42,144 bases of DNA. It comes from Akkermansiaceae bacterium. GTDB lineage: Bacteria; Verrucomicrobiota; Verrucomicrobiia; Verrucomicrobiales; Akkermansiaceae. This document shows positions 1 through 42,144 of this stretch, one piece after another. Location: contig CANHPN010000016.1 of NCBI GenBank assembly GCA_947462535.1, forward strand, positions 1-42,144. Reading direction: 5' to 3'. Each line of letters begins with the position of its first letter. Within the stretch, counting starts at the first letter, position 1. The position numbers were made by a program, and so were the translations under genes. The notes under the pieces are model-generated. The model worked only from the letters and a program-made list of their open reading frames with translations. It was not told where the DNA came from and did not search any database.

Positions 1-1
1 C

Positions 2-139
2 GCCCTGCTGCGCAAACTCACCCTCAACCTCCTCCGGCATGATCAGACCATCAAAGACACCATGCGCGGCAAACGCATCCGCGCCGCGCTTTGCGAGAAA
101 ACACTCGAAACCCTTCTGAAACTCAACATTTCAAAATGA
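2..139 (+). CDS. Transposase C-terminus, ISAs1-like (5' partial)
   Basis: An open frame of 45 codons enters from the left edge and stops at TGA 137-139, which lies inside the terminal repeat. The stretch ALLRKLTLNLLRHDQ followed by a basic segment resembles the C-terminal end of ISAs1-family DDE transposases, which typically close with an 'RRLALNLL' block. It would cut and join the IS ends. The catalytic DDE residues lie outside the window. Another IS family with a similar tail cannot be excluded from so short a piece. Confidence 0.65.
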   Translation, partial: ALLRKLTLNLLRHDQTIKDTMRGKRIRAALCEKTLETLLKLNISK

Positions 140-149
140 GGTAGCCCTG
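132..149. repeat. IS terminal inverted repeat (right end)
   Basis: CAAAATGAGGTAGCCCTG is the exact reverse complement of 41999-42016. The transposase stop codon is embedded in it. Confidence 0.85.
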
Positions 150-189
150 TTCCGCAGATTCGGTCGGGATTTTCCCGGTGGCTTCACGA

Positions 190-222
190 AAAAGCCCCGC
201 ACGGAGCGAATCCATGCGGGGC
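190..222 (-). terminator. Rho-independent terminator after the DUF5069 gene
   Basis: Read on the minus strand, GCCCCGCA and TGCGGGGC form a perfect 8-bp GC stem around a 13-nt loop, followed directly by a T run. It lies just past the stop of the minus-strand gene that ends at 245. Confidence 0.75.
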
Positions 223-244
223 GGGGGTGGTTTCGAAATCGCAA

Positions 245-688
245 TCAGCCGACGATCACTTGCTGGTGGAAGCTTTGCCAGTCGTCGAGGTTGTTGAGGT
301 TGATGGCGTCGAGGATCTTGCCATCGTCGGGAACGCCGCAGGCACCGAGGATGGCGGCGCGGACGTCGTCGGCGTGGTTGTAGCCGGTGATGGCGGCATT
401 CAATTTCGCGACTGCGGCAGCGTCGAGTGAGCCGCCGGATTGGGCGAGGATCCAAGCTTCGAGTTGCGGATAAGTCGGCTTGCTGGAGGCGATAAAGCTC
501 TCGAAGGCCGCCTTGTCGATGCCGAGGCCGTCGAGGACCATCCGGTCGTAGCCCTGGCCGCAAGACGGATAGTCCGGATGGAGCTTGCCCGCCGCGCCGA
601 GCGAGGCTTTCTGCCAGAGGCGTGGCAGGTGGAGGACGCCGAGTGGGCCGGCGGTGCCGGAGCTGATGAGTGGTATGATTGAGGTCAT
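245..688 (-). CDS. DUF5069 domain protein
   Basis: The protein has 147 residues from the ATG at 688; the frame stays open for 19 codons further upstream. MTSIIPLISSGTAGPLGVLH leads straight into the family core LPRLWQKASLGAAGKLHPDY, then SCGQGYDRMVLDGLG, and later KPTYPQLEAW. These are typical of DUF5069 proteins, which are common in Verrucomicrobiota and have no established function. There is no signal peptide or membrane segment, so it is probably cytosolic. It stands alone, divergent from argH, and is closed by a strong terminator. The family call is recognition of conserved motifs; no role can be assigned. Confidence 0.8.
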   Translation of the reverse strand: MTSIIPLISSGTAGPLGVLHLPRLWQKASLGAAGKLHPDYPSCGQGYDRMVLDGLGIDKAAFESFIASSKPTYPQLEAWILAQSGGSLDAAAVAKLNAAITGYNHADDVRAAILGACGVPDDGKILDAINLNNLDDWQSFHQQVIVG

Positions 689-874
689 GATGTTGGGGAT
701 GGTTATGTCTTGCCGCCTTTCGGCCTGCCCGAATCCATCAGGCAAATCCGCCGGAATGCAAAGGGAGATCGTCGATTGGTGAAATTTTCGCGTTTCATCC
801 GGCCGCGTTCGGGTTCAAATCCGCCGCGCCGCGCAATCCGTGCGGAACAAATCTCACCCATCAATCTCACCGCC

Positions 875-2230
875 ATGTGGAAAGGCCGCTTCTCCCAAGA
901 TACTTCGTCACTCGTCCAACAATTCGGCGAATCCATCTCGTATGACTGGCGCTTGTTCCCGCATGACATCGCCGGGTCCATCGCGCATGCCCGCGCCCAG
1001 AAAAACATCGGCCTGCTCACGGCGGACGAGTTCTCCCAGATCGAAACCGGCCTGATGGAAATCCTCGCCGACATCGAGGCCGGGAAATTCGAGTTCAAGA
1101 CCTCGCTCGAGGACATCCACATGAACATCGAGTCCGAGCTCACCCGCCGCATCGGCGCGGCGGGCGCGAAACTCCACACCGCCCGTTCCCGCAACGACCA
1201 GGTCGCCACCGACACCCGCCTCTACGCCCGCACCGAGATCGACGGCCTGCTCGCGGCCATCACGGGCCTGCAAAAGGCCCTGCTCGACCGCGCGGAAAAA
1301 TACGCCGCCACCGTCATCCCCGGCTATACCCACCTCCAGCGCGGCCAACCGGTCACTGCCGGCCACCATTTCCTCGCCTACGTCGAAATGCTGGAGCGCG
1401 ACAAATCCCGGCTCGCCGACGCCCGCAAGCGCCTCAACATTTCCCCGCTCGGCTCCGGCGCGCTCGCCGGCTCCACCATCAACCTCGACCGCCTCGCCAT
1501 CGCTGCGGAACTCGGCTTCGACGGCGTCACGCTCAACTCGATGGACGCCATCGCCGACCGCGACTACATCGCCGAGCTGCTGTTCGTCATTTCGCTCTGC
1601 GGCGTCCACCTCTCGCGCCTCAGCGAGGACCTCATCCTGTGGTGCACCGCCGAGTTCGCGTTCGCTTCTCTATCCGACGCGCACACCACCGGCTCCTCGC
1701 TGATGCCGCAGAAGAAAAACCCCGACGTCTGCGAACTCACCCGCGGCAAGACCGGCCGCCTCGTCGGGAATCTGATGAACCTGCTAGTCGCCGTCAAAGG
1801 TCTGCCGCTCACCTACAACCGCGACCTCCAGGAGGACAAGCCGCCGCTGTTCGACTCCGTGGACACGCTCAATCTCGTCCTTGCCGTCAACACTGAGATG
1901 ATTTCCGCCATGGAACTCCGCGAGGAAAATTGCAAGGCCGCCGCTTCCGATCCGATGCTGCTCGCCACAGACCTCGCCGACTATCTGGTGAAAAAAGGCG
2001 TCCCGTTCCGCCACGCCCACGAACTCGTCGGCAAGGCGGTCGCCCAAGCCATTGCCACCAAAACCCCGCTCGACCAGCTCGACCTCCCCGCCATCGACCC
2101 CGCCTACGGCTCGGATGCAAAGGATGTATTCTCTCTGGAAACCGCCCTCGCCGCCCGCACGAATCCGGGTGCGCCGTCCATCGCGAACGTCACCGCGGAG
2201 ACCGCCCGCTGGAAGGCCGCCTTGACCTGA
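875..2230 (+). CDS. argH: Argininosuccinate lyase
   Basis: ArgH cleaves argininosuccinate to arginine and fumarate, the last step of arginine synthesis, in the cytosol. The 451-residue product has the normal family length. It begins MWKGRFSQDTSSLVQQFGES, the usual ArgH start, so the ATG at 875 is preferred over the in-frame extension reaching back to 710. It carries the fumarase/ASL signature GSSLMPQKKNPD near residues 272-283, which includes the mobile serine loop, and conserved TARSRNDQVATD and GYTHLQRGQP blocks. It is followed by a 437-bp gap before purH, so co-transcription is uncertain. No other arg genes are in the window. Confidence 0.95.
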   Translation: MWKGRFSQDTSSLVQQFGESISYDWRLFPHDIAGSIAHARAQKNIGLLTADEFSQIETGLMEILADIEAGKFEFKTSLEDIHMNIESELTRRIGAAGAKLHTARSRNDQVATDTRLYARTEIDGLLAAITGLQKALLDRAEKYAATVIPGYTHLQRGQPVTAGHHFLAYVEMLERDKSRLADARKRLNISPLGSGALAGSTINLDRLAIAAELGFDGVTLNSMDAIADRDYIAELLFVISLCGVHLSRLSEDLILWCTAEFAFASLSDAHTTGSSLMPQKKNPDVCELTRGKTGRLVGNLMNLLVAVKGLPLTYNRDLQEDKPPLFDSVDTLNLVLAVNTEMISAMELREENCKAAASDPMLLATDLADYLVKKGVPFRHAHELVGKAVAQAIATKTPLDQLDLPAIDPAYGSDAKDVFSLETALAARTNPGAPSIANVTAETARWKAALT

Positions 2231-2667
2231 AATGCAGTTCCGCGCACGGCGACCGAGTGCCCTGACAATGACCCCCAAAATGTCTGTTATTGCAGGCATC
2301 CTGCTCCGAGCCGAAAATGATTTGGAGCATTCAGCAAGTGAAGCACGCCGCCTATGTGACAACACGTCAAAATCTTTGTCGCGGCCGTAACAAAAATGGT
2401 GGGGCTCGATCCACTCCAAACTCTTCGCGAGGCTGCGTGTGCTATCCCTCCGACCTGCGGGATTGCGCGCCGCAGGAGAGAGCAGCACCATCGTGGCCGG
2501 GGTGGCGAGCGACAAGGAAACGCAGACCTGCCGCGAATGCTGCTCGTCCCTGTCCTGATCCCGGCAGTCCGCCTATTCCGCTTGCCCGCGGGCGACGGGT
2601 TGGTTACGGGGTTGGCGGTGCCGGGCATCCAGCCGAGCTCACTCCAACACCGCGAAAGACTTTATTT
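2231..2667 (+). other. 437-bp gap upstream of purH with no recognised gene
   Basis: No convincing coding sequence is seen. Frames crossing it lack family motifs, and the open frame leading into purH appears to be an unconstrained upstream extension. The stretch is GC-rich with several short complementary segments, such as GTGG..CCAC near 2400-2416. I compared it by eye with ZTP-riboswitch, SRP RNA and tmRNA core motifs and found no adequate match. Confidence 0.4.
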
Positions 2668-4209
2668 ATGGCAATCACCCGCGCTCTTCTCTCCGTCTCC
2701 GACAAAACCGGCCTGGCCGGATTTGCGAAGGAACTTCACGAAATGGGAGTCGAACTTCTCTCTACCGGCGGCACATCCGTGACATTGCGTGAAGCAGGTC
2801 TGCCAGTCATCGACGTCTCGGAATTCACCGGCGCGCCGGAACTTTTCGACGGCCGATTGAAGACCTTGCACCCGAAAGTCCACGGCGGCCTGCTTCAGCG
2901 CCGCGACGACGCCTCGCACATCGCCCAGGCCAAGGAGAACGATATTCCGCCGATCGACCTGGTCGTCGTGAACCTCTATCCGTTCGAGGAAACCGTCGCC
3001 AAGCCGGACGTCACGCTGGAGGAAGCCATCGAGAAAATCGACATCGGCGGCCCGTCGATGCTGCGCAGCGCGGCGAAAAACCACGCGAGCGTGACCGTGA
3101 TCGTCGATCCCGCCGACTACCCGCGGGTAATCGAGGAGATGAAGGAAAACAAAGGCAACACCACCAAGGGTTTCCGCGAACAACTCGCGGTGAAAGTCTT
3201 CCTGCGCACCTCGCAATACGACGCGGCGATCACCAACTACCTCGGCCAATGCCGGACCGGCACCGGTTGCAACTTCACCCTCAGCCTGCCGCTCGAACAA
3301 GAGCTCCGCTACGGCGACAACCCGCACCAGAAGTGCGCGCTTTACGGCCATTTCAACGAATTCTTCACCCAGGTCCAAGGCAAGGAATTAAGTTACACCA
3401 ACATTCTCGACATCGAGGCGGCTTCGGACCTGATTCTCGATTTCGTGCGCCCGACAGTGGCCATTCTCAAGCACACTAACCCGTGCGGCGTGGGCCAGGA
3501 CGACGAGGACCTGCGGGTCGCCTGGCAGAAGGCATTTGAAACCGACCGCCAGGCACCGTTCGGTGGCGTGATCGTCTGCAACCGCCCGCTCACGCTGGAG
3601 CTCGCCCGCGTGATTTCCGAGATTTTCACCGATGTCATCATCGCCCCGGAGTTCGAGAGCGACGCCCGCGCGTTGCTTCAGAAAAAGAAAAATCTGCGCC
3701 TCATGAAAATGAACGAAGCCTATCGGGATGAGAAAAAGTCGCCGGTCATCCGCTCCTGCCCCGGCGGCATCATGGTGATGGACCGCGACCACACCGCGCT
3801 CGGCCTCGAAAACCTCGAATCCAAAGTCGTTACCAAACGCCCGCCGACCCAAGAGGAAATGCGCGCAATGCGCTTCGGCTGGCGGATCGTCAAACACGTG
3901 AAGTCCAACGCCATCGTTTACTCCAGCGCCGACCGCACGCTCGGCATCGGTGCCGGCCAAATGAGCCGCGTGGATTCCTCACGGATCGCGATTTGGAAAG
4001 CCAAGGAAGCCGGGCTCGACCTCAAGGGCAGCATCGTCGCCTCCGACGCGATGTTCCCGTTTGCCGACGGCCTGCAATCCGCGATCGACGCCGGTGCCAC
4101 CGCCTGCATCCAGCCCGGCGGCTCGATGCGCGATGAGGAAGTCATCGCCGCCGCAGATGCCGCAGGCATGGCCATGGTCTTCACCGGCCACCGCCATTTC
4201 AGGCATTGA
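2668..4209 (+). CDS. purH: Bifunctional AICAR transformylase/IMP cyclohydrolase
   Basis: PurH performs the last two steps of purine synthesis: formylation of AICAR with 10-formyl-THF, then ring closure to IMP. The 513-residue protein has the usual length. The N-terminal MGS-like cyclohydrolase domain (about residues 1-150) starts [16 protein letters not shown] and contains [23 protein letters not shown] and NLYPFEETV. The transformylase part shows [10 protein letters not shown], the loop [10 protein letters not shown] with its catalytic Lys-His pair, [20 protein letters not shown] and the C-terminal [10 protein letters not shown]...FTGHRHFRH. The ATG at 2668 is chosen because the family's N-terminus begins there. 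The gene stands alone, with no visible terminator. Confidence 0.96.
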
Positions 4210-4574
4210 TTTCCCCGGTCAGGAAGCGGCCGCTACGTCGCAGCCCGCGGCTTTCACAACGCGAGGCGCGGCATTGTGGAAGCCGCGCCAGAAATTGGCG
4301 GGAAGGCGGGTGTGCAGCACCCGCACAAATTGCGAGATGACAAAACCTAGCAACCATGGAAACGCCTGTTCCATGAATCCATATCCTCTTATGGCCCGCT
4401 CGAATTCTCCATACTTCCTCGCTCCGAATTCAAGATTCTCCAAACGACCTGACCTTGTCCAAAGAATGTCGGAACAGCGAACTTCTGCTCCCCGGCAGGC
4501 CATTCCCGCCGTCCGGCATGGCATCATGCCCCCCCCCGCCGAGCCTTTTCTGGCAACCCACAAAAGGCGGCCGG
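4210..4574 (-). other. 365-bp gap; weak minus-strand open frame only
   Basis: A minus-strand frame of about 119 codons (4219-4578) runs through this gap. Its codon use has less GC at third positions than neighbouring genes, its start overlaps the end of the HNH gene, and its product has no recognised motif. A C homopolymer of about nine sits near 4530. I treat the gap as probably non-coding or a decayed interspersed sequence. Confidence 0.35.
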
Positions 4575-5186
4575 TCACGCCGAGAGGCGTGCCTCATTCC
4601 GGTCTTGATGGAGGAAATGGTTCCAGCTCTCGTCGGCAAGGCCGTTCTCGTGCATGTCGAAGAGCGGCCGCCAGCGCGGGGCGATCGGCTTGCACTGCGG
4701 GTGCATGTTAGCCTCGTGCGGCAGCTTGTTGCCCTTGCGCGTGTTGCAGCGGAAACAGGAGGTGACGATGTTGTCCCAGGTGGTGCGCCCGCCTTTGTCA
4801 CGCGGCATGACGTGGTCGAGATTGAGCTGGGTCTCGGGCAGGACCTTGGTGCAATACTGGCAGGTGAATTTATCCCGCAGGAAGACGTTGCGGCGGGTGA
4901 ATTTCACCTCCAGCCGCGGCAAGCGGTCGTAGAGCGAAAGCACAACGATTTTAGGCACGCGGATGGCGATCCTCGCGCCGTGGATCATTTCATCGCTGGC
5001 GTTCCCGACCGAGTAGGAGATCCACGACGAAAGATCGTGGGAATTGAAGCGCTCCTCGCCCTCCACCTGCACGACCTGCGCATGGCCGATGCAAAGCAAA
5101 TGCAGGGACCGCCGGACGGAACAGGTGTGGATCGGTTGCCAGAACCGATTCAAGACGAGCACGGGGTGTTCGAGTATGGCAGTCAT
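4575..5186 (-). CDS. HNH endonuclease family protein
   Basis: The 203-residue protein has a C-terminal HNH nuclease fold. Visible residues are a CQYC zinc pair (C109, C112), LNLDHVMPRDKGG with the Asp-His pair at 124-125, WDNIV with N139, and CFRCN (C144, C147, N148). The N-terminal ~90 residues (VLVLNRFWQPIHTCSVRRS...) match the usual extension of bacterial HNH proteins that are widespread in the PVC group and cyanobacteria. Such proteins nick or cut DNA, but the target here is unknown. The ATG at 5186 is preferred over the in-frame TTG four codons upstream; GGGAAAGG precedes it. It is a single gene, divergent from the phosphate cluster, and nothing suggests an intron or phage setting. Confidence 0.88.
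   Translation of the reverse strand: MTAILEHPVLVLNRFWQPIHTCSVRRSLHLLCIGHAQVVQVEGEERFNSHDLSSWISYSVGNASDEMIHGARIAIRVPKIVVLSLYDRLPRLEVKFTRRNVFLRDKFTCQYCTKVLPETQLNLDHVMPRDKGGRTTWDNIVTSCFRCNTRKGNKLPHEANMHPQCKPIAPRWRPLFDMHENGLADESWNHFLHQDRNEARLSA
4576..4591 (-). terminator. Hairpin overlapping the stop of the HNH gene
   Basis: CACGCC, a GAGA loop and GGCGTG form a perfect 6-bp stem that includes the stop codon. On the minus strand a short T run occurs about 13 nt downstream, so it is only a weak intrinsic-terminator candidate. Confidence 0.35.
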
Positions 5187-5601
5187 TACCTTTCCCAATC
5201 AATCGTCGGCAAGCTAGCAAAGCCCGCCGCCCCGGCAACCCAAAAGGTTACAAAACGCCCGGCGAAACAAATTCCTTTGCTCAACGCGCGGGCGGAAAGC
5301 GCCGTCGGCCGCTTGGAAACAGCGAGCTCAGCAGTGCTCGCCGCTCCAATGCCGGTCCGCCAAAGCCTGCGGATCATGGCGCTTTCGTCACACTTTCCTC
5401 CTGTCCAGCCGATGCCCGGCCACGCAGAAAGACCGCCGTGAACGGCTTCATCACCTATCTCATGCTGCGGATCAGGGAACCGCGATGCTTTGTGACAACT
5501 TTGTCACAAAGACCATCTTGGGAAATCCTCACCAAACCCATACCTAGCGTCCGTGTTTGACGAAGTCTCCGAGATTTCCTCACACAAGCCACCAAAAATA
5601 A
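5187..5601. promoter_or_regulatory. Divergent intergenic region upstream of the phosphate cluster
   Basis: This 415-bp stretch separates the minus-strand HNH gene from the plus-strand porin. No gene is seen. It contains the strong Pho-box-like element at 5488-5511 and a weaker echo near 5383-5404 (CTTTCGTCACA then CTTTCCTCCTG, 11-bp spacing). It probably carries the promoters of both flanking genes. Confidence 0.5.
5488..5511 (+). promoter_or_regulatory. Pho-box-like operator upstream of the porin/pst cluster
   Basis: The element reads as a perfect 10-bp inverted repeat, CTTTGTGACA and TGTCACAAAG, around ACTT. It can also be read as two 11-bp direct repeats, CTTTGTGACAA and CTTTGTCACAA. The 11-bp direct period matches the spacing of PhoB/PhoP binding half-sites, and TGTCA resembles the PhoB core. 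It lies about 90 bp before the porin start. The assignment is inferred from the sequence and from the phosphate genes that follow. Confidence 0.55.
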
Positions 5602-6891
5602 ATGCAATCCATGAAATCAATCCAACGCACCCTGCTCGCCACCAGCCTGCTTGGCTGCCTCGTCGCCCAAGCCGGCAGCGAAACCGCCGCCACCACCGAA
5701 GCGCCCGCTTCCCCAAGCACCGCCACCGGCCTGTTGGTCGGCAAATTCCCCGGCGACACCGCCTGGGACCGCACCTGGTCGGCCTTCACGCTTTATAAGG
5801 ACGACAGCAACCCGATCCTTCAGGAATTCTCCCTCCAAGGCCGCTTGCAGGTGCAAAGCATCTACGGCGAGTCGAACGACGACAGCTTCAACACCTCCGA
5901 CTACAAGGACGTCAGCGCCGCCAACGACGAAAATGTCTGGGGCAACGACATCGAAGCCCGCCGCGCCCGTTTCGGCTTCAAATCCAAGTGGTTCCAAAAC
6001 TGGAAATTCGAAGGCCAGATCAACGTCGATAATGACGGCCAAGACAACTCGGGCAACAACACCTTCTACAAGGACATCTACGACCTCTTCATCACCTACG
6101 CCCACTCGGACGCGCTGAATATTTCGGCAGGCAAGACCAAGGTGAAGTTCACCCGCGAGCAGGAAATCTCCTCCAAGGAAATTCTCACCATCGAGCGCAG
6201 CCTCCTTTCCAACACCCTCTTCCCCGGCGAACTCACCGGCGCATGGGTCTCCGGAAAAGGCATCCAGGAACACTGGCTCTACGAACTCGGCGTTTACGGA
6301 AATGAACGGGAACGCGAATTCTCCGACTTCGAAGGCGGTGCCATCGTTCTTGGAAAAATTGGCTATGATTACTCCTCCCAGTCCGGTCTTGACTCCGCCG
6401 TGGCCTCCTTGCACTACATGCACAACTCCGAGCCCGGCTACAAAACATCCGAGCCAGACCCCGATTACAGCCCAGGAACCTCCCCATCCTTCAAGGATTC
6501 CATCGCCCTGACCAACGACATCACCCACGGCCGCTTCGGCCTGACCACAGACATAGTCTATGGCATGGGCGATGACGATCTCGGCCAATCCGACGTCTTC
6601 GGCATCAGCCTGATTCCGTCCTACTTCATCGCTGATGGACTGCAACTCGTCGGCCGTCTCCAAGTGGCCACTTGCGAGGATCCGAATGACCTTCGCGTTC
6701 CCGCACGCTATGAGCGCCTTGTCAAAGGCGATGACGAGAGAGGCAACACCTACACCTCCGCCTACCTCGGCCTCAACTACTACCTCTACGGCCACAAGCT
6801 CAAGCTGATGAACGGCGTCGAATACTCCACCCTCGGCGGCGGCGACTACGACGGCTACACCTTCATGAGCGGCCTCCGTTTCTCCTTCTAA
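5602..6891 (+). CDS. Phosphate-selective porin O/P family outer-membrane porin
   Basis: The protein has 429 residues from the ATG at 5602; a second ATG at 5611 gives an equally good signal peptide (MKSIQRTLLATSLLGCLVAQ). The mature part is a beta-barrel sequence of alternating strands with ARRARFGFKSKWFQNWKFEG, a repeated pattern in OprO/OprP-like porins, and AGKTKVKFTREQEISSKE. It ends GYTFMSGLRFSF with the C-terminal Phe expected for BAM-assembled barrels. It would let phosphate or other anions across the outer membrane. Its position 38 bp before pstS and behind a Pho-box-like site supports phosphate starvation control. Substrate selectivity is inferred from family and context; individual basic channel residues cannot be placed here. 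Confidence 0.85.
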   Translation: MQSMKSIQRTLLATSLLGCLVAQAGSETAATTEAPASPSTATGLLVGKFPGDTAWDRTWSAFTLYKDDSNPILQEFSLQGRLQVQSIYGESNDDSFNTSDYKDVSAANDENVWGNDIEARRARFGFKSKWFQNWKFEGQINVDNDGQDNSGNNTFYKDIYDLFITYAHSDALNISAGKTKVKFTREQEISSKEILTIERSLLSNTLFPGELTGAWVSGKGIQEHWLYELGVYGNEREREFSDFEGGAIVLGKIGYDYSSQSGLDSAVASLHYMHNSEPGYKTSEPDPDYSPGTSPSFKDSIALTNDITHGRFGLTTDIVYGMGDDDLGQSDVFGISLIPSYFIADGLQLVGRLQVATCEDPNDLRVPARYERLVKGDDERGNTYTSAYLGLNYYLYGHKLKLMNGVEYSTLGGGDYDGYTFMSGLRFSF

Positions 6892-6929
6892 AAATTCTCA
6901 TTGATCCAAATCACCAACAGCAAAATCAG

Positions 6930-7739
6930 ATGAAAACCATCACCACTTTATTCGCCACCGCCGCCATGCTCACCATGGCCGGCGCGCAGACCCTCAGCAT
7001 CAAAGGCAGCGACACCCTCGGTGCCAAGCTCATCCCGCAGCTTGCCGAAGGCTTCAAGGCCGCCGGCAACAAGGGCGTGAAATTCGAGATCGCCGCGGAA
7101 GGCTCCACCACCGCATTCCCGGCGCTTGCCAACGGCACCGCCCAGATCGGCATGTCCTCCCGCAAGATCAAGGACGACGAGCGCACCTTCTGCCGCACCA
7201 AGGGAGTTTACATCAAGGAACACGGCATTTGCCACGACATGCTCGTGGTCATCGTCAACAAGAACTCCCCGCTCGCCAAGCTGACCAAGGACCAGGTCGC
7301 CAAGATTTTCACCGGTCAAATCAAGGACTGGTCGGAAATCGGCGGCGCTCCCGGCAAGATCTCGATCTACACCCGCAACACTTCCTCCGGAACCTACAAG
7401 GACTGGCAGAAGCTCGCCATGGGCGGCCGCGATTATCCGTCCAGTTCCTTGAAAATGGCCGGTAACGAGCAAATCGCCCAGGAAGTGGCGAAGAACAAGA
7501 ACGGCATCGGCTACGTCGGCCTCGCCTACGCCAAGACCGCCGGCACCAAGACCCTCGTCATTGACGGCGTCGAACCGGTCGCCGCCAACGCCAAAAAATA
7601 CGTCTATGCCCGCCTTTGCTACCTCTACGCGCCGGACAAACCGAGCGCCGAGGCTGAGGCCTTCATGAAATACGTCGAATCCGACGCCGGCCAGGACATC
7701 GTCCGCAAGGTCGGATTCATCCCCGCCAAGGACCTTTGA
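6930..7739 (+). CDS. pstS: Periplasmic phosphate-binding protein PstS
   Basis: This is the solute-binding component of the high-affinity phosphate ABC transporter. The 269-residue product has a short signal peptide (MKTITTLFATAAMLTMAGAQ). It then has the PBP-like phosphate-binding fold: LSIKGSDTLGAKLIPQLAEG, IAAEGSTTAFPALANGTAQI with the GSTT loop, IGMSSRKIK, and IYTRNTSSGTYKDW, where the conserved SSGT binds the oxyanion. KNKNGIGYVGLAYA is a standard late motif. It follows the porin and precedes pstC by 108 bp, a gap occupied by a strong hairpin. It is shorter than E. coli PstS, like many PVC homologues. Confidence 0.93.
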   Translation: MKTITTLFATAAMLTMAGAQTLSIKGSDTLGAKLIPQLAEGFKAAGNKGVKFEIAAEGSTTAFPALANGTAQIGMSSRKIKDDERTFCRTKGVYIKEHGICHDMLVVIVNKNSPLAKLTKDQVAKIFTGQIKDWSEIGGAPGKISIYTRNTSSGTYKDWQKLAMGGRDYPSSSLKMAGNEQIAQEVAKNKNGIGYVGLAYAKTAGTKTLVIDGVEPVAANAKKYVYARLCYLYAPDKPSAEAEAFMKYVESDAGQDIVRKVGFIPAKDL

Positions 7740-7766
7740 AATTTGTTTAGGTTGTAAGTTGCTATG

Positions 7767-7802
7767 AAATGGGCGTCGCAGGCTCGCCTGCGGCGCTCAT
7801 TT
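7767..7802 (+). terminator. Long hairpin between pstS and pstC
   Basis: Arms of 17 nt starting AAATGGGCGTCGCAGGC pair with GCCTGCGGCGCTCATTT at 15 of 17 positions around a 2-nt loop. TTTCTTGTCT follows. It could be a leaky terminator or an mRNA 3'-end stabiliser that lets pstS be expressed above the permease genes. A REP-type repeat is the alternative. Confidence 0.55.
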
Positions 7803-7847
7803 TCTTGTCTATTCCCCAAAGTCCAATTACCACGGCTGCCAACAAAC

Positions 7848-9755
7848 ATGCCTCAAGCAGACAGCCCACCAACTGAACAGCCTCATCGTTTCCAAAAACG
7901 GGGCTTCTCTGGCGAAAAGGCGATCAAGTTCTTCTTCGCCTCGAATGCCGGACTGACCATCGTCATCCTGGCGCTCATCATCATTTTCCTGCTCAAGGAA
8001 GGCCTCGGATTCTTCCCCGGCTACCAGCGGGAACTGCAGGTTTACCGCATCGCCGGCCTCGAGTTCGTCGATATTTCCCGGAAAAACCTGACGGCCCACG
8101 AGCAGCTCACCAGCGTGCTCAACCGCGCGTATTACGCCGAGATCAACGGCAAGTGCGCCCATCAGATGCGCCGCTCGCAGGAAGCCAGCGCTCTCTTCAA
8201 CGCCTACACCGACCAGACTGGCCCGACCCGCGACCTGGTCATCAGCAACTCCCAGGCCGAGATCACTCCCAACCCGGAAATGCTCGCCGCTCTTCGGGCC
8301 AATTTCGACAAACAGAAGCTCAAGGCCCTCGCCTCGCTGCCAGCCACCCCGCACCTGACGGCAAACGAGCGCCGCGACTTGATCGAATCCATCCGCACCC
8401 GCGCCATCGATTCCACGGACGACCCCGCGCTGGTCACCGCGCTCGCCGAGGAATTCGCCGCCGCCCGCGAAAAACAGGCGGAGCCGCTGCAAGCGATGCG
8501 CGCCACCATCGACACCTTTGAAGCCGCCGGCTCGGAGCTCAGCTCGCTGGTCTCGGAAATGACCGAATCGGTCACCGCCACCAAGGAAAAGATCCAGAAC
8601 GCCGACATCCTCGAAAAGGACCGCAAAACCCTGCTCGCCGCCGCCGCCAGCGCCAAAGACCCCGCCGAGCGCGAGAAACTCACCACCGAGGCACACGCCT
8701 CGCTCGCCGACAAGCCCGACGTCGAAGGCCCGATCCAAGTCCTGCTGGAACGCCGCCCCGACTGCATCAAAACCCACGCCGCGCTCCAACAGGCAGCGGC
8801 CGGCATCGGCAGCCAGCTTCCCGCCGCACTCTCCCAGCCCGAGGCCGCGCGCCTGCTCAAAGTCGCGCGCAACACCTGGCCACTCTTCATCGCCGATCTC
8901 GCGAAAACCCACGAGGAAATCAACGACTGGAAACACGACACGCCCGTCCCGCTGACCACCGCGATCTCCTCATTCCTCACCGGCAAGGACTGGGTCACCG
9001 GCGGCGAGTGGCAGGATTTCTACGGAATTTTACCCCTCGCCATCGGCTCGCTGATGATCTCCATCGTCGCACTCATTATCGCCATTCCCAGCGGCATCGG
9101 CGCGGCGGTTTACGTCAACCAGTTCGCCTCCAGCCGCGAGCAGGCGCTCGTCAAGCCGGTCATCGAGTTCATCCAAGCCATTCCCTCGGTGGTCCTCGGC
9201 TTCATCGGCATCCTGGTTTTCGGCACCGTGTTGCGCGATCTATCCATGCTGGATTCGCTGCAATGGATTCCCGGATTCCCCATCGAAGAGCGGCTGAATA
9301 TTTTCACCGCCGGCTGCCTGCTCGCGCTCATGAGCATCCCCACCATTTTCTCGCTCGCCGAGGACGCGATCAACAACGTCCCCTCCGCCTACGCGGAAGC
9401 CTCCGAGGCCCTCGGCGCCTCCCGGGTGCAGACCACCTTCCGCGTCATCATCCCCGCCGCGTTTTCCGGCATCCTCGCCGCCATCCTGCTCGGCTTCGGC
9501 CGCGTCATCGGTGAAACCATGGTCGTCCTGTTAGTCGCTGGCAACCGCATCAAGATCCCCGACTTCACCAGCGGTCTCGGCACCTTTTTCCAACCGGCCC
9601 ACACCCTCACCGGCATCATCGCCCAGGAGCTCGGCGAGGTCCCGCTCGGCAGCGTCCACTACCGCGCCCTGTTCGTCGTCGGCATCCTGCTTTTCACCGT
9701 CGTCCTCGCGATCAACGCCACCGCGCATCGCTTCGTGAACAAGATGAAGCACTAA
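7848..9755 (+). CDS. pstC: Phosphate ABC transporter permease PstC, with a large periplasmic insert
   Basis: PstC is one of the two membrane subunits of the phosphate importer. The 635-residue product is about twice the usual PstC length. TM1 (about residues 27-52) is followed by a hydrophilic, alanine- and glutamate-rich region to about residue 388, which looks partly coiled-coil (EFAAAREKQAEPLQAMRATI, then SSLVSEMTESVTATKEKI). The standard BPD_transp_1 domain follows: FYGILPLAIGSLMISIVALI, IEFIQAIPSVVLGFIGILVF, and the EAA loop EASEALGASRVQTTFRVIIP with IGETM. The ATG at 7848 is chosen because upstream codons read through the pstS-pstC hairpin. PVC-group PstC proteins often carry such an insert; its job is unknown. 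Confidence 0.9.
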   Translation: MPQADSPPTEQPHRFQKRGFSGEKAIKFFFASNAGLTIVILALIIIFLLKEGLGFFPGYQRELQVYRIAGLEFVDISRKNLTAHEQLTSVLNRAYYAEINGKCAHQMRRSQEASALFNAYTDQTGPTRDLVISNSQAEITPNPEMLAALRANFDKQKLKALASLPATPHLTANERRDLIESIRTRAIDSTDDPALVTALAEEFAAAREKQAEPLQAMRATIDTFEAAGSELSSLVSEMTESVTATKEKIQNADILEKDRKTLLAAAASAKDPAEREKLTTEAHASLADKPDVEGPIQVLLERRPDCIKTHAALQQAAAGIGSQLPAALSQPEAARLLKVARNTWPLFIADLAKTHEEINDWKHDTPVPLTTAISSFLTGKDWVTGGEWQDFYGILPLAIGSLMISIVALIIAIPSGIGAAVYVNQFASSREQALVKPVIEFIQAIPSVVLGFIGILVFGTVLRDLSMLDSLQWIPGFPIEERLNIFTAGCLLALMSIPTIFSLAEDAINNVPSAYAEASEALGASRVQTTFRVIIPAAFSGILAAILLGFGRVIGETMVVLLVAGNRIKIPDFTSGLGTFFQPAHTLTGIIAQELGEVPLGSVHYRALFVVGILLFTVVLAINATAHRFVNKMKH

Positions 9756-9767
9756 CTTCCCCACCCC

Positions 9768-10895
9768 ATGTTCGACCCCGAAAAACTGATCCGCAAAGGC
9801 CTCCCCAAGGGGCACTTCAAGGACCTCGTGGTGCGCTCGCTGCTCGGCGGGACGACCTATTTCGTCGTCATCATCGCGGCCTTGCTGTTTGGAAAAATCC
9901 TCATCGACGGCGCGCCCGTCCTGTTCAAAGCGGAGGCCCCCTTTGTCGATTTCGAGTTCCTCACCTCGAAAAACCAGACGCTCCACGTTTTCGACGACGC
10001 CCAAGGCACTCGCCACCAGCTTCCCGCCTCGGAATACAGCGCCTACCTCGCCAAACACGAAGGCGTCCCGATCCACAACGAGCAAACCTACTCCTACTCC
10101 GGCGGCGGCATCGCCGGCCCCATCGCCGGCACCGCGCTGCTCACCCTCGGCTCGATGATCCTCGCGCTGTTCTTCGGCGTCAGCGCCGCCATTTACCTAT
10201 CCGAATACGCCAAGCAAAGCCCTTTCATCCACGCGGTCCGGCTCGCCATCCTCAATCTCGCCGGCATTCCCTCCATCGTCTTTGGGCTCTTCGGCTTCTC
10301 CGTCTTCGTGCTCGCCGTGCCGGTCATCACCGCGACTCCGTCGGACCGCTCGTTGCTCACGCTGCCGCTTTTCATCGGCGACTACGTGATGAGCTTCCAA
10401 GGCTGGAACTCCTCGCTCATGGCCGGCTGTGCCACCCTCGCCTGCATGATCCTGCCCGTCATCATCACCGCTTCCGAGGAATCCCTGCGCGCCGTCCCCC
10501 AGGGATTTCGCGACGCCTCGCTCGCGATGGGAGCCACCCGCTGGCAGACGATTAGAAAATGCGTGCTGCCGTTCTCGCTGCCCGGAATTCTCACGTCATC
10601 GCTGCTCGCCATCACCCGTGTGGCCGGGGAAACCGCGCCGATCATGTTCACCGCCGCCGTCGCCGCCAAGGACGACCTGCCCTGGCAGGGACTGAAAAGC
10701 CCCTTCGACGTCCTCTCCTCGCAGGTTCAGGCGCTGCCCTATCACATCTACACGCTCGCCGCCCGCATCCCGAGCTCGGAATTCACCCAGCGCGCCCAAT
10801 ACGGTTCTGTCTTCGTCTTCCTCCTGCTCGTCGCCACCCTCTCGCTCGGATCCATGATCCTGCGCGCCAAACTCCGGGCGAAACTCAAATGGTAA
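9768..10895 (+). CDS. pstA: Phosphate ABC transporter permease PstA
   Basis: This is the second membrane subunit of the phosphate importer, 375 residues against about 280-300 for typical PstA. TM1 (about residues 25-43) is followed by about 70 extra periplasmic residues ([20 protein letters not shown]...). The permease domain then starts at [20 protein letters not shown]. The coupling loop is [20 protein letters not shown], then [15 protein letters not shown]. It begins 12 bp after pstC, and its stop overlaps the possible first ATG of the next gene (TGGTAA inside ATGGTAAGTATG), so translation is probably coupled. The insert parallels the one in PstC, suggesting the two periplasmic extensions may contact each other; that is inference. 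Confidence 0.92.
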
Positions 10896-10897
10896 GT

Positions 10898-11656
10898 ATG
10901 AACACCGCCATTCAAATCAAGAACCTCTCTTTTGCTTATAACAGCAAACAGGTCCTGCACGCTGTCAGCATGGACATCCCCGCCCGCCAGGTCACCGCCT
11001 TTATCGGACCCTCCGGCTGCGGCAAATCCACACTCCTCCGCTGCTTCAACCGCATCAACGACCGCATCCCCGGCGCCCACCTCACCGGCGGCTCGATCCT
11101 CGTCCACGACATCGACATCAACCGCCGCGACATCGACCTCCAGGAACTCCGCCGCCGCATCGGCATGGTGTTCCAAAAATACAACCCCTTCGCCAAGTCG
11201 ATCTACGACAACGTCGCCTTCAGCCTGCGCGTCGCCGGCCCGACCAAGCGCGACGAGCTCGACGACATCGTCGAAAACGCCCTGCGCAGCGCCGCCCTCT
11301 GGGACGAGGTGAAAGACCGCCTCCACGCCAGCGCCTTCGGTCTATCCGGCGGCCAGCAGCAGCGGCTCTGCATCGCCCGCGCCATCGCCAACCAGCCGGA
11401 AATCCTCCTGATGGACGAGCCCTGCGCCGCGCTGGATCCGCAGGCCACCTTGAAAATCGAGGAGCTCATCCGCGAGTTGAAAAAACAATACACCATCGTC
11501 ATCGTCACCCATAACATGGCCCAGGCCACCCGCTGCTCCGACCAGACCGCCTTCATGTATCTGGGCAAGCTCGTCGAGTTCGGACCCACCATGCAGATTT
11601 TCGAAAACCCGAAGGACCCCCAAACCGAGGCCTACATCACCGGGACCTTCGGCTGA
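10898..11656 (+). CDS. pstB: Phosphate ABC transporter ATPase PstB, copy 1
   Basis: This is the cytoplasmic ATPase that drives phosphate import, 252 residues. Walker A is [15 protein letters not shown], the Q-loop is [20 protein letters not shown], the signature is [14 protein letters not shown], Walker B is [13 protein letters not shown], and the H-loop is IVIVTHNM. All are as in PstB. An alternative ATG three codons upstream (10889) overlaps the pstA stop. I chose [14 protein letters not shown] because the family's first beta strand begins there. It sits directly before a second pstB, with which it shares most motifs but not the N-terminus. Confidence 0.93.
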
Positions 11657-11670
11657 TCCTATCAAAAGCC

Positions 11671-12471
11671 ATGCACGACACCATGCATCACCCGCCGGCA
11701 AGCCTCCAGGAGGCATGCACCTCCGTCGCCGTGCACGACCTTGACTTCTGTTACGGCGCGTCGCAGGCGCTGACAGGCATCAATCTGGAAATCCCGGCTA
11801 ACAGCGTCACCGCCTTCATCGGGCCCTCCGGCTGCGGCAAGTCCACCCTGCTTCGCTGCATCAACCGGATGAACGACGAGATCCCGGCCGCCCGCATCAC
11901 CCGCGGCGGCATCCGGATCAGCGGCATCGATATTTACGACCCCTCCGTGGACGTGGTCAAACTCCGCCGCGACGTCGGCATGGTGTTCCAGAAATCCAAC
12001 CCCTTCCCGCGCAGCATCTACGAAAACGTCGCCTTCGGCCTGCGGCTGCGGGGCGAGCGCCACAAGACGTTGATCGACCAGGCCGTCGAGGGTGCCCTCC
12101 GGGCATCCGCCTTGTGGGACGAGGTCAAAGACCGCCTCCATGAATCCGCCCTCGGCTTGTCCGGCGGACAGCAGCAGCGCCTGTGCATCGCCCGCACTAT
12201 CGCAGTGAAGCCCGAGGTCATCCTGATGGACGAGCCGTGCAGCGCCCTCGACCCCATCGCCACCGCCAAGGTCGAGGACCTCATCTGGGACCTGAAAAAC
12301 GACTACACTTTCGTCATCGTCACCCATAACATGCAGCAAGCCGCGCGTGTTTCCGACAAGACCGCCTTCTTCTATATGGGCGAGCTCATCGAGTCCTCCG
12401 ACACCTCGAAAATGTTCAGCAACCCGAGCATCAAGAAAACCGAGGAATACATCAGCGGCCGTTTCGGCTGA
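11671..12471 (+). CDS. pstB: Phosphate ABC transporter ATPase PstB, copy 2
   Basis: A second PstB of 266 residues starts 14 bp after the first. Walker A is [15 protein letters not shown], the Q-loop is [20 protein letters not shown], the signature is [20 protein letters not shown], Walker B is [13 protein letters not shown], and the H-loop is VIVTHNM. It is complete, with a longer N-terminus ([20 protein letters not shown]). [19 protein letters not shown] closes it as in classical PstB. Tandem pstB genes are known in several phyla. The two could form a heterodimer or serve different conditions, and the sequence does not decide. Confidence 0.93.
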
Positions 12472-12501
12472 TTCCATTCACAGACCACTAACCACACTTC
12501 C

Positions 12502-13206
12502 ATGAGCAGCCAGCACATATTACGCGAATTCGACAAGGGAATGGAATGCCTCAAGGCAGACGTCCTCCTGATGGCCAGCCTGACCCGTCAAAACCTCGAG
12601 CGCGCCATGCGTTCCTTGCTGGAACGCGACATCGACCTCGCCCGCACCGTCATCGCCGATGATTCCGACGTCGATGACCTCGAGCGCAAAATCGACCAAG
12701 GCGGCATGGACATCCTCGTGCGCTTCCATCCGGTGGCGTCCGACCTGCGGCTCGTCATCACCTCGATGAAAATGGCCCACAACCTGGAACGGATTTCCGA
12801 CCACGCGGTGAACATCGCCAAGCGCGCCAAGAAAATCTGCAAGACCTCGCCGCTGGAAGAAACTTCCCTAACGGAGCCGCTCTACACCCTTGCCGACAAG
12901 CTCCTGCGCGACGCGCTGACCGCCTACACCGACGCGAACGCCGAACTCGGCGAAAGCCTCAAAACCCGCGACAAGGAACTCGACCGCCTTCACAAGCAGA
13001 TGATCGCCTCCCTCAGTGGCCGGCTGGAAAGCTCCGCCGGCCGTTCGGAAAACCTGCTGCACCTCATCTTCGTCGCCCGTTCCATCGAGCGTATCGGCGA
13101 CCTCGCCGTCAACATCGGCGAGGACGCCGTCTTCCTCGGCGAGGCCCGCGACATCCGGCATGAACACCGGAAGCCGCCCGCCGATCCCGCAGAAGGCGGG
13201 ATTTAG
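12502..13206 (+). CDS. phoU: Phosphate signalling/uptake regulator PhoU
   Basis: PhoU links the Pst transporter to the Pho two-component system and limits phosphate influx. The 234-residue protein has the two tandem three-helix PhoU repeats. The metal-binding signature region of repeat 1 is VIADDSDVDDLERKIDQGG with later MKMAHNLERISDHAVNIAKR. Repeat 2 has FVARSIERIGDLAVNIGEDA. The order porin-pstSCABB-phoU is the classical regulon layout. No phoB or phoR gene is in the window. The gene ends with a polar tail (HEHRKPPADPAEGGI). Confidence 0.93.
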   Translation: MSSQHILREFDKGMECLKADVLLMASLTRQNLERAMRSLLERDIDLARTVIADDSDVDDLERKIDQGGMDILVRFHPVASDLRLVITSMKMAHNLERISDHAVNIAKRAKKICKTSPLEETSLTEPLYTLADKLLRDALTAYTDANAELGESLKTRDKELDRLHKQMIASLSGRLESSAGRSENLLHLIFVARSIERIGDLAVNIGEDAVFLGEARDIRHEHRKPPADPAEGGI

Positions 13207-13216
13207 GCCGTCGCAA

Positions 13217-13236
13217 TTCCTTGAAAGCTCAAGGAA
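13217..13236 (+). terminator. Hairpin after phoU
   Basis: TTCCTTGA and TCAAGGAA form a perfect 8-bp stem around AAGC, 11 nt after the phoU stop. There is no T run, so it may be a processing or stability element rather than a full terminator before the phosphorylase gene. Confidence 0.4.
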
Positions 13237-13275
13237 GCGGGTGTAAGTGCAAGGGTCGGATTGCCCCCCTCGCCC

Positions 13276-14967
13276 ATGCACCTCGAACGGCTGATCGCGT
13301 ATTTCTCCATGGAAATCGCGCTGGAACTCGAAATGCCCACCTACTGCGGCGGACTCGGGATTTTAGCAGGTGACACCTTGCGCGCCGCCGCCGACAGCCA
13401 GTTGCCGGTCGCAGCCATCTCGCTGCTTCACCGCAAAGGTTATTTCTGCCAGCGGCTCGATACCGACGGCACCCAGACCGAGCAATCCTGCGAATGGGAA
13501 ATCGAAAATCTCCTCAAGGAACTCACTCCCCGCGCCTCGGTCGTCATCAGCGGCCGCACGATCTATCTCCGGGCATGGCAATATGACGTCAAGGGCGCGA
13601 AGGGCGGCAGCGTGCCGGTCTATCTGCTTGATACCGACCTGCCGGAGAACTCGGAATGGGACCGCCATATCACCGACCACCTTTACGGGGGGGACGAGTG
13701 GTACCGGCTTTGCCAGGAAATCGTGATGGGCATCGGCGGCGTGCGGATGTTGCGCGAGCTCGGCCACCGCAGCCTCACGCGCTTCCACCTCAACGAGGGT
13801 CACGCCAGCCTGCTCGCCATGGAGTTGCTAGACGAAGAGGCGCTTGCGGCGGGCCGCGAAGCCTTCAACCATGACGACGTGGAATCCGTCCGCAGGAAAT
13901 GCGTCTTCACCACCCACACCGCTGTTCCCGCGGGTCACGACAGGTTCCCTCTCGACATGGTGTCCGCCGCCCTCGGTCGCACCGAAGTGGGCGAGATGCG
14001 GGAAATTTTCTGCTGCGGCGGCGACCTGAACATGACCTACCTCGCGCTCAATCTCAGCCACTACATCAATGGCGTCGCCAAGAAACACAGCGAGGTCTCC
14101 CAGCGCATGTTCGCGGGCTACAAAATCCACGACATCACTAACGGAATCCACGCCGCCACCTGGGTAGCGCCTTCGTTTCAGCGGCTTTACGACCGCTACA
14201 GCACCGGCTGGCGGGAGGACAATTTCAACCTGCGCCATGCGCTCAGCCTCCCTGCGGAGGAAGTCTGGGAAGCCCATGCCGAAGCCAAAGCTGCCTTTCT
14301 CGACCGCGTCAACCGCGAGACCAACGCCGGCATGGAGGCCAACGTCCTCACCTTCGGCTTCGCCCGCCGCATCGCCGATTACAAGCGCGCCGACCTGCTG
14401 TTGTACGACCTCGAACGACTCAAGTCCATCGCCCGCCAGGCGGGTGCGTTCCAAGTCGTCTTCGCCGGCAAGGCCCATCCCGGCGACGCCGTCGGCAGGG
14501 AAACCATCCGCAAGATCTTCCGCGCCATCGAAGCGCTCAAAGGACATGTCCGGATCGCCTATCTCACCAACTACGATTGGGAGTTAGCCCGCCTGATGAC
14601 TGCGGGCGTGGACGTCTGGCTCAACACGCCGCTGCCACCGCTGGAAGCATCCGGTACCAGCGGCATGAAAGCCGCGGTCAACGGCGTCCCAAGCCTCAGC
14701 ATCCTCGACGGCTGGTGGATCGAGGGCTGCATCGAGGGCACCACCGGCTGGGCCATCGGTGAGGCGTCGCGAACGACCGATCCGGCGCAAATCACGCCTT
14801 ACGACGCCGCGTCGCTGTATGAGAAAATCGAGCATGTCGTGATTCCGCTTTACTATAACGAACGAGACCGCTTTCTCGATGTCATGCGCCATGCCATCGC
14901 CCTCAACGGCGCGTATTTCACCACCCAGCGGATGTTGCTTCAATACGTCCTGAGCGCCTATTTCTAG
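13276..14967 (+). CDS. glgP: Alpha-glucan (glycogen/maltodextrin) phosphorylase, short GT35 type
   Basis: The enzyme releases glucose-1-phosphate from alpha-1,4-glucans using inorganic phosphate, with pyridoxal phosphate as cofactor. The 563-residue protein starts [20 protein letters not shown] and has [14 protein letters not shown] near the N-terminus. It then shows [34 protein letters not shown] and [30 protein letters not shown] contains the lysine that holds PLP. It belongs to the compact archaeal/Thermotoga-type branch and lacks the long N-terminal regulatory region of E. coli GlgP. The ATG at 13276 is preferred over the upstream TTG at 13261. It lies 69 bp downstream of phoU in the same direction, so it may be read with the phosphate cluster. 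Confidence 0.88.
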
Positions 14968-15011
14968 CAAACCAGTCCGCTGCCTACCAAAATTATCACC
15001 CGATCAAAATC

Positions 15012-16229
15012 ATGAACAAAACCCCATTCATCACCGAAGCCGAGGCCATGAAGGAAGACTTCAAAGGCCGCACGAACTACTGGATGTGCCGTCCGGAGAT
15101 CACCAACGCCAAGGACCTGCAAATCTGCCGCGCCGTCCTGCCCGCCGGCGAGGGCCATGACTTCCATCACCATCCGGAGTTGGAGGAGGCGATCTACGTC
15201 ATCGAGGGCGAGGTCGAACAATGGGTCGGCAAGGAAAAGCAAATCCTCAAGGTCGGCGAGGTCGCGCACATGCCGCCCGGCGTCGTCCACGCCACTTTCA
15301 ACCTCAGCGGCAAGGACGCGGTGACCCGCGGGCGCATCTGGCGGATCCGCCCGGTGGGCGCGGAGACGCCCGCGTCGGTGAATCTAACTGATATTTCCGA
15401 CGACGGGGTGATTGGTATGTTAGGCGGTCCGAGCGCCCGCACGGCGGCGATGGCCTGGGCGTGGCTGGGGGAGCGGAAGACCCGGGACACCCTCGCGAAA
15501 CTTGCCCGGATCGCGGTCGAGCCCAAGTCCGTCATGGCTCGCAGGCTGGATGCATTTTGGGCGCTGGAACTCGGCAGGGCCGTCACTCCCGCCATTCTGA
15601 AATCCCTCATCGCCGATCCCTCGTCAGCGGTCCGCTACCAGGCGGTTCGTGCGGCCGGAAAGCTTCAGGCTTCTCCGGCGGAGTTCGCTTCACCGTTAGG
15701 GAAAGCCCCGGACGACCCGAGCTACCGGGTCCGAGCGGCGCTGGCGAATGCCGTGCGCGCCCACCGGGAACCGTCGCCGGAAATGATGTCGCTCGTCGCC
15801 CGGCTGGGGCGTGAACCGCTGGATGCGGGTGGCCGGTGGGAAAAGTATGACCGCGAGTTCGAGCGCTACCTGGCCCGCTGGGCGATGGAAACGCATTCCG
15901 CAGAGACGGCAAAGATGCCGGAGTCGGATCGTTCGCTTTCGCAGGAAAACCGCTTGCTGGTGATTCTCGCGCTGGAGCCCGGCAAGGCGGCGTTTTCTTT
16001 GGTGAAGGAGCTGCCTTCACTTTCCCGCCCGCTGAGGAAGGACGAGCTGACGTTGTTGAGCTCCCAGATCGGCCATCCACGCGATCTGGACGCTGGAAGG
16101 CCTCGGTGCCGCGCGCGGCGTTCTATCAGCCGCGCTCAAGTCGCCGCATCCACCCGTCCGCCGTCATGCGATGCTCGCGCTTGGCGCGAACGATCCAACA
16201 GTGGTAGCCGCCTTACCGGAGCTTCTTGA
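15012..16229 (+). pseudogene. Chimeric frame: cupin N-terminus joined to PVC dehydrogenase HEAT repeats
   Basis: Residues 1-105 are a cupin: GEGHDFHHHPELEEAIYVIE gives the metal-binding His cluster and Glu, and HMPPGVVHATFNL the second motif. Where the last cupin strands should follow, the sequence changes at about 15323 to GRIWRIRPVG, then VNLTDISDDGVIGMLGGPSA and HEAT-like repeats. That is the C-terminal layout of PVC membrane-bound dehydrogenase/cytochrome proteins. Near 16060-16080 the HEAT homology leaves this frame and continues in the frame one base on, so the last ~50 codons here are out of frame. It is probably non-functional beyond the cupin. A sequencing error could explain the frameshift but not the junction. 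Confidence 0.6.
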
Positions 16230-16998
16230 AAAGGCCGATAGCCCGCGTGGGCGGCTTTACGTCCTCACCACCGCCGCCCTTGCGCCGGAGGACGCGGCCG
16301 TTTCCGCGGCGATGTGGAAATTTGTTTCCAGCGAACAGCGGATGGACGGCACCTTGCAAGAAGCGTCCAGGCTCGCCATGCGCCGCCAAGGCCTCACGCT
16401 GCTCGGCGTCGATCTCGACAAGTTCGGCGAAGGACCACCGACGACCTGGCAGGACAAGGAGATTCTCGCCGTCGTCTCCCGCATCGCCGCCAGCGGGGAT
16501 CGCGCGGCGCTGGTGAAATTCGCGACCACCGCGCCGGCCGGATTGCGCGGCAACATCGAACGGATCCTCGCCGCACCACCGGAAATCGACCGGACAGCGG
16601 TGGACGTGCCTAACCGCTTCATCGGCGGGCGCGATCTCTACATGAAGGCGTGCATCGAGTGCCACCAGGCGGATGGTCGCGGCGTGCCGCAAACTTTCCC
16701 GCCTCTCGCAGGTTCCGAGTGGATCAAGGGAGACCGCGACACCCTGCTCCGCATCATCCTTGGCGGACTCTCCGGCCCCATCGAAGTGAATACACAAAAA
16801 TTCAACTCGGTCATGCCCGGACACAGCCACGTCAACGATGCGGATATCGCCTCGATCGCCAGCTTCGTCCGGTTCGCGTTCGGAGATATCAAGGAGAAGC
16901 CCATCACGACCGAGGATGTCAAAGCGCTGCGGCCCGATGTGGAGAAGCGAAAATTCGTCCCATGGACCGCCGGGGAATTGCGTGCCCTTGGTAAATGA
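16060..16998 (+). pseudogene. HEAT and cytochrome c tail of a PVC-type dehydrogenase (after frameshift)
   Basis: This frame continues the HEAT repeats of the preceding entry (AIWTLEGLGAARGVLSAALK, VRRHAMLALGANDP). It ends in a single c-type haem domain: GRDLYMKACIECHQADGRGV with CxxCH, FPPLAGSEW, and the axial methionine probably in NSVMPGHSHVNDADIASIAS. It would carry electrons in the periplasm from a dehydrogenase domain, but no such catalytic domain or signal peptide is attached here. An ATG at 16171 could start a shortened protein without export signal. Joined to 15012-16229 by correcting about one base, it would give a cupin-HEAT-cytochrome protein. Confidence 0.6.
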
Positions 16999-17077
16999 TC
17001 GAGGATCGACTCTCCTTCAAACAGTTCTTGGGTTCACGCTGAAACAATGGATGTTTCCCGGCAGAGCGGAACAACCC

Positions 17078-19147
17078 ATGGCAGCGGCCCTCATCTCCGA
17101 AATCAAAACCGGCCTCTGGTTGACAGCGTTGGCCGCATGCCAGGCATCCGGGCAATCGGTCGAGCTTCTCCCTCCCATCACCGTGCTCGCGGAGCGTCAG
17201 TTGGGCGAGCAACCGTCCACCACGCTGGCGGAGTGGACCCGCGACGATTTGCGAAAAGCCGCCCCGCGGACCATCGACGAGATGCTGGCGAAGGAGCCGG
17301 CGTTCTCACTCTATCGGCGGCAGTCGTCGGTTTTCGGCAATCCGACCTCGGCGGGCGTGAGCCTCCGCAACACCGGAGCGACCGCCGCCTCGCGGACCTT
17401 GGTTCTGTTGGACGGCATCCCGCAGAACGACCCGTTCGGCGGCTGGGTTTACTGGGCGCGCTACGATGCGGCGGCGCTCGACTCGATCCGCATCGTGCCT
17501 GCGGCGAGGGCGGCGGTCTGGGGAAACCAGAGCCCGGCGGGAGTGATCCAGATGAACGGCCGCGCACCGTTTGAAAACCGCCACTCGCTTAAAGTCGGCG
17601 GCGGCAGCCAGGGCGCTATCAGCGGCTCGACTTCCCATCAGATGACCAACGCGGACAAGACGCGGGCGGTTTCATTCTTCGCCTTCGGCCTGCACACCGA
17701 CGGCTTTTTCGCGGTGGACTCCTCGCAGCGCGGCCCGATCGACCGCAAGCTGGACACCGAGCTCGCCGGAGCGGATCTGAAATTCGCCTGGCTCGCCGCG
17801 CCTGGCCTCACCATCGAGCCGATGGTCTCGTGGTATCAGGAAAACCGCGGTAACGGCACGCCTCTCACAGGAAATTCCACCGAGGCGCTGGACCTCGCGC
17901 TGCGCGTCACTTCGGATGACGGAGGTTTTTCCTGGCAAGCGATCGGCTGGCACCAGCGGCGGGAGTTCGAGTCGGTTTTCAGTTCGGTGAACGCGGACCG
18001 GACGGCGGAAACGCTCGCGCTGGACCAGTTCGACGTGCCCGGCCGCGGGACCGGCGCGGCGTTCACGACGCTGTGGGACGGCGGCGGAAAATGGACGGTC
18101 AGCTCCGGCGCGGATGCCAAGGTGGCATCCGGGGAAACGAACGAAGACGTGGGCACCTTCCGCAGGCGCGAGGCGGGCGGAGATCAGGCGCTGGCAGGAA
18201 TCTTCAGCGCCGCGTCCTATCAGGCGGACGCGCTCACCCGCATCGATGCGAGTGTCCGGCTCGACGGCTGGCAGCTGACAAACGGTTGCCGGAACGAGAC
18301 GTCGCTCGCAACCGGGATGCCGCTGCGCGCGGATGATCAAGACGACCGGGACGGCATCGAGCCATCGGCGGCGGTCGAGCTGACTCACCAGTTTCGGGAC
18401 GATTTGTCAGGAAATATTTCCGCAGGCACGGCTTTCCGGCTGCCGACCTTGAACGAGCTGCACCGCCCGTTTCGCGTCCGCGGCGACATCGTCGAAGCGA
18501 ATCCGGATCTGGAGGCCGAGCGGTTTTTCAGCATCGAGGCGGGGCTGGATTGGAAGCCGGCAGAGAGCCTTAAAATGAGCGCCACGGTTTTGTATCATTG
18601 GATTTCGGACGCCATCGCCAACGTGCCGGTGACCGATCCGGCGCAAATCGCGGAAATTTTCGGAACCATCCCGGCGGGCGGTAGCGGCTCGCAGCGGCAG
18701 AATGTCGAGCAGGCGCAGGTGACCGGGATCGAAGGCAAAATCGAATGGCTGCCGGCGGACGCGGTGACGCTGGGCCTTGCCGGGCTGTGGTCGGACACCG
18801 GGTTCAGCAAGTCGCCGGATCAGCCGCTGCTAGACGGCAAGCCGTTTCCGCAAGCGCCCGACCTGCGGCTGATCGCCAACGCGGAGTGGCGGGCGACCGA
18901 GCGAATTTCCCTTTTCGTCGGCGGCGAATACGGCACCTCGCAATTCGACGACGCGCTGGCCAGCCGCGTGATATCGGACTTCACCAGCGTCCGGATCGGC
19001 GCGAGGTGGCAGGTGGCGGGCGCGATCTATCATATCCGGATCGAGAACCTGCTCGACGAGGACATCGAGACCGGCCTGAGCAGCGACGGGATCCGCACCT
19101 TGGCCGCGCCGCGCTCGCTGTGGGTCGGTGCGGAGTGGGAATTTTGA
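17078..19147 (+). CDS. TonB-dependent outer-membrane receptor
   Basis: The 689-residue receptor has a signal peptide (MAAALISEIKTGLWLTALAA...). A TonB-box-like ITVLAE segment follows. The plug domain comes next (IDEMLAKEPAFSLYRRQSSV, GVSLRNTGATAASRTLVLLD, GIPQNDPFGGWVYW, AAVWGNQSPAGVIQM). The barrel includes GTAFRLPTLNELHRPFRVRG and NPDLEAERFFSIEAGLDWKP, classical receptor motifs, and the last strand ends SLWVGAEWEF. The ATG at 17078 is preferred for its signal peptide; an in-frame ATG at 17051 is possible. It imports a scarce ligand such as a siderophore, cobalamin or glycan; the sequence does not say which. It lies 79 bp after the cytochrome fragment and 62 bp before a sugar dehydrogenase. 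Confidence 0.88.
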   Translation: MAAALISEIKTGLWLTALAACQASGQSVELLPPITVLAERQLGEQPSTTLAEWTRDDLRKAAPRTIDEMLAKEPAFSLYRRQSSVFGNPTSAGVSLRNTGATAASRTLVLLDGIPQNDPFGGWVYWARYDAAALDSIRIVPAARAAVWGNQSPAGVIQMNGRAPFENRHSLKVGGGSQGAISGSTSHQMTNADKTRAVSFFAFGLHTDGFFAVDSSQRGPIDRKLDTELAGADLKFAWLAAPGLTIEPMVSWYQENRGNGTPLTGNSTEALDLALRVTSDDGGFSWQAIGWHQRREFESVFSSVNADRTAETLALDQFDVPGRGTGAAFTTLWDGGGKWTVSSGADAKVASGETNEDVGTFRRREAGGDQALAGIFSAASYQADALTRIDASVRLDGWQLTNGCRNETSLATGMPLRADDQDDRDGIEPSAAVELTHQFRDDLSGNISAGTAFRLPTLNELHRPFRVRGDIVEANPDLEAERFFSIEAGLDWKPAESLKMSATVLYHWISDAIANVPVTDPAQIAEIFGTIPAGGSGSQRQNVEQAQVTGIEGKIEWLPADAVTLGLAGLWSDTGFSKSPDQPLLDGKPFPQAPDLRLIANAEWRATERISLFVGGEYGTSQFDDALASRVISDFTSVRIGARWQVAGAIYHIRIENLLDEDIETGLSSDGIRTLAAPRSLWVGAEWEF

Positions 19148-19209
19148 CACCCGTCCGACAGAAACCGCTCACGCATTGCGTTTCAGCTCAGATTCGTAAA
19201 CCTTCGGCC

Positions 19210-20634
19210 ATGCGCCCGCTCCTATTCATGCTCTTTTGCCTTTGTGGCATCGCCTCCGCCCAGAAAATCAAGGTGGAGGAACTCTACGCCAAAAACTGCT
19301 CGGGCTGCCACGGCGCGAAATTCGAGGGCGGCCAGGGCGGCGTGCTCGTCGATGGCGTGTGGAAACACGGGAGCACGGATGCCGAAATTTTCAAATCCAT
19401 CGCCAAGGGCAATCTCCAACTCGGCATGACTCCGTGGGAGGAGGTTCTAACCGGCGACCAGATCCGCTCGTTGGTGATTCTCCTCCGCGAGAAGGAGAAA
19501 CAGACTCTCGTGAAAGGCATGGATTTCCCGAAACCATCACCTGACAAAGTCACCCAGACCGAGCTGCACGACTACCGCATCGAGACCCTCGTGGAAGGCG
19601 GTCTCAAAAATCCCTGGGCGATCGCCTTCCTTCCCGACGGCCGCAAGCTCGTCACGGAGAAATCCGGCCAGCTGCGATTCATCACCGGCGGCGGGAAACT
19701 GGATCCCGAGATCATCGCTGGAACCCCGCCGGTCATCGAGCACGGCCAGGGCGGGCTGATGGAGGTGGCGGTGCATCCGGACTACGCGGAAAACGGCTGG
19801 GTCTATCTCGGCTTTTCCGACGGCACCCGCGAGAAACGCGAGGGAGCCAAAGATGAGGTCGGCTGCATCACTGCCGTCGTCCGTGGCCGGATCAAGGGCC
19901 ACCAATGGGTCGATCAGGAATGGATTTACCGTCCTGATCCCAAATTCCGTTCGGGTGCGGGCGTCCACTTCGGCACCCGTTTCGTCTTTGACAAGGGCTA
20001 CATCTATTTCGTCATCGGCGAGCGCGGTGGCATGATGGAAGTCCAGGACCTCACCCGGCCTAACGGCAAGATCCACCGCCTGCATGACGACGGCCGCGTG
20101 CCCGCGGACAACCCGTTTGTGAAAACCAAGGACGCGATTCCAAGCATCTGGTCCTACGGCCACCGCAATCCGCAAGGCCTCGCGATGGACTCCCGCGACG
20201 GATCGATCTATAGCACCGAGCACGGTCCGCGCGGCGGCGACGAGTTGAACCTGATCAAGCCCGGTGCCAACTATGGCTGGCCCGTCATCACCTACGGCAT
20301 GAACTACGACGGCACGCCGATGGTCTCCATCACCGAGAAGGAAGGCATGGAGAAGCCGGTCACCTACTGGGTTCCCTCCATCGCGGTCTGCGGCTTGGAT
20401 TTCTATACCGGCGACAAGTTCCCGAAATGGAAAAACGACCTGCTAGTCGGCGCGCTTGCCCAACAGGAAGTCCGCCGCCTCCGCATCGTGGACAACAAGG
20501 TCGTCTCCCAGGAAATCATTCTGAAAAACATCGGCCGAGTGCGCGACGTCGCCATGGGTCCGGATGGATTGATCTACGCCATTCTCAACGCACCCGACCG
20601 CCTCGTGCGGATGGTGCCAACAGCAAACCGGTAA
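19210..20634 (+). CDS. Cytochrome c-PQQ-dependent sugar dehydrogenase (GSDH family)
   Basis: The 474-residue periplasmic protein has a signal peptide (MRPLLFMLFCLCGIASA). An N-terminal cytochrome c domain (about residues 20-110) has NCSGCHG, with the probable axial Met in LGMTPWEEVL. The rest is a six-bladed glucose/sorbosone dehydrogenase propeller: LKNPWAIAFLPDGRKLVTEK, EHGQGGLMEVAVHPDY, VHFGTRFVFD, WSYGHRNPQGLAMDS, and EHGPRGGDELNLIKPGANYG. The His and Arg/Asn residues typical of PQQ sites are present. It would oxidise an aldose or similar sugar and pass electrons to its own haem. The substrate is unknown. It is intact, unlike the dehydrogenase fragments on both sides. Confidence 0.9.
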   Translation: MRPLLFMLFCLCGIASAQKIKVEELYAKNCSGCHGAKFEGGQGGVLVDGVWKHGSTDAEIFKSIAKGNLQLGMTPWEEVLTGDQIRSLVILLREKEKQTLVKGMDFPKPSPDKVTQTELHDYRIETLVEGGLKNPWAIAFLPDGRKLVTEKSGQLRFITGGGKLDPEIIAGTPPVIEHGQGGLMEVAVHPDYAENGWVYLGFSDGTREKREGAKDEVGCITAVVRGRIKGHQWVDQEWIYRPDPKFRSGAGVHFGTRFVFDKGYIYFVIGERGGMMEVQDLTRPNGKIHRLHDDGRVPADNPFVKTKDAIPSIWSYGHRNPQGLAMDSRDGSIYSTEHGPRGGDELNLIKPGANYGWPVITYGMNYDGTPMVSITEKEGMEKPVTYWVPSIAVCGLDFYTGDKFPKWKNDLLVGALAQQEVRRLRIVDNKVVSQEIILKNIGRVRDVAMGPDGLIYAILNAPDRLVRMVPTANR

Positions 20635-20641
20635 AATCTTC

Positions 20642-21169
20642 GTCAAGTCGAGTGGCCTGCTTGACCTGCCGCCGCCACGTAGAAGTCGGCTCGACACGAG
20701 TGGCCCGCATGACGTCGCGGTCGAGCATCCTGCGGAGGACGCGCCCGTGCTGCGGGTCTGGTCGGGCGGAAAACTCGTGCGCGGGCCGGAGAACCTGCCC
20801 GCGCTGGCCGCAACGGTCGGCAAGGATTTCCCCGATGCGGATCTCGACTTCGGCGCGGATTTCACGGCGCTGGCATCGTTCGAATCCGCCGGCGACGGCA
20901 CGTTGATCTCGATGTGCGCGCTGGCCGGCAAATGGTCGCCGGAGGCAAAGGCGTTGTTCCTCCGCGGCGGCAGGCTGGTTTACGACATCGGTTTCCTCGG
21001 CGCGATGAGCGGCGGCCCTAACGTTAATGACGGCAAGATCCACACGGTGGCGCTCCGCGTGCGTGCGGGTGCCGCGCGGTTGTGGCTGGATGGCGAGTTG
21101 ATCGCGGAGAAGGCCGCCTTCATGAAGCCTGGGGGAAAGCGCGCATCTAACAGCAACTGTCTCCGGTAG
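20642..21169 (+). pseudogene. LamG-like domain fragment of a PVC dehydrogenase
   Basis: An open frame without a plausible start follows the sugar dehydrogenase stop. It reads LRVWSGGKLVRGPENLPALA, then DFGADFTALASFESAGDGTL, ALFLRGGRLVYDIGFLGAMS and NVNDGKIHTVALRVRAGAAR. This strand pattern is that of laminin-G-like domains in large PVC haem-binding/DUF6797-type dehydrogenases. Homology then jumps by one base between 21126 and 21170 into the next entry. There is no signal peptide and no complete domain set, so this is a decayed remnant. Confidence 0.6.
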
Positions 21170-21578
21170 CGTCTTCGTCACCGACCAGGAAGGCGACTGG
21201 ACGCCGAAGAACCGGATCAACCGGGTGAAACCCGGCGGTTTTTACGGCAACAAGGACGGCTACTCCGACGTCACCGATTCCTCGGACTCCGCGATGGAAC
21301 AGCTGATGGTGTGGATCACTAACAAGAATTGCTTCCAAGTATTGGATGAAAGCGGTGGCGGGACGGGGCCGCTGGTTGTTTGGCAGAAGCTTGGCATGTT
21401 GCGGGTGGTTTTTAGGGGGGGGCGAGGCGGGTGGCGGGAATACGGGCGCTTCCTCTTCACCGTGGCGGTGGCCGGACTCGGGGTCGGCGAACTGGAGCAC
21501 GAGGTCACCGAGGAGGGCGACGCTGCCTGTCTCGACTTCCTTGAGAAAAATGAAAGGAACCTTGCTGCTAATGCGTAA
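21126..21578 (+). pseudogene. Propeller-domain fragment of the same PVC dehydrogenase
   Basis: In the frame shifted from the LamG piece, 21171-21330 encodes FVTDQEGDWTPKNRINRVKP, then GGFYGNKDGYSDVTDSSDSA, MEQ and WITN. That block is characteristic of the haem-protein-linked sorbosone-dehydrogenase-like propellers of Planctomycetes and Verrucomicrobia. After WITN the similarity stops, and the frame runs to 21578 with unrelated residues (EYGRFLFTVAVAGLGVGELE). A large part of the propeller between the LamG and this block is therefore missing. Confidence 0.55.
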
Positions 21579-21634
21579 GCAATCAAGATCGGCATCTCTC
21601 ACATGCCACCCCTTATAATGAGCGCTTCTCCCAT

Positions 21635-24124
21635 ATGAAAGTCATCCACTATCCCCGTTTCGCTTTCACCGCCATCTCCATGGCTGCCCTGTCAACGTTT
21701 GCGCTGTCAGTCCAAGCGGCCCCGCAGGATCTCACTGCGCCGGGCGTGATCGCCACGATCAACCGCGATCTAACCTACAATCTGGGCGCGACCGGCCTGC
21801 GTGGCTGGATCCATACCAAGGCAGCGGACAATCTCGATGCCGCGCAGGGCCGCACCACTTTGGCCAGTCGTCAGATTCTGGTCACCCACGTCGGCATCGG
21901 CTCACCGGCCGATGGCGTTGTGAAAGTGGATGACGTGATTCTCGGAGTGGATGGTAAGCCTTTCAACGATGATGCGCGTAAGAGCTTCGCATGGGCCATT
22001 CAAGCAGCGGAGACCGAAGCCAAAGGTGGAGTGCTGAAGCTAACAGTTTCACGCGATGGCCAAAACCAGGAGCTTTCCATCAAACTTGCGGCGCTGGGAA
22101 CCTACAGCGCTACCGCCCCGTGGGACTGCCCCAAATCCAAGCGCATCCTTGAAGCGGCCTGCAAGGTTCTTGAAAAAGAAGAACTCAAAGCGGATTGGGC
22201 CGGCCCGATCCAAGGGCTCGCCCTGCTTGCCACGGGAAATCCCGAATACCTGCCGAAAGTCCAGCAGTTCGCCCGGAGTCTCGCCGCCATCGAAGTGGAC
22301 CCGGACCAAAAGCCCGCAGGACCCATTTGGGGCAACACCTGGTATACAGGTAACCGCAATTTGTTTCTCTGCGAGTATTTCCTCGTGACCCGCGACCAGG
22401 AAGTGCTTCCCGCGATCACTAAAACGACTCTCATGCTGGCCCGCGGCCAAAGCATGTATGGCACCTTCGGCCATGGCTTCGCCGCACTCACCAAGGATGG
22501 GAAATTCAACGGTTCGGTGCCGCCCTACGGGCCTGTGAATAGTGCCGGACTGCCTGCGAACCTGTCCATCGTGTTAGGCAAAAAGTGCGGGGTTAAAAGC
22601 CCTGAAGTGGATCAAGCAATTACCCGGGCCGCCGGGTTCTTTGGCTATTATGCGGACAAGGGCGCGATTCCCTACGGCGAACACGCGCCGTGGCCGTATC
22701 ATGAAAACAACGGCAAAAACGCGCTCTGCGCCTTGATGTTTGGCGCGATGGGCGACAAGCCGAAGGAGACGGAGTTTTTCGCCCGCATGGCCACCGCGGG
22801 TTATGCCAACCGCGAACACGGTCACACCGGGCAGGGCTTCGGCTACCTGTGGAGCGCCCTCGGAGCCGCTGTCGGCGGGCCAGAGACGGCGGCCGCGTTT
22901 TTCCACAAGGCCTCATGGCACCTCGACCTCGTGCGCCGGTCGGACGGCGCGTTCACTTATGACGGCGGCGAGCAATTCGGCCCGGGAAAAACCGATGATA
23001 ATACCTACTTTGGGAACAGCAGTTACAACGGATTGAGTCCCGCCGCCACTTATGTGCTCACCTATGCCCTTCCCTTGCGCAAACTGGTCATCACCGGCCG
23101 CGATGCGGATTCATCCGGTTGGCTTGACAAGGAACAGGCCGCCCGCGTCATCGCTTCCGGGCAATTCGATCTGGACCGGCGGCAAATGTCCCCGGCACAA
23201 CTGGTCGCGGCATTCGACGACTGGTCGCCCATCGTCCGCAGCTGGGCGGCGGAGGAGCTGGCGAAACGGCCGGAAAGCAAGACGATGATTCCAGAGTTGA
23301 TCAAACTCGCCGAAAGCAGCAATGCGCATCAGGTCCAAGGTGCCTGCGAGGCGCTGGGGCTCATCAACACTCCCGATGCTCTGCCAGTCTTAGTCAAACA
23401 ACTCTCCCATTCGGATCGCTGCGTGCGTTTCAAAGCCGCACATGCCATCAGTAAAATGGGCGGCACCGCCAAGCCCGCCTTGGAAGGCATTCTCAAGGCA
23501 CTGGTTTCCACAGCGGAGCCACTATCACCGATCCGCTGGGAGGATCCTATACAATCGGCTCATGGCCAGTTGGCCTCCGCCGTATTCTCTGGCCCTCTGA
23601 AGGATGAACTCAACAAGGTGGACGCCAAGTTGCGCTATGCCGCCATCCGCTCCGTAGTCACCAATCCGGATGGCATGGCCCGTGCCACGCTCGAACATTG
23701 CTTCCAGAACCAACTCAGCGAGGAGGATGTCATTGCGCTCGCCCCGGACATTCTCGCCGCCGTGGAAAGCCCCAGCCCGGCAGACACCATGTTCAACAAT
23801 GTGATTCGCATGGCGGGCTTGAAGGCGCTCACCAAGTATCATTTCCAGGAAGGGATCGCTGCTGCCGTCGGTCTGGCGAAAACCCAGGGCGGGCACGGTA
23901 GCCAAACACGCACCGGCGAAATCATGAAGCTGATCACCGGCTACGGATACGCCGCCAAACCGCAGATCCCCGCACTCAGGAAAATCATCGAAAGCTTCAA
24001 TCGCGAGACAGAACGCGCGGAGTTTCCTCCGTCGTTGAATCTGGTCCGGGTGGGCGCGGTCGAGGATGCGATCCGAGCCATCGAAACGGCGACCACGCAG
24101 CCGGAATTGCGCAGCATCAAGTAA
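21635..24124 (+). CDS. Secreted PDZ and HEAT-like protein, DUF6288 type
   Basis: The 829-residue protein has a signal peptide (MKVIHYPRFAFTAISMAALS...VQA). A PDZ domain spans about residues 80-150 (VTHVGIGSPADGVVKVDDVI, GVDGKPFNDD). An alpha-helical middle contains histidine- and glycine-rich motifs (QSMYGTFGHGFAAL, REHGHTGQGFGYLW, WHLDLVRRSDGAFTYDGGEQ, TYFGNSSYNGLSPAATYVL). The C-terminal third is HEAT-like (LPVLVKQLSHSDRCVRFKAA). This matches large DUF6288 proteins of Verrucomicrobia and Planctomycetes, whose function is not established. The barrel-like middle resembles alpha/alpha-toroid carbohydrate enzymes, so a role in polysaccharide processing is possible but unproven. A related fragment may lie at 27226-27510. 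Confidence 0.75.
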   Translation: MKVIHYPRFAFTAISMAALSTFALSVQAAPQDLTAPGVIATINRDLTYNLGATGLRGWIHTKAADNLDAAQGRTTLASRQILVTHVGIGSPADGVVKVDDVILGVDGKPFNDDARKSFAWAIQAAETEAKGGVLKLTVSRDGQNQELSIKLAALGTYSATAPWDCPKSKRILEAACKVLEKEELKADWAGPIQGLALLATGNPEYLPKVQQFARSLAAIEVDPDQKPAGPIWGNTWYTGNRNLFLCEYFLVTRDQEVLPAITKTTLMLARGQSMYGTFGHGFAALTKDGKFNGSVPPYGPVNSAGLPANLSIVLGKKCGVKSPEVDQAITRAAGFFGYYADKGAIPYGEHAPWPYHENNGKNALCALMFGAMGDKPKETEFFARMATAGYANREHGHTGQGFGYLWSALGAAVGGPETAAAFFHKASWHLDLVRRSDGAFTYDGGEQFGPGKTDDNTYFGNSSYNGLSPAATYVLTYALPLRKLVITGRDADSSGWLDKEQAARVIASGQFDLDRRQMSPAQLVAAFDDWSPIVRSWAAEELAKRPESKTMIPELIKLAESSNAHQVQGACEALGLINTPDALPVLVKQLSHSDRCVRFKAAHAISKMGGTAKPALEGILKALVSTAEPLSPIRWEDPIQSAHGQLASAVFSGPLKDELNKVDAKLRYAAIRSVVTNPDGMARATLEHCFQNQLSEEDVIALAPDILAAVESPSPADTMFNNVIRMAGLKALTKYHFQEGIAAAVGLAKTQGGHGSQTRTGEIMKLITGYGYAAKPQIPALRKIIESFNRETERAEFPPSLNLVRVGAVEDAIRAIETATTQPELRSIK

Positions 24125-24401
24125 AGCTCGACAGGAAAATGTAGATTCCTCATCCCGCGCTCCAGAGAGATCTCCGGCCTATTCAGTCCCGTCCGAATGC
24201 GTTCGCAACCAATGGATAAGGTAAAATAAGAATTATGATAAAAACAAAACCGTTTCTCGGTAAAGACGGCAGGTTGCGAAAGGGTCTTATGCCCGACGCA
24301 AGGTCACTTACCAGTCTAACTCCCAGTTTGCATTGCATCTTTCAGGTTCAGCCCTTTGGATTGCATGAATCCGCGATCACCCGACTAATCCCCTTCGTCC
24401 C
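24125..24401. other. 277-bp intergenic region
   Basis: No gene is seen. An AT-rich patch at about 24222-24256 (AAAATAAGAATTATGATAAA) is the most promoter-like part and would serve the SGNH gene at 24402. No clear terminator for the upstream gene is visible. Confidence 0.4.
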
Positions 24402-25871
24402 ATGAATTCACGATGGATCCACCATTTGTCAGGCGCTCTCATGATTTCCACACTGCAAGGCGCGGAAAACTTCTGGGATGAGATACCGCTGTCTCCGAGC
24501 ACCACGCGGCCATCCGTGGTGCTGGATGATTACTGGAACAGCGAGTTTCAAAGGATCAACCGCGAGGTAGCTGCCGCACAAAACACCCGGCTCGTCTTCT
24601 TCGGCGATTCGATCACTTGGTCATGGTCGCTCGGACCCGCCACCGGTCGGGAGATTTGGGAGAATCAATTCAAAGATCATCATCCCATCAATATGGGAAA
24701 CTCCGGCGACATTACTCCGGTCATGCTTCACCGCGTGACCCGTGGCAATCTTGATTTCCCCGCTGGCAGGCATCCCAAAGTCGCGGTGATACTGTGTGGC
24801 ATCAACAACTTTGGCGTGAATCATAGCGCCGGTGGCAGGGAAAAGTGGGACTTGGGTCCCGACTGTCCGCTGGAGGAAATCGCCCAAGGGCAAAGGGCGA
24901 TTGCCCAAGTGTTTCGCCGCAAGCTGCCGCAAACCCGAGTGATCATGATGGCATTGCTACCCGTCGAGGATCGCGCAAAGTGGCAAAAATGCCAACGCGT
25001 CAACGCGATCAACGCCAGCCTCGCACTTGATGGCAACGAGGTGGCCTTCGTCAACTTGCAGGACAGCTTCCTCCAGCCCGACGGCACCATCAACAAGGTC
25101 TTGTTTACAGACGGCATTCATCTCACCAAAGAGGGCTATCAGGCATGGGAAAAAGGCATTTCCCCCGTCATCGGAGAATTCATGAAAGCGCCTCCGCTCG
25201 CGCCGGTGAAAATCATGCTGATCGGCGGCTCCGCTACTGAAGGTATCGACTCAAGCACTTCTTACAGGAGATATCTGGATGGAATGATACGACGTAGCGG
25301 ACATCTGAGCGACTTCGTCGGCAGTCGGTGCAAACACAAGGACGGCACGGCTGAGCCGGACAGTTACCAATTCGACCCCGATCACGAGGGGCACTGGGGC
25401 AAGGACTCGGCCTGGCTCGCTGACAACATGCCCCGCCTGTTGGAAAGCAACGTGCCCGATGTGGGGGTGATACATCTCGGAGCCGAGGATATCCTTGCGA
25501 GCAAGACGGAAGCCGAACCTCTGACCGATGGCATCATCAAGAACATCGGCCGGGTAATCACAGCGCTGCGTTTGAAAAACGCAAAGGTGAAAATCGTGAT
25601 CGCGGAAAACCTTCCTGTCAGAGGCCGCGAGGAAACGTGCGTCCTGCTCAATCAGAAAATCTCCCGGCTCGCCCGCTCATCCGCGTCCACCCTGTCACCG
25701 GTGGTGTTTGCTGAAGCAAATCAGCGTTTTGAACTAAATCATGACATGGTCAAAGACGACGCGTTGCCCAGCGCGGCCGGAGCCAGGAAAATTGCCGGTA
25801 ATCTATCAAAGGCAATCAACACTTTGCTCGGAGCTTCCTCAAATCAAACAACTCCAAGTGTCGGCGACTGA
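24402..25871 (+). CDS. Tandem SGNH/GDSL hydrolase with a degenerate second domain
   Basis: The 489-residue protein starts with a probable signal (MNSRWIHHLSGALMISTLQG). Domain 1 (about residues 40-265) is a complete SGNH esterase: FFGDSITWSW (Ser), NMGNSGD, CGINNFG (Asn) and DGIHLTKEGYQ (Asp, His). Domain 2 (about 267-475) has the same order of blocks but altered ones. GGSATEG stands for GDS, GAEDI for GTND, and DDALPSAAGARKIA for the usual D-G-V-H-P-S-A-A-G. The catalytic His and the oxyanion Asn are therefore missing. Domain 1 probably removes acyl groups from glycans; domain 2 may bind rather than cleave. The stop codon coincides with the first bases of an IS end, so the native C-terminus may have differed. 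Confidence 0.8.
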   Translation: MNSRWIHHLSGALMISTLQGAENFWDEIPLSPSTTRPSVVLDDYWNSEFQRINREVAAAQNTRLVFFGDSITWSWSLGPATGREIWENQFKDHHPINMGNSGDITPVMLHRVTRGNLDFPAGRHPKVAVILCGINNFGVNHSAGGREKWDLGPDCPLEEIAQGQRAIAQVFRRKLPQTRVIMMALLPVEDRAKWQKCQRVNAINASLALDGNEVAFVNLQDSFLQPDGTINKVLFTDGIHLTKEGYQAWEKGISPVIGEFMKAPPLAPVKIMLIGGSATEGIDSSTSYRRYLDGMIRRSGHLSDFVGSRCKHKDGTAEPDSYQFDPDHEGHWGKDSAWLADNMPRLLESNVPDVGVIHLGAEDILASKTEAEPLTDGIIKNIGRVITALRLKNAKVKIVIAENLPVRGREETCVLLNQKISRLARSSASTLSPVVFAEANQRFELNHDMVKDDALPSAAGARKIAGNLSKAINTLLGASSNQTTPSVGD

Positions 25872-25906
25872 GCAAAAGTGGATTTAATTGTCTGAGCAAA
25901 AATGGA
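25869..25906. repeat. Terminal direct repeats of the IS remnant
   Basis: Two 14-nt copies differ at one position and are spaced 24 bp start to start. The first copy's TGA also acts as the stop codon of the SGNH gene. Confidence 0.6.
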
Positions 25907-25932
25907 CAGGTATTCATGATCTTCAGGGCGGC

Positions 25933-26160
25933 TTAAAGTCGGTATTCGGCGAGGATGTCGGGCCACTCCGGTTCTAGGGGCGTAGGCTGGCGGGCAATGA
26001 CTCGGAAGCTTCCCGGTTGTTGGAGAATGGTCACCTGCTTGGTTTCGCCGGGTGTGATCTTCCAGCGGCGGCCCAGGAAGCTGATCTCTCCGGCTTTCTG
26101 GACAACCCGGGTGTGGTGGGTCGCCAGATGCAGATCGAGGAGCTCTAAGGCGGTGCCGGG
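25933..26160 (-). pseudogene. C-terminus of an integrase-type transposase
   Basis: The minus-strand frame ends LEPEWPDILAEYRL at 25933. Upstream of that are VVQKAGEISFLGRRWKITPG, then ETKQVTILQQPGSFRVIARQ. A short beta-rich module with 'G-x-I-x-F-x-G-R-x-W' is what the C-terminal beta-barrel of rve-type transposases looks like. The catalytic core and N-terminal DNA-binding domain are absent, so this is a dead fragment. The frame stays open to about 26364, but the part beyond 26160 is opposite other recognisable sequence. Assignment is by pattern only. Confidence 0.45.
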
Positions 26161-26268
26161 CGCCAAGCAACTGCTTTCGGTGAACTCATTCCCTATGTCA
26201 GGCTGCAATATGATCACAACGGTGACTCCACTCTCAAGAAAATCTTCGACGACCGGGTTTGCCGCTAG

Positions 26269-26490
26269 GTGCGTGGCGACACCTTTGTCATCCGTACCTA
26301 TGGAGAGGCGCAGGACGCCGGCGGAAAGATCACCGCCCGCGCCTACGCCGAGACCGTGGTGCAATGCGTCCCGGAATATGTTGACCCGGCGGACCGACCG
26401 TCGCTTAATGCTGCGGCCGACCCTGCGGCGAAGGCGGCGAACAAGACATCCGGACGCCGCGTGAACGTTGTCTCGTTCCGCTGGCTTTAG
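26269..26490 (+). pseudogene. C-terminal fragment of a Verru_Chthon cassette protein A
   Basis: The frame VRGDTFVIRTYGEAQDAGGK followed by ITARAYAETVVQCVPEYVDP and a final GRRVNVVSFRWL matches the end of Verru_Chthon cassette protein A. That is a large pilin-like/prepilin-associated protein of unknown function found in Verrucomicrobia. An in-frame TAG (26266) precedes it directly. The upstream codons in this frame (GELIPYVRLQYDHNGDSTLK) do not resemble the family, so the rest of the gene is gone. Confidence 0.6.
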
Positions 26491-26510
26491 GCTAACGAAA
26501 TCTGATTCAC

Positions 26511-27224
26511 ATGAGCTGTAAGTTATCTCTCACCATTCTGGCCGTTTTCGGCTTGTCACAAGCGGTCCATGCCCAAGCAACGGAAAAACCAATCCCCGTG
26601 CGGATTCGCGCGGTGCTGCACGATCCGGTCAATCCCACTGCCAATCTATTTTACACTGCGGAGACAGAAGCCGTGGTCCAATTGAATTTCAGACCCCAGG
26701 ACCTGACGGAAACCTTGTTCATGCTGCCGGTCAATGGCTCGCTGATGCTTTACGACAAGGCCACCATCGATCCCGAGAACCCAGCGGCGAGTTTGGCGGC
26801 CAGCGCCAAGCTGGCACCAGACCTCAAGCAGGTGATTGTCATCGTGCTGCCGGCTCCAGCCGGCGAGAGACCCGCCTACCGGATGTTGGTCATCGATGAC
26901 TCGGAGAAAGCCTTTCCCAACGGAGAATCGCGTGTGATCTCCCTGATCAACGGGGAGTCCGCCATCCAAGCCGGTGAGCACAAACTGCCCGTTCATCCTG
27001 GGAAAATTGCCGCCGTGCCGCCCGTCAAGAAGGTCGATGAGTTCAACATGGCCCAGACGAATTTCTATTACCAGCAGGGCGGGTCGTGGGTGGCATTCGC
27101 CGAGCGCCAATTGCAGTTTCTCGATGCCTGCCGACGGCTTTTCATCATCCATGCCACGCCGGGAGCCCTTCAGCCGACGGTCACCACCATTGTGGATACC
27201 AATCTGAGGGTGAAACCGCGTTGA
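26511..27224 (+). CDS. Secreted protein of unknown function downstream of the cassette A fragment
   Basis: The 237-residue protein has a clear signal peptide (MSCKLSLTILAVFGLSQAVHA). I do not recognise a catalytic motif. The mature part is beta-rich with no cysteine pairs and only one Cys (LDACRRL). It contains VQLNFRPQDLTETLFMLPVN, LKQVIVIVLPAPAGERPAYR and KIAAVPPVKKVDEFNMAQTN. It starts 20 bp after the cassette fragment, and similar small secreted proteins accompany cassette A genes, so it may be a surface-structure accessory. It is intact although its neighbours are broken. Confidence 0.65.
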   Translation: MSCKLSLTILAVFGLSQAVHAQATEKPIPVRIRAVLHDPVNPTANLFYTAETEAVVQLNFRPQDLTETLFMLPVNGSLMLYDKATIDPENPAASLAASAKLAPDLKQVIVIVLPAPAGERPAYRMLVIDDSEKAFPNGESRVISLINGESAIQAGEHKLPVHPGKIAAVPPVKKVDEFNMAQTNFYYQQGGSWVAFAERQLQFLDACRRLFIIHATPGALQPTVTTIVDTNLRVKPR

Positions 27225-27225
27225 T

Positions 27226-27510
27226 GATCAACCGGAGAAGGACTTCAAAACCCTACCCCGTGAAACGCTGCTCAAGAACGTCTATCAACGGCAGTACATG
27301 ATCCCCACCCAGGCGGGCAAGAGGCTGCGAGCGGTCGGTGCCTTCGATGGCCTCGAGAAACTCCTGCGAGACTCCGACCCGCGCGTGCGGCGCTCTGCGC
27401 TGGACGGTCTGATCGATTACAACTACTGGTTCGGCATCGGGAAGAACCCGATCCCCACGGACAAGCGAAGGGATCCGCTCCATGGCTACGGACTTGCTCG
27501 GAAGGTGTAG
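27226..27510 (+). pseudogene. HEAT-like protein fragment, possibly DUF6288 related
   Basis: An open frame without its own start reads DDQPEKDFKTLPRETLLKNV, then YQRQYMIPTQAGKRLRAVGA, LLRDSDPRVRRSALDGLIDY and NYWFGIGKNPIP. DPRVRRSALDGL is a HEAT-type helix pair. The segment resembles the C-terminal helical part of DUF6288-type proteins such as the one encoded at 21635-24124. It overlaps the last bases of the preceding gene in another frame and ends without a domain boundary, so it is a scar of a rearrangement. Confidence 0.5.
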
Positions 27511-27657
27511 ACGACCGTGCTGTGCCAGCGTAAGCATGATTGGTTCATGAGAAGTTTCTTGGAGGGGTCTCGCTCCGGAAGTGCCCGCCCTGAAACCCGA
27601 TGAAAGACGGTTTGAGAAATCAATTGCTACTCTTCAAATGAATCATGGGAAGTATGG
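27511..27657. other. Short intergenic stretch
   Basis: No gene, promoter or terminator is recognised between the HEAT-like fragment and the end of the minus-strand sulfatase. Confidence 0.4.
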
Positions 27658-30600
27658 TTAAGGCACTGCGATTTCAGCCCTCATGAACTGGTGTGGTTGG
27701 TTCCGCAGCGGCGAGGCGCTTCTGAAGAGTAGGTGGGTTGGCTCATCCTCGGCCACCACGCAGGCCGGTTCGCCTTGCGACCATGATGAAAGGTTCTCCG
27801 ACACGGCGCCAACGATCTGGACGCTCCTACGGGCGTCACGGGGCACCCGGTATTCCAGAAAAGAGTCCTGTCCCTGCACGGTAATTCGCCCCTCGGAACG
27901 CGCGACCGACGATGATATAAGGGGGTTGGTCCCGAAGGCATACTCCCACAAGTTCGTCTGTCCGTCGCCGTCGGCATCGGTGTTCCATTGGCTGGACGGC
28001 GCGATGAGGTTTGGATCGGCGGCACCAAAAGTCCTGAAACGCCAGGAATCCGGCGTGAGCAGATCCACCGGATTCACCGCGCCCGTATCGCCGAGCGAAT
28101 TGTAAGCGGAGACTTGCAGAACGATGTCCTCCACACCCGCGTCCACCGGGACGGTGCTGGTGGTAACGCCGAATGACTTTTCATCGATAATCTGGAACGG
28201 GCCTCCGTTGACGGATTTTTGAATGATGTATCCAAGCTCGTTGTTGGCGGCACCGGCCCAGTTGAGTTTGACCTGGTTGACTCCTTGGAACTGCACTTGC
28301 AGTGAATGCGGCGGTTGAGGCGCGGCGGCCGGGGCGGGTGAGAACTCCTTGGAGCTGTCGCCGAACTGTCGGAACGGGCGGCCGGGAATGCCGCCGATGT
28401 AGTTGGCGAGGCGTTTCTTGAGGTGGTAGGTCGTGGCGGGCTCTTGACCAAAGATATTGGTGTTCTCGTTCGGATCGGTGCTCAGGTTGTAGAGCTGGTC
28501 GTCGTCGAAGTAGGTCGGGTTGGTTGACGCGACACCCTCTCCAAGGCCACTGTTGTTGAGGTAATAAGGTCGCGGGATCGTTCCGCTGGTCGGCTGCGAA
28601 TTGAGATCGGTTCGCGTCCAAAGATAACCATTCGCGATCTTGGTGTAGACATCGGGGTCGTAGCGAACGGCGATATATTTGCGGGTCTTGGTGCGGACGG
28701 CACGGGCGTAGCCGATCTCGCCGAACACGTCGCTACGCACCGCCGCGCTGCTGCCGTTGAAGACCGGCACCAAGCTGACGCCATCCACCGGACGGGTCGG
28801 CAGGTTGGAAGCTCCGGCGAGCGCGAGCAGCGTCGATCCGATGTCCACATGGCTGACCAATTCGTTGTAGGCACGGCCGGGATTGGTGATGCCATTCGGC
28901 CAGTTCATCACGAGCGGCACCTTCAGGCCCAGGTCGTAGAGCGAGGTTTTGCCCCAGACAAGTGGGCCGGAAAGTGTCTTCTCGCCGTGGTCGGAGGTGA
29001 AGATGATCAGCGTGTCGTTGCGAATGCCGTATGCGGTGAGCCTGTCGAGGATGGCCTTGACCGAGTGGTCGAGCCAGGTCTCGCGGGCGGAGATCAGGTC
29101 CTTGCCGGCGGCTTCCACCTGAGTGATGATCGACGAGCGCGTGGGCATGAACGAGTAGTCCTCGTTGGGCAGGTAGCCGGCGCTGGTGTAGGCCTTGTTG
29201 GCACGCAGCGTGAAGTCGAGGTTGTTGTTGACCGGCCCGTGATTGATGGTGGGTGCCATGTAGAGGAAGAAACGCTCGTTGCGGTTTTCCTCGATGAAAT
29301 TCAGGGCGCGGCTGGTGATCCACTCCTGATTGTGGACGTTCAGCTTATCATTCCAGAGTTCCTTGAGGTTGGCGTGGTAGAAGCCGTCGACATAATCGAA
29401 GCCCAGCGCGCGCATGTTCTGGCAGACGACGCGGTGGTTGTGCTGCATGGCCGCGTTGACTGCGGCATCGGTGGCTGGATCGGCTGTCTTGCTGTAGGTG
29501 ATGAGTCCCTTTGATGTCCAATTGGCGGTTGCTCCCAACTCGTCATCGAGCACGTGGGATTTTCCGACAAAGCCGGTGCGGTAGCCGGCCTGCTGCAGCC
29601 AGGCACCGATGTTCTGGCCGTCATGCTCCAACTCGGTGTCCGACACGCCGAAGCGGCCGAGGGTGTTGAGTGGGTACTTCGCGATGAAGTTCTCGCTGGT
29701 GTTGCGCGAGGGCCAGCGGCTGGTGAGCAGCGAATAGCGCGAAGAGCCGCAGACAGCAGAGGAGCAGAATCCCAAGTTGAATTTCAGACCATTGGCGACC
29801 AACGCATCCAGCGTCGGCGTGATGCAATTCCTGCCATCAAAGCCGAAGTGCTGGTCTGCTGCCATATCGTCCGTGTTGATGATGATGATGTTAGGCCCGC
29901 TGGCGGCGGTCTGGGCCTTCACCTCGTAGTAGATGGAGGTGGTGGTGGCTACCAATTCGAGCCGGCGATTAGAAGGCAGGTCGAAATTGCGGGTGCGAAT
30001 GGCGTTCGTACTGCCGGAGAAAGAGCCGAAGTTTGCCAGCACGAAACGGTCGCCGATGTTGTAGGAACCGGTGAAATTGGTGCCATCGACAATCCACTGC
30101 GAGCCGAGATCGAGGACCAGTTTGGCCGCGCCGAGTTCGAGCGGCTCGCTGCCGCCCGAGTCAGGCTTGGTTTCCACGGTGGCGGCGGAGCCGACCGCGA
30201 ACTCGTCGGCGGCGGATGAGCCGTTGTAGCCGAATGACACGCCCGAGCCACTGATCACGAGGCGGACGGTTTTGGTATTGTCGCGGCCGATGGTCATGGC
30301 GCGCATCGACAACGCGCCGCTGCCGGTCACGGTGAGCGAGCCGTTGGTGATGCGAAGTTCGTCAGGACTGACGGATGCCGCGCTGTTGAGAATGACATTG
30401 TGGCCATCGATGATTGCATCGGCGGGAGATGCAGGCACGTCATCGGGGTTCCAGTTGGTGGCGTTGGTCCACAGGTTGTTACCCGCGCCGTTGTCAAATC
30501 CTTCGGGTGCGGAAGGTGCGGTGACCGCGAAAGTGAAGCCGGCAATGCCCGCGCCGGTCGTCGCTCCCACCCCGGGAATTTCCTTGAATGTTAGGGACTG

Positions 30601-31860
30601 GCCATTGGCAAGTGGTAGGTCGGAGAGCCCAAGTGTCCCGTTGGCTGCTGTCATGTTGGCGAAGTCGCTGTTAGTCGTTCCGCTCGAAACACGGATGTCC
30701 CCGCCAACACCCTCGACGTAGGACCAACTCTTGAAAACCAAATCCAAGCCGGGCGGCGCATCGAGGGTCCAGGTGAGGGTCTCCGGGGTGGAGGTGGCGT
30801 CTCCTGTGCCGTAGTTCAAGCCATCGACCCGGTTCGAGTTCTCACCCTGGATGCCGATGCCTCCTCCCCCCAGTTCGGTGATGGTGAGACTTGTTCCGCC
30901 GGATTGACTACCGACCAGGGTGAAGGATTGCCCGAAAAGCGTGGGATTCGCGACCGAGCCGACGTTGGACTTGTCCCACTCCGCGACCATGGTGGCGAAC
31001 CCGCCGTTGGTGCTGGTGGTGGACGCGTCGAGAGAAATCACTCCGGTGCCATTGATCGAGAAGCCCAGCGTGATGGTCGCGGTGCTGGCACTGGCTGTGA
31101 TCCACGACGTGAAGCCGGTCCCGCTGTTGGCGAAGCTCACGACCGCATCGTTGGCGGTCACCGGGGCGCTGAGGATGTCGAAGGTGAACCCACCGAGGCC
31201 CGCTCCGTTGCTGGAATCCGGGGTTTCGCCAAAGGACAGAGAGTCGCCGTTGCCCAGGCTGAGCACATTGGTCACGAGGCCGAATGCGGTGCTGCCCGAC
31301 GCCGCCAAGTTGGCAAAATCCTGAAGGTTCGTGCCATTGGAAAAACGCATGTCCGCTCCGGATCCGCTCACCCATGACCAGGATTTGAACTGCAGAATCA
31401 TCCCTGCCGGCGCGGTCAGTTCGAATTTCAGCGTCTCTGGGGCACTCGTAGTGGCCGTCCGACCGTCCACGCGGTTCGAATCCTGTCCCTGCACGCCGAG
31501 GCCGCCGCCATTGAGAGTGGTGATGCTCAGGTTCGGGCTCGACGACCTCACCGGCACGATTTTGAGGCTGAACGAGGTGTTGAAGAAACCGCTGTTGGTC
31601 GTGGAGCCCGCCGTGCCGCTTAGCCGGTCGAACTGGTTGACCAGATTGATGAAGGTGGCGTTGGCGTTGGTGGTGGAGGCATTTAGTGAAACCGCCCCCG
31701 CTCCGTCGATGGTATAGGCGAGGGTGATGGTATCGTTGATCGCTGCCGTGAGAAAAGTCCCGGTGGTCACAGGGCCGGTGTTGGCAAAGCTCGTGCTGAC
31801 ATCCGCCTTAGCCGTCAGAGCGGGCAATGCGCAGATGAAAAGAAGGGATTTGATGTTCAT
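27658..31860 (-). CDS. Large multidomain secreted sulfatase
   Basis: The 1400-residue protein starts MNIKSLLFICALPALTAKA (signal peptide); the frame extends 15 codons upstream without a better start. Two tandem copies of one ~220-residue beta-sandwich follow, sharing GVQGQDSNRVDG/GIQGENSNRVDG and FKSWSWVSGSGAD/FKSWSYVEGVGGD. Next is a passenger-like beta segment (WTNATNWNPDDVPASPADAI). The sulfatase domain runs from about residue 665, with NIIIINTDDMAADQHFG for metal binding. AVCGSSRYSLLTSR carries Cys704 for formylglycine, and FTSDHGEKTLSG plus GKTSLYDLGLKVP complete the site. A fibronectin III-like domain and a DADGDGQTNLWEYAFGTNP calcium-type repeat lead to a C-terminal beta module. It probably desulfates polysaccharides outside the cell. 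The FGly motif has Ser where Pro is usual. Confidence 0.88.
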   Translation of the reverse strand: MNIKSLLFICALPALTAKADVSTSFANTGPVTTGTFLTAAINDTITLAYTIDGAGAVSLNASTTNANATFINLVNQFDRLSGTAGSTTNSGFFNTSFSLKIVPVRSSSPNLSITTLNGGGLGVQGQDSNRVDGRTATTSAPETLKFELTAPAGMILQFKSWSWVSGSGADMRFSNGTNLQDFANLAASGSTAFGLVTNVLSLGNGDSLSFGETPDSSNGAGLGGFTFDILSAPVTANDAVVSFANSGTGFTSWITASASTATITLGFSINGTGVISLDASTTSTNGGFATMVAEWDKSNVGSVANPTLFGQSFTLVGSQSGGTSLTITELGGGGIGIQGENSNRVDGLNYGTGDATSTPETLTWTLDAPPGLDLVFKSWSYVEGVGGDIRVSSGTTNSDFANMTAANGTLGLSDLPLANGQSLTFKEIPGVGATTGAGIAGFTFAVTAPSAPEGFDNGAGNNLWTNATNWNPDDVPASPADAIIDGHNVILNSAASVSPDELRITNGSLTVTGSGALSMRAMTIGRDNTKTVRLVISGSGVSFGYNGSSAADEFAVGSAATVETKPDSGGSEPLELGAAKLVLDLGSQWIVDGTNFTGSYNIGDRFVLANFGSFSGSTNAIRTRNFDLPSNRRLELVATTTSIYYEVKAQTAASGPNIIIINTDDMAADQHFGFDGRNCITPTLDALVANGLKFNLGFCSSAVCGSSRYSLLTSRWPSRNTSENFIAKYPLNTLGRFGVSDTELEHDGQNIGAWLQQAGYRTGFVGKSHVLDDELGATANWTSKGLITYSKTADPATDAAVNAAMQHNHRVVCQNMRALGFDYVDGFYHANLKELWNDKLNVHNQEWITSRALNFIEENRNERFFLYMAPTINHGPVNNNLDFTLRANKAYTSAGYLPNEDYSFMPTRSSIITQVEAAGKDLISARETWLDHSVKAILDRLTAYGIRNDTLIIFTSDHGEKTLSGPLVWGKTSLYDLGLKVPLVMNWPNGITNPGRAYNELVSHVDIGSTLLALAGASNLPTRPVDGVSLVPVFNGSSAAVRSDVFGEIGYARAVRTKTRKYIAVRYDPDVYTKIANGYLWTRTDLNSQPTSGTIPRPYYLNNSGLGEGVASTNPTYFDDDQLYNLSTDPNENTNIFGQEPATTYHLKKRLANYIGGIPGRPFRQFGDSSKEFSPAPAAAPQPPHSLQVQFQGVNQVKLNWAGAANNELGYIIQKSVNGGPFQIIDEKSFGVTTSTVPVDAGVEDIVLQVSAYNSLGDTGAVNPVDLLTPDSWRFRTFGAADPNLIAPSSQWNTDADGDGQTNLWEYAFGTNPLISSSVARSEGRITVQGQDSFLEYRVPRDARRSVQIVGAVSENLSSWSQGEPACVVAEDEPTHLLFRSASPLRNQPHQFMRAEIAVP

Positions 31861-32207
31861 GAAGTGGATTGGGGGAAAATGAAATGGGTTTGATGGGGCA
31901 ATCACTTCTTTCGTATAGGGTAAATTTCACGGAGATTTCTCATAGTCCTCAAAGCGAGGACATCGATCGTATCTCTGGCCGGGGTTTCAAGCCGTTCAGT
32001 ATCGCTCAATCCAGAAGGATTTCCGGCCCGTCAGGTCGAACGAATGCTTCCCAGGTCGTTGGAAATGTCATCATTTTGAGGACTATCCGATTTCTGAAAA
32101 GCGGCGAACAATTCAACTTAGCAATAGCGGTTGAATACAACCGATTGGGGGCCTCCGAAGCCCTGTATTTGGTTACCTGTTTCGGCGGTAAAAGCACAAC
32201 GTACTCG
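31861..32207. promoter_or_regulatory. Divergent region between the sulfatase and glycoside hydrolase genes
   Basis: This 347-bp region should hold promoters for both genes. Two perfect small inverted repeats are visible. GTCCTC/GAGGAC lies at 31945-31961 with a 5-nt loop, and CGGTTG/CAACCG at 32128-32143 with a 4-nt loop. Either could be an operator. No gene is seen; frames extending the hydrolase upstream lack a signal peptide. Confidence 0.4.
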
Positions 32208-33506
32208 ATGAAAACCACCCCTTTCACCCTTCTTGTGAGTCTTCTCTTGGCGGCATCGCTGAGTGCGGAGGCAAAGGTTGATCCCTTGACTCCGTATGCC
32301 GGGTCCAGCGTGAAAGGTATAGATACCACGACCCTCAAGGGCAAGGTTATTGCGGGTTATCAGGGATGGTTCAATTGCCCGGACGATGGTGCCGGCCTCG
32401 GCTGGACCCACTGGGCGCGCAATGGGTCGAAGCCCTTCGCTCCGGGAAATGTTACCGTCGATCTGTGGCCGGACATGTCCGAGGCCACCACCGAAGAGCG
32501 CTTCCCGACCGGCTTCAAACACGCGAACGGAGAGGCTGCGGTCGTTTTCAGTTCTTACAACCGCACTACGGTATCGCGACATTTCAAGTGGATGCGCGAC
32601 TATGGGATCGATGGTGTCTTCGTGCAACGTTTCGCCAACGGTCTGAAAGGTGAATCCGCCCGACATCACAAGGACATGGTGCTCTCTAATTGCCGGGAAG
32701 GTGCCAATCTCGCGGGTCGGGCCTACGCAGTCATGTATGACCTGAGCGGACTTCGCGCAGGTCGGACGAGCGTCGTCTCGGACGACTGGAAGATGCTCCG
32801 GAACCGGATGGAGATGGGCCGGGACCCCGCCTACCTACACCACGAGGGCAAGCCCCTCGTCGCGATCTGGGGGATCGGTTTCAACGACGGTCGCGAATAC
32901 ACGCTCCGGGAATGTCGCGCTTTGGTTGAGTTTTTCAAAGCCGATGGCTGCTCGGTCATGCTCGGCGTGCCCACGGGGTGGCGCGATCAATACCGGGATG
33001 CCATCACCGACCCGGCGTTTCATGACTTGCTGAAACTTGCCGATGTCATCAGCCCCTGGACTCCCGGTCGCTACACCACCCCCGCCGATGCCAGCGCCCA
33101 CGCCGACAAGTATTACACGGCGGACATCGCGTGGTGCCGCGAGCGGGCCATCGATGTTCTGCCAGTGGTCTTTCCGGGATTCAGTTGGCACAACATGAGG
33201 CCGGAGGCTCCACTCGATTGGACGCCAAGGCTGAAGGGCGAATTCCTGTGGTCCCAGTTCGCCGGTGCCAAGAAAGCAGGCGCCTCCATGATCTATGTGG
33301 CCATGTTTGATGAGGTTGACGAAGGAACCGCCATCTTCAAATGCACCAACAGTCCCCCGGTCGGCACCAACCGGTTCCTTACCTACGAGGGACTTCCCAG
33401 CGACCACTACCTCTGGCTGACGGGGGAGGGCGGCCGCTTGCTCCGAGGCGAGCGCGTCATGCAGAAATCGGTCCCCGAGCGCCTGCAATCTGCTAAAAAC
33501 GACTGA
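32208..33506 (+). CDS. Secreted glycoside hydrolase, GH71/GH99-like
   Basis: The 432-residue protein starts at ATG 32208 with a signal peptide (MKTTPFTLLVSLLLAASLSA). Longer in-frame starts would bury this signal. Early motifs are VIAGYQGWFNCPDDGAGLGW and THWARNG, then FKWMRDYGIDGVFVQRFANG, VAIWGIGFNDGREYT, DVLPVVFPGFSWHNM and GASMIYVAMFDEVDEGTAIF. These are hallmarks of GH71/99-like (alpha-mannan or alpha-glucan) enzymes, with acidic residues in MFDEVDEG as active-site candidates. It lies divergently beside a sulfatase and before an oxidoreductase, consistent with a glycan-degradation locus. The exact linkage cleaved cannot be read from the sequence. Confidence 0.82.
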   Translation: MKTTPFTLLVSLLLAASLSAEAKVDPLTPYAGSSVKGIDTTTLKGKVIAGYQGWFNCPDDGAGLGWTHWARNGSKPFAPGNVTVDLWPDMSEATTEERFPTGFKHANGEAAVVFSSYNRTTVSRHFKWMRDYGIDGVFVQRFANGLKGESARHHKDMVLSNCREGANLAGRAYAVMYDLSGLRAGRTSVVSDDWKMLRNRMEMGRDPAYLHHEGKPLVAIWGIGFNDGREYTLRECRALVEFFKADGCSVMLGVPTGWRDQYRDAITDPAFHDLLKLADVISPWTPGRYTTPADASAHADKYYTADIAWCRERAIDVLPVVFPGFSWHNMRPEAPLDWTPRLKGEFLWSQFAGAKKAGASMIYVAMFDEVDEGTAIFKCTNSPPVGTNRFLTYEGLPSDHYLWLTGEGGRLLRGERVMQKSVPERLQSAKND

Positions 33507-33594
33507 CAGACATCATCAGAAACGGACCCTCATTTTCAAACCGGTCGCGGAGAGCGATCACAGCCCGGTCCCCCCAAAATCCAACCACGATCCA

Positions 33595-34956
33595 ATGTAT
33601 CTCTCATCCCGCCGTAGCTTCATCAAATCCACCGCCGCCCTGGCCGGCACCGCACTTGCGCCCAACCTCCTCCTCAGCCAGGACAAAGCCCTCAAGCAAC
33701 TCAACGTCGCCGCCGTCGGCTGCGGCGGAAAGGGCGCAAGCGACATCTCCGAGATTTCCAGCGGCAACCGCATCGCCTTCCTTTGCGACATCGACAAGGG
33801 GCGGGCCGGAAAGATGATCCAGAGGTTCCCGGATGCGAAATATTTCTCCGACTACCGAGAAATGTTCGCCGCCGTCGCCGATCAGATCGACGTGGTCACC
33901 ATCTCCACTCCGGACCACATGCACTTCCCCATCGCCGTCGAGGCGATCAAGTACGGCAAGCCCGTCATGGTACAGAAGCCGCTTTGCAACAATCTCTGGG
34001 AAGCTCGCGCGCTGGCCAACTACGCCAAAGAGAAAAACATACTCACCGTGATGGGCAACCAAGGGGCCACCATGCAGGGCACCCGCATCCTGCGCGAGTG
34101 GATCGAGGCCGGCATGATCGGCGAGGTCCAAGAAGTCTATTACTGGACCAACCGCCCGATCTGGCCGCAGGGTAAAGGCCTCCGGTTCCCACCGCAAACC
34201 CCGGTGCCCGCCGACCTCAACTGGGACGTCTGGCAAGGAACCGTCGCCACCGACCGCCCCTACAGCCCCGGTATCCATCCCTTCAAATGGCGCGGATTCT
34301 GGGACTACGGCTGCGGTGCCCTCGGCGACATTGGCTGCCACAGCATGAACTCCGCGTTCTGGGCGCTCGACCTCCAGGGCGACTTCGTGGTCGAGGCCAG
34401 CAAGGTTTCGGATTTCGATGAAACCACCGCTCCCAAGCGCTCCACCATCGTCTATCAATTCCCGGCCAAGGGCAAACGCGTGCCGGTCAAAGTGATCTGG
34501 CAGGACGGCGTGGGAAATCCGAACACCGACAAGGAATTCGTGCGTCCGCCCGGGTTGCCCGCCGATCTCGAGCTCAACGAAGGCTTCGGCCAGGTGTTTG
34601 TCGGCACCACCGGCGTCATTTTTATCAATGACGCCTACGGCGGGGGCGCTCCGATGCTCTTTCGGAACGGCACCCGCGAGAGCCCTGCCAGAGTCGAAAA
34701 AGTCTACGCGCGCGTCGTCGGCGGACCGACCCAGGAGCTCTGCCGCGCCGTCCGCGGCGAGGGACCCAAGCCCGTCTCCAATTTCGTCGATCATGCCGGC
34801 CCGCTCACTGAGATGGTCCTCGTCGGCAACCTGGCCGTCCGCCTCGGCAAGAAGATTGACTGGAACATGCAAGCGATGGAAGCCCGCGGCATGCCGGAGG
34901 TGAAAGCCGGGCTCAGGCGCGCGTATCGTGCCGGTTGGGAACCGAAACTCTCGTGA
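33595..34956 (+). CDS. Tat-exported Gfo/Idh/MocA family oxidoreductase
   Basis: The 453-residue protein opens with SSRRSFIKSTAALAGTALAP, a twin-arginine signal, so it is exported folded with its cofactor. The Rossmann fold has VAAVGCGGKGA, then FLCDIDKG, STPDHMHFPIAVEAIKYGKP and VMVQKPLCNN, with Gln replacing Glu of the usual EKP motif. The second domain includes GFWDYGCGALGDIGCHSMNS, a metal/substrate-site motif of PVC members, and ends near GLRRAYRAGWEPKLS. Relatives convert sugars through NAD(P)-dependent steps or act on glycoside linkages. It starts 88 bp after the glycoside hydrolase and is likely co-transcribed. Substrate unknown. Confidence 0.9.
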   Translation: MYLSSRRSFIKSTAALAGTALAPNLLLSQDKALKQLNVAAVGCGGKGASDISEISSGNRIAFLCDIDKGRAGKMIQRFPDAKYFSDYREMFAAVADQIDVVTISTPDHMHFPIAVEAIKYGKPVMVQKPLCNNLWEARALANYAKEKNILTVMGNQGATMQGTRILREWIEAGMIGEVQEVYYWTNRPIWPQGKGLRFPPQTPVPADLNWDVWQGTVATDRPYSPGIHPFKWRGFWDYGCGALGDIGCHSMNSAFWALDLQGDFVVEASKVSDFDETTAPKRSTIVYQFPAKGKRVPVKVIWQDGVGNPNTDKEFVRPPGLPADLELNEGFGQVFVGTTGVIFINDAYGGGAPMLFRNGTRESPARVEKVYARVVGGPTQELCRAVRGEGPKPVSNFVDHAGPLTEMVLVGNLAVRLGKKIDWNMQAMEARGMPEVKAGLRRAYRAGWEPKLS

Positions 34957-34975
34957 GGCGACCTGACGCTCACGA
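34951..34975. terminator. Shared hairpin between convergent genes
   Basis: TCGTGAG (34951-34957) and CTCACGA (34969-34975) pair perfectly across the 13-bp gap between the oxidoreductase stop and the response-regulator stop, both of which lie inside the arms. It could end transcripts from both sides, but T runs are absent. Confidence 0.4.
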
Positions 34976-35602
34976 CAGGTATTTGATGATCGCCTCCACC
35001 TTGCTGCGCACATGCAGTTTGAAGCAGATGCGTTTCACGTAGGTGCGGACGGTGGGCAGCGTGATGCCGAGTTCATCGGCCACCTCCTTGTGGATGTATC
35101 CGGCGGCCAGGAGCTTGAGGACCTCTGTTTCCCGCGGCGAGAGTGTTTCCCGTTCGTCCTCGATCTCGCGTTCCTCCCGGAAATACATCGCCATCTTACG
35201 GGCGATGGGCCCGGAAAACGGAGACTCGCCGGCGAAAACATCGCGAATCGCGTCAAGGATGTCATTTGAATTGCTGGATTTCAGGAGATAGCCGCTCGCC
35301 CCTTCCTTGAGTGCCCGGAAAATGTTGTCCTCTTCCTCGTAGGCGGTGAGCATCACCACTTCGACTTCCGGCAGTCGCTTCTTCAACTCGCGGATGCAGT
35401 CGATGCCGGATTTTCCCGGCAGATTGATGTCCATCAGGATGACATCCGGATAGAGCGAGGGAATCTTTTTCTCCGCCTCTTCGGCGGAAGACACGGCACC
35501 AAGAAAGGTGATGTCCTCCGCGACCTTGAGGATCTCGATGAGGTGCTGCTGGAGCAGGAGGTCGTCCTCCACGATCACGACGGACTTTTTCTTGGGGATC
35601 AT
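34970..35602 (-). CDS. NarL/FixJ-type response regulator
   Basis: The 210-residue DNA-binding regulator has a receiver domain (about residues 6-125) with acidic residues VEDD, the phosphoacceptor Asp58 in DVILMDINLPG, Thr in VVMLTAYEE and Lys in GYLLKSS. A LuxR-type helix-turn-helix (about 150-208) follows: LSPRETEVLKLLAAGYIHKE, then ADELGITLPTVRTYVKRICF. Its start overlaps the kinase stop by 4 nt, so the pair is translationally coupled. Targets are not known; the adjacent convergent glycan genes are candidates. Confidence 0.93.
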   Translation of the reverse strand: MIPKKKSVVIVEDDLLLQQHLIEILKVAEDITFLGAVSSAEEAEKKIPSLYPDVILMDINLPGKSGIDCIRELKKRLPEVEVVMLTAYEEEDNIFRALKEGASGYLLKSSNSNDILDAIRDVFAGESPFSGPIARKMAMYFREEREIEDERETLSPRETEVLKLLAAGYIHKEVADELGITLPTVRTYVKRICFKLHVRSKVEAIIKYLS

Positions 35603-37230
35603 TGGGTTCTGGGTTTGGGGGTCATGGCCAATGGCGCGGTGAACAGGATCCGCAGGCCGCCCTCGACGAGGTGTTCTAAACTGCAGGTGCCGCCAATGGA
35701 TTTCATGCGGCGCTTGAGGTTTTCGAGCCCGAGGCCTGTGCGGCGTGATTCTTCGGTGATGCCGATGCCGTTGTCAGTGATGGTAATCAGGAGGACGTTC
35801 CTTTCCAGTTCGATCTTCATGTCGAGTTCGGTGGCTCGGGAATGCTTCAGCACGTTGTTCAAGGTCTCCTTGACTGCGAGGCTCACATTGTGCCGGAATT
35901 CATAACTGATGGGCTGGTTTTCCGTGATGAACATCGCGTCCACCCGGCAACGGATCTTCTTGAGTCGGCAGAGCTCGTTGATTAATCGATAGAGGAAATC
36001 GACCAGCGATTCGAGGTCGTCGTTGTTTGAGTTGAGCATCCAGACGGTTTCCGACAGCGCGCCGATTAGGTCGCGCGACATCGAGGAGATCTGCCTGAAT
36101 GCCTTGCCGGCATCCTCATGGTGGATGGTGTTGTCCGCATGGGAGGCGACCAGCGAGATGTGGGAGACGCGAGTGCCAATGTCGTCATGCAGATCCAGCG
36201 CGATGCGCCGCCGCTCCTCGGAAATCATCCGCTCCTGCACGAGGTGAAGGTGGATTCTCCGGTGAATCAAATAACGTCCGATCAAGACCGAAATGAAGGA
36301 TGCGACCAGTGTGGCGACGCCCCAAAACCAGAAGCTCCTCCAGAAGACTGTCGGCACCACAAGCGAGATGGCGGTAACGGATTTCAGGGATTCTCCAGTC
36401 AATGAGAGGTCTTCCACCACGAAGCGGTATTTGCCGGCGGGCAGCCGTTCATAGGTCGCCGCGAAGTCGCCGCCCAACCCCGTGCTGTAGACCTCCTTCC
36501 AGCGAATCTCCAGGGCCTCGCCAGCGGCTAAGTCTGGTGGAATCCGGATTCGCGCCGTCCAGTCGGCATGCGCGCCGATGTCGTTGTCAACGATCATGAG
36601 AAACGGATTGGAGTCGTTCTGAACTCCAAACTGTTCTCCGGTTGCCATCGACGGGTGGGTGCCGGACTTGTTCCATGCCGTTTTTTTTTCTCCCGGGATA
36701 CGGCTATCCGACATGAGAACTTTGGAAGGCACCCCGGGTTTCGCCACCGTGGTGGCGTTCATACCCTTGATCGCGAAGATCCCGACCAGGGATGCGGGGC
36801 CCGCAGTGGTCATGTTGAGCGACATGGAGACCGCGCCAGGCGGCACCGTGACCATTTGCATCCGGGAGGTATAGACGGAGTCCTTGACCGACCCCCTCCA
36901 GCCGGCGCTGCGACCGCTTACAGGGAATGAATCTGTCCGGATCTGGTCCAGTTGCTGATTGAAAAACACCACCCGGACGAACATGGTGTCGGTCCGTTGG
37001 TTCCAGTCCTCGTCAAGACCTTCGAGTTTGTAGCGGACGAACAAGGACTTGGGTTTGACGAGGAGGCGCAAGGCGTCGGTTCCTGCGGGAACCGTGAGAT
37101 CTGCCCCGCGACGGGCTGTCTTCTCCCTGCCCACGAAAACCTCGATGGACGTGGTGTCGGTAGCCGCAAGGACTTGATGCTGGCAGCAAAGCAGGGCGAC
37201 AAGTGGAAGGGTGCGGTGGTAAGTGATCAA
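35599..37230 (-). CDS. Sensor histidine kinase, HisKA_3 type, with periplasmic Y_Y_Y-like sensor
   Basis: The 543-residue kinase has a signal peptide or first membrane segment at the N-terminus (MITYHRTLPLVALLCCQHQV). A periplasmic sensor follows with two Y_Y_Y-like elements (LFVRYKLEGLDEDWNQRTD; ATYERLPAGKYRFVVEDLSL). One clear transmembrane helix is TVFWRSFWFWGVATLVASFI. The HisKA_3 box is RRRIALDLHDDIGTRVSHIS with the phosphorylated His in LHDD. The ATPase has NVSLAVKETLNNVLKHS and ITDNGIGI, then GLGLENLKRRM. Hybrid regulators of Bacteroidetes/Verrucomicrobia usually put a long propeller before Y_Y_Y; here it is absent. It pairs with the overlapping response regulator. Confidence 0.88.
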   Translation of the reverse strand: MITYHRTLPLVALLCCQHQVLAATDTTSIEVFVGREKTARRGADLTVPAGTDALRLLVKPKSLFVRYKLEGLDEDWNQRTDTMFVRVVFFNQQLDQIRTDSFPVSGRSAGWRGSVKDSVYTSRMQMVTVPPGAVSMSLNMTTAGPASLVGIFAIKGMNATTVAKPGVPSKVLMSDSRIPGEKKTAWNKSGTHPSMATGEQFGVQNDSNPFLMIVDNDIGAHADWTARIRIPPDLAAGEALEIRWKEVYSTGLGGDFAATYERLPAGKYRFVVEDLSLTGESLKSVTAISLVVPTVFWRSFWFWGVATLVASFISVLIGRYLIHRRIHLHLVQERMISEERRRIALDLHDDIGTRVSHISLVASHADNTIHHEDAGKAFRQISSMSRDLIGALSETVWMLNSNNDDLESLVDFLYRLINELCRLKKIRCRVDAMFITENQPISYEFRHNVSLAVKETLNNVLKHSRATELDMKIELERNVLLITITDNGIGITEESRRTGLGLENLKRRMKSIGGTCSLEHLVEGGLRILFTAPLAMTPKPRTQ

Positions 37231-37455
37231 ATAAGAATTTCAATATAACACGGTGATTTGATGATGCAAGCAAGACGTGGCGACGGTGATTTCCCCAAAT
37301 GGGGAAACGCGCCGTTGGAATTGGCCGAAAATGCGGCGGTGCCAATCTCGCTGGAGACCGGACAGGACGACGCGGAGCGCAGGAAGTCGCTGGAATTGTG
37401 AAAGCCTGCGAAACGACGAGTTGCCCCATCGACCGGTGATCGTCACCACTACCTT
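37231..37455. promoter_or_regulatory. Region upstream of the sensor kinase gene
   Basis: On the minus strand TTGCAT (37264-37269) and TATATT (37242-37247) are 16 bp apart, a sigma-70-like pair, though its start site would lie only a few bases before the kinase ATG at 37230. A 7-bp inverted repeat, TTTCCCC/GGGGAAA with a 4-nt loop at 37290-37307, lies just upstream and could be an operator. Confidence 0.4.
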
Positions 37456-40400
37456 TCAAATTCGAAGCGCCGTCTTCAAAAACGGCGCGGTGCGGGAGGT
37501 TTTGGACTTGGCGACTTTTTCCGGCGGGCCTTCGGCGATGATCCTCCCGCCGCCGTCGCCAGCTTCGGGGCCGAGGTCGAGGATCCAGTCGGCCTCGGCC
37601 GCGACGGCCATGTGGTGCTCGATGACGACGACAGTGTGGCCTTCATCGACGAGGCGGTGGAGCACGTCAATAAGGCGTTGGACGTCTTCGAGGTGGAGGC
37701 CGACGGTCGGCTCTTCGATCAGATAGAGGTTGCGCTGGGTGAGCGCGGCGTTGTTGAGGGTGGCCTTGGTGCCGCGGCCTTTGGTGAGCTCGGAAACGAG
37801 TTTGACGCGCTGCGCCTCGCCACCTGATAGAGTTGGCGATGGCTGGCCGAGCTGGAGGTAGCCGAGGCCGGTGTCGGCCATGAGTTTGAGGGGGTGGGAG
37901 ATGCGCGGTTGGGATTTGAAGAAGGCGCAGGCTTCGTCGATGGTCATGGCGAGCACCTGGCCGATGTTTTTCTGGCGGAAGGTGACTTCTAACGTCGCCG
38001 GGTTATAGCGCTCGCCGTTGCAGGATTCGCAATGGACCCAGGTGCTGGGGAGGAAATCCATTTCCAGTTTCACGCGGCCGTTGCCTTTGCACTCGGGGCA
38101 GCGTCCGCCCTCGGTGTTGAAGGAGAAACGCGAGGCGTCGAAGCCGCGCATGCGGGCCTCGGGGATCTGGGCGAAGAGTGCGCGGATGTGGTCGAAGACT
38201 TTGACGTAGGTGGCCGGGCAGGAGCGGGAGGTCTTGCCGATGGGGGATTGATCGACTTCGTAACAGGCTTTGATGGATTTGAAGCCCTCGGCTTTGGTGA
38301 AAGGCATGGATTTTTTGGCTTCGCGGCGACCGGTGATCGCCGCTACGGCCACGCAGGAATGCATCAGCGAGGATTTCCCGGAACCTGAAATGCCGGTGAG
38401 CACGGTGAGGCGGCTGAGAGGGATGGCGGCAGTGATGTTCTTGAGGTTGTTGGCGTGGCAGCCAGCAATAGTTAGGAAAGGGTGATTCTTTTTCACCTCA
38501 CGGCGCGAACCACGGGTGGGGTGGTTAATCACGGCGGAAAGAGCGCGATAGGTGGGGGAGAGGTGGTTTTTGCCTTTCGATTTTGAGGCGGAAAGGACTG
38601 GCGGTTTGCCTTGATAGGCGATTTCGCCGCCGAGGCGGCCGGCACCGGGGCCAAGATCGATGAGGTGATCCGCCGCGGCGATGGTATCCTCGTCGTGCTC
38701 GACGATGATGAGGGAATTCCCCTGGTCGCGGAGGGCGATGAGGGTTTTGAGGAGGGCGGCGTTGTCGCGGGGATGGAGGCCGATGGTGGGCTCGTCGAGC
38801 ACATAAAGCACGCCGCGGAGGTTGGAGCCGAGCTGTGCGGCGAGGCGGATGCGCTGGGACTCGCCGCCGGACAGGGTGTTGCCGGAGCGGTCGAGCTGGA
38901 GGTAGCCGAGGCCGACTTCCTGGAGGAAGGCGAGGCGCTGGCGGATTTCGGGTAGAATGTCGCGGGCGATGAGGGCGTCGCGGGAGGCGGTAAATTTGAT
39001 TTTTTGGAAGTGGATCGATGCGGCGTTGATAGAGAGTTGGCCGAGGTCGGAGATGGCGGTGGAAGAATCGCGGCGAGACGCCGCTGACACGGCCTGCGGC
39101 GAGACGCCGCAGCTACTGAGGCGGACGGCGGAGGCGGTGGGGTTGAGGCGGGAGCCGTGGCAGGCGGGGCACTCGACGAGTTCGATGCAGTCCATGCGAT
39201 CGATGGCGCGGTCGGCGTCCATTTCGGCCTCTAACACGGAGTCGAAGCGGGCGATGTCTAGGTGTTGGCGGCGTTTCGGCACGCGACCGTGGCCGCGGCA
39301 TTCAGGGCACCAGCCGTGCGGGGAGTTGAAAGAGAAGAGGCGGGGGTCGAGCGCTTCGAAGGATTGGTTGCAGCTGGGGCAGCTGGAGTGGGTGGAGAGC
39401 AGGATGAATTTTTTGTCGGCGGTGAAGAGTTTGAGGAGACCCTTGCCGATGGTGAGGGCGCGCTCCAGCGACGGCGGGAGGCTGGTGACTGTCGTTTTGG
39501 AAATTTCCGCCACGACGACGTCGATGTCGTGCTCCTTGAAGCGTTCGAGGCGGGTGAAGCCCTCGGCGTCCTTGAACTGTTTGTCCACAAGCAAACGGGT
39601 GAAACCCTGTTTGAGCGCCCACTCGGCGATCTCGTTGTGATAGCCTTTTTTGCCGCGGATAATCGGGGCAAGCAAGGTGACGGGACCTTTTTTGAGGTGG
39701 CCGCGGATGGTGTTCTCGATGGCGGATAGAGATTGTTTCTCCACCGGGACCTGGCAGTCCGGGCAGTAGAGGGTGCCGAGTTTGGAGTAGAGCAGGCGGA
39801 TGAAGTTCCACAGCTCGGTGACGGTGGCGACGGTGGATTTTCCGCCGCCCTGGGAGACACGCTGCTCGATGGCGACCGTGGGCGGGAGGCCTTGGAGTTG
39901 GTCGATCTCGGGTTTTTCCAACTGCTCCGCGAACTGCCGGGCGTAGGCGGACATGGAGTCGAGGAACCGGCGCTGGCCCTCGGCAAAGAGGATGTCGAAG
40001 GCTAGGGTGGATTTGCCGGAGCCTGATAGACCGGAGATGACGACGAGCTGGTCGCGCGGGATGTCGAGGGAGATGTTTTTGAGGTTGTGATGGCGGGCGC
40101 CGCGGAGGGTGATGGAATTGGTTGAGGGTGAAGAGAAAGATGGAGCGGGACGCTCCTTGCACGGTCTGGGGCGAGACGCCCCAGCCACGAGTGGCCCTAA
40201 GAAGCGGGCGGTGGGGGTGTCGAGCTTGGCGACGGTCTCGGGCGGGCCTTGGGCGACTAACTGGCCGCCGTGTTTGCCGGCTTCGGGGCCGAGGTCGAGG
40301 ATCCAGTCGGCGGATTTGATGACGTCGAGGTTGTGCTCGATGACGAGCAGGGAGTGGCCGGAATCGACTAACTTCTGGAAGACGGTGAGCAGGTTCTCGA

Positions 40401-41998
40401 TGTCGGAGAAGTGGAGGCCGGTGGTGGGTTCGTCGAGGATGAGGAGCTTGTTTTTCTGGCTGGGACTGGAAGTCCCAGCCACGCTCAGCAATTGGCAGAG
40501 TTTGAGGCGCTGGGCCTCGCCGCCGGAGAGGGTGTTGAGGGGCTGGCCGAGTTTGAGATAGCCGAGGCCGACCGCGAGGAGCGGAGCGAGGGCGGTGAGG
40601 ATTTGCTCGATGAGGCGGAGTTCCTTTTTGGAGTAATCGGCCTGGCGGTTGAAAACCGCCGCAACGTCGGCGACGGTTAGGTCGAGCACGTCGGCGATGG
40701 AGAGGCCGTTGTAGGTGTAGTCGAGGGTGGAGGATTTGTAGCGCTTGCCGTTGCAGTCGGGGCAGGTGACGTAGAGGTCGGAGAGGAACTGCATCTCGAC
40801 CTTTTCGAAGCCGTTGCCGGCGCAGCGGTCGCAGCGGCCCTCGCCGGAATTGAAGGAGAAGAAGCCGGGCTTGAGCGCGGCTGATTTCCCGGCGTCGGTC
40901 TCGCAGAAAAGCTGGCGGATGGGATCGAACGCGCCGAGGAAAACGGCGGGCGTGGAGCGCGGTGTGCGAGCGACGGCTGTTTGATCGACAAGCTCGACGC
41001 CGCTGAGATATCGGGAGCCTTTGAGCTCCTTGAGCGGCGCGGCGTCACCTTCGGCCTCCTGGCCTAACTTGCGGGCTAGGTTGAGGTAGAGGACGTCGTG
41101 GGCGAAGGTCGATTTGCCGGAGCCAGAAACGCCGGTGAGCACGGTGAAGAGGCCGAGCGGGAGATCGACGTCGAGTTTCTTGAGGTTGTGGCGGGTGGCT
41201 CCGCGGATGGAGAGGAGTTGCTTGGTGGGCTTGCGGCGCTTGGTGGGGACAGCGATGGATTTGCTGCCATCAAGCCATGGGAGAGTGCCGATTGATGATT
41301 GATGGGTTTTGATTTTTGATTTTTTGGAGGGCGATTCACCTCCAGGGTTTCCTTGATAGATGAGGGTGCCGCCACAGGAGCCTGCGCCGGGGCCGAGGTC
41401 CACAAGGTGGTCGGCGGCGAGCATGACGGTTTGCTCGTGCTCGACGACGACAAGGGTGTTGCCTTTGTCGCGGAGTCCGTGCATGACCCCGACGAGGCGG
41501 TCGATGTCGCGCGGGTGGAGGCCGACGGTGGGCTCGTCGAGGACGAAGAGCGTGCCGGTGAGCGCCGCGCCGAGACAGGTGGTGAGGTTGACTCGCTCGA
41601 CCTCACCGCCGGATAGGGTGCGGGTCGTGCGATCAAGGGTGAGGTAACCGAGGCCGACTTGGTCGAGGTAGCTGAGCCTCGACTCGATTTCCGTGACGAC
41701 AAGGTCCAGCGTGGGATCGGCAGGGCGGCTGGATATTTCATATTTGAGATATGAAATAACCGGGAGGAAATCGGAGATCGGGAGGGCCCAAAGATCCGGG
41801 AGGGTTTTACCGCTGACTTTGAAGCAGAGGGACTCGGGTTGGAGGCGTTTGCCGCGGCAGGCGGAGCAGGTGGTGTAGGAGCGGTAGCGGGACAGGAAGA
41901 CGCGGACGTGCATCTTGTAGGCCTTGGTTTCCATCCAGTCGAAGAAGCCTTTGATGCCATACCAGTCGCCGGACTGCCATAGGTCTTCGAGCTCGTCC
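37456..41998 (-). CDS. uvrA: Double-length excinuclease subunit UvrA, 5' end cut off by an IS
   Basis: UvrA finds bulky DNA lesions and loads UvrB. This gene encodes two fused UvrA units. About 1514 codons remain; roughly 380 N-terminal residues, including the first Walker A, are lost. In-frame UvrA sequence upstream of the ATG at 41934 ([20 protein letters not shown]) continues to the IS at 41999, so that ATG is not the native start. Unit 1 retains [34 protein letters not shown] and [11 protein letters not shown]. Unit 2 has [35 protein letters not shown] and [11 protein letters not shown], with zinc-type CxxC pairs (CPDC, CPECRG, CPECKG, CESCNG). Three palindromic repeats and one AT-rich repeat are translated within it. 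Double UvrAs are known in this phylum besides a normal UvrA. Confidence 0.9.
37467..37488 (-). terminator. Hairpin at the 3' end of uvrA
   Basis: GCGCCGT and ACGGCGC form a perfect 7-bp stem with an 8-nt loop inside the last codons of uvrA. There is no T run after it, so intrinsic termination is uncertain. Confidence 0.3.
39070..39112. repeat. Paired palindromic repeat inside uvrA, copy a
   Basis: GCGGCGAGACGCCGC (15 nt) is followed by TGACACGGC and then CTGCGGCGAGACGCCGCAG (19 nt). Each palindrome has an AGA centre. On the coding (minus) strand it adds [19 protein letters not shown] to UvrA unit 2, between AVRL and ISDLGQLS, where related UvrAs have only a few residues. Confidence 0.8.
40142..40184. 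repeat. Paired palindromic repeat inside uvrA, copy b
   Basis: GGAGCGGGACGCTCC (15 nt), then TTGCACGGT, then CTGGGGCGAGACGCCCCAG (19 nt) and CCACG. The order, sizes and 9-nt spacer equal those of copy a, with compensated stem changes. It encodes part of the linker between the two UvrA units ([18 protein letters not shown]-like frame on one strand; [16 protein letters not shown] in the UvrA frame). Confidence 0.8.
40460..40478. repeat. Palindromic repeat inside uvrA, copy c (single stem)
   Basis: CTGGGACTGGAAGTCCCAG is a 19-nt palindrome with 8-bp arms and a GGA centre, followed by CCACG as in copy b. Flanking GG/CC extends the stem to 10 bp. In UvrA it gives [11 protein letters not shown] between the signature [11 protein letters not shown] and Walker B LLILDEP of unit 1. 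Confidence 0.75.
41291..41327. repeat. AT-rich short tandem repeat inside uvrA
   Basis: ATTGATGATTGATG leads into TTTTGATTTTTGATTTTTT, a degenerate 7-8 nt tandem pattern very different in composition from the GC-rich gene. It encodes [12 protein letters not shown] in a linker before the second ATPase of unit 1. Confidence 0.65.
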
Positions 41999-42016
41999 CA
42001 GGGCTACCTCATTTTG
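41999..42016. repeat. IS terminal inverted repeat (left end)
   Basis: Exact 18-bp reverse complement of 132-149. Confidence 0.85.
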
Positions 42017-42064
42017 GTACAATCCGCACTTGTACGAAACGACCGTTTGATTTAAGCGGGCCGG

Positions 42065-42144
42065 ATGGCTTGCAAGAAGACCCGTAATGAAGAGTATGCC
42101 GGAGGGTTTCCTCCCGGCATGGAAGCATTTGAAAAGCTCACCGA
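42065..42144 (+). CDS. Transposase N-terminus, ISAs1-like (3' partial)
   Basis: From ATG 42065 the frame reads MACKKTRNEEYAGGFPPGME and AFEKLT up to the edge. ISAs1 transposases begin with a short leader before a 'F..L.DPR' block, which AFEKLT would enter. The start is 49 bp inside the terminal repeat, a normal distance. It is the same orientation as the transposase fragment at 2-139, so the two ends probably belong to copies of one element. Confidence 0.55.
   Translation, partial: MACKKTRNEEYAGGFPPGMEAFEKLT

Follow-up and report, generated by a model that had tools for sequence, protein, structure and literature searches.

The gene at positions 24402–25871 (+) of the window, a stretch of 42,144 nt from an Akkermansiaceae bacterium, encodes a 489-aa protein in which a complete SGNH hydrolase domain is followed by a second SGNH domain that lacks catalytic residues. 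Because this loss is common to 14 tandem proteins and the second domain is under purifying selection, the sequences lead us to conclude that selection has maintained this domain as a pseudo-enzyme, rather than its being a product of decay linked to a neighbouring IS-like element. The gene is a single open frame for which orthologues were found. Pfam recognized two GDSL stretches in the full-length protein: domain 1 (D1; 24471–25187, +), which is PAF-AH-like, and domain 2 (D2; 25188–25868, +), a CE3-derived pseudo-esterase. A preliminary description made from the sequence had placed D2 at 25201–25850, which is roughly right and falls slightly inside its actual, approximate extent. As judged by eye the N-terminal stretch resembles a signal peptide, and the two-domain protein is probably exported. 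Our comparisons cover 14 distinct tandem proteins (the window, L002, L021–L028 and L032–L035), with L029, L030, L031, L059 and L060 collapsed as repeats of other loci before counting. An isolated 42-residue D2 piece in genome G028 (L094, 3722–3847, minus strand), 71% identical and reading GTED at block III, was excluded from the counts; tblastn matched nothing else of the gene in that stretch of G028, a picture suggestive of a tandem gene that has been disrupted.

D1 matched Pfam Lipase_GDSL_2 at 1.2e-19 and PDB entry 3dt6 at 2.2e-15, and its predicted model superposed on 1vyh_A with a Z score of 25.3 (rmsd 2.2, 210 aligned). It carries the Ser, Gly, Asn and Asp/His blocks of a PAF-AH-like SGNH hydrolase, namely GDSIT in block I (Ser70; 24603–24617, +), Gly102 (24705–24707, +), CGINN in block III (Asn135; 24795–24809, +) and DGIHL in block V (Asp237 and His240; 25110–25124, +). 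These Ser, Gly, Asn, Asp and His residues were kept in 14/14 tandem rows and also in L003 and L004, the two orthologues that have a single domain, in keeping with the earlier statement that D1 is complete. The full catalytic set suggests that D1 is a working O-acetylesterase. Its nearest solved structures are the PAF-acetylhydrolase IB subunits (1wab, 1vyh), whose triad it keeps; unlike them, it comes from a bacterium, is apparently exported and has a pseudo-CE3 domain joined to it.

D2 was reported to keep the fold motifs VGSR (25317–25328, +), HEGHWG (25383–25400, +; the block II region, with Gly333) and PSAAG (25767–25781, +) and to have degenerate catalytic blocks, and all of these were found where they had been placed, in one open frame. 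Block I reads GGSATEG (25224–25244, +), block III reads GAED (25479–25490, +), with Glu362 replacing Asn, and block V reads DDALP (25755–25769, +), with Leu455 at the expected His. A phmmer alignment to the CE3 structure 5b5s set 'mliggsate' of D2 opposite 'mllgdsite' and 'vkddal.p' opposite 'lrddgvhp', from which it follows that Asn and His are missing and Ser277 is kept. The reported loss of the catalytic His and the oxyanion Asn was thus borne out; the replacement of GDS by GGS is also real, with the refinement that it changes Asp to Gly and leaves the nucleophile Ser itself in place in the window. Both Ser and Thr of the CE3 block I pattern GXSXT are present (GGSAT).

In spite of these losses, the relationship of D2 to CE3 is evident in both sequence and predicted fold. 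D2 matched 5b5s at 1.2e-16 and 2vpt at 2.3e-9, and its model superposed on 5b5s with a Z score of 23.3 (rmsd 2.8, 192 aligned). Structure prediction, proposed earlier as a check, gave SGNH folds for both domains, D1 close to 1vyh_A and D2 close to 5b5s, at a mean pLDDT of 71.7 for the window protein. Like the CE3 enzymes TcAE206 (PDB 5b5s) and CtCes3 (PDB 2vpt), D2 has the family's sequence, predicted fold and calcium-loop motif; unlike them, it has neither the block III Asn nor the block V His of an active member. With catalytic residues lost, the fold kept in the predicted model and selection maintaining it, D2 fits the description of a pseudo-esterase, and on its sequence it is a divergent CE3 derivative rather than a working CE3 member. 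Cut out alone, it scored 30.1 bits against Lipase_GDSL_2, under the 32.9 cut-off. Since Pfam assigns two GDSL stretches to the whole protein, domain searches may count D2 as a second acetylesterase, and it should not be so counted.

D1 and D2 match different solved structures and have no significant similarity by BLASTP (the best E value, 0.24, arises artefactually from six residues that the two cut pieces share), so that by sequence and predicted structure the protein is a fusion of different SGNH subfamilies, one PAF-AH-like and one CE3-like. A Foldseek search returned the same two families. Recent duplication of a single domain is ruled out by the same observations. In most tandem proteins the D2 profile also matched D1, weakly and over part of its length, as expected for two members of one superfamily. 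The proposed pairing of a complete with an inactive domain therefore stands, D1 being full and D2 without catalytic residues, and is recast as a fusion of two subfamilies.

The losses of Asn and His extend to all 14 of these tandem proteins and set them apart from their relatives. As controls we used 47 distinct non-tandem CE3-like relatives, collected with the same profile model and comprising only retrieved loci that passed the cut-offs. The block III Asn of D2 was found in 0/14 tandem proteins (Glu in 9, Asp in 3, Gly in 1 and a gap in 1), and the block V His likewise in 0/14, its place being taken by Leu in seven and by Val, Ser, Pro, Thr, Phe or Ala in the others. Ten of the 14 kept the nucleophile Ser, and two, L002 and L032, the full GDS; Ser was replaced by Thr in L033, by Leu in L025 and by Val in L026 and L034. 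Among the non-tandem relatives GDS and His were each present in 47/47 and Asn in 46/47, the exception being L067, whose Glu at the aligned position, although perhaps misaligned, was counted. Because this non-tandem protein shows Glu too, Glu at the Asn position is not by itself diagnostic of D2. The tandem rows are kin by descent and not independent, so the contrast with non-tandem proteins most likely marks one old event, not fourteen.

Tandem intermediates with an intact D2 were not seen among 386 genomes of the order, 260 of the family and 387 of the phylum, overlapping sets in which the best 7 to 11 candidates per genome were scored. Matches at the level of the tandem proteins (E ≤ 1.1e-57) occurred in 7/386, 6/260 and 1/387 genomes, respectively, the last being that of the window. 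Tandem architecture as a general cause of decay was rejected, because both triads persist in further SGNH-SGNH proteins of the order: motif patterns identified the two triads in L110, L111, L112 and L114, which make up four of six distinct two-domain proteins, and in the two L113 proteins the second block III gave no match to the pattern. Both halves of the L110–L114 tandems match the D1 profile. By the D1-profile model, L115–L117 have one domain each.

Local decay of the window copy was considered on account of an IS-like repeated stretch that abuts the gene (25859–26176, strand unassigned). The stretch has eight matches in the window's own genome, including the query itself; the longest other match covers 25860–26176 at 87%, and 26176 marks the far end of that match, so that the element may end at another point. 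Pfam searches of two of its frames gave nothing at E values up to 10. Identity with the L021 orthologue ends at about 25858, and the element contributes no more than the final codons of the gene. An IS-like end adjoining the gene is what decay after insertion would predict, but the same Asn and His are missing from all thirteen other tandem proteins, and L021 has the same GGS, GAED and DDALP with a different sequence where the element begins. As the D2 of L021 is equally degenerate without the element, decay caused by the insertion is ruled out, and we assign it a negligible probability. Homologues with a normal second triad, which the preliminary description had named as the sign of such decay, are absent from the 14 tandem proteins.

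The order of the losses can be read from the trees. In the D2 tree (61 rows) the tandem rows form one clade with support of 100/99. In the D1 tree (32 rows) they also group together, at 86/95, and the single-domain L003 and L004 fall outside this group; the D1 tree was flagged for long branches and resolves the twelve later members only in part. L002 diverges first in both trees and L032 second, ahead of the remaining twelve; the fork separating L002 has support of 98/63 for D2 and 96/95 for D1, and the group of twelve has 100/99 in both. On the simplest reading, the Asn and His of D2 were lost first, before the deepest tandem split, the Asp of GDS was lost next, on the branch leading to the twelve tandems other than L002 and L032, and Ser was lost last, from L033, L025 and the pair L026/L034. 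L032 has DDGMLP where the active CE3 5b5s has DDGVHP, so the change from His to Leu was likely an early one in D2.

Shortening accompanies these substitutions in part of the family. About 41 residues, in four in-frame pieces, are missing from L025–L028 and L034, at sites that directly follow block III and precede block V of the former active site, and the D2 of L035 has a different gap. The model of the shortened L025 D2 is still CE3-like (5b5s, Z 17.2, rmsd 2.8, 159 aligned; pLDDT 77.7). From GDS-bearing early branches to shortened, Ser-less domains, the tandem proteins form a series along which the conversion of an enzyme to a non-catalytic module can be replayed.

D2 is under purifying selection, although the constraint is looser than on D1 and falls chiefly on the first half of D2. 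Pairwise omega values, obtained by the Nei-Gojobori method with our own script, ranged from 0.195 to 0.277 in 11 non-independent D2 pairs and from 0.105 to 0.231 in the 10 computable D1 pairs, and were higher for D2 than for D1 in eight of the ten comparable pairs. Within D2, the N-terminal half up to GAED gave 0.097–0.216 and the C-terminal rest 0.193–0.553. In a crude neutral simulation (500 runs) covering 0.13 to 1.0 changes per site, a stop arose in D2 in 93% to 100% of cases; the chance of gaining none was 0.068 at 0.13 changes per site, 0.014 at 0.27 and 0/500 at 0.6. The open frames in all 14 proteins are due in part to their having been sampled as open frames, and a broken copy exists in G028.

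These data bear on whether D2 is vestigial and decaying slowly under relaxed constraint. The stepwise character of the losses, with GDS restricted to L002 and L032 and Ser gone from four later members, would be expected of a relic, as would the deletions in five members, the other gap in L035, the excess of D2 over D1 omega and the fragment in G028; the faster C-terminal half and the four missing stretches also fit relaxed selection and to that extent count against a role for D2. However, omega lies far under 1, the N-terminal half is constrained about as tightly as D1, and the deletions are in frame, which makes a vestigial D2 quite improbable.

Further evidence of constraint comes from the calcium loop. 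In CE3 the loop DFVGXnDXD holds a calcium ion through three Asp residues, and it is thought to be structural, as CtCes3 retains function with EDTA (PMC9487903, in excerpt), a point that weighs against the glycan-binding reading given below. D2 has the corresponding motif, as defined in that excerpt, at 25311–25382 (+; DFVG...DPD), and each of its residues Asp304, Asp325 and Asp327 is Asp in 14/14 tandem rows, compared with 11, 14 and 9 of the 47 non-tandem relatives, many of which have gaps at the second position. The motif suggests that D2 may bind calcium. Trp338 (25413–25415, +) is found in 14/14 tandem and 0/47 non-tandem rows, and His301 and His312 are each found in 14/14 tandem rows against 1/47 (24/47 being gapped at His312). 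Loss of catalysis alongside fixation of the calcium loop and tandem-specific residues is easier to reconcile with a module for binding or scaffolding than with a relic.

A purely structural D2, which would stabilise D1 or pair with it without binding any ligand, would also account for the calcium loop being among the best-kept parts of the domain. PAF-AH subunits can make a catalytic heterodimer (title of 1fxw), and the deletions in L025–L028 and L034, lying where the old active site was, are compatible with a partner of this kind. The tandem-only Trp338, His301 and His312, on the other hand, are not obviously packing residues, though buried positions could explain them, and the single-domain orthologues L003 and L004 lack D2, so D1 does not always depend on it. 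We consider a structural role of this kind unlikely. Residual catalysis, in which Ser277 would act with another base and an altered oxyanion hole, draws on the presence of Ser in 10/14 proteins, of an acidic residue for Asn in 12/14 and of conserved His residues elsewhere in D2. Yet 4/14 members of this one clade have lost even Ser while retaining both domains, and the position of the catalytic His is open to seven different residues, from Leu to Ala; a D2 that is still an enzyme is very improbable.

The gene neighbourhood fits action on an acetylated, perhaps sulfated, polysaccharide. Flanks were scanned at least partly for 13/14 tandem loci (partly for L022, L027 and L028; L035 was left out). 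The window has a DUF6288 gene upstream and a sulfatase gene downstream. A SASA-type carbohydrate esterase occurs in seven flanks (L002, L023, L025, L026, L032, L033 and L034) and a sulfatase in three (the window, L027 and L032), so that 9/13 have one or the other; against this argument, such neighbours are common in genomes of this kind. DUF6288 was found in three flanks (the window, L021 and L032), and a further match lies roughly 5 kb away from the tandem gene of L002; this neighbour carries little information because it is widespread, with matches in 36/59 related genomes and up to 27 in one. In the window, the DUF6288 gene (21635–24124) encodes a PDZ, DUF6288 and HEAT protein, and the sulfatase gene (27658–31905, −) a protein of 1415 aa with the sulfatase domain from about residue 671 and an N-terminal part that appears repetitive by eye. 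One SASA esterase adjoining a tandem gene (L099, 6743–11497, −) is a 1585-aa protein with matches to fibronectin-type and passenger-transport repeats.

Together, the calcium loop, the tandem-specific residues, the esterase and sulfatase neighbours and the precedent of PgaB suggest that D2 is probably a glycan-binding pseudo-esterase module; the preliminary description had allowed for either glycan binding or regulation of D1. In the mechanism we propose, a CE3 acetylesterase was fused to a PAF-AH-like esterase, and the resulting D2 had already lost the oxyanion Asn and the catalytic His by the time the known tandem lineages diverged, after which it was retained as a folded, non-catalytic domain. 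D1 would strip acetyl groups from a polymer that D2 holds or orients through its former substrate groove, and the calcium loop inherited from CE3 would make D2 rigid. Our confidence in this division of labour, deacetylation by D1 with a kept CE3-derived module positioning its acetylated substrate, is evenly divided. A step further, and offered tentatively as somewhat doubtful, D2 could found a new carbohydrate-binding module with a calcium-stabilised CE3 fold, in which Trp338, His301 and His312 would bind and for which L002 and L032 would show the order of events.

The closest working parallel to this proposal is PgaB, which joins a CE4 deacetylase to a dead CE4-like, glycan-binding C-terminal domain; a review of glycan-binding proteins, in the excerpt available, names that domain as its one example of a pseudoesterase (PMC7828330). 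Both proteins carry a complete esterase and an inactive esterase-like domain on the same chain, with a glycan polymer as substrate (here a predicted one); the differences are that PgaB is CE4 and not SGNH, and that glycan binding is reported for PgaB and predicted for D2. A single inactivating replacement in CtCE2 raised its affinity for cello-oligosaccharides nearly 8-fold (same excerpt of PMC7828330). The OSK domain of Oskar (PF17182) is an inactive SGNH domain (PMC2848206, in excerpt) of an RNA-binding family (PMC9487903, in excerpt). Like D2, it combines an SGNH fold and disrupted catalytic residues with a new role, and it shows that the fold can be reused after loss of the triad; unlike D2, it is animal, RNA-binding and without a fused active esterase. 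Neither a pseudo-CE3 domain nor a PAF-AH/CE3 fusion appeared among the matches listed for the SGNH/GDSL, CE3 and PAF-AH esterase literature, as far as the excerpts extend. 

The database titles of L022, L023 and L025–L028 name Akkermansia muciniphila, Klebsiella pneumoniae, Phycisphaerales and Planctomyces, and some of these are probably wrong. The proteins cluster tightly with one another and with that of the window, and the D2 of L022 is identical to the D2 of G378, a genome from the window's family.
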